From positions 186,001 through 250,000 of the forward strand of contig NZ_FMWX01000005.1 of assembly GCF_900103265.1 (NCBI RefSeq): a DNA stretch of 64,000 nucleotides, read 5' to 3'. The stretch is from Sphingomonas sp. NFR15. Lineage in GTDB: Bacteria; Pseudomonadota; Alphaproteobacteria; Sphingomonadales; Sphingomonadaceae. Shown piece by piece: positions 1-64,000 of this stretch (position 1 is the stretch's first letter; every line of letters begins with the position of its first letter). The position numbers were made by a program, and so were the translations under genes. The notes under the pieces were generated by a model. The model did not search any database. It was not told where the DNA came from and saw nothing but the letters and a program-made list of their open reading frames with translations.

Positions 1-630
<630 letters not shown>

Positions 631-634
<4 letters not shown>

Positions 635-1719
635 GCCGCGAACAGCGCGGTCAGCGTGGGCGCGATGCGCTCGAGCGGTACGGTCTCGCCGGCGCCCCCC
701 GCCGCGACCAGCGCGCCGGGCATGCCCCAGACGATCGCCGTCTCGGCGCTTTCGGCGATGGTGTGGCCGCCGCGACGATGCAGGTCGGCCATCGCGGTCG
801 CGCCGTCATTGCCCATGCCGGTCATCAACACCCCGACCAGGCGTTCGGGGGCGAGCACGGCGGCGGCGCTTTCGACGAGGCGATCGACGCTCGGGTGCCA
901 GAGCCGCGCGGGATCGTTCGGCGCGGACATCGCCACCACCGCGCCGCCGCGCCGCGAGACGATCACGTCGGCATCGCCGCGCCCGATATAGGCGCGCCCC
1001 GGTTCGAGCGGCACCGCGCCCGACACCTCGATCACGTCGAGCGCGCAGATCCGGTCGAGCCGGCGCGCCAGCGCGCCGGTGAAGCTCGCGGGCATGTGCT
1101 GGGCGACCACGACCGGCCAGGGGAAGTCCGCCGCCAGTCCGCCGAGCAGCGCGTCGAGCGCCGGCGGCCCGCCGGTCGAGCAGCCGACCAACACCAGCCC
1201 GGCGGGCGCGGCGGCGCGCGTGACCGGCCGGGTGCGGACGGCGTGCGGGTGCGACGCGGGGGGCGCCTGGCGGGTGCCGCCGGCGCGCGCGCGCACGCGC
1301 TCGGTCAGCCGCGCCGCGCGCGAGATGCGCGCGCCGGCGGCGGCGCGAACCTTGTCGACCAGCACCGGCGCGAGCGCGTCGATCTCCAGCGAGATCGCGC
1401 CGCGTGGCTTGGCGATGAAATCGACCGCGCCGAGCGCCATCGCCTCCAGCGTCTCGTTCGCGCCCTCGGCGGTCAGCGCCGAGACCATCACCACGGGGCA
1501 AGGGCGCAGCAGCATGATCCGGTCGAGACAGGCGAGTCCGTCCATCTCCGGCATGTGGATGTCGAGCGTGATGACGTCGGGCGCGAACGCGGCCAGCAGC
1601 GCCAGCGCCTCGGCGCCCGAGCGCGCTACCGCGACCTCGAAATCGCCGGCGCTCGCGAAGATGTCGCCCAGCAGCCGCCGCATCAGCGGCGAATCGTCGA
1701 CGATCAGCACTCTGGTCAC
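631..1719 (-). CDS. cheB: Chemotaxis response regulator / protein-glutamate methylesterase CheB
   Basis: Removes methyl groups from (and deamidates) chemoreceptors and counteracts CheR. The 362-residue protein has a receiver domain (residues 1-120; VLIVDDSPLMRRLL, phospho-acceptor Asp53 in ITLDIHMPEMDG), a linker and a CheB methylesterase domain with the catalytic Ser in VGCSTGGPPALDALL, His in VAQHMPASFTGAL and Asp in MTGMGNDGA. The start is taken as GTG at 1719 because it immediately precedes the receiver domain and overlaps the stop of the CheW gene (GTGA). An open frame extends further upstream but lies inside the CheW gene and has no family similarity. Confidence 0.95.
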
Positions 1720-3080
1720 GATTGCGCCACCGCGCCTTCCGGCCGAAGTGCCGCGAGCATGTCCCGCTCGGCGCCGTCGAGCAGTTCGCGCGGCGACAGG
1801 ATCAGGACGATCCGCGCGTCGTCGCCAAGGGCCGCGACCCGCTCGAACACCCGGGTCTCCGCGCCGCCGAGTTCGGGCGCCTCGCACAACGCCGATGCCG
1901 GCACGCGCAGCACCTCGGGCGCGGCATCGACGATGAAGCCGATCCGCGTTGCGCCAGCCCGGACGACGATGATCCGCCGCTTGGCGCCCCGCGCCGCCAC
2001 TCCGTCGAACCGCCGGACCTGATCGACCACCGGCACCACGGCGCCGCGCAGGTTCATCACGCCCTGCACGAAGGCCGGCGCGTTGGGCAGCCGGGTCAGC
2101 CGATCGGGCACCGGTGCCACCTCGTCGATCGCCGCGACGGGCAGGCCGAACGCCCCGTCGCCGACGCGGAACGCCAGAAATCGCTCGGCCGGCGCGTCGG
2201 TCGCAGGCGCCGCGTCCGGCATTTCCCCGCTCGATCGCAACAGCCGCGCCGTCAGCGTGTCACTCAGCAGATGCTCCACGGCGAGCACCGAGACCAGCCG
2301 CCGCCCGCCATCCAGCCGACCGATCGCCTGGATACGCGCTTCCGCCCCGCCCCGGTTGAACACGGCGGGCACCGCGTCCAGGTCGCTTTCGGGCACGCGC
2401 TCGATCGCCCGCATCGCATCGACGACGAGGCCGAAGCGGTGCGCGCCGATCCGCACGACGATCACCGGCGTTCGCGCGCCGGCGGCGGTGGCGCCCAGGC
2501 CGAGCAGCGCGGCGAGCGAGAGCAGCGGCAGCAGGCGGTTCCGCACCGACATGCTGCCGACCACCGCCGCATCGGCCTGCGGAAGCACGGTAACGTCTCG
2601 CGGCAGCCGCAGCACCGCCTCGACCGCACCGACCGGCAGCGCGAAGTCCTGCGCTCCGACCGCGAAGACGAGCAGCGGGATCTCGTCGCGCCGCCCGGCG
2701 GTCCGTGCGCCCGCCACGATCGCGCGCCCGGCGCGGCGTTCGACGCGCGCGAAGCCCGCCGCGATCAGCGACGCCAGCGCCACGGGTTCGGCGGCGTCGG
2801 CCGCGCGCGCGATCCCCTCGACCACATCGACCGCGATCCCGACGCGCTCGCCGTCCTCGACCAGCAGGACGTGCGCCTCGTCGCCGCGCGGCCGCGCGAG
2901 CAACGCCGCGAGCGACAGCACCGGCAGCACGGTGCCCCGGAAGTTGCCGAGCCCGATCAGGCTCGGCGGCGCGTGCGGCACCCGCGTGAGGCGCGGGACG
3001 CGCGCGACCTCGCGTACGCTCGCCGCCGGAACCGCGAAGCGCGCGCCGCCGGCTCGGAACGTCAGGCTTGGTCCGGCCAT
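1716..3080 (-). CDS. CheW-like scaffold with three CheW domains
   Basis: Adaptor linking receptors to the CheA kinase. CheW is normally one SH3-like domain of about 150 residues; this 454-residue protein has three in a row: residues about 3-135 (FRAGGARFAVPAASVREV, LIGLGNFRGTVLPVLSLA), about 160-285 (LLVFAVGAQDFALPVGAV, VGSMSVRNRLLPLLSLAA) and about 300-445 (FLAFRVGDGAFGLPVAAI, VQGVMNLRGAVVPVVDQV). Each copy keeps the 'G..N.RG..(L/V)PV' core. It lies three bases after the MCP stop and overlaps cheB by four bases, so it belongs to the che operon. I cannot tell which of the three domains would bind CheA and which the receptor. Confidence 0.9.
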   Translation of the reverse strand: MAGPSLTFRAGGARFAVPAASVREVARVPRLTRVPHAPPSLIGLGNFRGTVLPVLSLAALLARPRGDEAHVLLVEDGERVGIAVDVVEGIARAADAAEPVALASLIAAGFARVERRAGRAIVAGARTAGRRDEIPLLVFAVGAQDFALPVGAVEAVLRLPRDVTVLPQADAAVVGSMSVRNRLLPLLSLAALLGLGATAAGARTPVIVVRIGAHRFGLVVDAMRAIERVPESDLDAVPAVFNRGGAEARIQAIGRLDGGRRLVSVLAVEHLLSDTLTARLLRSSGEMPDAAPATDAPAERFLAFRVGDGAFGLPVAAIDEVAPVPDRLTRLPNAPAFVQGVMNLRGAVVPVVDQVRRFDGVAARGAKRRIIVVRAGATRIGFIVDAAPEVLRVPASALCEAPELGGAETRVFERVAALGDDARIVLILSPRELLDGAERDMLAALRPEGAVAQS

Positions 3081-3083
3081 CCG

Positions 3084-4994
3084 CTATCCGGCCGCATCGA
3101 CCAGCGCGGCGGCGAGCGACGCGATCTCCTCGATCGCCGCCGCGAGCAGCTCGGCACCTTGCGACTGCTGGCGCGCCGCCGCGCCCGCCTCGCGGCTGGC
3201 GCCGGCGGAAAGCTCGGCGGCCCGCGCGATCTGGTCGGTGCCGCCGCGCACTTCGCGCGCCGACAGCAGGATCGCCTCGGCGCCGGTCAGGATCGCTTCG
3301 TTGGCCGCGCGCGCGGCATCGAGGTCGTCCGCGATCGTGCGCGTGCGTTCGATCACGACGCGGCTGCGCCCCATCTCGGTCTCGGCGGTTGCGACGACCT
3401 GATCGAGATCGCGCCGCACCGCATCGACCTGATCCTGGATCACGCGCACGACATCCTTGGCGCGATCGCCGGCCGCCGCCGAATCGCGCGACAATGTCCG
3501 GATATCGCCCGAGACGTTGGCGAAACCGCGCCCCGCGTCGCCCGCGCGCGTCGCCTCGACCGCGCCGCTCACCGCGAGCATGCTGGTCTGCACGGCGATG
3601 AGCGCGAGCCCGTCGGTGATCTTCTCGATCCGCCGCGCCGTCCCGCCGAGCGTGCCGAGCAGCTCGAGCACCGCGCGCACCTCGGCGACCGAGGCGGTCA
3701 CGCCGTCGATCAGCCGCTCGACCACCTTGCGCCCTGCGGCCACCGATTCCGACACCGCGACGATCCGCTCCAGGGCGGCGCGTGCGCGGGCGCGGGCCAG
3801 GTCGGCGGTCTTCTCGATCTGCGCCATCGCCGTGCTCGACTGGAGCGTCGCCGCCGCCTGCGCCTGCGCCCCGCGCCCGATCTGCTCGATCGCGACCATG
3901 ATTTCGCCCGACGCGCCCGAAAGCTCCTGTACCGTCGCGGACAATTGTTCGGCGGCGCTCGCGACCTGCTCGATCGCGAGCGTGTCGGTCGCGTCCGCGC
4001 GCAGATCCCGCGTCAGGACGCCCAGTTGCTCGGCGGTCTGCTGGCTCTCCTCCAGCGCGGCGCTTTGCTGTTCGAGCGCCTGTTGCGCCTGCGCGGCTGC
4101 GGCCGATTGCTGCTCGGCGGCGCTGGCGACCTGCTCGGAGCCGCGCTCGGCCTCGCCCAGCGCGCCCTCGGCCTCGATCGACGCATCGACCATCTCGCGC
4201 ACGCCCTCGCCCAGCGTCGCGAGGTCGCCGCGGGCCTCGTCGAGCTGTGCGGTGACCTGCCGCCCGGTCTCGGCCTCGCCGACGGCGAGCGCCGCGCCCG
4301 AGCGGACGCGCGCGGCGATGTCGCGCACCGCGAGCGTCACCTCGCCCGCGAGCGTCCGCATCTCGCCCGCGCTCGCCTCGGAGGTTTCCGCGAGCGCGCG
4401 CACCTCGTCGGCGACGACCGCGAAGCCCCGGCCGTCATCGCTCGCGCGCGCCGCCTCGATCGTCGCGTTGAGCGCGAGCAGGCTGGTCTGGTCGGAAATG
4501 TCGGTGATCGCGCCGCCGATGCCGTCGATCCGCGTCGCCGCATCCTCCAGCGCGCCGATGATCTCGACCGTGGCGAGCTGACGCCGCGCGTTCCGCTCGA
4601 TCGCGGTCACCGATCCGTCGATCTGCGCGCCCACTTCGACGAAGGCGCTCTGCACCGCGTCGGTCTGGCGACGCGACGCCTCGGCGCGCGCGCGCGCGTC
4701 GCGAAAGCCGCCCGCGAGCGCGCCGATCAGCCCGAGCGATTCCTGCGCGGCCCCGGCGGCCTCTTCGGCGCCGCTCGCGATCTGGTCCATCGCGCGTTGC
4801 AGTTCGGCGGCGGCGGCGGCGGCTTCGCCGATGCCGCTGGCGAGATCCTGCGCCGCGCGGTCGATCCGCTCCACTGCCGATGCGCCAGTCAGCGTGCGCG
4901 GGGCCGCCGGCGGGGCCGGCTCAGGCGCCGGTGTGGTCGGAGCCGGCGCCGGCGCGCCGCGTGCGCTGAGGGTCGATTTCTTGACTAACGCCAT
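3084..4994 (-). CDS. Cytoplasmic methyl-accepting chemotaxis protein with two signalling tips
   Basis: Chemoreceptor with no membrane segment and no recognisable sensor domain: a Pro/Ala-rich N-terminus (residues 10-33) followed by coiled coil to the end (636 residues). It has a consensus MCP hairpin tip at about residues 160-205 ([19 protein letters not shown], then [19 protein letters not shown]) and a second, degenerate tip at about 460-505 ([20 protein letters not shown], then [20 protein letters not shown]). The tip QT residues are at 169-170 and 469-470, exactly 300 residues apart, which suggests an internal duplication of a whole hairpin. The start is ambiguous: ATG 4994 (AGAG upstream) or in-frame ATG 5033 (GAGG upstream), which would add 13 residues. 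First gene of the che operon. Confidence 0.9.
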
Positions 4995-5092
4995 GAGGTT
5001 ACTCTGCGTGACGGGGAGTGGCGCGGCCGGCATAGGACAAGCCTCGCGCCGACGCCAGCGCACGCCCGCGCCGGCTTTTGCATCGCGCCGGG

Positions 5093-5118
5093 GGAACCCT
5101 TTGACCGATTCGCACGTC
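5093..5118 (+). promoter_or_regulatory. Candidate EcfG-type (general stress) promoter for the trehalose operon
   Basis: GGAAC at 5093-5097 is followed by a 17-base spacer and CGTC at 5115-5118. The EcfG promoter of alphaproteobacteria is GGAAC-N16/17-CGTT, so this matches at 8 of 9 bases. The start of otsB is about 75 bases downstream. One such near-match is not rare by chance; the support comes from its position before a trehalose operon, which is known to be under the general stress response in several alphaproteobacteria. Confidence 0.45.
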
Positions 5119-5196
5119 CAACGGGTGGAGCGCCTCGTGTCCGCAGCGTAACGACATGCTAACGGGTGTTTCGTGCCGATCCCGAAGGAGAACCGA

Positions 5197-5952
5197 ATGT
5201 CCGCCGCCACGGACGCAGTGATCTTGCCCGCGCCGCCGCCGACTCTGCTCGAGTCCGCCAGCCTGTTCCTCGATTTCGACGGCACTCTGGTCGATCTTGC
5301 CGATCGCCCCGACGGCGTTTCGGTCGATGCCGGCCTCACCGATCTGCTCGCCGGCCTCGCCCGGCGGCTCGACGGCCGCGTCGCGATCGTCAGCGGGCGC
5401 TCGCTCGCGCAGCTCGACGCGCTGCTCGGCCCGGTCGCGCGGACGCTGGCGCTGTCGGGCAGCCACGGCTGCGAGCATCGCTGGCACGGCGCCACCGCGC
5501 GGCCCGAGCGGCCCGACAGCCTCGACCATGTCGCCGAGGCGATGCACGCCGCCGCCGCCGGACAGGACGGCGTGATCGTCGAGGAGAAGAGCTTCGGCGT
5601 CGCGCTCCATTACCGGCTCGCGCCGGGTTTCGGGGCGGAAGCGCTTTCGCTCGCCGAGCGGCTCGCGGCGCACCATGATCTCGCGATCCAGCACGGCAAG
5701 ATGATGATCGAGCTGCGCGTGCCCGGCAGCGACAAGGGCGTCGCGGTCGCGCGGCTGATGGAACGGCCCGACATGGCCGGAACCCGGCCGATCTTCATCG
5801 GCGACGATCTCACCGACGAACCCGCGTTCGTCGCCGCGCGCGATTCGGGCGGGCACGCCATTCTCGTCGGCGAACCCCGCGCGAGCGCGGCCGATTATGG
5901 CTTGCCCGATCCCGCCGCCGTGCGGGCGTGGCTTTTGGAGGAACATGCATGA
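5197..5952 (+). CDS. otsB: Trehalose-6-phosphate phosphatase OtsB
   Basis: HAD-superfamily phosphatase that converts trehalose-6-phosphate to trehalose in the cytoplasm. Visible motifs: [17 protein letters not shown] (HAD motif I, nucleophile Asp), [10 protein letters not shown] (motif II) and [13 protein letters not shown] (motif IV). 251 residues, the usual length. The ATG at 5197 has an AAGGAG 7 bases upstream; a GTG 24 bases earlier in frame lacks a ribosome site. Its stop overlaps the next gene in an ATGA. First gene of otsB-GH15-otsA. Confidence 0.95.
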
Positions 5953-7745
5953 CCGCGACGCTCGATCTCTGGCCGATCGGCAATTGCCAGGTGTCCGCGC
6001 TGGTCGATCGCGCCGGGCGTTTCTCCTGGGGCTGCGTCCCGCGGGTCGACGGCGATCCGGTGTTCTGCTCGCTGCTCGATGACGCGCCGAGGGGCGGGGA
6101 GGGCGCGCGCGGCTTCTGGGAAATCGATCTCGAAAACGGCACCAAGACGACGCAGCGCTACATGCGCAACACGCCGATCCTCGTCACCCGGCACGAGGAT
6201 GACGCGGGCAACGCGATCGAGGTCACGGATTTCTGCCCTCGCTATGTGCGAGAAGGACGCACCTATCGCCCGGTCGCGTTCGTTCGCATCGTCCGCCCCG
6301 TGGCGGGCAGCCCGCGGATGCGCACGCGCCTGCGCCCGGCGCGTGACTGGGGCAGCGCCGACACCGAGCGCACGCAAGGCTCCAACCACATCCGCTATCT
6401 CAACAATGCGATGACGCTGCGGCTGAGCACCAACGCGCCGGTCGGCTGGATTCAGGAAGAGCGGCTGTTCCGCATCGAACGCCCGCTCTATTTCTTCCTC
6501 GGCCCCGACGAGAGTTTCAGCGGTGAGCTCTCCGCAACGATCGAGATGATGCTGGACCGCACCGCCGCCGAATGGCGGCATTGGGTGCGTGGTCTCGCCA
6601 CGCCGCTCGAATGGCAGGAAGCGGTGATCCGCTCGGCGATCACGCTCAAGCTATGTCAGCACGAGGAAACCGGCGCGATCGTCGCCGCGCTCACCACCTC
6701 GATCCCCGAACATGCCAATAGCGAGCGCAACTGGGATTATCGCTACTGCTGGATCCGCGACGCCTATTACACGGTGCAGGCGCTCAACAGGCTCGGCGCG
6801 CTCGACGTGCTGGAGGGGTATCTCGAATATCTCCGCAACATCGTCGACAGCGCGCGCGGCGGCCACATCCAGCCGCTCTACGGGGTCGGCGGCGAGGCGA
6901 CGCTTGAGGAGCGCGTCGCGCCCGGCCTCAATGGCTATCGCGGCATGGGGCCGGTGCGGGTCGGCAACCAGGCCTATGAGCAGGTCCAGCACGATGCCTA
7001 TGGCCAGATCATCCTGTGCAACGCGCAGGCGTTCTTCGACCAGCGGTTGTTCCGGGTCGCCACGGTCGAGGATTTCCGCGCGCTGGAGATGGTCGGCGAA
7101 CGCGCCTGGGAAGCCTATGACAAGCCCGATGCGGGGCTTTGGGAACTGCGCACGCGCAGCCACGTCCACACCTATTCGGCGGCGATGTGCTGGGCGGCGT
7201 GCGACCGGCTCGCCAACGCCGCCTGGGCGCTCGGCCTCGAGGAGCGCCGCGCCTTCTGGTGCGACCGTGCCAACATCATGCGCGACACGATCGAGAAAGC
7301 GGCGTGGCGCGAGAACACCCGGCGCCTCTCCGCCACGTTTGGCGGCGACGATCTCGACGCGAGCCTGATCCAGCTTCTCGACCTGCGCTTCCTGGCACCC
7401 GACGATCCGCGGTTCCGCAGCACGCTTGAAGCGGTCGAGGTCGGGCTGCGGCGCGGCTCGAACATGCTGCGCTATGACACCGAGGATGATTTCGGCCTGC
7501 CCGAGACCGCGTTCAACGTCTGCACCTTCTGGCTGATCGAGGCGCTCCACGCGACTGGCCGCGATGCCGATGCGCGCGCGCTGTTCGAAGAGATGGTGTC
7601 GCGCTGCACCGCCGCCGGTCTGCTGTCCGAGGATATCGATCCGGTCAGCGGCGAATTGTGGGGCAATTATCCGCAGACCTATTCGCTGGTCGGCCTCATC
7701 AATTGCGCCGGCTTGCTCAGTAAACCCTGGAGTTCCGTACGATGA
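5949..7745 (+). CDS. Glycoside hydrolase family 15 protein (trehalase/glucoamylase-like)
   Basis: An (alpha/alpha)6-barrel GH15 enzyme of 598 residues. Typical family segments are the N-terminal LDLWPIGNCQVSALVD, the substrate-pocket stretch NWDYRYCWIRDAYYTVQAL and the C-terminal SEDIDPVSGELWGNYPQTYS, which carries a conserved acidic residue. GH15 enzymes of this type include actinobacterial trehalases and glucoamylase-like enzymes. The sequence alone cannot decide the substrate, but the gene sits between otsB and otsA with four-base overlaps on both sides, which favours trehalose or a related glucan. No signal peptide, so probably cytoplasmic. Confidence 0.9.
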   Translation: MTATLDLWPIGNCQVSALVDRAGRFSWGCVPRVDGDPVFCSLLDDAPRGGEGARGFWEIDLENGTKTTQRYMRNTPILVTRHEDDAGNAIEVTDFCPRYVREGRTYRPVAFVRIVRPVAGSPRMRTRLRPARDWGSADTERTQGSNHIRYLNNAMTLRLSTNAPVGWIQEERLFRIERPLYFFLGPDESFSGELSATIEMMLDRTAAEWRHWVRGLATPLEWQEAVIRSAITLKLCQHEETGAIVAALTTSIPEHANSERNWDYRYCWIRDAYYTVQALNRLGALDVLEGYLEYLRNIVDSARGGHIQPLYGVGGEATLEERVAPGLNGYRGMGPVRVGNQAYEQVQHDAYGQIILCNAQAFFDQRLFRVATVEDFRALEMVGERAWEAYDKPDAGLWELRTRSHVHTYSAAMCWAACDRLANAAWALGLEERRAFWCDRANIMRDTIEKAAWRENTRRLSATFGGDDLDASLIQLLDLRFLAPDDPRFRSTLEAVEVGLRRGSNMLRYDTEDDFGLPETAFNVCTFWLIEALHATGRDADARALFEEMVSRCTAAGLLSEDIDPVSGELWGNYPQTYSLVGLINCAGLLSKPWSSVR

Positions 7746-9127
7746 GCAGGCTCGTCATCATTTCCAACCGCGTCTCCGCGCCCAGCGGCGGCGGCGCGCA
7801 GGGCGGCCTCGCGGTCGCGCTGTCGGCTGCACTGCGCGAAAGCAACGGCATCTGGTTCGGCTGGTCGGGCGAGGAGATCGAGACCTTCACCGGCAACATC
7901 AACTTCCAGCGCAACCAGGGTGTTGCCACCGCGACGATCGACCTGGAGGCGCAGGATATCGACGAATATTACAACGGCTTCGCCAACCGCACGCTGTGGC
8001 CGCTGTTCCACTACCGGATCGATCTCGCCGAATATGAGCGCGGCTTCGCCGGCGGGTATGAGCGCGTCAACGCGCGCTTCGCCGAGACGGTGGTGCCGCT
8101 GATCGAGGAGGAGGATCTCGTCTGGGTCAACGATTACCACCTCATCCCGCTCGGGCGCGAACTGCGCAAGCGCGGCTGCGAGAACAGGATTGGCTTCTTC
8201 CTCCACATCCCCTGGCCGCCGACGCGGCTGCTGATGTCGCTGCCGAGCCACCGCGAACTGGTCGAATCCCTTTTCGCCTATGACGTGATCGGCTTCCAGA
8301 CCGAGGACTCGCTCGATGCGTTCCGGGATTATGCGCGCTCGCAGTTCGAGGCCGAGATCGATGATGCCGGCGTGATGACCTATGAGGGGCACAGCGTCCG
8401 CCTGATCGCCGATCCGATCGGCATCGACACCGCCGATTTCCGCGCGAGCGCCACCAGCGAGACCGCCCGCGAGCGGTTCGCCCGGATGCGCGAGAGCGCG
8501 GACGGCCGCACGATGATGATCGGGGTTGATCGGCTCGATTATTCGAAGGGCCTGCAGGAGCGCTTCCTGGGCTATGAGCGCTTCTTGTCGGCCAACCCGG
8601 ACCAGCAGGGCGAGGTGTTTCTGCTGCAGATCGCGCCGCCCTCGCGCGGGGAGGTGCAGAGCTACCAGGAAATCCGCGCGACGCTCGATTCGCTGTCGGG
8701 GCGGATCAACGGCGAGTTCTCCAACGTGGAATGGGTGCCGATCCGCTACGTGAACAAAGGCTATCCACGCGAGCAGCTCGCCGGCATGTACCGGGCCGCG
8801 CGGGTGGCGCTGGTCACGCCGCTGCGCGATGGCATGAACCTCGTCGCCAAGGAATATGTCGCCGCGCAGGACCAGGCCGATCCCGGCGTGTTGATCCTGT
8901 CGCGCTTCGCCGGCGCGGCCGAGCAACTGACCGATGCTTTGCTCGTCAACCCCCACAGCCCCGAGGAAGTCTCCGATGCGATCGCCACCGCGCTGGCGAT
9001 GCCGCTGGAGGAACGGGTGAAGCGCTGGCGCGCGATGATGGACACGATCGAACAGCAGGACGTGTTCTGGTGGCGCCGCCGCTTCACCGACATGCTCGAG
9101 GCGACGCCGCACGAGGCGACGGCCTAA
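7742..9127 (+). CDS. otsA: Trehalose-6-phosphate synthase OtsA
   Basis: GT20 glycosyltransferase that makes trehalose-6-phosphate from a nucleotide-activated glucose and glucose-6-phosphate. 461 residues with the family signatures GGLAVALSAALRESNGIWFGW, VWVNDYHLIPLGRELR, IGFFLHIPWPP, GVDRLDYSKGLQERF and RDGMNLVAKEYVAAQ. Starts in an ATGA overlap with the GH15 gene and is the last gene of the operon. OtsA and OtsB together make trehalose, an osmoprotectant and desiccation protectant. Confidence 0.96.
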   Translation: MSRLVIISNRVSAPSGGGAQGGLAVALSAALRESNGIWFGWSGEEIETFTGNINFQRNQGVATATIDLEAQDIDEYYNGFANRTLWPLFHYRIDLAEYERGFAGGYERVNARFAETVVPLIEEEDLVWVNDYHLIPLGRELRKRGCENRIGFFLHIPWPPTRLLMSLPSHRELVESLFAYDVIGFQTEDSLDAFRDYARSQFEAEIDDAGVMTYEGHSVRLIADPIGIDTADFRASATSETARERFARMRESADGRTMMIGVDRLDYSKGLQERFLGYERFLSANPDQQGEVFLLQIAPPSRGEVQSYQEIRATLDSLSGRINGEFSNVEWVPIRYVNKGYPREQLAGMYRAARVALVTPLRDGMNLVAKEYVAAQDQADPGVLILSRFAGAAEQLTDALLVNPHSPEEVSDAIATALAMPLEERVKRWRAMMDTIEQQDVFWWRRRFTDMLEATPHEATA

Positions 9128-9212
9128 CTGCCGGGTCTGCCCCGAAACGGGACGGGCGTTAACCTTACAAATGTGATGGCTGAGATCGTAAGCCGCGCGT
9201 TAACCTCGTGCC

Positions 9213-9380
9213 ATGAGGAGTCGTCACCGCAGCGTCGCCAGGGTGCCGCGTCACCCGTTCCGCCAATCGGTCGCGCGGGCGCACGCGTCCCGCGCCGATC
9301 GCGGCGAGGACGATGACATCAAGCTCTTCGTGCTGAGCTTCACCGCCTTCTTCATCTGCTTCTACACGCTGATTTTCTGA
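9213..9380 (+). CDS. Small single-pass membrane protein, function unknown
   Basis: A 55-codon reading frame starting MRSRHRSVARVP, with an Arg/His-rich N-terminus, an acidic patch RGEDDDIK and a hydrophobic C-terminal segment KLFVLSFTAFFICFYTLIF that would form one membrane helix. It lies between otsA and the convergent LplT-like gene. I do not recognise a family. The charge/hydrophobicity pattern is typical of real tail-anchored small proteins, and the frame uses GC-rich third positions. No strong Shine-Dalgarno is visible. Two TTAACC hexamers lie just upstream (9159-9164 and 9200-9205). Confidence 0.5.
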   Translation: MRSRHRSVARVPRHPFRQSVARAHASRADRGEDDDIKLFVLSFTAFFICFYTLIF

Positions 9381-9415
9381 AGCGCCGCTGTTGAGGCGGG
9401 CTTGTCAGAACCCCG

Positions 9416-10705
9416 TCAATCGCAGGCCAGATGCAGCTTCTGCGCGAGCCAGGCCGACACCGGCGACATCGCGGCCACCACGAACAGCATGTCCTCTGGC
9501 GTCACGCCGGCCGACGCCAGCCCCTGCACCATCACCGCGCCGACCACCATCGCGCCCGAATTGACGACGTTGTTCGCCGCCACGGTCCGCGCGGTCTGGT
9601 CCTTGGTCACGGTCGTCGTCAGGAACGCGTAGAGCGGCACCACGAACATCCCGCCGGTCACCGCCACCGCCATCAGCACGACGACGATCAGCACGCCGTG
9701 GGGGATTTCGAGGAACGTCGTCAGATCATACAGCGTGCCCGCCGGCGCATGCGGGAAGGTGCGCGTCAGCAGCGAAAAGACGACGATGCACGCGCCCATC
9801 GCGAGCACGCAGAACGGGCCGAACTTGGCGCTGGTATGCCCGCGCAGCAGCGCGTTGATCGCCACCGAACCGATCGCCACGCCGACCGAGAACAGCGCGA
9901 TCACGAAGGTCGAGACCTGCTTGTCGGCGGTCAGCACGTTCTTCACCAGCGGCGGAAAGATGATGATGAGCACCGCGCCCATCGTCCAGAAGAAGCTGAT
10001 CGCGCAGATCGCGAGGAACAGCCGCGGGATGTGCATCGTCGCGTTGATGAGCCGCCACGACGAGGTGAACGGGTTGAAGTTGACCGTCAGCTTCGGCCCC
10101 ATGCGCGGCGCGGGCGGCACCAGCAGCGCCATCAGCCAGCCGATCGCGGCCACCACCAACACCGTGATCGCGGTGCCGCGCACCGACAGCAGCCCGGCCG
10201 CGACCGTGCCCATCAGGATCGCGAGATAGGTCGCCGCCTCGACGAGTCCGGTGCCGCCGAGCACCTCGTCATCCTCGAGATGCTGCGGCAGGATCGCATA
10301 TTTGATCGGCCCGAAGAATGCCGAATGCACGCCCAGGCACAGCACCGCCGACAGCATCATGACCAGCCCGAGCGTGGTCAGCCCCGAACTCGCCACCAAG
10401 AGGCCGCCCGCGCCGAGCAGCATGATGCCGACCTCCGCGGTCTTGACGATGCGGATGATGCTCGCCTTGTCGTGCGTATCCGCCAATTGCCCCGACAGCG
10501 CCGACAGCAGAAAGAACGGGATGATGCCGATCGCGGTGGCGAGCGCGTTGAAATTCTGCTCGCCCGATGGATTGTGGAAAATCTGATAGGTGGCGAACAG
10601 CACCATCGCCGTCTTGAACAGATTGTCGTTGAATGCTCCCAGAAACTGCGTCGTGAAAAGCGGCAGGAACCGGCGCTCTTTCAGCAAGCCGAGCGCGTTG
10701 AGCAT
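9416..10705 (-). CDS. MFS transporter, LplT-like (lysophospholipid transporter family)
   Basis: A 429-residue major facilitator with about 12 hydrophobic segments. The N-terminal FTTQFLGAFNDNLFKTAMV, with the F-N-D-N motif, and SAFFGPIKYAILPQHL are characteristic of the LplT group. In enterobacteria LplT flips lysophospholipids inward for reacylation by Aas; in many other bacteria the transporter is fused to acyltransferase and AMP-ligase domains. Here it stands alone with no acyltransferase beside it. The start is the ATG at 10705, just before the first membrane helix; the longer frame upstream runs into the intergenic region towards pgsA. Substrate is inferred from the family. Confidence 0.82.
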   Translation of the reverse strand: MLNALGLLKERRFLPLFTTQFLGAFNDNLFKTAMVLFATYQIFHNPSGEQNFNALATAIGIIPFFLLSALSGQLADTHDKASIIRIVKTAEVGIMLLGAGGLLVASSGLTTLGLVMMLSAVLCLGVHSAFFGPIKYAILPQHLEDDEVLGGTGLVEAATYLAILMGTVAAGLLSVRGTAITVLVVAAIGWLMALLVPPAPRMGPKLTVNFNPFTSSWRLINATMHIPRLFLAICAISFFWTMGAVLIIIFPPLVKNVLTADKQVSTFVIALFSVGVAIGSVAINALLRGHTSAKFGPFCVLAMGACIVVFSLLTRTFPHAPAGTLYDLTTFLEIPHGVLIVVVLMAVAVTGGMFVVPLYAFLTTTVTKDQTARTVAANNVVNSGAMVVGAVMVQGLASAGVTPEDMLFVVAAMSPVSAWLAQKLHLACD

Positions 10706-10829
10706 GTTAGGGTCCGTGGTCAGTGAATGGCGAAAAGATGGCAACGCATAGACGAGGCGGCAAGGGAGCGGCAACCTACTTGTCATCCACGGCTTTCGCT
10801 GAGAGGGTGAGGAGGGTAGAGCGGCACCG

Positions 10830-11381
10830 ATGCTGACCCTGCCGAACCTGCTCACCTTGTCGCGAATCGTCGCGGTGCCGTTGCTCGTCTGGGCGCTGTG
10901 GTGGCCGGCCTGGGCGACCGGTTACGCGATCGGCTTCGCGCTCTATTGCCTGATGGGCATCACCGATTATTTCGACGGCTATCTCGCCCGCGCGCAAGGC
11001 ACGGTCTCGAAGCTCGGCATCTTCCTCGATCCGATCGCGGACAAGATCATGGTCGCGGCGGTGGTGCTGCTGCTCGTCGCCGATCACGATATCGCCGGGG
11101 TGAACCTGATCGCCGGGCTCGTCATCCTGCTGCGCGAGATCGCGGTATCGGGCTTGCGCGAATTCCTCGCGCAACTGCAGGTCTCGGTGCCGGTATCGCG
11201 GCTCGCCAAGTGGAAGACGACGCTGCAACTCGTCGCGCTCGGCGGGCTGATCCTCGCCGGGGCTTTGCCGGGGTGGCCGTGGCTGCAGACGATCAGCCTC
11301 GTCGCTTTGTGGGGTGCGGCCGCGCTCACCCTCGTCACCGGCTGGGATTATCTCCGCGTCGGCCTGAAGCACATGGACTGA
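10830..11381 (+). CDS. pgsA: CDP-diacylglycerol-glycerol-3-phosphate 3-phosphatidyltransferase
   Basis: Membrane enzyme of phosphatidylglycerol synthesis. 183 residues with N-terminal MLTLPNLLTLSRIVAVPLL and the full CDP-alcohol phosphotransferase motif D-x2-D-G-x2-A-R-x8-G-x3-D-x3-D, seen as DYFDGYLARAQG followed by GIFLDPIADK. Several hydrophobic helices. It overlaps moaD by one base (TGATG), so pgsA-moaD-moaE form one transcript. Confidence 0.95.
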   Translation: MLTLPNLLTLSRIVAVPLLVWALWWPAWATGYAIGFALYCLMGITDYFDGYLARAQGTVSKLGIFLDPIADKIMVAAVVLLLVADHDIAGVNLIAGLVILLREIAVSGLREFLAQLQVSVPVSRLAKWKTTLQLVALGGLILAGALPGWPWLQTISLVALWGAAALTLVTGWDYLRVGLKHMD

Positions 11382-11638
11382 TGACGACCGAGATCCTCTA
11401 TTTCGCCTGGGTGCGCGAGAAGATCGGCACCGGCGCCGAGACGCTCGATCTTCCCGCCGGCCTCGCGACCGTGGCCGATCTGGTCGCGTGGCTCGCGGGG
11501 CGCAGCCCCGGCCACGCCGAAGCCTTCGCCGATCCCACCCGGTTGCGCGCGGCGCTCGACCAGAATTTCGTCGCGCTCGACGCGCCGCTCGGCCGGCCGC
11601 GCGAAGTCGCGATCTTCCCGCCGGTGACGGGCGGATGA
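11381..11638 (+). CDS. moaD: Molybdopterin synthase small subunit MoaD
   Basis: Ubiquitin-fold sulfur carrier of molybdopterin synthase; its C-terminal Gly-Gly is thiocarboxylated and donates sulfur to precursor Z. The 85-residue protein starts MTTEILYFAWVREKIG and ends in PPVTGG, as required. ATG overlaps the pgsA stop, and its own stop overlaps the moaE ATG (ATGA), so the two synthase subunits are translationally coupled. Confidence 0.95.
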   Translation: MTTEILYFAWVREKIGTGAETLDLPAGLATVADLVAWLAGRSPGHAEAFADPTRLRAALDQNFVALDAPLGRPREVAIFPPVTGG

Positions 11639-12075
11639 TTGCGGTCATGGTCGATCCCACACCGATCGACATCGGCGCGGAATATGCCGCGATCGCGGTG
11701 GATGGGGCAGGGGGCATCGCCACCTTCGCCGGGCTGGTCCGCGCCGACGACGGCGTCACGGCGCTGACGCTCGAACATTATCCCGGCGCGACCGAGGCGG
11801 CTCTGGTGGCGCTCGCCGAGGCGGCGGCCGCGCGCTGGGCGCTGAGTGCGGCGCGGATCACGCACCGCGTCGGGCGGATGGTCCCCGGTGACACGGTGGT
11901 GTTCGTCGCCACCGCCGCCCGCCACCGCGCCGCCGCGCTGGAGGCCTGCGCCTTCCTGATCGACCGGCTCAAGACCGACGCGCCGTTCTGGAAAAAGGAA
12001 ACCCTCGCCGGCGCCGAGCGCTGGGTGGAACCACGCGACAGCGACGACGCCGCCGCTGCGCGGTGGCGGCCCTAA
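11635..12075 (+). CDS. moaE: Molybdopterin synthase catalytic subunit MoaE
   Basis: Large subunit of molybdopterin synthase. 146 residues with GGIATFAGLVRADDG near the N-terminus, LEHYPGATEAALVALAE, ITHRVGRMVPGDTVVFVA, and the conserved lysine-rich active-site stretch LKTDAPFWKKETLAG. The start is the ATG overlapping the moaD stop. The downstream 190 bases hold two palindromic repeats and no gene. Confidence 0.95.
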   Translation: MIAVMVDPTPIDIGAEYAAIAVDGAGGIATFAGLVRADDGVTALTLEHYPGATEAALVALAEAAAARWALSAARITHRVGRMVPGDTVVFVATAARHRAAALEACAFLIDRLKTDAPFWKKETLAGAERWVEPRDSDDAAAARWRP

Positions 12076-12081
12076 ACACAC

Positions 12082-12152
12082 CCGTTCGTCCCGAGCGCAG
12101 TCGAGGGACAGCCCGGAGTGACAGGTGTCTCGACTTCGCTCGACACGAACGG
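12082..12152. repeat. Palindromic intergenic repeat (family A)
   Basis: Imperfect inverted repeat whose arms read CCGTTCGTCCCGAGCGCAGT on the left and, on the right, the complement ending CGCTCGACACGAACGG. The same arm sequence recurs at seven places in the window, always between genes. Confidence 0.8.
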
Positions 12153-12174
12153 GGTACGGGCTTAAAATCTACCG

Positions 12175-12257
12175 CCGTTCGCCCTGAACTTGTCGAAGAG
12201 CGTGCCGCAAGCGATACCGCCAGTGGCACGTGCTTCGACTTCGCTCAGCACGAAAGG
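12175..12257. repeat. Palindromic intergenic repeat (family A, variant)
   Basis: Second copy directly after the first: left arm CCGTTCGCCCTGAACTTGTC, right arm CTTCGCTCAGCACGAAAGG. The two elements fill almost all of the gap between moaE and the convergent fasciclin gene and could act as a bidirectional transcription end. Confidence 0.75.
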
Positions 12258-12267
12258 CAGTTGCGCG

Positions 12268-12960
12268 TTAGCCCAGCTTCGGCAGCAGCACGCCGTTGAC
12301 GACATGCACCACGCCGTTCGACTGCATCACGTCACCGGTCGAGATATAGCTCTTGTTGCCGTTGACGTCGGACAGTTCGATCACGTTGTTGTTGACCGTC
12401 ACCTTGAGCGGCTCGCCCTCGACCGTGGTCAGCGTGGTGCTGCCGCCGGCGGCGGTGGCCTGTGCCTGCAACTGAGCGATCGTGATCTTGCCGGGAACGA
12501 CGTGATAGGTCAGCACCTTGGTCAGCGTCGCCTTGTTGGCGGGCTTGAGCAAAGTATCGACCGTCCCAGGCGCGAGCCGCCCGAACGCATCGTCGGTCGG
12601 CGCGAACACGGTGAACGGCCCTGGGCCCGAGAGCGTGGGGACGAGCCCGGCGGCGGTCACCGCCTTCACCAGAGTCGACAGGGTGGGGGCCGCCGCCGCG
12701 TTGACCGGAATCGGCTTGCTCGCGTCCATCGCCGCGCCGCCGACGGTCGGGTTGGGGGCCGCGGCCTGATCGGCGGGCGCCGCGCCCGTCGCCGGCGCCC
12801 CCGGCGTTGCGGTGCCGGGCTGGGCAGTGCCGGGCTGTGCCGTTCCGGGCTGGGCCGTGCCGGTCTGCGGCATGGTCTGGCCCGCCGTCTGGGCGGAGCC
12901 GCTCGTGGCGACCATCAGCGCGGCGATCGCGGCGAGCGAAGCAGTGGTGGTGCGGATCAT
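12268..12960 (-). CDS. Secreted fasciclin-domain protein
   Basis: A 230-residue protein with a signal peptide (MIRTTTASLAAIAALMVATSGSA), a low-complexity linker with three GTAQP-type repeats (about residues 35-55), an Ala/Pro-rich stretch and one fasciclin (FAS1) domain: TLSTLVKAVTAAGLVPTL, GPFTVFAPTDDAFGRL, KVLTYHVVPGKI and VVHVVNGVLLPK. FAS1 domains are extracellular adhesion modules; the bacterial role is not well defined. ATG 12960 is chosen because GGAG lies 7 bases upstream; a TTG 12 bases earlier is in frame but overlaps that ribosome site. Confidence 0.9.
   Translation of the reverse strand: MIRTTTASLAAIAALMVATSGSAQTAGQTMPQTGTAQPGTAQPGTAQPGTATPGAPATGAAPADQAAAPNPTVGGAAMDASKPIPVNAAAAPTLSTLVKAVTAAGLVPTLSGPGPFTVFAPTDDAFGRLAPGTVDTLLKPANKATLTKVLTYHVVPGKITIAQLQAQATAAGGSTTLTTVEGEPLKVTVNNNVIELSDVNGNKSYISTGDVMQSNGVVHVVNGVLLPKLG
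12813..12857. repeat. 15-bp tandem repeat inside the fasciclin gene
   Basis: Three near-identical 15-base units (12813-12827, 12828-12842, 12843-12857), with a degenerate fourth at 12858-12872, encode the GTAQP repeats of the linker. Such units can change in number by slippage. Confidence 0.8.
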
Positions 12961-13045
12961 CGAATTCTCCAAGCGTTACGGGTGGCGCCGACGCGGGCGC
13001 TCCGTGGAAATACGGATCAGGACCGAAATGGTTTCGTCCGCCTCT

Positions 13046-13948
13046 TTAATGTACCTCGGTCAGAGCGTCGGCGAGCAACTGGAAATCCTTCTCGCGCGGG
13101 GATGCGCGCCGCCACACGAGCGCGATCTTGCGCGACGGATTCGCCGCCGACAGCGGCCGCGCGACGAGGTGCGTATGGTCGAGAATGCCCGCGTTGAGCG
13201 CCATTTCGGGCAGCATCGTCACACCCAGGCCGTTGTCGACCATCTGCACGATCGTATGGAGCGACGTGCCGAGCATCGTCGCCTCGGCGCGCAGCTCGGG
13301 GCGGTTGCATGCGGCGAGCGCATGGTCCTTGAGGCAATGCCCGTCCTCCAGCAGCAGCAGCCGCGTCTCGTCGATCGCGTCGGCGCTGACGCTCGCGCCG
13401 CCCGCGCCGATCTCCGCTTCTGGCCCGGCGAGGAACAGCCGGTCCTCGAACAGCACCTGCGACGTCACCTCGCCGCACGCATAGGGCAGCGCGAGCAGCA
13501 CGCAGTCGGCGCGGCCCTGGCTCAGGCTTTCGCACGCCGGGCCGCTCGCCTCTTCGCGCAGGAATAGCCGCAGTTCGGGATAGTCGCGGCGCAGCCGGGG
13601 CAGGATACGCGGCAGCATGAACGGCGCGATCGTCGGGATCACGCTCATCCGCATGTCGCCCGACAGCGGCCGCCCGGCGGCGCGCGCCATGTCGCCCAGT
13701 TCCTCCGCCTCGCGCAGCACGCGCCGCGCCTTCTCGGCGATACGGTCGCCGAGCGGCGTGAAACGCACCACGCGCCGCGTCCGCTCGACCAGCACCACGC
13801 CGATCAGCGTCTCAAGCTCGCGTATTCCCGCAGAGAGCGTTGATTGCGTGACGAAACACGCATCCGCCGCGCGCCCGAAATGGCCGCTGTCCTGAAGCGC
13901 GACCAGATACTGGAGCTGTTTCAGCGTGGGGAGATAGGTGGCGGCCAG
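13046..13948 (-). CDS. oxyR: LysR-type peroxide sensor OxyR (apparent CTG start)
   Basis: Transcription factor that senses H2O2 by a disulfide. The protein has a complete HTH (LQYLVALQDSGHFGRAADAC, FVTQSTLSAGIRELETLIG) and the OxyR redox pair in LLLLEDGHCLKDHALAAC, Cys205 and Cys214, matching Cys199/Cys208 of E. coli. The first ATG/GTG in frame falls after the HTH (13798), which would remove DNA binding. Frame and homology continue to a CTG at 13946-13948 (residues then AATYLPTLKQLQYLV), with GGAG exactly 7 bases upstream. I therefore take CTG as the start, giving 300 residues, the family's usual length. Lies downstream of ahpC and ahpF on the same strand. Confidence 0.88.
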   Translation of the reverse strand: MAATYLPTLKQLQYLVALQDSGHFGRAADACFVTQSTLSAGIRELETLIGVVLVERTRRVVRFTPLGDRIAEKARRVLREAEELGDMARAAGRPLSGDMRMSVIPTIAPFMLPRILPRLRRDYPELRLFLREEASGPACESLSQGRADCVLLALPYACGEVTSQVLFEDRLFLAGPEAEIGAGGASVSADAIDETRLLLLEDGHCLKDHALAACNRPELRAEATMLGTSLHTIVQMVDNGLGVTMLPEMALNAGILDHTHLVARPLSAANPSRKIALVWRRASPREKDFQLLADALTEVH

Positions 13949-13968
13949 TGCAGTGCTCCATAATGTCC

Positions 13969-14053
13969 GTCGCCCCCGGCGCAGGCCGGGGCCGCTGGGT
14001 GGGGGCGACTCGCCGCCAGATTACGCACCGGCCCCGGCCTGCGCCGGGGCGAC
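13969..14053. repeat. Palindromic repeat (family B) between oxyR and ahpF
   Basis: Inverted repeat with left arm GTCGCCCCCGGCGCAGGCCG and right arm CGGCCTGCGCCGGGGCGAC, about 85 bases in total. A related partial unit follows at 14065. The core also occurs at 40309, 46077 and 58790. It begins about 20 bases upstream of the oxyR start codon and may influence its transcription. Confidence 0.8.
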
Positions 14054-14152
14054 GCTTCGCGACACCGTCACCCCAGCGGAAGCGGGAGTCCAGGGCCGCA
14101 GGCAAGAAGCCCGCGGCTCCAGACCCCCGCCCGTGCGGGGAACGCAGCGTCT

Positions 14153-15742
14153 TTACGCCGCGACCAGTTCCTGTTCCGCCGCATCGACCGGCTCGTTGCG
14201 GATCAGATAATCGAACGCGCTCAGCGCCGCCTTCGCGCCGTCACCCGCCGCGATCACGATCTGCTTGTACGGCACCGTCGTCGCGTCGCCGGCGGCGAAG
14301 ATGCCGGGGCGCGAGGTCTCGCCGCGATGATCGACCTCGATCTCGCCGCGCGGCGACAAGGCGACGGTGTCGCGCAGGAACTCGGTGTTCGGCACCAGCC
14401 CGATCTGGACGAAGATCCCCTCCAGTTCGATCTCGTGATGCGTGTCGTGGTTGCGATCCTTGTAGATCAGCCCCGACACCTTCTCGCCGTCGCCGAGCAC
14501 CTCGGTGGTGAGCGCCGAGGTGATGATCTTGACGTTGGGCAGGCTGGCGAGCTTGCGCTGGAGCACCGCGTCGGCGCGCAGATCGCTGTCATATTCGATC
14601 AGCGTGACGTGCGCGACGATGCCGGCGAGGTCGATCGCGGCCTCGACGCCCGAATTGCCGCCGCCGATCACCGCGACGCGCTTGCCCTTGTAGAGCGGGC
14701 CGTCGCAATGCGGGCAATAAGCGACACCCTTGTTCTTGTACGTGTCCTCGCCGGGCACGTTCATCTGCCGCCAGCGCGCGCCGGTCGAGAGGATCAACGT
14801 GCGCGTCCTGAGGCTCGCGCCGTTGGCGAGACGCACCTCGTGGAGACCGCCGGCCTCGCTCGCCGGGATCACCTTCTCGGCGCGCTGCAGGTTCATGATG
14901 TCGACATCATAGTCGCGCACGTGGCGTTCGAGATCGGCGGCGAACTTCGGCCCTTCGGTGTGCGGCACCGAGGCGAAATTCTCGATCGCCATCGTGTCGA
15001 GCACCTGCCCGCCGAACCGCTCGGCGGCGATGCCCGTGCGGATGCCCTTGCGCGCGGTGTAGATCGCGGCGGCGGCACCGGCGGGGCCGCCGCCGATGAT
15101 GAGCACGTCGAACGGCGCCTTGCCCTTGATCTTCTCGGCGGCGCGGCTTTCCGCGGCGGTATCGATCTTGGCGACGATCTGTTCGAGCTCCATGCGGCCG
15201 CTCGCGAACGGTTCGCCGTTCAGGAACACGGTCGGCACCGCCATCACCTTGCGCTCTTCGACCTCGGCCTGGAACAGCGCGCCGTCGATCGCGGTGTGCT
15301 TGATGCGCGGGTTGAGCACCGCCATCAGGTTGAGCGCCTGCACGACGTCCGGGCAGTTCTGACAGGTCAGCGAAAAATAGGTCTCGAAGCTGAAATCGCC
15401 GTCGAGATTCTTGACCTGTTCGATCAGCTCGGCCGCCGCCTTCGACGGATGCCCGCCGACCTGCAGCAGCGCGAGCACGAGGCTGGTGAACTCATGCCCC
15501 ATCGGCAGGCCGGCGAAGCGCACGCCGATATCGGTGCCGACGCGGCGGATCATGAAGCTGGGCTTGCGCGCGTCGATGCCGTCGACGACCGCGATCTTGT
15601 CGGAGAGCGCGGCGATCTCGTTCAGAAGCTCGCCCATCTCGCGCGACTTGGCATCGTCGCCGAGCGAGGCGACCAGCTCGATCGGCTGCTTGATGTTGAC
15701 GAGATAGGCCTTGAGCTGCTGCGTCAGATTTGCGTCGAGCAT
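14153..15742 (-). CDS. ahpF: Alkyl hydroperoxide reductase flavoprotein subunit AhpF
   Basis: NADH-dependent FAD disulfide reductase that recharges AhpC. 529 residues: tandem thioredoxin-like N-domain with the redox pair in [15 protein letters not shown]-binding motif [21 protein letters not shown], catalytic pair [19 protein letters not shown]-binding motif [19 protein letters not shown], and the C-terminal FAD motif [15 protein letters not shown]. Length and order are standard. It lies 185 bases behind ahpC on the same strand, separated by a palindromic repeat and a terminator-like hairpin. Confidence 0.97.
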
Positions 15743-15776
15743 GGGTGAAACTCCTCATTGGATGAGTACCGCTACC

Positions 15777-15845
15777 CCGTTCGTGTCGAGCGAAGTCGAG
15801 ACACTGGGAGATTTGATGTCCCTCGGCTGCGCGCGGGACGAACGG
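15777..15845. repeat. Palindromic repeat (family A) between ahpC and ahpF
   Basis: Left arm CCGTTCGTGTCGAGCGAAGT, right arm ending GGGACGAACGG. Same family as 12082 and 34595. Confidence 0.75.
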
Positions 15846-15860
15846 ACATGCGGTTCTACT

Positions 15861-15903
15861 TAAAGACAAATGGCCCGGGGCGGACGGTCATCCACCCCGG
15901 GCC
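15861..15903 (-). terminator. Terminator-like hairpin downstream of ahpC
   Basis: On the minus strand a 9-bp perfect stem (GGCCCGGGG / CCCCGGGCC, plus-strand 15872-15880 and 15895-15903) is followed by ATTTGTCTTT. The T-tract is interrupted, so termination may be partial. That would let ahpC be made in excess over ahpF. Confidence 0.5.
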
Positions 15904-15927
15904 ACGTGCGACCCCAGGGGCTATCGG

Positions 15928-16491
15928 TTAGATCTTGCCGACGAGATCGAGCGACGGGGCGAGCGTGGTCTCACCCTCTTCCCACTTGGCCGGGCACACT
16001 TCGCCGGGGTGCGACGCCCAATATTGCGCGGCCTTGATCTTGCGCAGCAGTTCGACGGCGTTGCGGCCCACGCCCTCGGGCGTGATCTCGACGAGCTGCA
16101 CCACGCCGTCCGGATCGGCGACGAAGGTGCCGCGATCGGCGAGGCCGACGCCTTCACGCAGGATGTCGAAATTGTTCGAGATCACGTGGTTCTGGTCGCC
16201 CAGCATGTAATAGTTGATCTTGCTGATCGCCGGCGAGGTGTCGTGCCATGCCTTATGGCTGAAATGCGTGTCGGTCGAGACCGAATACACTTCGACACCC
16301 ATCTTCTGCAGCGTCGGGTAGATATCGGCGAGGTCTTCGAGTTCGGTCGGGCAAACGAAGGTGAAGTCCGCAGGGTAGAAGAAGAATACTGACCACTTGC
16401 CCTTGACGTCCGCATCGGTGACGTCGACGAACTTGCCTTCCTTATACGCGGTCGCGGTGAACGGTTTGATCGTCTTGCCGATGATCGACAT
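15928..16491 (-). CDS. ahpC: Alkyl hydroperoxide reductase peroxiredoxin subunit AhpC
   Basis: Typical 2-Cys peroxiredoxin that reduces H2O2, organic peroxides and peroxynitrite. 187 residues. The peroxidatic Cys47 is in [16 protein letters not shown] and the resolving Cys (about 166) in [10 protein letters not shown], as in the E. coli protein. ATG at 16491 has AAGGAG 7 bases upstream. Gene order is ahpC-ahpF-oxyR, all on the minus strand. A palindrome at 16567-16591 may be the OxyR site. Confidence 0.97.
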
Positions 16492-16566
16492 GCAATTTTC
16501 TCCTTTGCAGTGGACGAGGCGGATATAGGCGAATCGCCCGCCCACGGGAAATTGGGAAGTTCGTTC

Positions 16567-16591
16567 TGACCGATCGAGTAGAACGATCAGT
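16567..16591 (-). promoter_or_regulatory. Candidate OxyR/LysR-type operator upstream of ahpC
   Basis: Interrupted palindrome: arms CTGA-C-CGATCG and CGATCAG around a 7-base centre (GAGTAGA on the plus strand read inside 16567-16591). It lies 75-100 bases upstream of the ahpC start, the usual region for an activating LysR-type site. It is not the exact E. coli OxyR consensus, so the assignment is tentative. Confidence 0.35.
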
Positions 16592-16638
16592 GCAAAGATA
16601 TTGAGTGATTTCGCAAGCGCAAGAGTTCGCCCCACCTG

Positions 16639-16745
16639 CTCTCCTCCCTGAAAGGGAGGGGCCGGGGGTCGGTAGGCTTGTGGCACGCGCGCCGTTCCCT
16701 CTCGGGCCAACCCACCCCCAACCCCTCCCTTCCAGGGAGGGGAGA
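16639..16745. repeat. Palindromic repeat (family C) between ahpC and queE
   Basis: Ends are CTCCTCCCTGAAAGGGAGGGG and CCCTCCCTTCCAGGGAGGGG, with GTCGG/CCAACC-rich sequence between. The same end motif recurs at 20731-20923 and 35901-35921. Confidence 0.7.
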
Positions 16746-16751
16746 AGGAAA

Positions 16752-17384
16752 TCACCGCAATCCCAGAAACTTGTGCGTTTGCAGGCTCAGCCGCCACTTG
16801 GGTCGCGCCATCGCCAGCGCGATCGCGGCCGCCTGATTGTCGACCGCCGTCGCATCATCCATCGGTTGGACGAGGAAGTTGGCGAAATCCCAGCGTTCCA
16901 GCGCTTCGGGGTCGCTGCCCGCCTGCGGCCACACCAGTTTTAGTTCGTCGCCGGAGCGCTGCACCACCACGCTGCCCGCCTTGGGGCTGACGCACACCCA
17001 GTCGATGCCGGGGTGGACGGGCAGGGTGCCGTTGGTCTCGATTGCGATTCGGAAGTCCGCCGCGTGCAGCGCGTCGACCAGAGCGTCGTCCACCTGCAAC
17101 ATCGGCTCGCCGCCGGTCAGCACGACGAAGCGCGACTCGCGGCCGTCGCCCCAGAAGCGCGCCACCGCCGCCGCGAGCGCGCCCGCATCGGCGAAGCGCC
17201 CACCGCCCAGCCCGTTGATCCCGACGAAATCGGTATCGCAAAACCGACACACCGCAGTGCCGCGATCCTCCTCGCGCCCCGACCAGAGGTTGCACCCGGC
17301 GAACCGCACGAACACCGCGCGGGCGCCCGCATTCACCCCCTCGCCTTGCAGCGTGAGGAACATCTCCTTGACCGCGTAGGACAT
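16752..17384 (-). CDS. queE: 7-carboxy-7-deazaguanine synthase QueE
   Basis: Radical-SAM enzyme that makes CDG, a step in preQ0/queuosine synthesis. 210 residues. The iron-sulfur cysteines follow the Cx14Cx2C pattern seen in some QueE proteins: C in [13 protein letters not shown], then the pair in VCRFCDTDF. Also [11 protein letters not shown] (SAM-binding GGE motif), AIETNGTLP and WVCVSPKAG. Starts in a TGATG overlap with queC. Confidence 0.95.
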
Positions 17385-18067
17385 CAGATCGCGTAAACGG
17401 TGGGGTCGGGCAACCCCGCCTCGGCGAATCCCTTGGCGCGCAGCCGGCAGCTATCGCACTGGCCGCAATGCACCCCGCCGGGCGCGGGATCGTAGCACGA
17501 CCAGCTCATCCCCGCGTCGAGTCCGAGCCGCGCCGCCTCGCGCACGATGTCGGCCTTGGTCATATGCTGGAGCGGCGCGCGGACGCGGAAGCGCTCGCCC
17601 TGGACGCCGGCCTTGGTCGCGACCTCGGCCATGTCCTCGAACGCGGCGATGAACTCGGGCCGGCAATCGGGATAGCCCGAATAATCGAGCGCGTTGACGC
17701 CGATATACAGGTCGCGCGCGCCCGCCGCCTCGGCCCAGCCGAGCGCGAGGCTGAGGAAGATCGTGTTGCGCGCCGGCACGTAGGTGACGGGTATGCCGTC
17801 GCCGACGCCATCCTTGGGCACCGCGATATCGGCGGTCAGCGCCGATCCGCCGAACGCCGACAGATCGAGCGGCAGCACGACATGGCGTTCCGCGCCGAGC
17901 ATGGCCGCGATCCGCCGCGCCGCCGCCAGTTCGATCTGGTGCCGCTGGTTGTAATCGATCGAGAGCGCGAGCAGCCGGTGCCCGTCTTCGCGCGCGCGCG
18001 CCGCCGAAACCATCGAATCGAGGCCGCCCGAAATCAGGGCGACCGCCAGGGTGTTGCCGCGTGTCAT
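17384..18067 (-). CDS. queC: 7-cyano-7-deazaguanine synthase QueC
   Basis: ATP-dependent enzyme converting CDG to preQ0. 227 residues with the PP-loop ALISGGLDSMVSA near the N-terminus, YVPARNTIFLSLALGWAE, GVNALDYSGYPDCRPEF and a C-terminal zinc site CYDPAPGGVHCGQCDSC. Start is the ATG at 18067; the open frame 39 bases longer has no support. Coupled to queE. With queA at 56.3-57.4 kb, the window carries three queuosine genes. Confidence 0.95.
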   Translation of the reverse strand: MTRGNTLAVALISGGLDSMVSAARAREDGHRLLALSIDYNQRHQIELAAARRIAAMLGAERHVVLPLDLSAFGGSALTADIAVPKDGVGDGIPVTYVPARNTIFLSLALGWAEAAGARDLYIGVNALDYSGYPDCRPEFIAAFEDMAEVATKAGVQGERFRVRAPLQHMTKADIVREAARLGLDAGMSWSCYDPAPGGVHCGQCDSCRLRAKGFAEAGLPDPTVYAI

Positions 18068-18116
18068 GATCGTCCCATGTCTAGGGGCGGGGGGCATCCC
18101 GCGCAATCCGCTGTGG

Positions 18117-18142
18117 AAAAACGGGCCGCCCTTGGGCGGCCC
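18117..18142 (-). terminator. Rho-independent terminator (minus strand)
   Basis: Perfect 9-bp stem GGGCCGCCC / GGGCGGCCC (plus 18123-18131 and 18134-18142), followed on the minus strand by GTTTTT. It lies after the small secreted protein (stop 18227) and before queC, so it should end the argD-argF-hslO transcript. Confidence 0.75.
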
Positions 18143-18226
18143 AGCGGTCGCCCGTTACCGGGCAATTGGGAAAAAGCATGCCAAAGCACACTCGAATCAC
18201 CTTAATCACACCGTCTTCGCAAAGGG

Positions 18227-18658
18227 TTAACGCGATGCGGTGGAGCGTGCCGGGCAAGGGCCGACACGACGTCCCTGATAATTCAAGTCGAAAGGTGCGC
18301 CGCTGGCGATGCCCTGTGTATCAATATCGAACGATCTGGGCGTGGTGATCGTCACCACGGTGCGCCCATGCCCGCCGCTCGAACAGGTGTAGTTGACCGT
18401 CGTGCTGTCGGGGCTGTCAGCCATCACCAGCCGCGTGCAGGCGGCGCCGGGATGCTGCATCTGGAGCAGCATCGCCGCATCGGCGATGCACACCGACCGC
18501 CCGGGCGCCTCCGAACCGACCACCTTGATCTCATACTGCCCGCGCTCGATCCGCGACAACGCGACCGACGCGCCCGGATCGGGCACCGCCGCCGTGATGG
18601 CGCCTGTTCCTGCCAGCGCGGCCACACCCGCGCATATCATCCGCCAACGCCGCATCAT
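18227..18658 (-). CDS. Small secreted protein, possibly DUF3617-like
   Basis: 143 residues. An N-terminal signal peptide is evident (MICAGVAALAGTGAITAA). The mature part has four Cys, in SVCIADAAMLL, GAACTRLVMADS, VNYTCSSGGHG and GPCPARSTASR, suggesting two periplasmic disulfides. The pattern of an opening YEIKVVGSE strand, a cysteine-containing CIADA and a late GxG strand resembles DUF3617 proteins, but I am not certain. It lies 88 bases after hslO on the same strand. Confidence 0.7.
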   Translation of the reverse strand: MMRRWRMICAGVAALAGTGAITAAVPDPGASVALSRIERGQYEIKVVGSEAPGRSVCIADAAMLLQMQHPGAACTRLVMADSPDSTTVNYTCSSGGHGRTVVTITTPRSFDIDTQGIASGAPFDLNYQGRRVGPCPARSTASR

Positions 18659-18746
18659 TTCGGTTCCCCAAGTCCACGCCCCACCGCCGTGAGCGTGACC
18701 GCTCGGTACAGAAAGTGGGGGATCGTGTCGCGAGATTCAATGTCGT

Positions 18747-19649
18747 TCAGGAATCGCAACGATTCCCGACCGATACCGGGAACTTCTGCGCGCAGAACGC
18801 GCAATCGACGGTGATCACCCCCGATTCGTCGGCCATTTCGCGCTGGTCCTCGTCGGAAAACTTGGCGAGCACCTGCGCGATATAGTCGGGCGAGCAGCGG
18901 CATCCGCGCACGATCGGCTGGCGCGCGAGCACGCGGACCTCGCTTTCCTCGTTGAACAGCCGCCACACCAGAGTCTCCAGCGGCAGCGTGGTGTCGGTCA
19001 GTTCGTCCGCGCCCATCGTCTGGCCGAGCAGCGCGACATGCTCCCATTCGGGATGGTCCTGCCGCACGTGCAGCCGCTCGCGGCCTTCCTCGCCCTCGGG
19101 CAGATGCTGGAGGAACAGCCCGCCGGTCACACGGTTGCCGGGCGCGACGCCGAGCCGGATCAGCGTCGGAATCTGCTCGGACTGGAGGAAATAGGTCGCC
19201 GCCGCGTCCGCGATCGATTCGCCGTCGAGCGGGACGATGCCCTGATAGCGCTCGCCCGTCGTCGCCTGGTCGAAGGTGATCGCGAGATAGCCGGTGCCGA
19301 ACAACGCGAACAGGCTCGGCGCGAGCGGCGCGTCGGCGAGGCGGCCCGCGTCATATTGCACATAGCCGCGCAGCTCGCCGCCGCGATAATCGCACACCAG
19401 CAGGCTGACGATGCCGGTCTCGGTCTGCGCCTGCAGCGTGAGCTGGCCACCCGCGTCCTTCAGCGTCGAGCCGATCAGCGCCGTCAGCGTCAGCGCTTCC
19501 GCGAGCAACGCCTCGATCGGAGCGGGATAGGCGTGCGCGGAGAGGATACGGTCGATCACCGGGCCGAGCCGGACGATCCGCCCGCGCGCGTGGCGGCCGG
19601 GAATGGTGAAACCGAGCGCGAGATCGAGATCGGGGGAGGTGTCAGGCAT
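18747..19649 (-). CDS. hslO: Redox-regulated chaperone Hsp33
   Basis: Holdase chaperone activated by oxidation. 300 residues. N-terminal domain has GRIVRLGPVIDRILSAHAYP and LTLTALIGSTLKDAGGQLTL; the C-terminal zinc/redox centre is RGCRCSPDYIAQ plus DCAFCAQKF (CxC...CxxC). Start is ATG at 19649; TTG one codon earlier is also open. It follows argD and argF on the same strand. Confidence 0.96.
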   Translation of the reverse strand: MPDTSPDLDLALGFTIPGRHARGRIVRLGPVIDRILSAHAYPAPIEALLAEALTLTALIGSTLKDAGGQLTLQAQTETGIVSLLVCDYRGGELRGYVQYDAGRLADAPLAPSLFALFGTGYLAITFDQATTGERYQGIVPLDGESIADAAATYFLQSEQIPTLIRLGVAPGNRVTGGLFLQHLPEGEEGRERLHVRQDHPEWEHVALLGQTMGADELTDTTLPLETLVWRLFNEESEVRVLARQPIVRGCRCSPDYIAQVLAKFSDEDQREMADESGVITVDCAFCAQKFPVSVGNRCDS

Positions 19650-19677
19650 CAACGTCTTTCAGCACCCCAGCCACAAT

Positions 19678-19759
19678 CGTCACCCCAGCGAAAGCTGGGG
19701 TCTTTCGCGGCAAGGTCGCTCCGGACGTCCGCGAGACCTTGGCTTGCGCTGGGGTGACG
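19678..19759. repeat. Palindromic repeat between hslO and argF
   Basis: Inverted repeat with left arm CGTCACCCCAGCGAAAGCTG and right arm TTGCGCTGGGGTGACG. Related to family B (core CCCCAGCG instead of CCCCGGCG). Confidence 0.75.
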
Positions 19760-19808
19760 GGGCAGGGTGCGATGAGAGACGGCTATGTGGGGAAGCGCGC
19801 CGGCCGGA

Positions 19809-20729
<921 letters not shown>

Positions 20730-20730
20730 T

Positions 20731-20923
20731 TTCCCTCTCCCTTTGGGAGAGAGCATCGGGTCGGCCATGCCCCTGGCATGGCCTGGACAGCGCGGGGCGC
20801 TGTCCACCCGATGCTGGAGGCGCGAAGCGACGGAAGGGTGAGGGTGATAGCGCGAACCTCGCCCTCACCCTTCCCACACGGCTGCGCCGTGCGGGCCCCT
20901 TCCCTCTCCCAAGGGGAGAGGGA
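20731..20923. repeat. Long palindromic repeat (family C) between argD and argF
   Basis: Ends are CTCTCCCTTTGGGAGAGAG and CTCTCCCAAGGGGAGAGGG. Nested inner inverted repeats surround GCATCGGGT/ACCCGATGC, TGGCATGG and AAGGGTGAGGG/CCCTCACCCTT. It fills the whole gap and may fold into a cruciform RNA that separates the expression of the two arginine genes. Confidence 0.75.
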
Positions 20924-20925
20924 GA

Positions 20926-22119
20926 TCACGCCGCGACCGGCGCGTAGGTCCGCGCCGCCTCGCTCAATTTCTCGATCGCCTCGGCGATGTGATGCTCCTC
21001 GATCACCAGCGGCGGCAGCACGCGTACGACATTCTCGCCCGCCGACACGGTGAGCAGCCCGTGCGCGTCGCGGGCATGCGCGACGAAATCGCGCGCCACA
21101 GCCGTGTCCTTCAGCTTGATACCGAGCATCAGCCCCTTGCCGCGCACGCTGTCGAACACGCTGTCGTGGTTGGGGATCATCTGTTCGAGCGCACCGCGGA
21201 GCCGCTCGCCCATCGCCGTGACATTCTCGAGGAAGCCCGGCTCGAGCATCACATCGAGCACCGCTTCGCCCGCAGCCATCGCCAGCGGATTGCCGCCATA
21301 GGTCGAGCCATGCGTGCCGAACACCATGCCCTTCGCAGCCTCCTCGGTGGCGAGGCACGCGCCGAGCGGGAAGCCGCCGCCGATCCCCTTGGCGACCGAC
21401 ATGATATCGGGGGTGATGCCGTAATGCTCATAGGCCCACATCTTGCCGGTGCGCCCATAGCCGCACTGCACCTCGTCGAGCACCAGCAGCAGCCCGTGTT
21501 TGTCGCACGCCTCGCGCAGGCCCCGGATGAACTCGGGCGTGCCCGCAGACACGCCGCCTTCGCCCTGGATCGTCTCGACCATGAAGCCGGCGGTGGTCTC
21601 GTCGATCAGCGCGAGCGCGGCGGCGAGATCGTTGAACGGCGCATAAGCGAAGCCCGGCAGCAACGGCTCGAACCCGTCGCGCATCTTCGGCTGGTTGGTC
21701 GCGCTGATCGCCCCCATCGTCCGCCCGTGGAAGGCGTTGTTGAAGGTGATGAGCGTGGTGCGCTCGGGGTTGCCGTTGACGAAGTGATAGCGGCGCGCGG
21801 TCTTGATCGCGCATTCGACCGCCTCGGTGCCCGAATTGGTGAAGAACACGGTGTCGGCGAAGCTGTTGTCGACGATGCGCTGAGCGAGATGTTCGCCCTG
21901 CGGGCTGCCGTAGAGGTTAGAGACGTGCATCAGCGTCGCCGCCTGATCGGCGATCGCCTTGACCAGATGCGGGTGCCCGTGGCCGAGCGCGTTGACCGCG
22001 ATGCCCGCGGCGAAATCGAGATACCGCTCGCCCTGCTCGCCGATCAGATAGCAGCCCTCGCCTCGCACCGGGCGCACGCCGCAGCGCGGGTACACTGGCA
22101 TGAGTGGGGTGATCGGCAT
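20926..22119 (-). CDS. argD: Acetylornithine aminotransferase ArgD
   Basis: PLP enzyme, class III aminotransferase, that converts N-acetylglutamate semialdehyde to acetylornithine. 397 residues. Signatures: LDFAAGIAVNALGHGHP, TNSGTEAVECAIKTAR, FNNAFHGRTMGAISAT, LLVLDEVQCGYGRTGK, and the PLP lysine in IMSVAKGIGGGFPLGA. The start is ATG 22119. Directly upstream is a strong terminator-like hairpin. Confidence 0.95.
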   Translation of the reverse strand: MPITPLMPVYPRCGVRPVRGEGCYLIGEQGERYLDFAAGIAVNALGHGHPHLVKAIADQAATLMHVSNLYGSPQGEHLAQRIVDNSFADTVFFTNSGTEAVECAIKTARRYHFVNGNPERTTLITFNNAFHGRTMGAISATNQPKMRDGFEPLLPGFAYAPFNDLAAALALIDETTAGFMVETIQGEGGVSAGTPEFIRGLREACDKHGLLLVLDEVQCGYGRTGKMWAYEHYGITPDIMSVAKGIGGGFPLGACLATEEAAKGMVFGTHGSTYGGNPLAMAAGEAVLDVMLEPGFLENVTAMGERLRGALEQMIPNHDSVFDSVRGKGLMLGIKLKDTAVARDFVAHARDAHGLLTVSAGENVVRVLPPLVIEEHHIAEAIEKLSEAARTYAPVAA

Positions 22120-22142
22120 GATGACGCGCTCCTAGCAGAAAC

Positions 22143-22237
22143 AAAAACGGCGGCCCGTGCTTGGGCCGCCGGAGCGGATATCTACGTGGTGTGAACGCTG
22201 AGCGTCAACCTCGGCCTGAAGGCCCGGGCAACGCTCA
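22143..22237 (-). promoter_or_regulatory. Structured leader with terminator-like hairpin upstream of argD
   Basis: On the minus strand, a 7-bp stem (plus 22231-22237 with 22199-22205) encloses a small GGCC-TTCA-GGCC hairpin. It is followed by a strong hairpin CGGCGGCCC-AAGCAC-GGGCCGCCG (plus 22148-22171) and TTTTTGTTT. The T-tract ends about 16 bases from the argD ATG. No minus-strand gene ends within 900 bases upstream, so this looks like an attenuator or a small terminated RNA rather than an ordinary terminator. No arginine-rich leader peptide is visible. Confidence 0.55.
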
Positions 22238-22328
22238 CCGCCGCCGCAAGTCGGTTTTATCCTAGAGCACGCCGGGAGCGCCATATAGTCTGGTGCCAGG
22301 AAGGATCGCCGGCTTGGGGGCAAGTCTC

Positions 22329-22991
22329 ATGAAGAAGATCTACACCGTGCGGCCCGGAGATACGATCGGAGCCATCGCGCACGGGTTGAAGGTATCGGCC
22401 AAGGACGTGCTCGCCCTGAACCCGCAGATCACCAATCCCAACCTGATTCGCTCCGGCCAGCAGATCGTTCTGCCCGACGGCAGCGACCGGAGCGCGCTGC
22501 TGGTCGGCGCGGCGACCGAGACCGCCGCCGAAGGCGATCCGCTCTGGCTTTCGCTCGCCTTGCGCGAGGAGGATGCCGGCGTCGCCGAATATAATCCCGG
22601 CAGCAATCCCCGCATCGTCGAATATCTCGCGACCTGTAAGGGCTTGAGCGCGGCGCAACGCAATGATGACGATACCGCCTGGTGCTCGGCCTTCGTCAAC
22701 TGGTGCATGGTGAGCGCGGGCGAGAAAGGCACCGACTCGGCCTGGGCGCTCGATTGGCGAGGGTGGGGCGTCGAGAATCCGACGCCCGGCCGGGGCAGCG
22801 TCGTGGTGTGGGAGCGTATCGTCGGGGGCAAGACGCTCGGCCACGTCTCGTATCTGCTCGACGATCAGGGCGCGAAATTGCTCGTGCTGGGCGGCAACCA
22901 GTCCAACCGCGTGCATCGCGCGCTGTATCCGCGGAATGGCAAGCTCGGCACGACGCTGTATCGCAACCCGGTGTTCCGCAAGCCGGCCTGA
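22329..22991 (+). CDS. LysM-domain protein with a TIGR02594/NlpC-P60-like hydrolase domain
   Basis: 220 residues. Residues 1-46 form a LysM module (YTVRPGDTIGAIAHGL, LNPQITNPNLIRSGQQIVLP), which binds peptidoglycan. The rest resembles the cysteine-peptidase-like TIGR02594 family, with the probable catalytic Cys in DDTAWCSAFVNWCMVSAG and a later His in GHVSYLLD. Start is ATG 22329; there is no signal peptide, which is odd for a wall hydrolase and recalls phage endolysins. No other phage gene is nearby. Confidence 0.82.
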   Translation: MKKIYTVRPGDTIGAIAHGLKVSAKDVLALNPQITNPNLIRSGQQIVLPDGSDRSALLVGAATETAAEGDPLWLSLALREEDAGVAEYNPGSNPRIVEYLATCKGLSAAQRNDDDTAWCSAFVNWCMVSAGEKGTDSAWALDWRGWGVENPTPGRGSVVVWERIVGGKTLGHVSYLLDDQGAKLLVLGGNQSNRVHRALYPRNGKLGTTLYRNPVFRKPA

Positions 22992-23023
22992 CCGGCTTCC
23001 TGCCGGCTTTGACTCAAGTCGCT

Positions 23024-23168
23024 CCGTTCGTGCTGAGTAGCTGCCGAGTAGCCCGCAGGGCGTATCGAGGTAGCGTATCGAAGCACAGGCCCCGAGTCCG
23101 ATCTGTGCTTCGATACGGGCTCTCGATACGGCGCAAGCGCCTACTCGATCCCTACTCAGCACGAACGG
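23024..23168. repeat. 145-bp palindromic element (family A, long form)
   Basis: Perfect 17-bp terminal inverted repeats (CCGTTCGTGCTGAGTAG at the left, its complement at the right). A second internal pair of 14 bases, GTATCGAAGCACAG and its complement, flanks a short centre. The termini match family A. It fills the gap between two convergent genes. Confidence 0.85.
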
Positions 23169-23190
23169 GTGGGGGTACTGCCATTGCGCT

Positions 23191-24045
23191 TCAGCTCTTC
23201 AGCCGCCAGCCGCGCGCCAGCAATTGATAGCACAATACGAACAGCACCACGTCGACGCCCAGCACCACGATGCTGCCGACCAGCACCGGCGAGTCGGCGG
23301 TGCCGAGGAAGCCGTAGCGAAACCCCGAGATGATGTAGAAGAACGGGTTGGCGTGGCTGAACGCGCGGAACGCGGGCGCGAGCCGGTCGACCGAATAGAA
23401 GGTACCCGACAGCAGCGACAGCGGCGCCACCACGAAGTTGGTCACGGCGGCGGCGTGGTCGAATTTCTGCGCCCAGATCGAGGTCAGCACGCCGAGCAGC
23501 GACAGGAACAGCGCGCCGAGGAAGCCGAACCACACCACGGCGACCGGGTGCGACGGAATCACATGCACGCCCGGATACAGCAGCATGGCCAGCCAAACCA
23601 CGAAGCCGACGAGGAACGCGCGCGTCATCGCGCCGCCGAGCAGCGCGGCGAGCACCTCCAGCGTCGAGAGCGGCGGCATCAGGTAATCGACGATCGTGCC
23701 CTGGATCTTGCCCGCGAGCAGCGAGAAGCTGGCATTGGCGAACGCCGGCCCCATCATGCCCTGGCTGATGATGAGTCCGGGGGCGATGAAATCGGCGAAC
23801 GGGATGTCGATTCCGCCGACATGCACCGGCCGTTTCGCGCCGGTCGCGATCGTGAAGACGATCAGGAACAGCAGCGTCGTGATCGCCGGCGCCCAGATCG
23901 TCTGCAGGTGGACCTTGAAGAAACGGCGCACCTCCTTGATATAGAGCGTTCGCAGGCCGCCCCAGTTCACGTCCTTGATGACGGGAACGCCGGGAGCGTT
24001 GCGGACCGCCGACTGGATTTCGCCGGATGGGGGGTGGCTGCTCAT
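23191..24045 (-). CDS. ABC-2 type transporter permease
   Basis: 284 residues, six hydrophobic segments, with the family fold: an N-terminal cytosolic GLRTLYIKEVRRFFKVHLQT, then IWAPAITTLLFLIVFTIA, SLLAGKIQGTIVDYLMPPLS (the conserved amphipathic loop) and SLLSGTFYSVDRLAPAFRA. Such permeases pair with an ATPase to export polysaccharides, lipids or drugs. No ATPase gene is adjacent, so the partner must be elsewhere. ATG 24045; divergent from gcrA with 63 bases between. Confidence 0.88.
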   Translation of the reverse strand: MSSHPPSGEIQSAVRNAPGVPVIKDVNWGGLRTLYIKEVRRFFKVHLQTIWAPAITTLLFLIVFTIATGAKRPVHVGGIDIPFADFIAPGLIISQGMMGPAFANASFSLLAGKIQGTIVDYLMPPLSTLEVLAALLGGAMTRAFLVGFVVWLAMLLYPGVHVIPSHPVAVVWFGFLGALFLSLLGVLTSIWAQKFDHAAAVTNFVVAPLSLLSGTFYSVDRLAPAFRAFSHANPFFYIISGFRYGFLGTADSPVLVGSIVVLGVDVVLFVLCYQLLARGWRLKS

Positions 24046-24108
24046 GGCGCGATCGGTTAGTCGCTGCCGCCACCGCCCGCAACCCGGCATGTAGGGAAGA
24101 TAGATTTC

Positions 24109-24813
24109 ATGGCCTGGACCGACGAACGGATCGATACGCTCAAGAAGATGTGGGAGGACGGTCAGACCGCCAGCCAGATCGCCGAAGCGCTCGGGCAGGT
24201 CAGCCGCAACGCCGTGATCGGCAAGGCACATCGGCTCGGCCTGCAATCGCGCCCGTCCCCGGTCAAGCCCAACGACGTCACCGCCGAGGTCGCCGCCAAG
24301 CCTGTCGTCGAGGCGCCCGCGCCCAAGCCCGCTCCGGCCGTGCCGCCGGCCGCGTTCCAGCCCGTGGAAGTCGTCGCTGCCGCCCCCGCCGACCCGGTTT
24401 TAGAGGTCGATGAGGACGAGGATGCTGAAATTTCACCCGAGCCCGTCGCCGCGCCCGCGCCGGCCACGCCGCCGCAGCCGATCCTGCGCTCGGTCGGTCC
24501 GGGCGGATTTCTGCGCCAGTCGCCGGGCGAACAGCAGGCGCCGATCACGCCCGCGCCGCCGCGCCGGCTGGTTCCCGCCAAGCCCTCGGCCGACATGGCG
24601 GGCAAGACCACCTTGCTCGATCTCAGCGACCGTATCTGCAAATGGCCGCTCGGCCACCCAGGCGAACCCGATTTCCATTTTTGCGGCGAAAAGGTGAACC
24701 CCGGCTTCCCGTATTGCGTCGCGCATTGCGGGCACGCCTATCAGGCGCAGCTCCCCCGCCGCGACCGCCGTCCGCCGCCGCCGCTGCCCTTCGGTGGCCC
24801 GCGCGTCCGCTAA
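24109..24813 (+). CDS. gcrA: Cell-cycle transcriptional regulator GcrA
   Basis: Alphaproteobacterial regulator that works with sigma-70 at promoters carrying methylated GANTC. 234 residues. The N-terminal DNA-binding helix-turn-helix is MAWTDERIDTLKKMWEDGQT followed by IAEALGQVSRNAVIGKAHRL. A long Pro/Ala linker follows (residues 50-150), then the conserved C-terminal RNA-polymerase-binding part with CKWPLGHPG, FHFCGEKV and YCVAHCGHAYQ. I see no GANTC in the 63 bases upstream. Confidence 0.95.
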   Translation: MAWTDERIDTLKKMWEDGQTASQIAEALGQVSRNAVIGKAHRLGLQSRPSPVKPNDVTAEVAAKPVVEAPAPKPAPAVPPAAFQPVEVVAAAPADPVLEVDEDEDAEISPEPVAAPAPATPPQPILRSVGPGGFLRQSPGEQQAPITPAPPRRLVPAKPSADMAGKTTLLDLSDRICKWPLGHPGEPDFHFCGEKVNPGFPYCVAHCGHAYQAQLPRRDRRPPPPLPFGGPRVR

Positions 24814-24838
24814 GGAACGGAACCGTCGATTCGGGGTT
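24814..24838 (+). promoter_or_regulatory. Weak candidate EcfG-type promoter
   Basis: GGAAC (24814-24818), 16-base spacer, GGTT (24835-24838): 8 of 9 consensus bases. It starts at the gcrA stop codon and lies 20 bases before the next gene. One such match is expected by chance in intergenic DNA of this size. Confidence 0.3.
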
Positions 24839-24858
24839 GCGCATGAAAAGGGGACTTC

Positions 24859-25650
24859 ATGCGCACCATCCTGTTTCTGGCGGCGACGCTCGCCGCCGCC
24901 CCAGCTCTTGCCGAGGACCGCGAATATTGTCCGTCGCGCCCTGATCTCGGCCGGCCGCCCTGTACGATCGCACCCGGCCGCGTCTCGGTGGAGACCGCGC
25001 TCGCCGACTGGACGCTCGAAAAGGACTCGGACGGCCGCACCGACACGGTGCTGATCGCCGACACGCTGGTGCGAGTCGGGTTGAGCGACACCGTCGAGGC
25101 GCAGGTGGGCTGGACGCCCTATGGCCACGTCCGCGCCCGTGACAGCGCGAGCGGCATGGTCGAGAACCGCGCGCGTGCCGGCGACGTGACGCTCGGCGCG
25201 AAGGTCAACCTGCACAATCCGGACGGCAAGGGCCTGTCCGCCGCCGTCCGCCCCTTCGTGACCGTGCCGGTCGGCCGGATGCCGGTGGGCTTCGGGGATT
25301 GGGGCGCGGGGATGACCGCACCCGTCTCCTACGAACTGAACGAGACCTTCAAGCTACAGGCCACGCCCGAAGTCGAGGCGGCGGTCGACAAGGACGGGCA
25401 CGGTCGCCACTTCGCGGCGAGCGGCACGCTGGGGCTCGGCGTCGAACTCACCGAGGCGCTGACCGCCACGATCGAGGCACAGGTGCTGCGCGACGACGAT
25501 CCCGACGAAGGCACCACTCAGGCATCCGGCGCGCTGTCGCTCGCCTGGATGGTCGGCAAGGCGGTGCAGCTCGATATCGGCGGTATCGCCGGGCTCAATC
25601 GCGACGCGCCCGACGCCGAAGTGTACCTCGGAATTTCGCAGCTCTTCTGA
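24859..25650 (+). CDS. Outer-membrane beta-barrel protein, MetA-pathway (Phenol_MetA_deg)-like
   Basis: 263 residues with a clear signal peptide (MRTILFLAATLAAAPALA). The body is a set of amphipathic strands with alternating residues, such as VSVETALADWTL, VGLSDTVEAQVGWTPYG and AGDVTLGAKVNLHN, ending in EVYLGISQLF with the terminal Phe typical of outer-membrane barrels. The pattern fits the family annotated as transporters or MetA-pathway-of-phenol-degradation proteins; the true function is unknown. Shine-Dalgarno AGGGGA is close to the ATG. Confidence 0.75.
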   Translation: MRTILFLAATLAAAPALAEDREYCPSRPDLGRPPCTIAPGRVSVETALADWTLEKDSDGRTDTVLIADTLVRVGLSDTVEAQVGWTPYGHVRARDSASGMVENRARAGDVTLGAKVNLHNPDGKGLSAAVRPFVTVPVGRMPVGFGDWGAGMTAPVSYELNETFKLQATPEVEAAVDKDGHGRHFAASGTLGLGVELTEALTATIEAQVLRDDDPDEGTTQASGALSLAWMVGKAVQLDIGGIAGLNRDAPDAEVYLGISQLF

Positions 25651-25824
25651 TCGGGAAATTGCGCCACAGCTTGGCGTATTATCCGGTGTGTTGGTTTGGT
25701 ATGCCGCCTGGCAGCGTGATCGATCGGATCATGTCATTGTTTTAGCAGCATAAAATAAGTTGGCACGGTGGATGCAATACCGTTGGCGCGGCGCAACGAG
25801 CCGCTCACCATCGGAGATTACGCC

Positions 25825-26082
25825 ATGTTCAAGACCGCCCTGTTCGCCGCCGCCGCCTCGACCGCGCTGCTCGCGACCCCGTCGATCGCCACTCCCGCCG
25901 GCACCCCGGACGGCGCGCGCATCGAGGCCAATACCGCGCCGATCGTCGCCGCGCCCGCCAAGCGCGAGACCCGCTACTGTGTCATCGACACGATCACCGG
26001 CTCGATCATCCCGCGCAAGGTTTGCCACACGCGCAAGGACTGGATCGACCTGACCGGCCACGACCCGCTCGAGAAGAACTGA
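25825..26082 (+). CDS. Small secreted protein, function unknown
   Basis: 85 residues: signal peptide MFKTALFAAAASTALLATPS followed by a short mature protein with two Cys (TRYCVIDTITGS and RKVCHTRKDWIDL), likely one disulfide. ATG 25825 has GGAG 9 bases upstream. The gene lies alone between two unrelated genes, with a 175-base leader that is AT-richer than its surroundings. I do not recognise the family. Confidence 0.75.
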   Translation: MFKTALFAAAASTALLATPSIATPAGTPDGARIEANTAPIVAAPAKRETRYCVIDTITGSIIPRKVCHTRKDWIDLTGHDPLEKN

Positions 26083-26099
26083 ACCCGAACGGGGTCGCT

Positions 26100-26127
26100 G
26101 CGGCGCGCGGAAGACCCCGCGCGCCGC
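26100..26127. terminator. Hairpin between convergent genes
   Basis: Perfect 11-bp stem GCGGCGCGCGG / CCGCGCGCCGC with a 6-base loop, in the 56-base gap between two convergent genes. No T-tract on either side, so it may act as a barrier or stabilise 3' ends. Confidence 0.5.
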
Positions 26128-26138
26128 GTCTCCCGCGT

Positions 26139-27296
26139 TCAGAGCGCCTTTTCGTACACCTGATACACTTTGTTGATGTCGCAATTGATCGTCTCGGCAA
26201 TCGAGCGCATCCCCTGATTGTCGTCGAGGATCCAGCCGATCTCGCCGCGCGTCGCGCCATAGTTCGCGACCGATGTGCGGCGGATATATTCGATCATCAT
26301 GAACGCCAACTGGCTCGCCATGCGCGATGCCTGCAATTCCTTCACCACGCCCATCAGCGGCACGCGCATCGTCTTCACCTTGGGCTTGCGCAGCCACCAC
26401 AGCAGTTTGAGCACGTTGAACGGGAACAGATTGCCCTTGAAGGGCATGATCGCCTCGTTGAGATCTGGGAGCGTGATCATGAACGCGACCGGCCGGCCGT
26501 CGAGCTCGGCGATGCGGATCAGGTCGTTGAACACGATCGGCTTGAGCTTGACGCCGACGTCCTTGATCTCGGGCGGGGTGAGCGGAACGAAGCCCCAATT
26601 GTCCGACCATGCATCGTTGAGGATGGCGAGGATGATCGCCGCTTCCTCGTCGAACTTCTTCTTGTTCACCTCGCGTATGACGATGCGCGGATTTTTCTCG
26701 CCCGATGCGATGATGCGCTGGACGATCGGGGGAAATTGCTTGGTGATGTCCAGTTCGTAGGTCAGCAATTGCTTGACCGGACGGTAGTCCGCGCCCTCGA
26801 TCCAGCCGCGATATTCGGGCTTCGCATGGCCCATCATGATGGTCGGCGGATGGTCATAGCCCTCGATCAGCAATCCGGGTTCTTCCCAGATCGACATGCT
26901 GATCGGCCCGAGCACGCGGTTCATGCCCTGGCCGCGCAGCCACGCCTCGGCGGTCTTGATGAGCGCGGCGGCGATCACGCCGTCCTCGGCGTCGAGCAGG
27001 CCGAACTGTCCGCAGCCGGGGCCGAACCCCTGATCGCTCGGCATCTCCAGCGCGAGCGTGTCGATATGCGCCGAAACCCGCCCCACCACCGCGCCGTTCC
27101 GCTCGGCGAGGAACAGTTGCGCCTTGGCGTGGCTGAACCAGCCATTCTTCTCGGGGGTGACCAGCCCGAGCGCTTCACCTTTCAGCGGCGGCACCCAGTT
27201 CGGATCGTTGGCATAGAGCCGGAACGGCAGTTCGATGAACTTCTTGCGATCGGCCTTGCTCTCGATTGGCCGGATCGTGAAATCTTTAGTTGCCAC
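26139..27296 (-). CDS. GNAT-fold protein of unknown function
   Basis: 385 residues. FTIRPIESKADRKKFIELPF and LYANDPNWVPPLKGEA open the protein. A possible acetyl-CoA core around RNGAVVGRVSAHIDTLALE and QFGLLDAEDGVIAAALIKTA, and a second around GRPVAFMITLPDLNEA, suggest two GNAT-like halves. Proteins of this type are usually annotated as hypothetical or as N-acetyltransferases. GTG 27296 is taken as start (VATKDF, GAGAGG 10 bases upstream); the open frame before it has no support. Divergent from the desaturase. Confidence 0.75.
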   Translation of the reverse strand: MATKDFTIRPIESKADRKKFIELPFRLYANDPNWVPPLKGEALGLVTPEKNGWFSHAKAQLFLAERNGAVVGRVSAHIDTLALEMPSDQGFGPGCGQFGLLDAEDGVIAAALIKTAEAWLRGQGMNRVLGPISMSIWEEPGLLIEGYDHPPTIMMGHAKPEYRGWIEGADYRPVKQLLTYELDITKQFPPIVQRIIASGEKNPRIVIREVNKKKFDEEAAIILAILNDAWSDNWGFVPLTPPEIKDVGVKLKPIVFNDLIRIAELDGRPVAFMITLPDLNEAIMPFKGNLFPFNVLKLLWWLRKPKVKTMRVPLMGVVKELQASRMASQLAFMMIEYIRRTSVANYGATRGEIGWILDDNQGMRSIAETINCDINKVYQVYEKAL

Positions 27297-27480
27297 GGTG
27301 GATAAGCCTCTCGCTAAAGCGTCGCGCACTCCGTCGCGCGCAGCGCACAAGCCGCAGCGCGCGCGGCGCGTCAAGCGGTTACGTGTTGCAGGCGTAAGGG
27401 CGCCAGTGTTTGGTGGCACGCCCGGCGTTGGACAATTTGCCCTCCTGTTACTGCCACCATGCGGCCACTATGTTAGGGCA

Positions 27481-28587
27481 ATGGAAAGCCCCATGACGAG
27501 CATGACCTTCGCCCGGCGCAGCACCGCCGACGACGCTGGCGTCCCTGCGCGCGCGCCGATCGACCGGAAGGCCGATGACAAGGCGATGTTGCGCGCCGCC
27601 GCCGAACTGACGCGGGATCTGCATACACCCAATCCGACGATCTACTGGGTGGATTTCCTCGCCTCGGCGGTGACGGGCTATGCCGCACTCGCGGTGGCGA
27701 TGCTGTGGGTGTCGCCCTGGGCGATCCTCGCCGGGGCCGTCGCCGCGCTCGCGCTCTATCGCGCCGGCAGCTTCATCCACGAGATCACCCATATGAAGCC
27801 GAGCGCGGTGCCCGGCTTCCGCCTGGGCTGGAACCTGCTGTTTGGCATTCCGATGATGGTGCCGTCCTTCATGTACGAAGGCGTGCACACCATCCACCAC
27901 ACCCGCACGCGCTATGGTACGGTCGAGGATCCCGAATATCTGCCGCTCGCGCTGATGAAGCCGTGGACCCTGCCGCTGTTCGTGCTGACCGCGCTGCTCG
28001 CCCCGATCGCTCTCGTCGTGCGCTATGCTGTGCTGGTGCCGCTCTCGCTGGTGATCCCGCAGGTGCGGACCTGGCTGGTCGAGCAGGCGTCGTCGCTGGC
28101 AATCAACCCCGCCTTCCGCCGCCGTCCCCCCGAGGGCGAGCTGCGCACCCGCTGGCTGTGGCTGGAGGGCGCGACCAGCGTCTGGGCGATCGCTTTGGTT
28201 GCTCTGGTGGCGAGCGGCGTGATTCCGCTGCGCGCCGCCGCGATCTTCCTCGGCATCTACGCCGTCTCGACGCTGCTCAACCAGATCCGCACCTTGGTCG
28301 CGCATTTGTGGGAGAATGAAGGCGAGCCGATGAGCGTCACCGCGCAATATCTCGACAGCGTCAACGTGCCGCCGCCAAGCTATCTGCCGTTCCTCTGGGC
28401 ACCGGTGGGCCTGCGCTACCACGCGCTCCACCACCTCGTGCCGAGCGTGCCGTATCACGCGCTGGGCGAGGCGCATCGCCGGCTCGTCGCGACGCTGGAC
28501 ACCGCCTCGCCCTATCACGACGGCAACCATCCCGGCCTCGCGCCGCTGGTCGCGCGGCTGGTGCGTAGCACGACCAGGCTTCGCTAG
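27481..28587 (+). CDS. Fatty acid desaturase family membrane protein
   Basis: 368 residues with several membrane segments and three histidine clusters of the di-iron desaturase fold: SFIHEITHMKPS, EGVHTIHHTRTRYG and YHALHHLVPSVPYHALGEAH. These bind two irons for O2-dependent C-H chemistry on lipids. Acyl chain, sphingoid base or carotenoid could be the substrate; the sequence does not decide. Start ATG 27481 has no obvious Shine-Dalgarno; MTSMTF twelve bases later is another option. Confidence 0.85.
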   Translation: MESPMTSMTFARRSTADDAGVPARAPIDRKADDKAMLRAAAELTRDLHTPNPTIYWVDFLASAVTGYAALAVAMLWVSPWAILAGAVAALALYRAGSFIHEITHMKPSAVPGFRLGWNLLFGIPMMVPSFMYEGVHTIHHTRTRYGTVEDPEYLPLALMKPWTLPLFVLTALLAPIALVVRYAVLVPLSLVIPQVRTWLVEQASSLAINPAFRRRPPEGELRTRWLWLEGATSVWAIALVALVASGVIPLRAAAIFLGIYAVSTLLNQIRTLVAHLWENEGEPMSVTAQYLDSVNVPPPSYLPFLWAPVGLRYHALHHLVPSVPYHALGEAHRRLVATLDTASPYHDGNHPGLAPLVARLVRSTTRLR

Positions 28588-28625
28588 ACGCGCGCTGACA
28601 TTCGCTCGACCGGCGGCGAACGCTG

Positions 28626-28925
28626 TCAGATGGCTTTGCCCGCGCCCACGTCGTAAAGTGTCAGCGCGCGGCCGCCGATCCCGAGCGTAGTGCCCGCCGC
28701 GCGCCATGCCGCGATGTGCGGTGTTCCGAAATGCGCGTCGAGCGCCGCGCGATCACGCCAGCGTTCGGTGATGTGGATCAGGCCGGGATCGAGCACGTCC
28801 TCGGCGAAGCGATATTCGAGGCAACCGTCCTCGGCGCGGGTGGCCGTGACCACAGCGGCGATCGCGTCGCGCGCGGCGGCGACGTTTTCGGCGGGCAGGC
28901 GGATCGTGCCGGCGATCAGTAGCAT
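28626..28925 (-). CDS. Antibiotic-biosynthesis-monooxygenase (ABM) domain protein
   Basis: 99 residues forming one dimeric alpha/beta-barrel module: MLLIAGTIRLPAENVAAARD, GCLEYRFAEDVLDPGLIHIT and ERWRDRAALDAHFGTPHIAA. Such small proteins act as cofactor-free monooxygenases, heme-binding enzymes or quinone-related enzymes. It starts 5 bases after the lptG stop with GAGGAG overlapping the lptG end, so it is the last gene of the lptF-lptG transcript. Confidence 0.88.
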   Translation of the reverse strand: MLLIAGTIRLPAENVAAARDAIAAVVTATRAEDGCLEYRFAEDVLDPGLIHITERWRDRAALDAHFGTPHIAAWRAAGTTLGIGGRALTLYDVGAGKAI

Positions 28926-28930
28926 GCGCG

Positions 28931-30022
28931 TCACTCCTCGGTGCGGATCAGCACGGTCTCGCCAATCATCAGGAACAGCAGGAACGCGCCCCACGCGGCG
29001 AGGAATGGCGGGTAGGCGCCGAGATTGCCCATCGCCAGCGCGAAATTGTCGGCGACGAAATACAGGAAGCCGAGTCCCATGCCGATCACCGCGCGGATGA
29101 ACAGCTTGCCCGATCGCGCGATGCCGAACGCGGCGACCGCGCCGAGCAGCGGCATCAGCATCGCGGACAGCGGCCCCGACAGCTTGTGCCAGAGCGTGCC
29201 TTCCAGCGAAGCGGTCGGCCGTCCGGCGGCGGCGAGGTCGGCGATCGCGGAGCGAAGATCGCTAAATGACAGCCCGTCCGCATCGACGCTCGACAGCGAG
29301 AATTGATCGGGGCGCACGCCGCGGCCGATCACGATCGAGCCGGCCTGTGTGACCTTGTCGGCGGCGAGATCGAACCGCGTCGCCGGCCAGATCCGCCAGC
29401 CGTCCCCCTCGCGCTTGCCATGCGGCGCCTTGGTGATCGTGCTGAGCGAGCCGCCCTCGCGATCGAACAGGGTCACGCCGCCCAGGATCGCCGCGTCGCC
29501 GCGCCCCTTGATCTGATCGACCTGGATGAGATCGTCGCCGTCACGCACCCATACGTCCGACCGGTCGCCCCGGTCGATCGGCAGCGGACCGTAATTGACC
29601 TTCTGCCACTGATCGAGCGTCGCGGTGGCGCGCGCGACAATGCGATCGTTGAAGCTGAACGACAGCAGCGCGACGCCGAAGCTCGCCACGATCAGCGGCG
29701 CGAGGATCTGGTGCGCCGACAAGCCCGACGCCTTGAGCGCGATGACCTCGCTGTTCTGGTTGAGCGTCGTCAGCGTGATGATCGCGCCGAGCAGCACCGA
29801 ATAGGGCAGGAAGGTCGAGATGATCTGCGGCACGCGCAGGCCGACATAATGCCAGATCTGCGCGTCGCCATTGCCGGCATAGGCAAGAATCTTGCCCGAT
29901 TCGGTGAGCAGGTCGAGCGATTGCAGCACCAGCACCAGCACGCCGAGGATGGCGAAGGTCCGGATCAGGAACATCCTCGCCATGTAGAACGCGACGGTGC
30001 GCGACGGGAACATCGCCGTCAT
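28931..30022 (-). CDS. lptG: Lipid (LPS) export ABC permease LptG
   Basis: 363 residues, YjgP/YjgQ family: three membrane helices at each end around a periplasmic beta-jellyroll. Visible: YMARMFLIRTFAILGVLVLV, the Q/N-rich coupling segment TLTTLNQNSEVIALKASGLS, and the C-terminal GTLWHKLSGPLSAMLMPLLG. Partner of LptF in the LptB2FG transporter that extracts lipid from the inner membrane. ATG overlaps the lptF stop (ATGA). Confidence 0.93.
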   Translation of the reverse strand: MTAMFPSRTVAFYMARMFLIRTFAILGVLVLVLQSLDLLTESGKILAYAGNGDAQIWHYVGLRVPQIISTFLPYSVLLGAIITLTTLNQNSEVIALKASGLSAHQILAPLIVASFGVALLSFSFNDRIVARATATLDQWQKVNYGPLPIDRGDRSDVWVRDGDDLIQVDQIKGRGDAAILGGVTLFDREGGSLSTITKAPHGKREGDGWRIWPATRFDLAADKVTQAGSIVIGRGVRPDQFSLSSVDADGLSFSDLRSAIADLAAAGRPTASLEGTLWHKLSGPLSAMLMPLLGAVAAFGIARSGKLFIRAVIGMGLGFLYFVADNFALAMGNLGAYPPFLAAWGAFLLFLMIGETVLIRTEE

Positions 30023-31215
30023 GCCCGCGCCTCCCGGCCGCGGCGCGGCAACAGCCGGCCGATCGCCTTGGCCGCCTTGGATGCGGCGCGTTCCAGCGCG
30101 CCGATCGGCTGCCCGCCGGGGACGAACGCGATCGTGTAGAACATCCACAGCACTAGGCTGGCGAACACGGCGAAGGGCACCCACAAGGCGATGATCGGGT
30201 CGATCCTGCCGAGACCGCCGACCGCCATGCCGTATTCATTCACCTTATGATACGCCACGATCATGATGATGCCGAGGAACACGCCGATCGCCGAGGACGA
30301 TCGCTTCGGCGGCACGCCGAGCGCGAGGCCGAGCATCGGCAACAGGAACATCGTACAGACCTCGACGATGCGGAAGTGGAATGCGGCGCGGCTCGTGTCG
30401 CGGGTTTCCTTGTCGGCATGGCGGTCGTGGCCAAGCCGCGCGAGCGTCGGCAACGTCATCTCCAGGTTGCTGCTGCCCTGGGTGCGGAAGCTCTCGTATT
30501 TGGGCAGCGCGATCGGCAGGTCGTGCGAGGTGAAGGTCAGCACGCGCGGCGTCGCGAAATTGGGCGCCTTGTTGACGAGCGTGCCCTTGGTCAGCCGGAA
30601 GATGATCTCGTCCGGGTTGTCGGTGGCGAGGAACTGCCCGCTCTGCGCGGTCACGGCGTACCAGTCGCCCTTCTTGTCGGCGTATTGCACGAAGATGCCC
30701 GAGAGCTTGCGGCCGTTGTCGCGGCTGTGCTCGATCCGCACCGTGCCGCCGTTGGGGAAGTGGGTGAACTCGCCGACCTTGATCGAGGCGCCGAGCGCGC
30801 CGGTGCGCAGCTCGAAGCGCAGCTTCTCATAGGAATAGCGCGCATCCGGCTGGATGAAGCCCACGATCGCGAGATTCACCGCCGCCAGCGCCGCCGCGTA
30901 CAGGAAGGGCACGTAGAGCAGACGCGGATAGCTCATGCCGACCGCGCGCATCACGTCGAGCTCGGACGACGTGGCGAGCCGCCGGAAGGCGAGCAGCACG
31001 CCGAGCAGCAGCCCGATCGGAATGCCGAGCCCGAGATATTCGGGCAGCAGGTTGGCGAGCATCCGCCACACCACGCTGATCGGCCCGCCCTCGGTCGCGA
31101 CGAAATCGAACAGGCGCAGCATCCGGTCGAGCACCAGCAGCATCGCCGAGATGACCAGGGTCGAGAACAGCGGCACCGCGATCAGCCGGGCCATGTAACG
31201 GTCGATGGACTTCAT
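30019..31215 (-). CDS. lptF: Lipid (LPS) export ABC permease LptF
   Basis: 398 residues of the same family: MKSIDRYMARLIAVPLFSTL, then LLAFRRLATSSELDVMRAVG (coupling helix), a jellyroll domain and the C-terminal EVCTMFLLPMLGLALGVPPK. Start is ATG 31215; the frame upstream belongs to the gap before the histidine kinase. In Sphingomonas, where glycosphingolipids replace LPS, the cargo may differ from that of E. coli. Confidence 0.93.
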   Translation of the reverse strand: MKSIDRYMARLIAVPLFSTLVISAMLLVLDRMLRLFDFVATEGGPISVVWRMLANLLPEYLGLGIPIGLLLGVLLAFRRLATSSELDVMRAVGMSYPRLLYVPFLYAAALAAVNLAIVGFIQPDARYSYEKLRFELRTGALGASIKVGEFTHFPNGGTVRIEHSRDNGRKLSGIFVQYADKKGDWYAVTAQSGQFLATDNPDEIIFRLTKGTLVNKAPNFATPRVLTFTSHDLPIALPKYESFRTQGSSNLEMTLPTLARLGHDRHADKETRDTSRAAFHFRIVEVCTMFLLPMLGLALGVPPKRSSSAIGVFLGIIMIVAYHKVNEYGMAVGGLGRIDPIIALWVPFAVFASLVLWMFYTIAFVPGGQPIGALERAASKAAKAIGRLLPRRGREARA

Positions 31216-31312
31216 GGGCGGGCTTTGGCGGCCTTCTGCTTGGGGCGGTCTGGGGAGTGGGAGACCGAAGCGCGGGCTATATCGGCCTATACCGCCCGCG
31301 TCAGCTACGAAA

Positions 31313-33274
31313 TCATTCCGCGGCGATGTGGTCCTCGATGCCGCCCGGCGTAGCGGCCGCATCGTGAATCGCGGCTTCCAGCCCGGCGATGGTGAACGGC
31401 TTGCGCAGCACGACATGGCCGCCGAACTCGGCCTCGGCGGCGTCGCCGGCAAAGCCCGTGACGAACAGCACGGCAAGATCGGGCCGGCGCAGCAACAGCG
31501 TGGCGACCATCTCCGGCCCGGTCTGGCCCGGCATCAGCACGTCGGAAATCACCATGCTCACGCCAGGGTTGGCGGCGAGCAATGCCGGCGCGGCGAGGGG
31601 GTCGCCGCAGGCTATCGCGCGGTGGCCGAGTTCCTCCAGCGCGACCATCGTCGCGGCGAGCACGCGCGGATCGTCCTCGACGACCAGGATGTCGCGCGCG
31701 GCGGGCGTCATGCCGACAGGGAGCGCGGGGGCGGGCGGGGCGGGTGCGGCCGCGTCGGCATGACGCGGCAGGTACAGCGTCACCGTGGTTCCTTCGCCCG
31801 GTGCCGAGCGCAAAACGACCTCGCCCTCCGCTTGGCGAACGAAGCTGAACACCTGGCTCAAGCCGAGGCCGGTGCCCTTGCCGACCGGCTTGGTGGTGAA
31901 GAACGGCTCGAACACGCGCTCCATCACCTCGGGCGTCATGCCGCTGCCGGTATCGGAGACAGCGATGCTGACATATTCGCCCGCCGGACACGCGCCCACC
32001 GCGCCCTGCGACAGCGCGGTGCCCGCCGTGGTGATCGTGAGCTGGCCGCGCCCGTCCATCGCGTCTCGCGCGTTGACGGCGAGATTGAGGATGACGTTTT
32101 CGAGCTGGTGCTTGTCGATCCGCGTATGCCAGCCGCTGCCCGCATCGCGCACCGTCACCGTGATGGTGTCGCCCAGCGTGCGGTCGAGCAGGTCCGACAT
32201 GCCCGCGACCAGCGCGCCCGGCTCGATCGGCTCGGTGTTCAGCGCGTCTTCGCGCGAGAAGGCGAGCAGCCGCCGGGTCAGTTCGGCGGCGCGTTTCGCG
32301 CCCTCGGTCGCGCTGTCGATATGGCGGTTGGCGGCGGCCGGATCGAGCGCGATCTGCCGTCGCGCCAGTTCGAGCCCGCCGAGCACCACTGCGAGCATAT
32401 TGTTGAAATCGTGCGCGATGCCGCCGGTGAGCTGGCCGATCGCCTCCATTTTCTGAATCTGGCGGAGTTGCGCTTCCTGCGCGCGGAGTTCGGCGGCCGC
32501 GGCGGCGACGGCGGCGCTCAGGTCTTCGGCGCGCGCGCGTTCGGCGGCGGTCTCGGCATGCGCGATCGCTTCGGAACGCAGCGCCTGCACCATCATCCAG
32601 CCGAGCAGGATCGCGCCGATGACGATCAACACACCGAACACCGCCAGCACTTTCGCGACATCGTTCGAATGCGCGACCGCCGCGATCGCGCCGGCGGTGC
32701 GCCGGTCGAGCAGCGCATGTTCCCGCGCCGAAATCTCGTTCAGCAGCGCGTTGATCCGGGCGAGGCGGGGCGAGGTGCCGGCACGGTAATATAGATCGAG
32801 CGCCTGCGTGTTCTTCTTGTAGCGTGTGCTCAGCGCGATCAGTTCGAGTTCGGCGCCGCGCGCATCATATGCCTGGGCGAGGTCGGCGATCGCGCGCGCC
32901 TGTTCGGGGTTGTCGGCGGTGTCGCGCCGAAGCTTGTCGATCTGCGAACCGGCGATCTGCCATCGCTCCGCATAGCGCGCGCCGAGCACGCGGTCGCCGC
33001 TTATGACGTAGCGGCCGAGCGCCGCCTCCGCGTCGGCGATCGTGCCCGCGAGCGTCCGCGTGAGGATCATCACCTCATAGCTATGCCGCTCGCGCTGCTG
33101 CGCTTCGTCGCGCTGGCGGTTGGCGCCCGACAGCGTGAGAATCAGTGCGATGAGCACGGACACGCCCAACAGCGCCATCATGCCCAGCATGATGGTCCGC
33201 CATACCGCGCCGAAGGTGTGCTCCGCCCCCCGTTCCGCCGCCGCGTCGCCCTCGGTCCCGCTCATGGCGGTCAT
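31313..33274 (-). CDS. Hybrid sensor histidine kinase (CHASE3-like, HisKA, HATPase, receiver)
   Basis: 653 residues. TM1 about 27-49, extracytoplasmic helical CHASE3-like region 50-205, TM2 about 206-230, coiled coil, HisKA with phospho-acceptor His288 (GGIAHDFNNMLAVV), HATPase with NLAVNARDAMDG, VSDTGSGM and GKGTGLGLSQV, and a receiver domain from about 528 (ILVVEDDPRVL, acceptor Asp578 in ISDVLMPGQTG). The signal is unknown. The gene lies 41 bases behind the serine palmitoyltransferase gene and just before lptF, all on one strand, so it may be co-transcribed with the envelope-lipid genes. Confidence 0.93.
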   Translation of the reverse strand: MTAMSGTEGDAAAERGAEHTFGAVWRTIMLGMMALLGVSVLIALILTLSGANRQRDEAQQRERHSYEVMILTRTLAGTIADAEAALGRYVISGDRVLGARYAERWQIAGSQIDKLRRDTADNPEQARAIADLAQAYDARGAELELIALSTRYKKNTQALDLYYRAGTSPRLARINALLNEISAREHALLDRRTAGAIAAVAHSNDVAKVLAVFGVLIVIGAILLGWMMVQALRSEAIAHAETAAERARAEDLSAAVAAAAAELRAQEAQLRQIQKMEAIGQLTGGIAHDFNNMLAVVLGGLELARRQIALDPAAANRHIDSATEGAKRAAELTRRLLAFSREDALNTEPIEPGALVAGMSDLLDRTLGDTITVTVRDAGSGWHTRIDKHQLENVILNLAVNARDAMDGRGQLTITTAGTALSQGAVGACPAGEYVSIAVSDTGSGMTPEVMERVFEPFFTTKPVGKGTGLGLSQVFSFVRQAEGEVVLRSAPGEGTTVTLYLPRHADAAAPAPPAPALPVGMTPAARDILVVEDDPRVLAATMVALEELGHRAIACGDPLAAPALLAANPGVSMVISDVLMPGQTGPEMVATLLLRRPDLAVLFVTGFAGDAAEAEFGGHVVLRKPFTIAGLEAAIHDAAATPGGIEDHIAAE

Positions 33275-33315
33275 GTTACTATGGCGCGGAAATCGAGGAA
33301 AGGCGCGACGTTCCG

Positions 33316-34587
33316 TTAATCGATCGCGCCCACCGCTTGACCCGACGCCTTGAACATGGCGAGGATCGTCTCGACCTGCTCGGCGCTATGCTCCGCACAC
33401 AGCGAGCAGCGCAGCAGATACGTACCGGCCGGCGTTGCGGGCGGCCGCGCCATGTTGACGTACAGGCCACCCTCGAGCAGCGACTGCCATAGGGCGACCG
33501 CCTGGGTCTGATCCTTGAGGATCACCGCGATGATCGCCGATTGCGGCGTCTCGGTGCCGAGCGTGTAGCCCATGTCCTTGAGCCCGCCGTGGAGCCGCTT
33601 CGAATTCGCCCACAGATGCGCGCGCTTCTCGCCGGCGTGCATCAGCTTGCGGATCGAGGTCGCCGCGGTCGCCACCACCGAGGGCGGAAGCGAGGCGGTG
33701 AAGACATAGGGGCGGCACACCAGCCGCATCACATCGAACTTGGGATGGTTCGACACGCAGAACCCGCCGACCGTGCCGACCGACTTGGAGAAGGTGCCGA
33801 CGACGAAATCCACCTGATCCTCGACGCCCTGTTCCTCGTACACGCCGCGCCCGTTGGGGCCGAAGAAGCCCATGCCGTGCGCCTCGTCGACCAGCACCAT
33901 CGCGCCGTGCTTCTTGGCGACCGCGACCATTTCGGGCAGCGGCGCGATATCGCCAAGCATCGAATAGACGCCTTCGAGAACGACGAGCTTGCCCGGCTCC
34001 TTGGGCAGCCGGCCGAGCCTTTTGTCGAGATCCTCGACCGAATTGTGACGGAAGCGGACGATCTCGGCATTGCCGAGCGCGCAGCCATCGTAGATCGAGG
34101 CGTGGCTGTCTGCGTCGAGGATGACATATTCGCCCTTGCCGGCGAGCGTCGAGATCATGCCGAGATTGGCCTGATATCCGGTCGAGAACACCATCGCGTG
34201 GGATGTGCCGTAAAACTCCTTGAGCGCCTCCTCGCAATCCTTGTGCGGCGAATAGGTGCCGTTGAGCACGCGGCTGCCTGTGGTGCCCGATCCGAACGCG
34301 TCGAGCGCGTCCTTGCCGGCACGCACGACGTCCGGATCGAACGTCATGCCCATGTAATTGTAGGTTCCGAGCAGGATCGTCTCCTTGCCCTTGATGACCG
34401 CGAGCGTGGGCGATTTCACCTCGTCCATCACGATCGCGAACGGATCGCGCACGCCAGTCGCCATCAGCGCCTCGCGTTCGGCGATCAGCGCGTCGAACTT
34501 GGTGAACAGGTCGCGTTCCGGCGCAACCTCGGCGGGCGAGGCGGGCAGGGCGTCGGCGGTGGCAGCGGCTTCGGTCATGTCATTCAT
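33316..34587 (-). CDS. spt: Serine palmitoyltransferase (sphingolipid synthesis)
   Basis: PLP-dependent alpha-oxoamine synthase that condenses L-serine with an acyl thioester to 3-ketosphinganine, the first step of sphingolipid synthesis. 423 residues. The residues known from the S. paucimobilis enzyme (His159, Asp231, His234, Lys265) are all present with an offset of +3: His162 ([11 protein letters not shown]), Asp234 and His237 ([13 protein letters not shown]), Lys268 ([12 protein letters not shown]). Soluble; no membrane helix. Preceded on the same strand by an acyl carrier protein and a reductase. This gene is the strongest taxonomic marker of the window. Confidence 0.96.
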
Positions 34588-34594
34588 TCCTAGA

Positions 34595-34630
34595 CCGTTC
34601 GCGTCCCTCGACTTCGCTCGGGACGAACGG
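34595..34630. repeat. Palindromic repeat (family A, short form)
   Basis: CCGTTCGCGTCCCTCGACTT...CTCGGGACGAACGG, sitting in the 52-base gap between acp and spt. Arms match the outer part of family A. Confidence 0.75.
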
Positions 34631-34639
34631 AGGTTGGGA

Positions 34640-34882
34640 TCAGGCCTTGAGGCTCATCACGGCATCGACGAGCTGGCCGATCGTTTCGATCTCGGCCTGC
34701 ATGTTCATGGTGATGATGATGTCGAACTCGTCCTCGATCGCGGCGACGAAATCCATCACCGTCAAGCTGTCCCACTCGAGATCGCCTTGGAAGGTGGTCG
34801 CCTCGGTCAGCGCGACCTGCTTCTTGTTGAACGGTTCGATCTGGCGGGTAACGGTTTCGAAAACGGTGGCGCGGTCGCTCAT
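34640..34882 (-). CDS. Acyl carrier protein of the sphingolipid cluster
   Basis: 80 residues. The phosphopantetheine site is Ser39 in GDLEWDSLTVMDFVAAIE, and the domain ends MQAEIETIGQLVDAV. It lies directly upstream of serine palmitoyltransferase. In Caulobacter and relatives a dedicated ACP next to spt is needed for ceramide synthesis, so this ACP probably supplies the acyl thioester. Start ATG 34882. Confidence 0.9.
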   Translation of the reverse strand: MSDRATVFETVTRQIEPFNKKQVALTEATTFQGDLEWDSLTVMDFVAAIEDEFDIIITMNMQAEIETIGQLVDAVMSLKA

Positions 34883-34947
34883 GGAAATCCTTCGGGAGTG
34901 GGGCCGCACGATCGTTGCCAAGCAAATGCGGCGGCATTCGGACGATT

Positions 34948-35853
34948 CTATAGCAGGCTGTGGTCGCGATACCATGCCGCCGTCGCGGCGAGACCTTCCT
35001 CGGTCGGAATTTGTGCGCGCCACAGCGCGGGATCGGGCGCGCGGGCCGGATCGATCGTCCAGTCGGAATGGCAGAAATAGCCGACCCGGTCGCGGGTGAG
35101 CTTGGCCTTGTCGCCACGCATCAGCCGGTCGATGCGCGCGGCGGCGAGCATCACCGGCTTGGGCAGGTCGATCGCCAGAACGCGACGGCCGACCGCCGCG
35201 CCGATCGCGCGCGCGAACGCGCGGTGCGTCCAGCCGCCGGGGCGGCCGTCATCGGCTTCGTAGAGGACCGGGCCTGGGTTAGTCGCGACCACCGCGAGCA
35301 GCAGCCGGGCGAGATCGTCGACATGGATCACCGCGAGCTTGCCGGGCGGCGGCAGCAGCGCGAGCCCGTGCTTGGCCGCGCGGAACATATCGAGCCAGTC
35401 GGTGTCGCCGGGGCCGAACACGCCGGAGGGGCGCACCATCGTCCAGTCGAGACCGGAGGCGGCGACCACCTCCTCCGCGCCGTGCTTCGACCAGCCGTAG
35501 GTGGAAAGCGCCGGCTCGCGCGCGGCGAGCGAGGAGACGTGGACGAAGCGGCGCACGCCGGCTGCGCGCGCGGCATCCACCACCGCCTGCGTGCCGGTGA
35601 TGTTGCCTGCGATAAATCCCGCCCGCGTCGGCGTGTTGACGACCCCGGCTACGTGGATGACGACATCCGCGCCGGCGACTATCTCGGCGAGCGCCGGCGC
35701 ATCGTCGAGCGCGCCGGCGATCCAGGTCACGCCGTCGCGCGGCGGCTGCGTGCGGCGGGTGAGCGCGCGGACCTGATAGCCGGCGGCGAGCGCCTGTGCG
35801 ATCAGCCGCTTGCCGACGAAGCCGGTGCCGCCGGTGATGGCGAGCGTGGTCAT
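34948..35853 (-). CDS. NAD-dependent epimerase/reductase, probable ceramide reductase (CerR-like)
   Basis: 301-residue extended short-chain dehydrogenase: Rossmann motif LAITGGTGFVGKRLIAQALA, VIHVAGVVNTPTRAGF, the catalytic Tyr-Lys in ALSTYGWSKHGAEEVV and VRPSGVFGPGDTDWLDMF. In Caulobacter an epimerase-like protein next to spt and acp (CerR) reduces oxidised ceramide; the identical neighbourhood here supports the same role. The direct evidence is only SDR family plus context. Follows proB on the same strand. Confidence 0.82.
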   Translation of the reverse strand: MTTLAITGGTGFVGKRLIAQALAAGYQVRALTRRTQPPRDGVTWIAGALDDAPALAEIVAGADVVIHVAGVVNTPTRAGFIAGNITGTQAVVDAARAAGVRRFVHVSSLAAREPALSTYGWSKHGAEEVVAASGLDWTMVRPSGVFGPGDTDWLDMFRAAKHGLALLPPPGKLAVIHVDDLARLLLAVVATNPGPVLYEADDGRPGGWTHRAFARAIGAAVGRRVLAIDLPKPVMLAAARIDRLMRGDKAKLTRDRVGYFCHSDWTIDPARAPDPALWRAQIPTEEGLAATAAWYRDHSLL

Positions 35854-35900
35854 TGCGAGGGGTTCCTGGGGAACGCTGCGGTCGCGTCTCGCGCGGTGCC

Positions 35901-35921
35901 GCTCCCTTCCAGGGAGGGGAG
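35901..35921. repeat. Palindromic repeat (family C, short form)
   Basis: GCTCCCTTCCAGGGAGGGGA, a hairpin in the gap between proB and the reductase gene; same ends as at 16639 and 20731. Confidence 0.6.
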
Positions 35922-35944
35922 CAGGTTGCGTGCGTGGCGGACGC

Positions 35945-37051
35945 TCACAACAGCGCCATGTGGTTGCGATGGACCAGCGCGGCGCGGGGCGCGTAGCCGA
36001 GGATGTCGGCAAGTTCGCCGCTGCGCTTGCCGGTGATCCGTTCCGCCTCGTCGGCATCATATTCGGCGAGTCCGCGCGCCAGCGTGCGGCCGTCGTCCGC
36101 GCAGATCGTGACGAGGTCGCCGCGCCGGAAACCGCCCTCGACGCGGGTCGCCCCCGCTGCGAGCAGGCTCGCGCCGCTGCGCAGCGCGGTGGCGGCGCCG
36201 GCATCGACGTGGATCGTGCCGCGCGCGGTCAGCCCGCCCGCCAGCCATGCCTTGCGCGCGGGCGCGGATTTCTCGGCGACGAACAGCGTGTGGCGCGCCG
36301 CCGTCGAGAGCGGCTGCTCGATCCGGCCGCTCGCGATCGCGAGGTTCGCGCCCGCCGCATTGGCGATGCGCGCGGCGGCGATCTTCGAGACCATCCCGCC
36401 CGACCCCATGCCCGAGGCGGAGCCGCGATCCGCCATCGCCTCGATGCGCGCGTCGATCCGCTCGACGCGCGCGATGTGCGCCGCGCCGGGCAGGGCGGGG
36501 TTGCGATCGTACAGTCCGTCGATGTCGGAGAGCAGCACGACGCCCTGCGCGCCCGCCGCCTGCGCGACGCGCGCGGCGAGGCGGTCGTTGTCACCGAAGC
36601 GGATTTCCGCCGTCGCGACGCTGTCATTCTCGTTGAGCACCGGCACCACGCCGAGGCCGAGCAGCCGGTCGAGCGTGGCGGCGGCGTTGAGATAGCGGCG
36701 ACGGTCCTCGAGATCGTCGAGCGTGACGAGGATCTGCGCTGCGGTCAGCCCCTCCGCGCCGAGCGTTTCCGCCCACATTTGGCTGAGCGCGATCTGCCCG
36801 GTCGCAGCGGCGGCCTGCGCATCCTCGAGGTTGGCGCGCCCGCCCTTGGGCAACCCGAGCCGCCGCGCGCCGAGCGCGATCGCGCCCGACGACACCACCG
36901 CGACCTGTTGCCCGGCGCGGGCACGTTCGGCGATGTCGGCGACGATCCCGGCGAGCCACGCACGCCGCACGCCGCCGTCGGGATCGACGAGCAGCGCCGA
37001 GCCGATCTTGACGATCAGGCGCGGGCAGGTGGCGGGCGGAAACAGATGCAT
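35945..37051 (-). CDS. proB: Glutamate 5-kinase ProB
   Basis: First enzyme of proline synthesis. 368 residues: amino-acid kinase domain (RLIVKIGSALLVDPDGGVRR, VAVVSSGAIALGARRLGL, VPVLNENDSVATAEIRFGDN, VLLSDIDGLYDRNP, GMGSGGMVSKIAAARIA) and a C-terminal PUA domain from about residue 275. Belongs to the conserved rplU-rpmA-obgE-proB gene string. Confidence 0.96.
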   Translation of the reverse strand: MHLFPPATCPRLIVKIGSALLVDPDGGVRRAWLAGIVADIAERARAGQQVAVVSSGAIALGARRLGLPKGGRANLEDAQAAAATGQIALSQMWAETLGAEGLTAAQILVTLDDLEDRRRYLNAAATLDRLLGLGVVPVLNENDSVATAEIRFGDNDRLAARVAQAAGAQGVVLLSDIDGLYDRNPALPGAAHIARVERIDARIEAMADRGSASGMGSGGMVSKIAAARIANAAGANLAIASGRIEQPLSTAARHTLFVAEKSAPARKAWLAGGLTARGTIHVDAGAATALRSGASLLAAGATRVEGGFRRGDLVTICADDGRTLARGLAEYDADEAERITGKRSGELADILGYAPRAALVHRNHMALL

Positions 37052-37093
37052 CGGGGCGGCGCTTAGCGCGGGGCGGGCGATCCGCCAACCAAA

Positions 37094-37159
37094 TCAGCGG
37101 GCGAAAATCTCGGCATGCGTCAGTTCAGTACGTACGGAGGGCAGGGCCAGATCGACCGG
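37094..37159 (-). pseudogene. Severed C-terminal tail of the Uma2-like gene
   Basis: In-frame continuation of the preceding gene after its TGA. The 21 codons and closing TGA resemble the expected end of a Uma2 protein. Without the internal stop the protein would have 177 residues, close to family length. Confidence 0.55.
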
Positions 37160-37627
37160 TCAGGCGCCGACACCCGTGCGCTGGATAACGCGGAGCCGTT
37201 CTCTCGCGATGTCCACGAAAACGATGGTATCGACACTTTCGAGTGCTGTATACTCTTCCAGTTTGACGACGAGATTAGTTCGCGAGGTGCCTGCGGACAT
37301 CACCTCGAAAATGACCACGGGATCGTCGAACGCTCTCGCATCGTCATGCTCTCTACCGCTGCCGCTGCGGTAGATCGTTACGTCTGGATAGCGAACGGAA
37401 TAGGCGTGGGTCTGCGCTGCCATTATCGAGGTGAAAGGCGTGCAGTCCGAATCGCGGAGGCGTGATGCCAAAGCGACGAGGATGTTCCCTTGCACCAGCA
37501 CGTGGCGCGCCGTTCCACCAGCCATCATGCGGATAACACCGTTATCCAGCTCAGCCTTCCGATCACCAAAATTGATGTCGAGGAAATCCTCGGCGCTCAG
37601 CAGCGGATATTCGACTGGCGACAGCAT
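37160..37627 (-). CDS. Uma2-like (DUF820) PD-(D/E)XK family protein, C-terminus cut by an internal stop
   Basis: Uma2 proteins have a restriction-endonuclease fold; their role is unknown. This 155-residue frame starts MLSPVEYPLLSAEDFLDIN, has KAELDNGVIRMMAGGT and SVRYPDVTIYRSGSG (Asp of the core), PVVIFEVMSAGTSRTNLVVK (E-x-x-S) and RERLRVIQRTGVGA, then TGA at 37160-37162. In the same frame after the TGA, 21 codons read PVDLALPSVRTELTHAEIFA before the next stop at 37094. That matches the usual family ending (LALPxLGIxLPLAEIY). The gene therefore looks truncated by a point mutation; the core is intact and it may still be functional. Confidence 0.75.
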   Translation of the reverse strand: MLSPVEYPLLSAEDFLDINFGDRKAELDNGVIRMMAGGTARHVLVQGNILVALASRLRDSDCTPFTSIMAAQTHAYSVRYPDVTIYRSGSGREHDDARAFDDPVVIFEVMSAGTSRTNLVVKLEEYTALESVDTIVFVDIARERLRVIQRTGVGA

Positions 37628-37657
37628 GGTGCGCTCATAACAGAGCGCGCGAGTCGC

Positions 37658-38704
37658 TTAAACCGGCGACCATTCGATCGAGTCCTCGCCCTCGTCGTCT
37701 TCATCGACCGTCGCCGCTTCCGGACCGATCGCCTCGAGCAGCCGATCAAGCGCCCAGTCGGTGCCGGTGCCGGCGGCGCCCGAGATGGCGATGACTTCCT
37801 CGCCGCTGGCTTCCTCGAGTTCGGCGAGCAGCGCCGCGATCAGTTCGTCGTCGAGCGTGTCTATCTTGTTGAGCGCGACCACCACCGGCTTGTCGGTGAG
37901 CCCGCCGCCGTAATTTTCCAGCTCGTCGCGGACGATGCGGTAGCTCTCCGCGACATCGTCGTCATTGGCATCGACGAGGTGAAGCAGCACCTTGCAGCGT
38001 TCGATATGGCCGAGGAAGCGGTCGCCGATCCCCGCGCCGTCCGCCGCGCCTTCAATCAAGCCCGGGATGTCGGCGATCACGAACTCGCGGTTGTGGTGGC
38101 GCACCACGCCAAGCTGCGGGCGCGTCGTCGTAAACGCATAGGCGCCGACCTTGGCCTGCGCGTTGGTGACGGCGTTGATGAAGGTCGATTTACCGGCATT
38201 GGGCAGCCCGACCAACCCGGCGTCAGCGAGCAGCTTCAAGCGCAGCCACACCCACGCTTCCTGATACGGCCAGCCAGTGCCGTGCTGGCGCGGCGCGCGG
38301 TTGGTCGAGGTCTTGTAGCTGGCGTTGCCGCGTCCACCGTCGCCGCCGCGCAGGAACACCTCGCGCTGGCCGGCGCGGGTGAAGTCGAGCAGTACCTCCT
38401 CGCGCTCCTCGTCCATGATCTGCGTGCCGACCGGCACTTTGATGACGAGATCGTCGCCGCCAGCGCCGGTGCGGTTGCTGCCCGAGCCGCCCTCACCGCG
38501 CGGCGCGCGGAAATGCTGCGTGTAGCGGAAGTCGATCAGCGTGTTCAGCCCGGCGACCGCCTCGAAGATGATGTCGCCGCCCTTGCCGCCGTTACCGCCG
38601 TCCGGGCCGCCATATTCGATGAACTTCTCGCGCCGGAAGCTGACGGCGCCGGGGCCGCCCGCGCCCGAGCGGACGAAGATTTTAGCTTGGTCGAGAAAAT
38701 GCAT
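37658..38704 (-). CDS. obgE: GTPase Obg (CgtA)
   Basis: Essential ribosome-associated GTPase. 348 residues: glycine-rich Obg fold (FVRSGAGGPGAVSFRREKFI, GGDGGRGNASYKTSTNRAP) followed by the G domain: G1 GLPNAGKSTFINAV, G3 DIPGLIEGA, G4 NKID and G5 SGAAGTG. The C-terminus is acidic (DEDDEGEDSIEWSPV). ATG 38704 follows an 8-bp inverted repeat. Confidence 0.96.
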   Translation of the reverse strand: MHFLDQAKIFVRSGAGGPGAVSFRREKFIEYGGPDGGNGGKGGDIIFEAVAGLNTLIDFRYTQHFRAPRGEGGSGSNRTGAGGDDLVIKVPVGTQIMDEEREEVLLDFTRAGQREVFLRGGDGGRGNASYKTSTNRAPRQHGTGWPYQEAWVWLRLKLLADAGLVGLPNAGKSTFINAVTNAQAKVGAYAFTTTRPQLGVVRHHNREFVIADIPGLIEGAADGAGIGDRFLGHIERCKVLLHLVDANDDDVAESYRIVRDELENYGGGLTDKPVVVALNKIDTLDDELIAALLAELEEASGEEVIAISGAAGTGTDWALDRLLEAIGPEAATVDEDDEGEDSIEWSPV

Positions 38705-38716
38705 GGCGCGCTCTAA

Positions 38717-38737
38717 CGCTTTAGCACAGCTAAAGCG
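38717..38737 (-). promoter_or_regulatory. Perfect inverted repeat just upstream of obgE
   Basis: CGCTTTAG-CACAG-CTAAAGCG, 8-bp arms and 5-base loop, 12 bases before the obgE ATG on the minus strand. It may be an operator or an RNA hairpin near the ribosome site, which is weak (AGAG). Function unknown. Confidence 0.5.
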
Positions 38738-38754
38738 AGGCCAGAGCGCGCCGG

Positions 38755-38801
38755 CCGGCCTCGCCACCGGGCGAGGGCCGACGGCGCGGCTTTGCCGCGC
38801 C
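38755..38801 (-). terminator. Two stacked hairpins between tetR and obgE
   Basis: GGCCTCGCC/GGCGAGGGCC (about 38755-38777) and GGCGCGGC-TTT-GCCGCGCC (38783-38801), directly after the TetR stop. No T-tract, so a factor-independent terminator is not certain. Confidence 0.4.
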
Positions 38802-38810
38802 GCCTGGGGA

Positions 38811-39407
38811 TCAGCCGCCAGCCCCCTTCACCGCCGTAGCCCGCGCCGCGACCAACGCGTCGGTCGCCAGCCCGCGCGCGGTTTCGCGTGGCAACCCGAG
38901 CGCCTTGGCCATCGCCGGTCCCAGCAGCGCATCGCCCATCGCGACGAGTACGAGCCGAAGCGTCTCCTCGCGGATGTGCGTCGCCTGATCGGCCTCGTCC
39001 GCGGCGAGATCATCGACCAACCGGTGGATCGCGCTCAACACCGGATCAAGCGCGTCGTGATTGCCCGACAGGATCATCCAACTCGCCATCGCGCCGGCGC
39101 CCTGCGCGAAGGCGTCAAAGGTCAGATCGACCACCTCGCGCGGATCGGCCTCGCCGGCGCGGGCGCGTTTGGCGGCGTCGCTGATCCGTGCGGTGATTGT
39201 GTCGGCCAGGTGCGTGATGAGCGCGCTCTGCAGCCCGCCCGCGCTGCCGAAATGGTGGAGCAGATTGGCGTGCGTGCGCCCGATCCGCTGCGCCACCGCC
39301 TTGAGCGTCACCGCCTGCGGGCCGTCGTGGATGAGGATATCGCGCGCGGCTTCGATCGCGGCGACGCGCGAGCGTTCGGGGCTTAGTCGTTTTGGTGTTA
39401 TTGACAC
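38811..39407 (-). CDS. TetR-family transcriptional regulator
   Basis: 198 residues. N-terminal HTH: RVAAIEAARDILIHDGPQAV, TLKAVAQRIGRTHANLLHHF. The rest is helical, ligand-binding. Translation appears to begin at GTG 39407 (SITPKRLSPERSR) with no visible Shine-Dalgarno, so it may be leaderless. It is divergent from the metal-dependent hydrolase with 53 bases between, and a palindrome overlapping its own start codon and the neighbour's -35 box suggests that it represses both. Confidence 0.88.
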   Translation of the reverse strand: MSITPKRLSPERSRVAAIEAARDILIHDGPQAVTLKAVAQRIGRTHANLLHHFGSAGGLQSALITHLADTITARISDAAKRARAGEADPREVVDLTFDAFAQGAGAMASWMILSGNHDALDPVLSAIHRLVDDLAADEADQATHIREETLRLVLVAMGDALLGPAMAKALGLPRETARGLATDALVAARATAVKGAGG

Positions 39408-39429
39408 GATTGTAAGTAACGCCTATTTC
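39397..39429 (+). promoter_or_regulatory. Promoter with overlapping TetR-type operator
   Basis: TTGACA (39401-39406), exactly 17 bases, then TATTTC (39424-39429): a good sigma-70 promoter for the hydrolase. The 24-base interrupted palindrome GTTA-T-T-g-ACA-CGAT-TGT-a-A-g-TAAC (39397-39420) covers the -35 and the GTG of tetR. Arms GTTA/TAAC and ACA/TGT are symmetrical, as in TetR operators. Confidence 0.6.
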
Positions 39430-39460
39430 ACTGTCCCGCAGAAGCTGTCTGGAGGTTTCC

Positions 39461-40306
39461 ATGACGAAAGCAACCACGCCTACCGATCTGACGATCACCC
39501 CGCGCGACTTGCGGTTTGGCCGGGGCGTGCGCCGCGCGCGCTGGTGGATGAACAATGATCCGATCGCGACCGCCTTCTACAACGCGCTGTCGGTGACCTT
39601 CCCGAAGGGCGAAGGCTTTTTCATCGATAGCGTGCGCGCGTTTCGCGCCGGTACGCCGTCGCGTCTGAACGCCGAGATCAACGCCTTCATCAAGCAGGAG
39701 GTGATGCACACGCGCGAGCATGTCGCGTTCAACCGCCACGTCACCGATCAGGGCTATGACGTGTCTCTGCTCGACCGGCATGTCGACGAGGCGATCGCGC
39801 TGACCGAGGGCAAGCCGGCGATCGCGCGGCTCGCCGCGACGATGGCGCTCGAACATTTCACCGCGATCCTCGCGCACGAACTGCTCGCCGCGCCGCGCCA
39901 CCTCGCGGGTGCGGAGCTGGAGGCGGCGGCGATGTGGCGCTGGCATGCGATCGAGGAGATCGAGCACAAGGGGGTCGCCTATGACACATGGCTCCATGCC
40001 ACGCGCGACTGGCCGCGTTTGCGGCGTTGGGCCGTCAAGGCGCTGGTGATGCTGACCACGACGCGCAAGTTTCTCAGCGGTCGCTACCTCGGCACCATCG
40101 AACTGCTGCGTCAGGATGGTATCACCGGCCTGCGCGCGCATCTCGGCGTGCTGCACTATGCCTTCGTGCGCCCCGGCATGGTGCGTAAGGTACTCGGCGC
40201 GTGGATCAGCTATTTCCTGCCGGGCTTTCATCCGTGGCGGCACGACGACCGTAAGCTGATCTCGCGCGCGGAGAGCGACTACGCGGCGGCGGTGCTGCCA
40301 GCATAG
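39461..40306 (+). CDS. Metal-dependent hydrolase (PF10118-like, ferritin-like di-metal fold)
   Basis: 281 residues. Glu/His clusters typical of a di-metal four-helix centre: INAFIKQEVMHTREHVAFNR, ATMALEHFTAILAHELLA and WRWHAIEEIEHKGVAYDTWL. The family is annotated as predicted metal-dependent hydrolase without a known substrate. ATG 39461 has GGAGG 6 bases upstream. Regulated, by inference, by the divergent TetR protein. Confidence 0.88.
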   Translation: MTKATTPTDLTITPRDLRFGRGVRRARWWMNNDPIATAFYNALSVTFPKGEGFFIDSVRAFRAGTPSRLNAEINAFIKQEVMHTREHVAFNRHVTDQGYDVSLLDRHVDEAIALTEGKPAIARLAATMALEHFTAILAHELLAAPRHLAGAELEAAAMWRWHAIEEIEHKGVAYDTWLHATRDWPRLRRWAVKALVMLTTTRKFLSGRYLGTIELLRQDGITGLRAHLGVLHYAFVRPGMVRKVLGAWISYFLPGFHPWRHDDRKLISRAESDYAAAVLPA

Positions 40307-40308
40307 CC

Positions 40309-40332
40309 GTCGCCCCGGCGCAGGCCGGGGCC
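40309..40332. repeat. Family B repeat unit
   Basis: GTCGCCCCGGCGCAGGCCGG, a single hairpin unit 3 bases after the hydrolase stop; probably marks the transcript end. Confidence 0.65.
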
Positions 40333-40370
40333 GCTGCGCTATCATGCGTGTCAGATGTCGCGAGACGTGT

Positions 40371-40937
40371 TTAGGCGGCGAGGCTGAGCGCTTGGTCCCC
40401 GATTCGCGCATCCTCCAGGTCGCACGCGAGCATCACGCTCGCCACTTCGCGTCCGCGCGCGCGTGAGAAGGTCGTTCCGCGCCCGGTCTCATGAAACCCC
40501 AGCTTGCCGAGCACCCGGCCCGAGGCGGGGTTGTCCACGAAATGTCGCGCCCGCAGCCGCTTGAGCCCGAGCGAATGGCGCGCCATGTGCAGCACCGCGC
40601 GTCCGGCTTCGGTCGCATAGCCGCGTCCCCAGGCGGACGGCGTCAGCCAATAGCCGAGCTCCGGCGCATCGCCCCTTTCGCGATCGAGCGAGATCGTGCC
40701 GATCAGCCGCGGACAGCTTCGGCCCGGGGCGGGGCCATCATGCGCGTGGATCAGCAGCGTCACGTCGGTGGAACCACGCGGGATCGCCAGCCAATCGCGC
40801 GCATCGGCCGGCATGTAGGGCCACGGCACGCGCGAAAGGTTCATCACGACGCTCTCATGGGCGAGCGCCTGCGTCACGGCGGCGGCATCTTCCGGCCAGC
40901 CGGGGCGCAGCGTCAATCTGGGAGTCCGGGCGAACAT
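40371..40937 (-). CDS. GNAT-family N-acetyltransferase (RimJ/RimL type)
   Basis: 188 residues with the Acetyltransf_3 pattern: TPRLTLRPGWPEDAAAVTQA, GTISLDRERGDAPELGYWLT, the acetyl-CoA loop PSAWGRGYATEAGRAVLHMA and VDNPASGRVLGKLGFHETG. May acetylate an N-terminus or a small amine. Lies downstream of rplU-rpmA on the same strand. Start ATG 40937. Confidence 0.9.
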   Translation of the reverse strand: MFARTPRLTLRPGWPEDAAAVTQALAHESVVMNLSRVPWPYMPADARDWLAIPRGSTDVTLLIHAHDGPAPGRSCPRLIGTISLDRERGDAPELGYWLTPSAWGRGYATEAGRAVLHMARHSLGLKRLRARHFVDNPASGRVLGKLGFHETGRGTTFSRARGREVASVMLACDLEDARIGDQALSLAA

Positions 40938-41088
40938 TTCGAAAACTCTCCTCGTCGTCGCGCGGTCACCTTGCCATGCCGGGATGACATGGGGGCGACA
41001 ACGCCGTGGAGGGAGCATGAAAAAAGGGAGCCGGGGCGACCCGTCTCCCTTGTTTCGGCATCCTTTCGGACACCCGGATCACCCTGGT

Positions 41089-41109
41089 GGGCGACCCGGC
41101 CGGTCGCCC
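41089..41109 (-). terminator. Hairpin directly after rpmA
   Basis: GGGCGACC-CGGCC-GGTCGCCC, an 8-bp stem one base after the rpmA stop. No T-tract, so it may be a 3'-end stabiliser rather than a full terminator. Confidence 0.45.
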
Positions 41110-41110
41110 G

Positions 41111-41380
41111 TTATTCGGCGGCTTGCGCCAGCGCTTCCACCGAGCAGAACTTGCGGCCGAGCTTGCCTTCCTTGAAGGTCACGCGGCCTTCGACGAGCGC
41201 GAACAGGGTGTGATCCTTGCCCATGCCGACGTTGGTGCCCGGGTAGAATTTGGTGCCGCGCTGGCGCACGAGAATGTTGCCCGGAATGGCGATCTCGCCA
41301 CCGAACTTCTTCACGCCAAGACGACGGCCGGCCGAATCACGACCGTTTCGCGACGAACCGCCTGCTTTCTTATGTGCCAT
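41111..41380 (-). CDS. rpmA: 50S ribosomal protein L27
   Basis: 89 residues starting [20 protein letters not shown] and including [20 protein letters not shown], the standard L27 signature. Follows rplU with 13 bases between. No N-terminal cleavable extension. Confidence 0.98.
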
Positions 41381-41393
41381 CTCGTGAGACTCC

Positions 41394-41708
41394 TTACGCC
41401 TGCGCCGACTCGCCGCCGATGGCGGTGATCTTCAGGATCGTGTGCTGCTGACGATGCCCGTTCTTGCGGCGATAGTTGTGACGACGACGCTTCTTGAAGA
41501 CGATGACCTTCTCGGCCTTCGCCTGCGCGATGATTTCGGCGGAGACCGTCAGCCCCTCGACCGACTTCAGCTCCGAGCCTTCGCCCGCGAGCAGGATGTC
41601 GCCGAGCGTAATCGACGAACCGGCTTCGCCGTCGAGCTTCTCGACGACGATCTTGTCTCCAGCGGCAACCCGGTATTGCTTGCCGCCCGTGCGCACGATT
41701 GCGAACAT
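41394..41708 (-). CDS. rplU: 50S ribosomal protein L21
   Basis: 104 residues: [20 protein letters not shown], then [20 protein letters not shown], the L21 signature. The start is ATG 41708; an in-frame ATG 18 bases upstream lacks homology. First gene of the rplU-rpmA operon, divergent from the TonB receptor. Confidence 0.98.
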
Positions 41709-42236
41709 GGCCCTCATCACTTTCAAAACAGCGGTGTCCCACGCTCAGGCATGCCCGGCGCGGGAAAGAGCCGCCAGCTATGCGAAGGTGGCTCCGCTGT
41801 CAACCGCAGAAGCGCGCGCCGATGCGTAGCCCGGAACGCGGTAAGCCGCGCGCGCGAAAGCGTTGCATCGATGCACCACATCAACACGAAAACGAGTTTC
41901 CTGACGATAGTCGCGTTCAGACATGAAGTTTATGTTGCAATGCGGGGAAGGTTATGGCGTCTTCATGTCGTCGGCAGGGTTCGCATACCGCCGGGGCAAG
42001 TCTCCGGTCCGGGGCGGTAAGTCCGGCAGGCGAGTCGCTCCGTAATCAGGCTGGCTCGTCGAAGGGGTGTAAGGTCAAGCGTCGTACGTCTTTGAATGCT
42101 GCTTTGCGGCAGGGAGGCGTGCGTGCGTCCGGTCGGAACCGATACGGTCAAGCAAGCCGGCGGTTACAGACAGGTAGGGGAAAATACTGGGAGCGGATGT
42201 CTGATTGTTACGGATTCACCTGGGGGACTGAGATCA
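41709..42236. other. 528-base intergenic region between rplU and a TonB receptor
   Basis: No convincing gene. It should carry the rplU promoter (left) and the receptor promoter (right). The stretch 41870-41960 is AT-richer than the rest. I looked for a cobalamin or other riboswitch before the receptor and found no recognisable conserved box. A long transcribed leader is possible but not shown. Confidence 0.5.
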
Positions 42237-44918
42237 ATGGTAAGGAACTCGATTTCGTTGTTCGCGCTGGCCGTCGCCAGCGCCTGGAGCGTACCCGTGC
42301 TCGCCGCAACCGAGCCGGCACCGGCGCCGCTGGCCGATCCCGCGCCGCAGGCCGAGGAGGGCGGCACCGACATCATCGTGACCGGCACGCGTACCACCGG
42401 CATGCGCGCGGCGGACAGCCCCGCGCCGATCCAGATCCTGGGCGCGGACGCGCTCTCGCACACCGGCTCGCCCGATCTGTTGCAAAGCCTCGCCCAGCAA
42501 TTGCCCTCTATCCAGGCGCAATCGTTCGGCAGCGATCTTCAGGCGCACACGCTGCAGATGAAGCTGCGCGGTCTCAGCCCCAATCACACGCTGATCCTCG
42601 TCAATGGCAAGCGCCGCCACGGTACCGCCAACGTGTCGGTCGCGGGCGGCCCCTTCGGCGGCAGCGCCGCGCCCGACATCAGCTTCATCGTTCCCGAATC
42701 GATCGACCACGTCGAAGTGTTGCAGGATGGCGCCGCCGCACAATACGGCACGGACGCGATCGCTGGCGTCATCAACTTCATCCAGAAGAAATCGGACCAC
42801 GGCGGCTCGCTCGACGCGACCGGCGGCAAATATTACGATGAAGGTGGCCAGACCTATGCGGTCGGCGGCAATATCGGCATCGCGCCATTCGACGGCGCCT
42901 ATTTCAACGTCGCGGCGCAGAAGAAATACAAGAATTACAGCTTCCGCGGCGACATCAACCCGCAGGCGACCAGCCTCTCGACCAAATATCCGGCGATCAA
43001 GGATCTGCCGGGCTATCCGTACACCAACCGGATCATCGGCGATCCGAAGATCGAACAGACCGTCGTCAGCTACAATGCCGGCTACGAATTCGGCGATTTC
43101 AAGCTCTACAGCTTCGGCAGCTACGGCCACAAGAAGGCCAAGGCTTATGAGAACACGCGCCCGCCGACGACGGTGGTGAGCGGCGCCGGCACCACGGCGG
43201 CCGGCGGCGTGGCCGGCGTGCCCTTCTATCCCGGCGGCTTCCAGCCGCAGGAGACGATCGACGAGACCGATTACTCGTTCACCGGCGGCTTCAGCGGCAG
43301 CGTGGGCGACACGACCTTCGATATCGCGAGCACATACGGCAACGACGATATCAGCGTCGATATCATCAACACCGCCAACGCCCAGCTCTATCGCGATACC
43401 GGCTACACGCCGACCAACATCCACGACGGTTCGTTCTACAACACCCAGTGGACCAACACGCTCGACCTGACGCACCCCTTCGACATCGGCCTCGCCGGCC
43501 CGATCAACGTCGCGGGCGGTCTCGAATTCCGCCACGAGGAATATGGCATCCGCGCGGGTGATCCGGCGTCTTATTACGGCGGCGGCACGCAATCGTTCTT
43601 CGGCTACAGCCCCAAGGACGCCGGCAAGTACAAGCGCGACAACTTCTCGCAATATCTCGATGTCAGCGTCAAGCCGATCGACGCCTGGTTGATCGACGGC
43701 GCCGTCCGCCACGAGCATTACAGCGATTTCGGCGACACCACCGTCTTCAAGCTGACCACCCGCTACGACTTTTCGGCGGCGTTCGCGCTACGCGGCACGG
43801 TCAGCACCGGCTTCCGCGCGCCGACGCTCGCGGAAGGCGGCTACTCCGGCCTCAACGTCGGCCCGAGTTCGATCAGCGGCGTGCTGCCGCCGTCCTCGGC
43901 GGGCGCCGCCTCGCTCGGCTTCGGCGGGCTGAAACCTGAAAAATCGACCAACTTCAGCGCGGGCTTCGTCTTCCATCCCGTGCCGAAGCTCAGCATGACG
44001 GTCGATGCCTATCAGATCACGATCCGCAACCGCATCATGATCTCGTCGGGTTTCGCGGGCTTCACCGGCAACCGCTGCCCGCAGGGGTATAACGGTTCGA
44101 ACGCCGCCGCTTGCCTCCCGTTCGATCAGGATCTGTACAACATCAACAACCAGCTCGCCGTGCTCTCGGCGGTCAACACCGCGCTCGGCGGAAGCGGCAA
44201 CTTGACCTCGCTGGCGCAGGCGACCGCGATCCCAGTCTATGTGCTGTACGCCCCCAACGGCGTCGATCGCGCGACCGACGGCACCGTCGCCGTGCAGAGC
44301 TTCGTCAACGGCGTGAAGATGCGCACACGCGGCGTCGACATGGTCATCAACTATCCGTTCGATCTCGGGGATTTCGGCAGCCTCGATCTGACGTTCACCG
44401 GCAATTACAACGAAAACAAGGTGCTCAAGATCAACCCGCTGCCTTCCGCGCTCTATTCGAGCACGCAGAACCCGGGTCTGACGCAGCTCATCGCCACCAG
44501 CGACGTGACGCAGCTCGAAAACAGCACGCCGAAATTCCGTGGCACGCTCAACGGCTATTGGCAGCTCGGCGGCTTCAGCGTGAATCTGCGCGAGAGCTTT
44601 TATTCGGAGGTCTATGCGCTTGAAACGGCGCGCACCACGGTGGGCAACATCGCCGCCGGCTCGCTGTTCAAGGTGCCGGTGAAAGACTCGTTCCTCACCG
44701 ATCTGGAGGTCGGCTACCAGATCGCGAAGCCTATCAAGATCTCGTTCGGCGCGAACAATCTGTTCAACAAATATCCGACCCAGCGCAGCAAGGCGCTCAT
44801 CCGCGACGCCGAGTTGAAGAACAACGAACGCGGCTATTCGACCGACAAATATCCGCTGTTCTCGCCGTTCGGCATCAATGGCGGCTATTATTACGCGCGG
44901 TTGAACCTGACCTGGTGA
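42237..44918 (+). CDS. TonB-dependent outer-membrane receptor
   Basis: 893 residues: signal peptide (LFALAVASAWSVPVLA), a TonB-box-like TDIIVTGTR, a plug domain (PAPIQILGADALSHTGSPDL, GLSPNHTLILVNGKRRHG, IDHVEVLQDGAAAQYGTDAI, AGVINFIQKK) and a 22-strand barrel ending in a terminal Trp (YYYARLNLTW). Energised by TonB-ExbBD to import a bound ligand. Loop sequences do not reveal the ligand. Start ATG 42237; longer frames upstream lack a signal peptide at their ends. A terminator follows at 44927. Confidence 0.93.
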   Translation: MVRNSISLFALAVASAWSVPVLAATEPAPAPLADPAPQAEEGGTDIIVTGTRTTGMRAADSPAPIQILGADALSHTGSPDLLQSLAQQLPSIQAQSFGSDLQAHTLQMKLRGLSPNHTLILVNGKRRHGTANVSVAGGPFGGSAAPDISFIVPESIDHVEVLQDGAAAQYGTDAIAGVINFIQKKSDHGGSLDATGGKYYDEGGQTYAVGGNIGIAPFDGAYFNVAAQKKYKNYSFRGDINPQATSLSTKYPAIKDLPGYPYTNRIIGDPKIEQTVVSYNAGYEFGDFKLYSFGSYGHKKAKAYENTRPPTTVVSGAGTTAAGGVAGVPFYPGGFQPQETIDETDYSFTGGFSGSVGDTTFDIASTYGNDDISVDIINTANAQLYRDTGYTPTNIHDGSFYNTQWTNTLDLTHPFDIGLAGPINVAGGLEFRHEEYGIRAGDPASYYGGGTQSFFGYSPKDAGKYKRDNFSQYLDVSVKPIDAWLIDGAVRHEHYSDFGDTTVFKLTTRYDFSAAFALRGTVSTGFRAPTLAEGGYSGLNVGPSSISGVLPPSSAGAASLGFGGLKPEKSTNFSAGFVFHPVPKLSMTVDAYQITIRNRIMISSGFAGFTGNRCPQGYNGSNAAACLPFDQDLYNINNQLAVLSAVNTALGGSGNLTSLAQATAIPVYVLYAPNGVDRATDGTVAVQSFVNGVKMRTRGVDMVINYPFDLGDFGSLDLTFTGNYNENKVLKINPLPSALYSSTQNPGLTQLIATSDVTQLENSTPKFRGTLNGYWQLGGFSVNLRESFYSEVYALETARTTVGNIAAGSLFKVPVKDSFLTDLEVGYQIAKPIKISFGANNLFNKYPTQRSKALIRDAELKNNERGYSTDKYPLFSPFGINGGYYYARLNLTW

Positions 44919-44926
44919 TGTGGTGG

Positions 44927-44955
44927 GCGGGCCGCCGCGACGGCGGCCCGCTTTC
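44927..44955 (+). terminator. Rho-independent-type terminator after the TonB receptor
   Basis: Perfect 11-bp stem GCGGGCCGCCG / CGGCGGCCCGC (44927-44937, 44941-44951) with a 3-base loop, then TTTCG. It starts 8 bases after the stop codon. Confidence 0.65.
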
Positions 44956-45088
44956 GCGAAGATCCCGTCTTGATATCAAACGGCGGCTATGTGGTGCCTG
45001 CGCGTGTTTTCGGTCCCGCGATGTCGCCGCGGCCGACCGAGAACGGCGCGCCCTGATGGAATCAGTCGATGGCCACAATCGCGACGCA

Positions 45089-45469
45089 TCAATGCCGATG
45101 CTCGCGCCGGAGCGTATAGCGGCCGTCGGCGAAGTCGGTGAACAGCCCCGGAATCGCGGGGTGGTCGACCGGTTCGTCGGTATCGTCCGCCACCAGATTC
45201 TGCTGGCTGACATAAGCGACGTAGGTCGACTCCATATTTTCGGCGAGCAGATGGTAAAACGGCTGGTCCTTGCGCGGGCGTACGCTCTCGGGGATCGATT
45301 CGTACCACTCGTCGCTGTTGGCGAAGATCGGATCGACATCGAAGATCACGCCGCGGAAATCGAAGCTGCGGTGGCGCACGACATCGCCGATGGCGAAGCG
45401 GGCATGCGCGACCGGGGGCAGGGGAGTCGCCGAATCGAACGGCGGAACCGAAAGGGTGGTGCGGTGCAT
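45089..45469 (-). CDS. hspQ: Heat shock protein HspQ
   Basis: 126 residues. FAIGDVVRHRSFDFRGVIFD, IFANSDEWYESIPESVRP, DQPFYHLLAENMESTYVAYV and SQQNLV are the HspQ/YccV (hemimethylated-DNA-binding fold) signature. In E. coli HspQ binds hemimethylated DNA and is a specificity factor for Lon. The protein is about 20 residues longer than E. coli HspQ, mostly at the N-terminus. Confidence 0.93.
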   Translation of the reverse strand: MHRTTLSVPPFDSATPLPPVAHARFAIGDVVRHRSFDFRGVIFDVDPIFANSDEWYESIPESVRPRKDQPFYHLLAENMESTYVAYVSQQNLVADDTDEPVDHPAIPGLFTDFADGRYTLRREHRH

Positions 45470-45614
45470 GATGCCAATCTAGGGCGTGTTCGCGGGCGCA
45501 CAAGAAGATAGCGACGATCGGTCTTGTATCCTGAACGGTGTTGCGTTAGAGGCGCCCGCTCACCGACCGGTGCGGGTTCGCGGTTTGCCGCGAACGCGCA
45601 TCATAAGACCTCGC

Positions 45615-45704
<90 letters not shown>

Positions 45705-45739
45705 TTTCCTTTCGTCACATAGGATCGTAAGACCGCCGC

Positions 45740-46072
45740 ATGGCCTATAAGGAACCGACTTTCCGGGATCGCGCCGCGCTTTCCGCCGACGCGAAGCAGC
45801 GTGCGCTTGAGAAACTGAAAGCCAAGCCGGTGCTCGATCCGGCCGTCGTTGCCGAACGCATCGCCGCCCGCGAGGCGAAGGAAGCCGCCGAGGCGCAGAA
45901 GCGCGCCGAGAAGAAGGCCGCGATCGAACAGGCCAAGCTCGACAAGATCGCCAAGGCGGAAGAGGCCAAGCGCGCGATCGAGGAAGCCGCCAAGAAGGCG
46001 CAGATGACTGAGGCCGAGAAAAAGGCCGCGCGCGACGCGAAGTACGCGGCGCGGAAAGCTCGCAAGAAATAA
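45740..46072 (+). CDS. DUF6481-type small basic coiled-coil protein
   Basis: 110 residues, almost entirely one charged helix: MAYKEPTFRDRAALSADAKQ, then runs of EAKEAAEAQKRAEKKAA and ending KAARDAKYAARKARKK. The family is common in sphingomonads; its role is unknown. The strong charge pattern suggests binding of nucleic acid or ribosomes. It starts 36 bases after tRNA-Ser. Confidence 0.85.
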   Translation: MAYKEPTFRDRAALSADAKQRALEKLKAKPVLDPAVVAERIAAREAKEAAEAQKRAEKKAAIEQAKLDKIAKAEEAKRAIEEAAKKAQMTEAEKKAARDAKYAARKARKK

Positions 46073-46076
46073 CCCT

Positions 46077-46164
46077 GTCGTCGCCCCGGCGAAGGCCGGG
46101 GCCGGCTCGTTGCTGGGCGAGCCGTCGGACCAGCCACGCAGCGGCCCGGCCTTCGCCGGACGAC
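46077..46164. repeat. Palindromic repeat (family B)
   Basis: Left arm GTCGTCGCCCCGGCGAAGGC, right arm GGCCTTCGCCGGACGACG, with a central GGCTCG/CGAGCC pair. Sits in the gap between two convergent genes. Confidence 0.8.
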
Positions 46165-46168
46165 GTGG

Positions 46169-48220
46169 TTAGGGCAGCGCGTCCGCCAGTTCTTTGAGCC
46201 ACACTGCCGCGGTTCCGTCCGATGGCGCGCGCCAATCGCCGCGTGGCGACAAGGCGCCGCCCGCCGAGACCTTCGGCCCGTTAGGAATCGCTGAGCGTTT
46301 GAACTGGCTGGTCGCGAAAAAGCGGACGAGAAACTTCTCCAGCCATTCGCGAATCGTCGGGAGATCATACGCCACGCGTGCTGCCTCTGGTACGTCGCGC
46401 GGCCAGCGCCCGGCCGCCGCGTCGCGCCACGCGTGCCACGCGAGGAAGGCGATCTTCGAAGGCGCCATGCCGTGCCGCACGGCATAATGCGTGAAGAAGT
46501 CGTTGAGCGCATATGGCCCGATCTTCGATTCGGTGCTCTGGATCGCGCCGTCCGCGCCCGCCGGCACCAGTTCGGGGGAAATCTCGGTATCGAGGATCGC
46601 CGCCAGCACCGTATCGGTCTGCGCGTCGAACTGGTTGCTCGCGATGCACCAGCGGATCAGGAATTGGATTAGCGTCTTGGGCACGCCGGCGTTGACGGCA
46701 TAGTGGCTCATCTGGTCGCCCACGCCGTAGGTACACCAGCCCAGCGCCAGTTCGGACAAATCGCCGGTGCCGACCACCAGCCCGTTGTTGTGGTTGGCGA
46801 GCCGGAACAGATAATCGGTGCGCAAGCCCGCCTGCACGTTCTCGAAGGTCACGTCATACACCGGCTGCCCTTGCGCGAACGGATGGCCGAGATCGCCGAG
46901 CATCTGATGCGCGGCCGGGCGAATATCGATCTCCTGAGCGGTGATGCCGAGCGCGCGCATCAGCGCCCAGGCGTTGCCCTTGGTGCCCTCGCTCGTGGCG
47001 AAGCCGGGCATCGTATAGCCAAGGATGTCGGTGCGTGGCCGCCCGAGCCGCTCGAGCGCCTTGGCGGCGACGATCAGTGCGTGCGTCGAATCGAGCCCGC
47101 CCGAAATGCCGATGACAAGCCGCTGCGCCCTGGCTGCCTCCAGTCGCTTGGCGATCCCTTGCACCTGGATGTTGAACGCCTCGTAACAATCCTCGTCGAG
47201 CCGCTCGGGCGTGTTCGGCACGAACGGAAAACGCCGGATCTCGCGCCGCGAGCCCACGTCCGCGTAGTCAGGGCGATGCTCGAACCCGATCCGCCGGAAA
47301 CGCGCCTCGGGCCGGCCGGCGAGAAGGCTCGAATCGTTGAAGGTCGGCGCGCGCAACCGTTCCTGGATCAGCCGCCCGCAGTCGATATCGGCATAGACCG
47401 CCCCGTCCGCCGCCGCGAAACGCGCCGATTCGACCAGCAGTTCGCCGAGTTCGTGGATCATGCCTTGGCCGTCCCAGGCGAGATCGGTGGTGCTTTCGCC
47501 CGGCCCGGCGGCCGAATAGACGTAACCGCACACCGCGCGCGCGCTTTGCGAGGCGCATAGCATCGCGCGCTCGCGCGCCTTGCCGATCACGATGTTCGAG
47601 GCGGAAAGGTTGCAGCAGATCAGCGCGCCCGCGAGCGCACCCATCGTGGAGGGCGGGGTGGGTGCCCAATAATCCTCGCAGATCTCGGCATGGAACAGGA
47701 AATGCGGCAGGTCGCTCGCGGCGAAGATCAGGTCGGTGCCGAACGGCGCGGTCTGTCCGGCGACCGCGATCTCCAGCCCGGTAAGACCGGCCCCGCTCGC
47801 AAACCAGCGCTTCTCATAATATTCGCGGTAATTGGGCAGGAACGTCTTCGGCACCACCCCCAGCACGCGCCCGCGCGCGATCACGATTGCGCAATTGTAC
47901 AGCCGGGCGTCGCGCACCAGCGCCGCGCCCACGATCAGCACGGGGCGCAGCGTCGCGCTCGCCGCGACGATCGTCGCCAGCGCCGCATCGGTGGCCCGCT
48001 GGAGCGCGTCCTGCAAATGCAGATCGTCGATCGCATAGGAGGTGACGTTCAGTTCGGGGAAGACGAGCAGGTCCGCGCCCTCGGCATCCCCCGCGCGGGC
48101 GAGTGCGATCGTCGCGTCGGCGTTGGCGGCGGGATCGCCGACGCTTGCCCGCGGCGTGCAGGCGCCCGCGCGGATCATCTGATGACGGTGGATCGAAAGA
48201 AACGGATGTGTATTCGCCAT
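46169..48220 (-). CDS. nadE: Glutamine-dependent NAD+ synthetase
   Basis: 683 residues. N-terminal glutaminase of the nitrilase type: catalytic Glu in [12 protein letters not shown], Lys in [19 protein letters not shown], Cys in [13 protein letters not shown]-terminal synthetase with the P-loop [34 protein letters not shown] and [19 protein letters not shown]. Converts NaAD to NAD+ with glutamine. Length and order fit the long form found in Mycobacterium and alphaproteobacteria. ATG 48220. Confidence 0.96.
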
Positions 48221-48296
48221 AGGGTCGCGTCCTAAACGCCTTCGCGCATGATTGCCACGCGTGCTAAACGTCGCGGCGCGGGGAATGGAGCCACGG

Positions 48297-48683
48297 ATGA
48301 GGATCGGCGCGCTCAAGCTGAAAGCGCAGCTTTACTGCGGCGAGGCGCTGGCGATGGGGCCGGGCAAGGCCGATCTGCTCGAGGCGATCGCGCGCGAGGG
48401 GTCGATCTCCGCCGCTGGTCGCGCGATGGGGATGAGCTATCGCCGTACCTGGCTGCTCGTCGATGAGATGAACCGCTGCTGGCGCGACCGGCTGGTCGAG
48501 ACCATGCCCGGCGGCGGCAAGGCGCGCGGCGCGCGGCTCACCGAAACCGGCGCCACGGTTCTGGCCGCCTATCGCGCGCTGGAGACCGCGCTCGCCGATG
48601 CCGCCTGCGGGCAAACGCTCGCGGACCTCGACGCGCTGCTGCGTGCCGAGCCGCTCCCGCCCGCGGCGCCGCTTTCCGATTGA
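48297..48683 (+). CDS. ModE-like winged-helix regulator (DNA-binding domain only)
   Basis: 128 residues: RIGALKLKAQLYCGEALAMG, GKADLLEAIAREGSISAAGR and AMGMSYRRTWLLVDEMNRCW, the ModE N-terminal winged HTH of molybdate regulators, followed by a short tail without the molybdate-binding TOBE domains. ATG 48297 has GGAG 6 bases upstream; an ATG 12 bases earlier is the other option. Divergent from nadE. Effector not predictable. Confidence 0.85.
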   Translation: MRIGALKLKAQLYCGEALAMGPGKADLLEAIAREGSISAAGRAMGMSYRRTWLLVDEMNRCWRDRLVETMPGGGKARGARLTETGATVLAAYRALETALADAACGQTLADLDALLRAEPLPPAAPLSD

Positions 48684-48727
48684 CGCGCCGCGGCAGGCGC
48701 ATAGCTTGCACCGCTTCGACAGGGAGA

Positions 48728-50140
48728 ATGCGGGTGGCGGTAGTGCGCGGCGTGGCGGTGGTTTCGATGATGGCGGCGACGGCACTCGCCCCGGCGAGGG
48801 CGCAGGTCGGGGCGGGGGCACACCCGGTCGCCGAGGCGCAGGCGCTCGACATGGCCAAGAAGGCGATCGCCTTCCGCTCGGTGCGGGGCCCCGGCAACCA
48901 GACCCCGCAACTCCTCGCCTATCTGAAAGAGCAACTCGTCGCGGGCGGCCTCAAGGCCGACGATGTCGAGATCACCCCGGTCGACGACACCGCGTACATG
49001 ATCGCGCGCTGGCCGGGCAGCGACCGCAAGGCCAAGCCGCTCGTCATCTCGGGGCATATGGACGTGGTCGAGGCCAAGCCCGCCGACTGGCAGCGCGATC
49101 CGTTCACGCCCGTCGTCGAGAACGGCTATCTGTTCGGGCGCGGCGCCACCGACATGAAGCTCGATGGCACGATCGCGATCGCCGCCCTGCTCGAGCTGAA
49201 GCGCGAAGGCTATCGGCCGCGCCGTGACATCGTCATCGAATTCTCGGGCGACGAGGAAACGGTGATGAAGACCAGCGAGATCATCGCCGGCAAGCTCGCC
49301 AACGCCGATATCGTGCTCAACATCGACGGCGGTGGCGGCGCGCTCGACGAAAAGACCGGCAAGCCGCTCTATTTCACCTGGCAGGGCGCCGAGAAGAGCT
49401 ATGCCGATTTCCAGCTCACCGTCACCAATCCGGGCGGGCATTCCTCGGCGCCGCGCAAGGACAATGCGATCAACCAGCTCGCCGTCGCGCTGGTGCGGAT
49501 CGGCCAGTATCAGTTCAAGCCCGAGGTCAGCGATCTGACGCGCGCCTATTTCGTCCAGGCGGCGCGCTACGAGAGCCCCGAAACCGCCGCGGCGATGCGC
49601 GCCTTCGCGGCCAATCCGGCCGACAGGGGCGCGATCGCGACGCTCACCGCCAACCCCGCGACGATCGGTAAGATCGGCACGACCTGTGTCGCGACCCTCG
49701 TGAGCGGCGGTCATGCCGAAAACGCGCTGCCGCAGCGCGCCACCGCCAACATCAACTGCCGCATCTTTCCCGGCCACAAGCCCGCCGACATTATGGCCGA
49801 ACTGGCACGCGTCGCCGCTGATCCGGCGGTGACGTTCAAGGACGTGACGGAAGGCTCGGTCGCCACGCCGGCCTCGCCGATGCGCGCCGATTTCGTTCGG
49901 GCGGTGACGAAGGCGATGGGGCAGGTCTATCCCGGTGTGCCGGTGTTTCCGAGCCAGTCGTCAGGGGCGAGCGACAGCATGTGGTTCCGCGCCAAGGGCG
50001 TGGACAGTTACGGCGCCAGCCCAGTGTTCATCAAGGCGTCGGACGAATTCAGCCACGGCCTGAACGAGCGCACGCCGATCGCCAACATCGCGCCGTCGAT
50101 CCGCTATTATCTCTCGGTGTTCACCGATCTGTCCAAGTAG
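48728..50140 (+). CDS. Secreted M20-family metallopeptidase
   Basis: 470 residues with a signal peptide (VAVVSMMAATALAPARAQ). Zinc ligands and catalytic residues: VISGHMDVVEAKPADWQRDP, YLFGRGATDMKLDGTIA, VIEFSGDEETVMKTSE (catalytic Glu), DIVLNIDGGGG, and the dimerisation domain motif NPGGHSSAPRKDNAINQ. Cleaves dipeptides or N-acyl amino acids in the periplasm; substrate not predicted. ATG 48728 with AGGGAGA upstream. Confidence 0.93.
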   Translation: MRVAVVRGVAVVSMMAATALAPARAQVGAGAHPVAEAQALDMAKKAIAFRSVRGPGNQTPQLLAYLKEQLVAGGLKADDVEITPVDDTAYMIARWPGSDRKAKPLVISGHMDVVEAKPADWQRDPFTPVVENGYLFGRGATDMKLDGTIAIAALLELKREGYRPRRDIVIEFSGDEETVMKTSEIIAGKLANADIVLNIDGGGGALDEKTGKPLYFTWQGAEKSYADFQLTVTNPGGHSSAPRKDNAINQLAVALVRIGQYQFKPEVSDLTRAYFVQAARYESPETAAAMRAFAANPADRGAIATLTANPATIGKIGTTCVATLVSGGHAENALPQRATANINCRIFPGHKPADIMAELARVAADPAVTFKDVTEGSVATPASPMRADFVRAVTKAMGQVYPGVPVFPSQSSGASDSMWFRAKGVDSYGASPVFIKASDEFSHGLNERTPIANIAPSIRYYLSVFTDLSK

Positions 50141-50148
50141 CGGCAGGG

Positions 50149-50177
50149 GCGGGCGCGCGGCTTGCCGTTGCGCCCGC
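50149..50177. terminator. Hairpin between convergent genes
   Basis: Stem GCGGGCGC / GCGCCCGC (50149-50156, 50170-50177) enclosing an inner CGGC-TT-GCCG. Between the M20 gene and a convergent small gene. No T-tract. Confidence 0.4.
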
Positions 50178-50185
50178 GCCAGCGC

Positions 50186-50410
50186 CTAGAGGCAGTTCGC
50201 CGCCAACCAGATCAGCGGCGCCCACAGCAACAGCGAAATCGGCACCGCGAGCGAAAGCGCGCGCACCACCTCGGTCTCATGGCTGAGGTCGAACGCGGAC
50301 TCCGAAGTGGCGACGGGCGCGGAGGTCCAGACCGAGCGGCGCGCACGGCGGGTGATCCGGGCGGGGAGCGAGGAATATTCAGCCGAATTGGAGCTGTTGA
50401 GATATTTCAT
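50186..50410 (-). CDS. Small C-terminal-anchored membrane protein, function unknown
   Basis: 74 residues: MKYLNSSNSAEYSSLPARIT, a basic patch RRARRSVW, a helical ETEVVRALSLAV and one membrane helix (AVPISLLLWAPLIWLAANCL) at the very C-terminus. ATG 50410, AAGG upstream. The polar N-terminus with a tail anchor suggests a small regulator in the inner membrane. Not recognised. Confidence 0.6.
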   Translation of the reverse strand: MKYLNSSNSAEYSSLPARITRRARRSVWTSAPVATSESAFDLSHETEVVRALSLAVPISLLLWAPLIWLAANCL

Positions 50411-50818
50411 TGGAGCGACCTTGGGGGTGGATATCATTACAGTTCGAAATCTGTACTGAGCGAGATCGCCCGTCAATCTACGGAGAAGGTGCTGCTTTTG
50501 CTCACTTTTATTGCGGTGCAGCGTAAAGGATGAGGTTAAGTACCTGTGTCAGGCTTTCTTCGCTTTGAAACAGCCGATTACGGCGATTTCGGAGCGAGCC
50601 TGAGCCCCCCTACCCATTTTGCGCTGCCACACCCGAGCGATATATTTATTTTCGGTTCGTCTCGTCGACGGCTCGCTTGGCCGCTCTGAGCGTGTCGGGA
50701 GCGAGTCGCGTGCTTTGCCGACTCACCGCCCCCACCGCGATCGGGGATTCGCAACCCGAGTCGCAGCCGCGCGATCAGGCTGGCCGACGCCCGCCGTTAG
50801 CGGCTAGGATCGCGCGCG
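50411..50818. other. 408-base intergenic region
   Basis: No convincing gene. AT-richer than the window average at 50410-50560 and 50640-50660. It contains an interrupted repeat TACAG...CTGTA at 50444-50461, inside the likely promoter of the small minus-strand gene. It must also hold the promoter of the TPR-sulfotransferase. Confidence 0.5.
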
Positions 50819-52420
50819 ATGATGCCCGATCTCAACGCCGCCGAACCGACCAACGCGCGCTGGCCACGGCGTCTCGTCGAGGCGGCGCTCGCCCTGCACG
50901 ACAATCGGTTGGCCGATGCCGAGCCAAGGCTCCGCGCGCACCTCAAGGAAGATCCGTTCGATGTCGCGGCGATCCGCATGATGGCGGAACTCGCCGGGCG
51001 GATCGGGCGCTACCGTGACGCAGAGGCGCTGCTGCGCCGCGCGCTCGAACTGGCGCCGGGCTTCACCGCCGCGCGCGCCAACCTCGCGGTCGTGCTCCAC
51101 CGGCTCAACCGTCCGGTCGAGGCGATCGAGCAGCTCGATCTCGTCACGATCGACGAACCCGATCATCCCGGCCACGCCAACCTCAAGGCGGCGGCGCTCG
51201 GCCGGCTCGGCGGGTTCGACGAGGCGATCGCGCTGTACGGGCAGGTGCTCGCGAAGATGCCGAACCAGCCGCGCATCTGGATGAGCTACGGCCACATGCT
51301 CAAGACGGTCGGGCGGCAGGCCGACGGCATCGCCGCCTATCGTCGCGCGCTCGATCTCGCACCGGCGCTCGGCGAGGTATGGTGGAGCCTCGCCAACCTC
51401 AAGACAATCCGGTTCGACGATGCCGACATCGCGGCGATGGAGTCGGCGCTGGCGTGGCCGGAGCTCTCCGACGAGGATCGCTTCCATCTCGATTTCGCGC
51501 TCGGCAAGGCCTATGAGGACCGCCGCCAGGCCGGGCGCGCGTTCGCGCATTATGCCGCCGGCAATGCGCTGCGGCGCCACTCCGTCCAATATGACCCTGA
51601 CGAGACCGAGCGCTACGTCGATCGCAGCATCGCCACCTTCACGCCCGATCTGTTCGCCGCGCGCGCCGGGCAGGGGCATCCCGCGCCCGATCCGATCTTC
51701 ATCCTCGGCATGCCGCGCGCCGGCTCGACCTTGATCGAGCAGATCCTGTCGAGCCACAGCCTCGTCGAAGGCACGTCCGAATTGCCCGATCTGCCCGCCG
51801 TCGCCCGCGGCATCGAAGGCTATCCGGCCGGTGCCGCCGCGCTTTCCGCCGATCGGCTCGCCGAACTGGGCGCGGAATACCTGCGCCGGGCGGCGGTCCA
51901 GCGCCGCACTGACAAGCCGTTCTTCATCGACAAGCTGCCCAACAACTGGATTCGCGCCGGGCTGATCCGGCTCATCCTTCCCAACGCCACGATCATCGAC
52001 GCGCGCCGCCATCCGCTCGGCTGCTGCTTCTCCAACTTCAAGCAGCATTTCGCGCGCGGTCAGGCGTTCAGCTACGATCTCGCCGAGATGGGGCGCTATT
52101 ATCGCGATTACGTACGGTTGATGGCGCATCTCGACACCGCGATGCCGCGCCCGCCGCACCGCGTCTTCTATGAGGCGATGGTCGACGATACCGAGGCGCA
52201 GGTCCGCGCGCTCCTCGCCGCCTGCGGGCTGGCGTTCGAACCCGCCTGTCTCGCGTTCCACGAAACCGAGCGCGCGGTGCGCACCGCCAGTTCCGAACAG
52301 GTCCGGCGCCCGATCTTCAGCGAGGGCAAGTCTGCCTGGTTGCCGTTCGATCCGTGGCTCGGTCCGCTCAAGGATGCGCTAGGCGACGTGTTGCCCACTT
52401 ATCCCGAGGTCGCGCCGTAG
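50819..52420 (+). CDS. TPR-repeat sulfotransferase
   Basis: 533 residues. The first half (about 20-250) is a set of tetratricopeptide repeats (RYRDAEALLRRALELAPGFT, GGFDEAIALYGQVLAKMPNQ, RQADGIAAYRRALDLAPALG). The second half is a Sulfotransfer_3 domain with the 5'-phosphosulfate loop FILGMPRAGSTLIEQILSSH and a 3'-phosphate motif DARRHPLGCCFSNFKQHFA. It should transfer sulfate from PAPS to a peptide or carbohydrate acceptor chosen by the TPRs. No signal peptide. It precedes a TonB receptor by 200 bases on the same strand. Confidence 0.9.
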   Translation: MMPDLNAAEPTNARWPRRLVEAALALHDNRLADAEPRLRAHLKEDPFDVAAIRMMAELAGRIGRYRDAEALLRRALELAPGFTAARANLAVVLHRLNRPVEAIEQLDLVTIDEPDHPGHANLKAAALGRLGGFDEAIALYGQVLAKMPNQPRIWMSYGHMLKTVGRQADGIAAYRRALDLAPALGEVWWSLANLKTIRFDDADIAAMESALAWPELSDEDRFHLDFALGKAYEDRRQAGRAFAHYAAGNALRRHSVQYDPDETERYVDRSIATFTPDLFAARAGQGHPAPDPIFILGMPRAGSTLIEQILSSHSLVEGTSELPDLPAVARGIEGYPAGAAALSADRLAELGAEYLRRAAVQRRTDKPFFIDKLPNNWIRAGLIRLILPNATIIDARRHPLGCCFSNFKQHFARGQAFSYDLAEMGRYYRDYVRLMAHLDTAMPRPPHRVFYEAMVDDTEAQVRALLAACGLAFEPACLAFHETERAVRTASSEQVRRPIFSEGKSAWLPFDPWLGPLKDALGDVLPTYPEVAP

Positions 52421-52618
52421 CACCTCCACCCCCGCGTGGGCGTGTCGAGCTGGTGGTATGCGCATGCAGACCGATGGTCGTCCCACGACCGGACACATAA
52501 CGTTGCAAATCTGCCACGCGTCTGTGCCGAAATGCCGGAACCGTAACGGACCCGATTGACGATTGTTGCGGCGCGGAACACCCTGTCGCGAACGCTTGCT
52601 TCCTGGGGGGAATGGGGA

Positions 52619-55147
52619 ATGAAGTTCGGGGTTCGCGCGGTCGCGTCGGTATTGCTCGCGTCGTCGGCGTTCCTTCCCGCCCTGGCCGAGGCGCAAAGTG
52701 CGCCGGAGTCCGCGCCTGCCGCCGATCAGCAGCCCGACAATGGCGACATCGTCGTCACCGCGCAGAAGCGTGAGGAAAGCCTGTCGAGCGTGCCGATCAG
52801 CATTCAGGCGATCGGCACCAAGAAGCTCGACCAGCTCAACATCAGCAACTTCAACCAATATACCCAGTTGCTGCCTTCGGTGTCGTTCCAGACGACCCAA
52901 CCGGGATCGACCACCGTTTACATGCGCGGCGTCGCCTCCGGCGGGGACGGCAACCATTCGGGGTCGCTGCCCTCGGTCGGCTTCTATCTCGACGAACAGC
53001 CGATCACCACGATCGGCGGCACGCTCGACATCCACATCTACGATATCGCGCGCATCGAGAGCCTCGCCGGTCCACAGGGCACGCTCTACGGCGCTTCGTC
53101 CGAAGCGGGCACCGTCCGCATCATCACCAACAAGCCCGAACTGAGCCACTTCTACGGTCGCGTCGATGGCGAGGTGAACACGGTTCACAAGGGCGGCGTC
53201 GGCGGCAAGATCGAAGGGATGGTCAATGCGCCGCTCAACCCGATCATGGCGCTGCGCGTCTCGGGCTTCTACGAACGCGATGCGGGCTTCATCGACAACG
53301 TACCCGGCTCGCGCACCTTCTGCGGCGCGGTCATCAACGATGCCGACGGCAATGGGGTCGGCTGCCAGCCGGGTCTCACCGTCAACAACAAGGCGTTCGT
53401 CAAGAAAGACTATAACGAGTCCGACTTGTGGGGCGGCCGCGCCGCGCTCAAGATCGACCTCGACGATAGTTGGACCGCGACGCCGACCGTTCTCTACCAG
53501 GAGGCGAAATATCACGGCGCCTATGCGATGGACCCGCAGGTCGGCGATCTGCAGGTGCAGCGCTTCTTCCAGGAATATCGCCACGATCGCTTCATCCAGG
53601 CGGCACTGACGATCGAAGGCAAGATCGGCAATTGGGACGTGACCTATGCCGGCGCCTATCTCGACCGGCAGGATCAGCAGTCGAGCGACTATGCCGACTA
53701 TGCCGAGGCCTACGACCAGATCTACCACAATGTCGGCGGCATCTTCTATTACGGCGACTACAGCAACGCCGCGGGCAATCAGATCGACCCGCGCCAGCGC
53801 ATCGTCGGCACCGACCATTTCAAGAAGATGAGCCAGGAATTCCGCGTCCAGTCGCCGCAGGACGAGCGCTTCCGTGTCGTCTCCGGCCTGTTCTACCAGC
53901 GGCAGAGCAACCTCATCCACCAAGACTACAAGGTCGATGATCTCGCGCCCGATCTGTCGGTGAATGGCCACCCCGGCACGCTCTGGCTCACCCAGCAACA
54001 CCGCGTCGACAAGGATTATGCGATCTTCGGCGAAGCCTCCTTCGATATCCTGCCGACGTTGACCTTCACCGCCGGCGGCCGCGGCTTCATCTACGATAAC
54101 TCACTGATCGGCTTCTATGGTTTCGGCCGCAATCCCGGCGATGGCTATACCGCCGAGCCGTATAACGGCGCGCTCAGTTCGGGCACCGGCGTGGTGCGCT
54201 GTTTCGCGACCGACGGGCTGCGGCTGACGGGCTATGGCGACCAGCCGAGCAGCACGACGCGCGTGCTGTTGCCGGCAGCGGTGGCGGGCGGGCCTTGCAC
54301 CAACCTCGCCAATTACGTCGTCGGGCGCGGGCTCGAGCCGATCAAGGCGTCCGGGCAGGGCTTCACCCACAAGCTCAACCTCACCTGGAAGCCGAGCAAG
54401 GAGTTCCTGCTCTACGGCACCTGGTCGCGCGGCTTCCGCCCCGGCGGCATCAACCGTCGCGGCGACATCCCGCCGTACAACCCCGATTACCTGACCAATT
54501 ACGAGATCGGCGCGAAGACCACGCTGTTCGGCGGCAAGCTGCGCGTAAACGCGGCGATCTACCAGCAGAATTGGGACAAGTTCCAGTTCAGCTTCCTCGG
54601 GCCGAACAGCTTCACGATCATCAACAACGGCCCGAACGCACGCATCCGCGGGGTCGAGGCGGACGCGGCGCTCACGCTCGGCGGCCTCTCGTTGACGGCG
54701 GCAGGAGCCTATGCCGATGCCAAGACGACCAGCACGCTTTGCACCACCGCCGTCTCGACCTGTAGCGGCGACGACGTGCTCGCGCCGACCGGCACGCGCC
54801 TGCCGATCACGCCGCGCTTCAAGATCAACGGCACCGCGCGCTACACCGTGCCGCTGGGCGAGGCCAAAGCCTATGCGCAGATGCTCGTCGCGCATCAGAG
54901 TTCCGCGTCGTCGGACATCCGCGTCGCTTACGCGGCGACGCAGGGGCGGCTGAAGCAATATACCACCGGCGATCTCGCGGTCGGCGCGGAATGGGCGACG
55001 TTCAGCCTGGAGGTGTTTGCGCAGAACCTGTGGGACGAGCGCGCGCAGCTTTCACGCTTTCAGGTCTGCGGTGTCTGTACGCAGCGCCCCTATGTCGTCA
55101 CCAGCACGCCGCGAACCATCGGCCTGCGCGGCGGGGTGAAGTTCTAG
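52619..55147 (+). CDS. TonB-dependent outer-membrane receptor
   Basis: 842 residues: signal peptide (VASVLLASSAFLPALAEAQ), TonB box GDIVVTAQKREESLSSVPIS, plug (ISNFNQYTQLLPSVSFQTTQ, YDIARIESLAGPQGTLYGAS, SEAGTVRIITNKP) and a barrel ending in TIGLRGGVKF with terminal Phe. Cysteine pairs in extracellular loops (CGAVINDADGNGVGC, CTTAVSTCSGD, VCGVCTQ) suggest disulfide-stabilised loops. Imported ligand unknown. Start ATG 52619. Flanked by the TPR-sulfotransferase and a LysR regulator, all plus strand. Confidence 0.93.
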   Translation: MKFGVRAVASVLLASSAFLPALAEAQSAPESAPAADQQPDNGDIVVTAQKREESLSSVPISIQAIGTKKLDQLNISNFNQYTQLLPSVSFQTTQPGSTTVYMRGVASGGDGNHSGSLPSVGFYLDEQPITTIGGTLDIHIYDIARIESLAGPQGTLYGASSEAGTVRIITNKPELSHFYGRVDGEVNTVHKGGVGGKIEGMVNAPLNPIMALRVSGFYERDAGFIDNVPGSRTFCGAVINDADGNGVGCQPGLTVNNKAFVKKDYNESDLWGGRAALKIDLDDSWTATPTVLYQEAKYHGAYAMDPQVGDLQVQRFFQEYRHDRFIQAALTIEGKIGNWDVTYAGAYLDRQDQQSSDYADYAEAYDQIYHNVGGIFYYGDYSNAAGNQIDPRQRIVGTDHFKKMSQEFRVQSPQDERFRVVSGLFYQRQSNLIHQDYKVDDLAPDLSVNGHPGTLWLTQQHRVDKDYAIFGEASFDILPTLTFTAGGRGFIYDNSLIGFYGFGRNPGDGYTAEPYNGALSSGTGVVRCFATDGLRLTGYGDQPSSTTRVLLPAAVAGGPCTNLANYVVGRGLEPIKASGQGFTHKLNLTWKPSKEFLLYGTWSRGFRPGGINRRGDIPPYNPDYLTNYEIGAKTTLFGGKLRVNAAIYQQNWDKFQFSFLGPNSFTIINNGPNARIRGVEADAALTLGGLSLTAAGAYADAKTTSTLCTTAVSTCSGDDVLAPTGTRLPITPRFKINGTARYTVPLGEAKAYAQMLVAHQSSASSDIRVAYAATQGRLKQYTTGDLAVGAEWATFSLEVFAQNLWDERAQLSRFQVCGVCTQRPYVVTSTPRTIGLRGGVKF

Positions 55148-55221
55148 CGGCGCGGTATCGCCGGTTTCCCTCATGACGATCCGGCGGTACCTTCGCCTGA
55201 TTTCATGATGAGGGTTCATCA

Positions 55222-56121
55222 ATGCGCCGCGACGATCTCGTCGATCTCAACGCTTTTCTGGCCGTGGCCGAGGAGCGCAGCTTCACCCGCGCCGCCGCGC
55301 GGCTCGGCGTATCGCAATCGGCGCTCAGCCATACGGTGCGCCGGCTGGAGACGCGGCTCGGTGTGCGGCTGCTGTCGCGCACCACGCGCAGCGTCGCTCC
55401 GACCGAGGCGGGCGAACGGCTGGTCGCCAAGCTCGGCCCGGCGTTCGACGAAATCGAGGGGCAACTCTCCGCGCTCGGCGCGTTGCGTGAACGGCCAGCG
55501 GGCACGATCCGCATCACCGCGACCCAGCATTCCGCCGAAACGGTGTTGTGGCCGGCCGTCCGCACGCTGATGGCAGATTATCCCGAGGTGAAGGTCGAGA
55601 TCAGCGTCGATTCGGGCCTGCGCGATATTGTCGCCGAGCGGTTCGACGCCGGAGTGCGGCTGAGCGAGCGCGTCGCGGCGGACATGATCGCGGTGCGGAT
55701 CGGGCCGGATCTGCGCATGGCGGCGGTCGGCGCGCCCGACTATTTCGCGCGCCATCTCGCGCCCGCCAGCCCGCAGGATCTCGCCGCGCATCGCTGCATC
55801 AACCTGCGGCTTTCCACGCTCGGCGATCTCTATGCGTGGGAGCTCGACCGCGACGACCAGCATCTGCGGCTGCGGGTCGACGGGCAATTCACCTCCAACC
55901 ATGTGCCGATGATCCTGCGCGCCGCGCGTGCCGGCTTCGGCATCGCCTTTCTGCCCGATCAATATGTCCATGAGGATGTCGCCAGCGGCGCGCTGGTGCG
56001 CGTGCTGGAGGATTGGTGTCCGCCCTTCGCGGGCTATCATCTCTATTATCCCAGCCGGCGCCAGCCGACCCCGGCGTTCGCGCTGCTACTGGATTTGCTG
56101 CGCGAAGGCGCACGCGGGTAG
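55222..56121 (+). CDS. LysR-family transcriptional regulator
   Basis: 299 residues: HTH (LVDLNAFLAVAEERSFTRAA, RLGVSQSALSHTVRRLETRL) and a periplasmic-binding-like effector domain (GTIRITATQHSAETVLWPAV, VEISVDSGLRDIVAERFDAG, CrgA/DmlR type). 74 bases after the TonB receptor, same strand; it could be co-transcribed and control the receptor unit. ATG 55222. Confidence 0.92.
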   Translation: MRRDDLVDLNAFLAVAEERSFTRAAARLGVSQSALSHTVRRLETRLGVRLLSRTTRSVAPTEAGERLVAKLGPAFDEIEGQLSALGALRERPAGTIRITATQHSAETVLWPAVRTLMADYPEVKVEISVDSGLRDIVAERFDAGVRLSERVAADMIAVRIGPDLRMAAVGAPDYFARHLAPASPQDLAAHRCINLRLSTLGDLYAWELDRDDQHLRLRVDGQFTSNHVPMILRAARAGFGIAFLPDQYVHEDVASGALVRVLEDWCPPFAGYHLYYPSRRQPTPAFALLLDLLREGARG

Positions 56122-56241
56122 CGGAGCCGCTCATCAGGCGCCCGCCCGGATTTACGTCCGCAGCGCGAATTCCGGTCTGGAAATCCTAGTCGCGCTTGCA
56201 TATAGCGCATGCCTTCGCTGACCGGCTTCGCCGGATGCCGT

Positions 56242-56326
56242 GCGGGCGTGGTGAAATTGGTAGACGCGCGGGACTCAAAATCCCGTTCCGAAAGGAGTGT
56301 CGGTTCGACCCCGACCGCCCGCACCA
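56242..56326 (+). tRNA. tRNA-Leu (anticodon CAA)
   Basis: 85 bases. Acceptor GCGGGCG/CGCCCGC, discriminator A, encoded CCA. Anticodon loop CTCAAAA (CAA, codon UUG), long variable arm, T-arm CGGTTCGACCCCG. Confidence 0.95.
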
Positions 56327-56344
56327 TTTACGGACCCGAAGCCG

Positions 56345-57400
56345 TTACGGCAGCAGCAGGGACGCATCCCCGTAGGAATAGAATCGATAGCCGTCGGCGA
56401 TGGCATGAGCATAGGCGGCCTTCATCCGATCCAGCCCCATCAGTGCCGAGACCAGCATGAACAGTGTCGAGCGCGGCAGATGGAAGTTGGTCATCAGCCC
56501 GTCGATGCCCTTGAAGCGATAGCCGGGCGTGATGAAGATCGCCGTGTCGCCCTCGAACGGCTGGATGAGGCCGTCGCGGTCGGCGGCGCTTTCGATCAGG
56601 CGCAGGCTGGTGGTGCCCACCGCGATGACGCGACCCCCGGCGGCACGCACGGCGTTGAGCCGCGCGGCGGTGGCGGGGTCGATGCGGCCCCATTCGGTGT
56701 GCATGCGGTGGGCGGCGGTGTCCTCCGCCTTCACCGGCAGGAAGGTGCCCGCCCCGACATGCAGCGTCAGCGTCGCGTGGCCGATGCCGGCCGCGTCGAG
56801 CGCCGCCATCAGGCCGGGCGTGAAGTGCAACGCGGCGGTCGGGGCGGCGACCGCGCCTTTCTCGGCCGCGAACATCGTCTGATAATCGTCGAGGTCGCGA
56901 GCGTCGGCGGCGCGCTTCGAGGCGATATACGGCGGCAGCGGCATGCGGCCGGCGCGTTCGAGCAGCAGTTCGACCGGTTCGTCGCCAGCGAAGGTCAGCG
57001 CGAAGCTGCCATCCTCCTGGCGTTCGCTCGCGATGGCCGCGACGCCGCCACCGAAGTCGATCGCCTCGCCGTCGCGGATGCGCCGCGCATTGCGGATGAA
57101 CGCGCGCCAGCGACGCGGCCCCTCGCGCTTGTGGAGCGTCGCGCCGATCTTGGCGCCCGTTCCGCCTCGCGGATCATCGCCGGAGGCGCCGCGCGTCCCC
57201 TCCAGTTGGGCGGGGATGACGCGCGTGTCGTTGAACACCAGCATGTCGCCGGCGCGAAGCTGACCGGGCAGATCGGTGACGGCGAGATCGCGCGTCGCGT
57301 CGCCATCGAGCACCAGCAGCCGCGCCGAATCGCGCGGGTTGGCCGGGCGCAGCGCGATCCGCTCGGGCGGCAGCGTGAAATCGAACAGATCGACTTTCAT
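56345..57400 (-). CDS. queA: S-adenosylmethionine:tRNA ribosyltransferase-isomerase QueA
   Basis: Transfers the ribosyl part of SAM to preQ1 in tRNA, making epoxyqueuosine. 351 residues: [96 protein letters not shown]. Last gene of the minus-strand run xseB-ispA-coaD-ppi-queA; the usual partner tgt is not in the window. Confidence 0.97.
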
Positions 57401-57419
57401 GACGGTGCGCCGGGCGGCG

Positions 57420-58136
57420 TTACTTGGCCTTCGCTGTCGGCTTGACGGCGGCGGGCGCCCTCATCGGCTTGGCGGGCGCACGCGGCGTCAGGAACGCGCC
57501 GCCGAGGCTGCTCGGCGACAGCGTCGCGGCGGGAGCGGGCGGGGCGGGCACATAGGCGGGCGGATTGTCGGCGGCGATATAGGCGTGGACGATCCGCGAG
57601 GGGTTCGCCGGTGGCTCGCCGCGCGTGATCGCGTCGACATATTGCATGCCGTCGATCACGCGGCCGAACACCGTGTATTTCTTGTCGAGCGTCAGCTTGG
57701 GATCGAACACGATGAAGAACTGGCTGTTGGCGCTGTCCTCCTTTTCCGCGCGCGCGGCCGAGACCGCGCCGCGCACGTGCGGCAGCCAGTTGAACTCGGC
57801 CTTGAGATCGGGGAGCGTCGAGCCACCGGTGCCGTCGCCCTTGGGGTCGCCGCCCTGCGCCATGAAGCCCTCGATCACGCGGTGGAACGGCAGGCCGTCA
57901 TAGAAATGCTGGCGCGTGAGGATCTTGACGCGCTCGACCATCTTCGGCGCGGCGTCGGGCCGCAGCCAGATGACGACGCGCCCGCCGGTCGACAGGTCGA
58001 GATACCAGAGGTTCTCGGGATCGGTCGGCGAGGGGATGGGCGGGCGGCCGGCAATGGGGGTGTCGATGATCTGCGCGAAGGCGGGGCCGGCGAGCATGGC
58101 GAGCAGGAACACGACGAACCGAACAAGAAAACGCAT
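57420..58136 (-). CDS. Periplasmic cyclophilin-type peptidyl-prolyl isomerase
   Basis: 238 residues: signal peptide ([18 protein letters not shown]), cyclophilin domain ([57 protein letters not shown]) and an Ala/Pro-rich basic tail ([18 protein letters not shown]). Catalyses proline isomerisation during folding in the periplasm. Lies between coaD and queA. Confidence 0.94.
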
Positions 58137-58240
58137 TATGTCCCCGCGATAGGCAGATGAGTGCGGCCAAGCGCTTAGAGCAAATCCCAGCTTGCGCCAA
58201 TCTGAACCTGTGGCGCGTCCGCCGGGCGCCGGAGCGGCGA

Positions 58241-58747
58241 TCACGAACCCTTGCGGCCGATCTTCTCCACCCGCGCCGCCACTTCGGCGGCCACGGTGGG
58301 CGTCACGAACCGTCCGATTGGCCCGCCGTACAGCGCGATCTCCTTGACGAGCCGGCTGGCGATCGGCTGGAGCGATACGTCGGCCATCAGGAATACCGTC
58401 TCGATGCGCGGGTTGATCTGCTGGTTCATCCCCGCCATCTGATATTCATATTCGAAATCGGCGACGGCGCGCAGGCCGCGCACGATCACGCGCGCGCCCT
58501 CGCGCTCGGCGAAATCCATCAGCAGCGAATCGAAGCTGACGACCTGGACGTCGCCTTCGATCTGCGCGACCTCGCGCTCCACCATCGCCAGCCGCTCGTT
58601 CAGGCTGAACATCGGCGATTTGGACGCATTGGTGGTGACACCGATGACGAGCCGGTCGACCAGCTTCGCGCCGCGCCGGATGATGTCCATATGGCCGAGC
58701 GTGATCGGATCGAATGTGCCGGGATAGACGCCAGTGCGGAGAGTCAT
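58241..58747 (-). CDS. coaD: Phosphopantetheine adenylyltransferase
   Basis: 168 residues. Nucleotidyltransferase motif TGVYPGTFDPITLGHMDIIR, then LVIGVTTNASKSPMFSLNER, VIVRGLRAVADFEYEYQMAG and SRLVKEIALYGG. Penultimate step of coenzyme A synthesis. ATG 58747. Confidence 0.97.
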   Translation of the reverse strand: MTLRTGVYPGTFDPITLGHMDIIRRGAKLVDRLVIGVTTNASKSPMFSLNERLAMVEREVAQIEGDVQVVSFDSLLMDFAEREGARVIVRGLRAVADFEYEYQMAGMNQQINPRIETVFLMADVSLQPIASRLVKEIALYGGPIGRFVTPTVAAEVAARVEKIGRKGS

Positions 58748-58789
58748 GGTGTGCTCCGTGGGTAGGAGGACAGGGGATGCGACAGGCGC

Positions 58790-58815
58790 GTCGCCCCGGC
58801 GCAGGCCGGGGCGAC
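58790..58815. repeat. Family B repeat unit
   Basis: GTCGCCCCGGCGCAGGCCGG followed by GGCGAC, one hairpin in the 74-base gap between ispA and coaD. Confidence 0.7.
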
Positions 58816-58821
58816 GGTGAA

Positions 58822-59724
58822 TCACCGATCCCTTTCGAGGATGAAGCGCGCGATGTCGCGCAGCAGATCGGCCTCCGCGCCATAGCTGCTCAGATGCGCC
58901 ACCGCCTGATCGACCAGGATGCGCGCCTGTTCGCGCGCGCGCGGCAGGCCGAGCAGCGACAGGAACGTCTCCTTGCCGGCCTCGCCATCCTTGCCGAGCT
59001 TCTTGCCGACCGCCGCCTCGTCGCCCTCGACATCGAGGATATCGTCCGCGATCTGGAAGGCGAGGCCGATGTCGCGCGCATAGCCGCGCAGGTGCGCGCG
59101 GCCCTCGGCGGGCAGCCGCCCGAGGATCGCGCCCGCCTCGACCGAACAGGCGATCAGCGCGCCGGTCTTCAGCGCCTGCAAGCGGGTGATGGTCGGCAGG
59201 TCGAAGCTCGATTTCTCCGCCTCGATATCCATCATCTGCCCGCCCGCCATCCCGGCGGGGCCAGCGGCGCGGGCGAGATCGAGCACGAGTTCGCTGCGCA
59301 CGAACGGATCTGCATGGGTCGCGGGATCGGCCAGTACCTCGAAGGCGAGTGCGTGGAGCGAATCGCCCGCGAGGATCGCAGTCGCTTCGTCGTAGAGCTT
59401 GTGGACGGTCGGCTTGCCACGGCGCATGTCGTCATCGTCCATCGCGGGCAGATCGTCGTGGATCAGCGAATAGACGTGGATACATTCGATCGCGAGACCG
59501 GCACGGCCCGCGCAATCGCGATCGACGCCGAACAGCCGCGACGTGGCATAGGTCAGCAGCGGGCGCAGCCGCTTGCCGCCGCCGATCGCGGCATGGCGCA
59601 TCGCCGCATACAGGTCGCGGCGGGGATCGTCGGGCAGGGCGAGCAGCACGTCGAAGCGCGCGTCGATATCGGCGCTGACGTGGGTGAGCGCGTCGCGGAG
59701 CGAAAGCGGGGTAAGCGCGGTCAT
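58822..59724 (-). CDS. ispA: Polyprenyl (farnesyl) diphosphate synthase
   Basis: 300 residues. First Asp-rich motif LIHDDLPAMDDDDMRRGKPT, second FQIADDILDVEGDEAAVGKK, plus GGKRLRPLLTYATSRLFG and GGQMMDIEAE. Short-chain trans-prenyltransferase making geranyl/farnesyl diphosphate. ATG 59724 lies 2 bases after the xseB stop; a TTG overlapping that stop is the other start. Confidence 0.95.
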   Translation of the reverse strand: MTALTPLSLRDALTHVSADIDARFDVLLALPDDPRRDLYAAMRHAAIGGGKRLRPLLTYATSRLFGVDRDCAGRAGLAIECIHVYSLIHDDLPAMDDDDMRRGKPTVHKLYDEATAILAGDSLHALAFEVLADPATHADPFVRSELVLDLARAAGPAGMAGGQMMDIEAEKSSFDLPTITRLQALKTGALIACSVEAGAILGRLPAEGRAHLRGYARDIGLAFQIADDILDVEGDEAAVGKKLGKDGEAGKETFLSLLGLPRAREQARILVDQAVAHLSSYGAEADLLRDIARFILERDR

Positions 59725-59726
59725 CG

Positions 59727-59966
59727 TCAACTCGCGGCAAAGGGTTGCACGGCGGCGGGTCGCCCTTCCGCGTCGAGCCGAATCGCCTCGATCCGGGCCT
59801 GCGCGGCATCGAGCCGCTCGGCGCAGCGGCGGCGCAGCCGATCGCCGCGCTCGTAGAGGCGGATCGCCTCGTCGAGCGGCGCGGTTCCGGTCTCTAGCTG
59901 CGACACGATGGTTTCGAGCTCGCGCAGCGCGTCCTCGAACGTCAGGTCTTCAATCGGGCGATCCAT
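59727..59966 (-). CDS. xseB: Exodeoxyribonuclease VII small subunit
   Basis: 79 residues: EDLTFEDALRELETIVSQLE, TGTAPLDEAIRLYERGDRLR, RRCAERLDAAQARIEAIRLD, the XseB signature. Partner XseA is not in the window. Pairs with ispA as in many proteobacteria. Confidence 0.95.
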   Translation of the reverse strand: MDRPIEDLTFEDALRELETIVSQLETGTAPLDEAIRLYERGDRLRRRCAERLDAAQARIEAIRLDAEGRPAAVQPFAAS

Positions 59967-60057
59967 CGCGCCGCTATGCGCGAGGCGCACGACGAGGGTC
60001 AAGGAGTGCCGCGTACGCGCCGACCCGTTCGCCGCGAAAGCCTGGCAAGGCTCCGGA

Positions 60058-61455
60058 TCATTCCAGTTCGTACGATACCGCGCCGCGCCGGTCCTGATCG
60101 ACCACGATCCGCCCGGCGGCGGGCGGGAAGGCGCGCTGCTCGCAGTCGCGGCGGGTGCAGATCCGACAAGATGTGCCGATCGGTGTCGCGGCGCCGTCGA
60201 TGCGCAGGCCATCGGCATAGACGAAGTCGGCGGCGAACGACGCCTCGCATCCGAGCGCCAGCGCGTAGCGTCGCGGCAGCCGGCCGTAATCCTCGGTCGG
60301 CTTCACCAGCCCGCGCGCGATCGAGATATAGCGCACCCCGTCCGGGGTTTCGGCGAGCTGGACAAGGATGCGGTCGGGGATCGCCACCGCTTCGTGGACG
60401 ATCCACAGCGGACAGGCGCCGCCGAACCGGGCGAATTTGAGCCGTGTCGCCGAGTGGCGCTTGGTGATGTTGCCCGCCATGTCGACCCGGCAGAAGAAGA
60501 ACGGAATGCCAAGCGCGCCGGGCCGTTGCAGCGTCGAGAGACGGTGGCAGGTCTGCTCGAAGCTGGTGCCGAACCGCCGGCGCAGCCGGTCGATGTCGTG
60601 CCGCATCGCGCGCGCGGCGGCCCGGAATGCCTCATAGGGCATCAGCAGCGCGCCCGCCGCATAGTTGAACAGTCCGGCCGCCAGCAATTGCCGGCCCGAG
60701 TCCGAGCCGATCTCGGCCGAATCGACGATCTCCGCGACGAGATCGGTCGCGGCGAGGCGCATGTAACGGTCGGCGAGGGCGAAGCGGATCGTTTCGGGCG
60801 GCTGGCCGCCATCGATCCGCAGCACCCGCGCGTCCGGGTCGAACGCGCGCACCAGATCGGGCGCATCGACATATTCGGTGGCAATGCCGTGGTCCGCGCG
60901 CAGCCGTGCCGCGATCGCCGTCGCCGAATCGCCGTCCGCGATCCGCGCGGCGAGCGCCTCCGCGCGGCGGTCGATCGCGTCGACATAATTGCTCGCATCG
61001 TTGAACCAGTCGCGCACCGCGTTCCACGGCAGATGGTCGGTCGCGTTCGCGCGCGAATCGAGCTGGTCGTCGAGGATGCGGAGCTGCTCCTGCGCGCGCA
61101 GCAACGCCTGATGCGTCGCGACCAGCCGGCGGGCGAGCCTCGGCTGTTGCTGCGTCGCGCGGCGCAGCGTCGCCTCGTCGATCGGCTCGGCGGGGACGCT
61201 CGGATCGGCGGCGGCGTCGAGCGCTTCGGCGAACAGTCGGCGGTCGTCATTGGGGTCGAGCGGTGCCCAATGCGCGGGCGCCTCGCTCGACAGCGCGGCG
61301 AGCACGCGCGGCGTGAGCGGGCGATGGCCGCTCTCGATCTGCGACAGATAGCTCACCGACAGCCCGATCCGCGCCGCCATCGCCGCTTGGCTGATGCCGA
61401 GCCGGTCGCGCAGCGCGCGCAGTTCGTGGCCCGCATAGATTCGTCTGGTCGTCAT
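60058..61455 (-). CDS. ScfR/PccR-type short-chain acyl-CoA responsive regulator
   Basis: 465 residues. N-terminal XRE HTH (ELRALRDRLGISQAAMAARI, GLSVSYLSQIESGHRPLTPR), a central IrrE-like region (IATEYVDAPDLVRAFDPDAR) and a C-terminal DUF2083 domain (RRRFGTSFEQTCHRLSTLQR, GIPFFFCRVDMAGNITKRHS) with a Cys cluster CRICTRRDCEQRAFP. Family members PccR and MccR control propionyl-CoA assimilation, PrpR/RamB related pathways. Here the gene is divergent from pccB and mcm, and TTTGCAAA half-sites lie between them, which fits a PccR role. Confidence 0.9.
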   Translation of the reverse strand: MTTRRIYAGHELRALRDRLGISQAAMAARIGLSVSYLSQIESGHRPLTPRVLAALSSEAPAHWAPLDPNDDRRLFAEALDAAADPSVPAEPIDEATLRRATQQQPRLARRLVATHQALLRAQEQLRILDDQLDSRANATDHLPWNAVRDWFNDASNYVDAIDRRAEALAARIADGDSATAIAARLRADHGIATEYVDAPDLVRAFDPDARVLRIDGGQPPETIRFALADRYMRLAATDLVAEIVDSAEIGSDSGRQLLAAGLFNYAAGALLMPYEAFRAAARAMRHDIDRLRRRFGTSFEQTCHRLSTLQRPGALGIPFFFCRVDMAGNITKRHSATRLKFARFGGACPLWIVHEAVAIPDRILVQLAETPDGVRYISIARGLVKPTEDYGRLPRRYALALGCEASFAADFVYADGLRIDGAATPIGTSCRICTRRDCEQRAFPPAAGRIVVDQDRRGAVSYELE

Positions 61456-61482
61456 CGCTTCCGCCCGGCCGGAGTTTTTCTG

Positions 61483-61564
61483 CCGTTCGTGCTGAGCTTG
61501 TCGAAGCGCGTGCTGCGCACGGTATCGCTTGGGACACGCCCTTCGACAGGCTCAGGGCGAACGG
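61483..61564. repeat. Palindromic repeat (family A)
   Basis: Left arm CCGTTCGTGCTGAGCTTGTC, right arm GACAGGCTCAGGGCGAACGG, in the regulator/pccB intergenic region. Confidence 0.75.
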
Positions 61565-61580
61565 AGTGTGTACCGCATAG

Positions 61581-61611
61581 TTTGCAAACCCACCCCGCGC
61601 AACTTTGCAAG
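61581..61611. promoter_or_regulatory. Pair of TTTGCAAA half-sites: candidate PccR operator
   Basis: TTTGCAAA at 61581-61588 and TTTGCAAG at 61604-61611, 15 bases apart. From memory, the Rhodobacter sphaeroides PccR site is two TTTGCAAA elements with a shorter spacer. The pair lies 58 bases before the pccB start and 126 bases from the regulator start, so it could serve both. Confidence 0.6.
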
Positions 61612-61668
61612 ATCACAGTTGCGCGCGCGCCGCCGAGCGCGAAGAGAGGGCGCACATAGGAGAGCGTG

Positions 61669-63195
61669 ATGTCCGCAACGATCGCCGAACTCGAACGCAA
61701 ACGCGCCGCCGCGAAAGCGGGCGGCGGCGAGAAGCGCGTCGCCGCGCAGCATGCCAAGGGCAAGCTGACCGCACGCGAACGGCTCGACGTGCTGCTCGAT
61801 CAGGGATCGTTCGAAGAATACGACATGTATGTTGAGCATAACTGCACCGATTTCGGCATGCAGGACCAGATCGTGCCGGGCGACGGCGTCGTCACCGGGT
61901 CGGGCACGATCAACGGGCGGCTGGTGTTCGTGTTCAGCCAGGATTTCACCGTGTTCGGCGGCTCGCTGTCCGAACGCCACGCCACCAAGATTTGCAAGGT
62001 CATGGACATGGCGATGAAGGTGGGCGCGCCGGTGATCGGTCTCAACGATTCGGGCGGTGCGCGGATTCAGGAGGGCGTCGCCAGCCTCGCCGGCTATGCC
62101 GAAGTGTTCCAGCGCAACGTGCTGGCGAGCGGCGTGGTGCCGCAGCTCAGCCTCATCATGGGGCCGTGCGCGGGCGGCGCGGTCTATTCGCCGGCGATGA
62201 CCGACTTCATCTTCATGGTGAAGGATTCGTCCTACATGTTCGTCACCGGCCCCGACGTGGTGAAGACCGTCACCAACGAAGTCGTGACTCAGGAGGCTTT
62301 GGGCGGCGCGATCACGCATACGACCAAATCCTCGGTCGCCGATCTCGCGCTCGAGGACGATATCGAGACGCTGCTCGCCGCACGCGACTTCATCGATTTT
62401 CTGCCCTCGTCGAACCAGTCGCCGGTGCCTGAACGACCGACCTCGGACCCGTGGGACCGGATCGAGGACAGTCTCGACACGCTGATCCCGGCTTCGGCCA
62501 ACCAGCCCTATGACATGCACGAGCTGATCCGGAAGACCGTCGACGAAGGCGATTTCTTCGAGGTCCAGCCCGCCCACGCCGGCAACATCATCACCGGCTT
62601 CGGGCGGATCGAGGGCAAGACGATCGGCATCGTCGCCAACCAGCCGATGGTGCTGGCCGGCTGCCTCGACATCAACTCGTCCAAGAAGGCCGCGCGCTTC
62701 GTGCGCTTCTGCGACGCGTTCGAAATCCCGATCGTCACCTTCGTCGATGTGCCGGGTTTCCTGCCGGGCGTCGGGCAGGAGCATTCGGGCATCATCAAGC
62801 ACGGCGCCAAATTGCTGTTCGCGTATGCCGAGGCGACCGTCCCCAAGATCACCGTCATCACCCGCAAGGCCTATGGTGGCGCCTATGACGTGATGAGCTC
62901 GAAGCATCTGCGCGGCGACCTCAATTACGCGTGGCCCACCGCAGAGATCGCGGTGATGGGCGCGAAGGGCGCGGTCGAAATCATCTTCCGCGGCCTCAAC
63001 GCCGAGGGCATCGCCGAGAAGACCGCCGAATATGAGGCGCGCTTCGCCAACCCGTTCGTCGCGGCGAGCAAGGGCTTCATCGATGAAGTGATCCAGCCGC
63101 ATTCGACCCGGCGGCGGATCGCGTTGGGGCTGCGCAAGCTACGCAACAAGGCGCTCGAGAACCCGTGGAAGAAGCACGACAACATCCCGCTGTGA
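61669..63195 (+). CDS. pccB: Propionyl-CoA carboxylase beta subunit (carboxyltransferase)
   Basis: 508 residues, biotin-dependent carboxyltransferase with two crotonase-fold halves: [119 protein letters not shown]. Carboxylates propionyl-CoA to methylmalonyl-CoA. ATG 61669 has AGGAGA 5 bases upstream. The alpha subunit is presumably beyond the right edge. Confidence 0.96.
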
Positions 63196-63212
63196 TCTGG
63201 TGCCTCGCTCAA

Positions 63213-63297
63213 CAGTTCGTGCCGAGCGCAGTCGAGGCATGGGCAGCGCATGACAGCGCTAATGGCCTGTCCCTCGACTCCGCTCGGGACGAACGGG
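63213..63297. repeat. Palindromic repeat (family A)
   Basis: Left arm CAGTTCGTGCCGAGCGCAGT, right arm CTCGACTCCGCTCGGGACGA ending ACGG, between pccB and the mutase gene. Confidence 0.75.
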
Positions 63298-63321
63298 CGC
63301 GGGAAGAACGGAGTACGTGAC

Positions 63322-64000
63322 GTGACCGACAAGCCCACGCTCGACCAATGGGCCGCCGCCGCCGCGAAGGAGGTGAAGGGCAAGGATCTCACCTGGGCCA
63401 CGCCCGAGGGGATCGACGTCAAGCCGCTCTACACCGCCGAGGACGTCGCGGGCATCGAACCCGGCCTGCCGGGGTTCGCGCCCTTCACGCGCGGCGTGCG
63501 CGCGTCGATGTACGCGGGCCGGCCGTGGACCATCCGCCAATATGCCGGCTTCTCGACCGCCGAAGCGTCGAACGCTTTCTATCATCGCAACCTCAAGGCC
63601 GGGCAGAAGGGCCTGTCGGTCGCGTTCGATCTCGCCACGCACCGCGGCTATGACTCGGATCATCCGCGCGTGACCGGCGATGTCGGCAAGGCGGGCGTGG
63701 CGATCGACACGATCGACGACATGAAGATCCTGTTCGACGGCATCCCGCTCGATCAGATGTCAGTCTCGATGACGATGAACGGCGCGGTCATCCCGATCCT
63801 CGCCTTCTTCATCGTCGCGGGCGAGGAGCAGGGCGTGCCCCGGCACCTGCTCGATGGGACCATCCAGAACGACATCCTCAAGGAGTTCATGGTCCGCAAC
63901 ACCTACATCTACCCGCCCGAGCCGAGCATGCGGATCATCTCGGACATTTTCGGCTACACCAGCCGCGAGATGCCCAAGTTCAACAGCATCTCGATCAGCG
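63322..64000 (+). CDS. Methylmalonyl-CoA mutase large subunit (partial)
   Basis: Cobalamin-dependent enzyme converting methylmalonyl-CoA to succinyl-CoA. Translation from GTG 63322 gives [20 protein letters not shown], then [78 protein letters not shown] and [20 protein letters not shown], all standard mutase segments. 226 codons are visible; the rest, including the B12 domain, is beyond the right edge. Follows pccB after a palindromic repeat. Confidence 0.95.

Follow-up and report, generated by a model that had tools for sequence, protein, structure and literature searches.

Which lipid is carried by an LptF–LptG permease whose genes lie beside sphingolipid genes, in a bacterium in which no LpxC, LpxB or WaaA is found? 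The question is raised by a gene cluster in the window, the whole stretch of 64,000 nucleotides of Sphingomonas sp. NFR15 DNA that was analysed. The original prediction proposed that this LptFG may move glycosphingolipids, and that a kinase encoded between the two sets of genes may sense the state of the envelope. We consider it likely that the window combines ceramide-making genes with LptF2-LptG2, a sphingolipid-dedicated permease feeding a shared Lpt bridge.

Gene content of the cluster

The window contains one tightly packed run of genes on the minus strand, in the order proB, cerR, acp, spt, hybrid kinase, lptF, lptG and ABM. Coordinates and Pfam and NCBIfam matches bore out the genes and the order predicted earlier, including the kinase between spt and lptF. 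Two neighbours associated with lptFG had been overlooked: a fatty-acid desaturase/hydroxylase gene (plus strand) and a tandem-GNAT acyltransferase gene (minus strand). The features are the following:

26139..27296, minus strand: tandem-GNAT acyltransferase, candidate bacterial ceramide synthase (CerS), from predicted fold and gene order
27481..28587, plus strand: fatty-acid desaturase/hydroxylase, candidate ceramide hydroxylase (Pfam FA_desaturase)
28626..28934, minus strand: ABM-domain protein (domain match)
28931..30022, minus strand: lptG, sphingolipid-type, LptG2-like (TIGR04408, tree, AU test)
30019..31215, minus strand: lptF, sphingolipid-type, LptF2-like (PF03739/TIGR04407, tree, AU test)
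31313..33274, minus strand: hybrid histidine kinase with CHASE3, HisKA, HATPase_c and receiver domains (domain matches)
33316..34587, minus strand: spt, serine palmitoyltransferase (NCBIfam NF047603)
34640..34882, minus strand: dedicated acyl carrier protein, AcpR-like (Pfam PP-binding)
34948..35853, minus strand: CerR-like NAD(P)-dependent reductase, ceramide reductase candidate (Pfam NAD_binding_10/Epimerase)
35945..37051, minus strand: proB, glutamate 5-kinase, first gene of the run (Pfam AA_kinase and PUA)

Most of 80 Sphingomonadaceae spt loci show the same gene order, which is therefore not due to chance. In other families acp also adjoins spt, and in most of their spt loci the CerR-like gene lies next to acp-spt. 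The spt product scored 804 bits against the NF047603 equivalog model (cut-off 670) and about 740-756 bits against the solved bacterial SPT structures 2X8U and 2JG2. The NCBIfam search returned no name for the CerR, CerS or desaturase proteins. The desaturase/hydroxylase gene, convergent with lptG-ABM, is a recurrent neighbour of lptFG in sphingomonads. Since a PDB sequence search with the CerS candidate gave no match, a fold search was used: the predicted fold (pLDDT 93) had tandem GNATs among its best PDB matches. This N-acyltransferase fold and the position of the gene after lptG2 (order lptF-lptG-CerS) make the protein a candidate bacterial ceramide synthase, likened to CC_1154 by gene order. 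The position of proB is conserved in sphingomonads, and proB is probably just a positional neighbour; the ABM gene is incidental to the cluster, because it is confined to the two nearest relatives (loci L031 and L032).

A homologue of the hybrid kinase was found downstream of spt in 71 of the 80 sphingomonad loci, even where lptFG has moved away, and its phospho-acceptor residues H288 and D578 are near-invariant. The spt clusters of other families showed no such kinase, and the homologue is also missing from eight Sphingomonas loci. The proposed role as an envelope sensor is plausible, although the kinase belongs to the cluster in Sphingomonadaceae only. A CHASE3-type periplasmic sensor, kept even where lptFG is elsewhere, might sense the sphingolipid state of the outer membrane and tune expression of spt and lptFG; given its absence from the other clusters, we put this forward only tentatively.

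Two groups of LptFG in Alphaproteobacteria

Both permease proteins of the window gave full-length matches to the LptF/LptG family (PF03739) above the curated cut-offs (LptF, 238 against TIGR04407, cut-off 230; LptG, 285 against TIGR04408, cut-off 240), and their genes overlap by 4 bp. Across Alphaproteobacteria, the number of such genes varies with the presence of spt and LpxC: at least four LptF/G genes (two pairs) occur in 14 of 15 genomes with spt and LpxC vs 1 of 27 with spt and without LpxC (Fisher 4e-9, without correction for relatedness). These dual genomes have one LptD each, the only exception being a copy split over two contigs. Individual genomes depart from the rule: one with spt, CerS and LPS has yet the LPS-type pair alone, and another has two lptFG pairs despite having no LPS.

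Phylogenetic analysis resolved the alphaproteobacterial pairs into two groups, an LPS type and a type found beside spt or the ceramide-synthase gene, and the pair of the window falls in the second. Placement of the sphingomonad pairs inside the LPS group was rejected by the AU test (p = 6.7e-9), and the grouping (SH-aLRT 99) was stable after adding E. coli and dropping long branches. In dual genomes, every pair distant from spt (8 of 8) falls in the LPS group, and none of the 7 pairs near spt does, with some of these near and far assignments resting on draft contigs. All 25 pairs labelled as coming from genomes with spt and without LpxC are likewise outside that group. The window pair clusters with spt/CerS-linked pairs of LPS-containing genomes, none of them labelled as that of Caulobacter.

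Sequence marks agree with this division. The end of TM1 in LptG parts the groups, with ELLRR in the LPS type and LDLL in the other, and reads LDLLTESGKIL in the window. We take this motif as a marker and not as proof of cargo, because E. coli tolerates K40E/K41E (PMC5548808). K34 of E. coli LptG was rejected as a group marker, since alphaproteobacterial LPS-type LptG also has Asp there and the alignment is ambiguous at that column. The coupling-helix Glu (E. coli LptF E84, LptG E88) is invariant in both groups (48/48 non-LPS and 17/17 LPS-type rows), so that drive by LptB is likely.

The groups also differ in their neighbourhoods. The CerS candidate lies within the fetched flank of 24/38 non-LPS pairs vs 0/21 LPS-type pairs. 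In LPS genomes the LPS-type pair sits in pepA|lptF-lptG-lptD-surA-pdxA-rsmA; in the NFR15 genome and five other LPS-less genomes the arrangement is pepA|lptD-surA-pdxA-rsmA, and lptFG is missing, as a deletion scar. Absence of LpxC and WaaA had been named as a check of the glycosphingolipid idea, and neither gene, nor LpxB, was found in the NFR15 genome (100% complete), which thus has no lipid A pathway of the kind that goes with an LPS-type LptFG. That genome has a single lptFG pair and one LptD, and it keeps lptD and lptC-lptA-lptB-rpoN outside the cluster, LptC being found solely at the ordinary lptC-lptA-lptB place. The earlier statement that sphingomonads keep the Lpt permeases therefore stands for the bridge genes and one pair, and fails for the LPS-type permeases, which were lost.

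Proposed route and alternative readings

These data lead us to infer that the cargo is a sphingolipid and that the bridge is common to both lipids. (Dihydro)ceramide would be made by SPT, ACP, the GNAT-type ceramide synthase and CerR, and then presumably glycosylated, as known sphingomonad biology suggests. The finished sphingolipid would be lifted from the inner membrane by LptF2G2, driven by LptB, and loaded onto the ordinary LptC-LptA-LptD bridge, encoded elsewhere, to reach the outer leaflet. An alphaproteobacterium that makes sphingolipids as well as LPS would use one LptFG pair per lipid and a single LptD, and lineages that lost LPS would have lost only the LPS-type pair. More generally, we lean towards a cargo-swappable Lpt machine, with one LptFG pair per lipid class and one shared LptC-LptA-LptD bridge, of which sphingomonads retain the sphingolipid loader alone.

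That the pair is the ancestral permease for LPS, turned to glycosphingolipids once LPS was lost, as the original prediction implied, would fit the Pfam and NCBIfam names LptF and LptG. The tree and the AU test place it outside the LPS group, the LPS-type pair is missing from its place between pepA and lptD, and both types coexist in dual genomes; the identity of a retained LPS permease is ruled out by tree, AU test and scar, and re-use has hardly any credibility left. Nearly as improbable is that the genes (obgE-proB and others) form no more than a loose neighbourhood of housekeeping functions, in which the contact of spt and lptFG is an accident of lineage. It would account for proB, obgE and ABM, which have no known sphingolipid role, and for the separation of lptFG from spt seen in many Sphingobium and in some Sphingomonas, but many families of the class have spt and lptFG within about 20 kb of each other, and lptFG stays linked to CerS at eight loci where spt is elsewhere.

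Export of some other lipid or lipidated polymer to the surface, such as an anionic glycolipid or a lipid-linked polysaccharide, with spt adjacent because both are envelope genes, deserves more weight and is still unlikely. We infer the sphingolipid cargo rather than observe it, and PF03739 is present in the control genomes of Thermus and Deinobacterium, in which LpxC was not found. Moreover, in three genomes of a single genus, spt, CerS and CerR genes are present and no LptFG, LptC or LptD was found; therefore, Lpt is not needed for sphingolipids everywhere. Against this reading, copy number tracks spt and LpxC jointly, the linkage is specific to spt and the CerS candidate and limited to the LptFG type of the window, and Caulobacter lptF2 shows cofitness with a phosphosphingolipid gene (PMC11324152).

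The sphingolipid-dedicated permease would suggest a route by which bacterial sphingolipids reach the cell surface. The data single out a permease pair distinct from the LPS pair across the class, and predict two different lipids leaving through one outer-membrane port, LptD; this can be tested in Caulobacter, which has both pairs, and in sphingomonads, which have one. If true, LptFG would set cargo specificity and LptD would be a possible target in LPS-free bacteria.

Comparison with known systems

The Lpt-like system of Borrelia burgdorferi also connects the two membranes of a diderm that lacks LPS; it belongs to an unrelated lineage, has no known tie to sphingolipid genes, and is set beside the window by description only (PMC10353723). 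With the E. coli LptB2FGC-A-DE exporter, the NFR15 system shares the LptF/LptG family, the coupling-helix Glu and the LptC, LptA, LptB and LptD genes, whereas its LptFG belongs to the other group and LpxC, LpxB and WaaA are absent. Compared with alphaproteobacterial LPS-type LptG, ELLRR at TM1 is replaced by LDLLxxSxDIL in the sphingolipid type.

The closest parallel is Caulobacter crescentus, whose cluster CC_1168-CC_1152 carries LptC2, LptF2 and LptG2, and for which a second, sphingolipid-moving LptFG set has been proposed; mutants in lptF2 (CC_1156) and lptC2 (CC_1168) are cofit with a phosphosphingolipid gene (PMC11324152). The glycosphingolipid idea, favoured here by the missing LPS genes, the sphingolipid-linked group and the loss of the LPS-type pair, is thus not new, while the two-pair rule, the phylogeny and the deletion scar appear to be; our literature search found no later paper testing LptF2G2. 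Caulobacter shares with the window the order cerR-acpR-spt and the order lptF-lptG-cerS (CC_1156-1155-1154), both within a single region (PMC11324152). The window differs in the hybrid kinase between spt and lptF and in having LptC only at the ordinary lptC-lptA-lptB place, and, whereas Caulobacter has LPS together with a first set of LptFG, the NFR15 genome is left with the sphingolipid-type pair alone.

Gene run and its conservation

The original prediction described a one-strand run from proB to an ABM gene, and all eight genes were found on the minus strand; two further genes lie beyond its coordinates:

28626-37051, minus strand: proB, CerR-like reductase (cerR), acyl carrier protein (acp), serine palmitoyltransferase (SPT, spt), CHASE3-HisKA-HATPase-receiver kinase (HK), lptF, lptG, ABM protein
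27481-28587, opposite strand to the run: fatty-acid desaturase/hydroxylase
27296-26139: 385-residue protein, ceramide-synthase (CerS) candidate

SPT, LptF and LptG passed curated NCBIfam cut-offs, and the full length of SPT matched solved structures of bacterial SPT. The small gaps (52 bp for acp-spt, 97 bp for HK-lptF, and a 4 bp overlap of lptF and lptG) would be compatible with a single transcript, without proving it. The 385-residue protein was named CerS candidate because its gene follows lptF-lptG in the same order as cerS follows lptF2-lptG2 in Caulobacter (PMC11324152). Its AlphaFold2 model was confident (pLDDT 93), with tandem GNAT acyltransferases among the nearest solved structures.

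In 80 spt loci, nearly all under Sphingomonadaceae names, the commonest order was obgE-proB-cerR-acp-spt-HK-lptF-lptG-(desaturase)-CerS candidate. The acp-spt-HK unit was unbroken, though lptFG lay elsewhere, in many Sphingobium and in Sphingomonas loci L050, L053, L063, L081, L083 and L106; the relocated lptFG of L053 still had the desaturase and the CerS candidate with it. Two genes occurred only sporadically, ABM and one of PDDEXK-like type. Clusters around spt outside Sphingomonadaceae contained cerR and acp, in many cases also lptFG and CerS, and no hybrid kinase was found in those examined. A DAGK-family lipid kinase gene, possibly a ceramide or long-chain-base kinase, lay between HK and lptF in both loci tested, L038 (14229-15194, minus) and L043 (14131-15210, minus); L041, L052, L061 and L085 were similar. 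One sphingomonad spt cluster (L033, RPSH01000019.1; SPT identity 89%) lies in a record entitled 'Bacillus sp. 2B10', probably through contamination or mislabelling.

Two types of LptFG

Concatenated LptF+LptG sequences of 75 pairs gave a tree in which a single group (SH-aLRT 100, branch 1.16) comprised the distant pairs of dual genomes, that is, those with both SPT and LpxC, and nearly all pairs of LPS-only genomes. Outside this LPS group fell all 25 pairs labelled SPT-positive and LpxC-negative, the window's included, and all seven spt-near pairs of dual genomes. The split persisted when ten long-branch rows were dropped and E. coli, whose pair sits on the LPS side, was added (SH-aLRT 99). 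A topology with the sphingomonad pairs inside the LPS group had an lnL 51.5 lower and was rejected (AU p = 6.7e-9). A divergent extra pair (L185, G074:C2:495000-507000) from an LPS-making genome with no spt at the threshold used also fell outside, on a very long branch.

The LptF and LptG glutamates known from the E. coli system to provide coupling to LptB were invariant in both types. The end of LptG TM1 was basic (ELLRR-like) in LPS-type rows and LDLLxxSxDIL in the other type; since K40/K41 of E. coli LptG, in the same region, are dispensable (PMC5548808), this motif is regarded as a type marker only.

Some LPS-less members of the window genome's order carried a second non-LPS pair (L186 and L190 in genome G048, L187 in G054). 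This pair grouped with the spt-linked pair of the distant LPS genome G151 (L135), suggesting from the tree that sphingolipid-type lptFG may have spread by horizontal transfer.

Among non-LPS pairs, 24 of 38 had the CerS candidate in the flanks that were fetched, against 0 of 21 for the LPS type. Retrieval around spt favours spt adjacency; retrieval around lptFG alone is free of this bias, and the loci so obtained included L154, L158, L163 and L172-L176 with CerS beside a non-LPS pair.

Copy number and the pepA-lptD scar

SPT was searched in 290 genomes of the class (E <= 1e-90), and LptF/G and LpxC were scored in 42 SPT positives and seven SPT negatives. At least four LptF/G genes (two pairs) were present in 14 of 15 genomes with SPT and LpxC. 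Among the 27 with SPT and without LpxC, one had four such genes, most had two and three had none; two were present in 6/7 of the sampled genomes with LpxC alone. LpxB and LpxC calls agreed in 26/26 genomes checked. This rule is strong but not absolute, because of several exceptions. G116, with SPT, CerS and LPS, had a single, LPS-type pair, and LPS-less G310 had two non-LPS pairs, the second adjoining another CerS-like gene. Three genomes of one genus (G107, G263 and G322; loci L137, L126 and L131; 5.4-5.8 Mb) contained spt, cerR, acp and CerS genes, and LpxC, LpxB, LptF/G, LptC and LptD were all absent; G196, of the same family, retained LptFG, LptC and LptD. In the lineage of these three, movement of sphingolipids, or assembly of the outer membrane, may proceed independently of Lpt.

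The original prediction had assumed that sphingomonads use glycosphingolipids in place of LPS. LpxC, LpxB and WaaA were not found in the window's genome, a 100% complete assembly of 4.40 Mb in 21 contigs, while the E. coli and Caulobacter controls scored, and LpxC was found in 0/35 tested genomes of its order. This genome contains exactly one lptFG pair, that of the window, one LptD, and lptC-lptA-lptB adjoining rpoN; the LPS-type pair is absent. LPS-making relatives show the arrangement pepA (divergent)-lptF-lptG-lptD-surA-pdxA-rsmA, and pepA likewise adjoins lptFG in E. coli. In the window's genome (locus L192), pepA (5854-7419, minus) and lptD (7435-9720, plus; open-frame limits) are direct neighbours, followed by surA, pdxA and rsmA. 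The same gap without lptFG occurs in G086, G251, G084, G127 and G157. Most simply, the LPS-type pair would have been excised from its operon and lptD left behind.

Proposed route and known systems

The two LptFG types, their genomic partners, the copy-number rule and the lack of the LPS type in this genome are observed; we infer that second-type LptFG would extract a ceramide-based lipid, which would be delivered through a shared LptC-LptA-LptD bridge. Only one LptC was found by PF06835 in dual genomes; because Caulobacter LptC2 may lie below the reach of this model, a shared LptC is less secure than a shared LptD.

PMC11087976 (2024) states that the transporter is not known. A literature search, largely without subscription papers and bioRxiv preprints, found no later test of LptF2G2 transport. 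Nothing on the class-wide copy-number rule, the two-type phylogeny or the pepA-lptD scar appeared in the portions available of PMC11087976 or of PMC11324152 (2024). The latter named LptC2/F2/G2 in Caulobacter and proposed sphingolipid transport, untested there, for these proteins, with orthologues listed for S. wittichii and Zymomonas.
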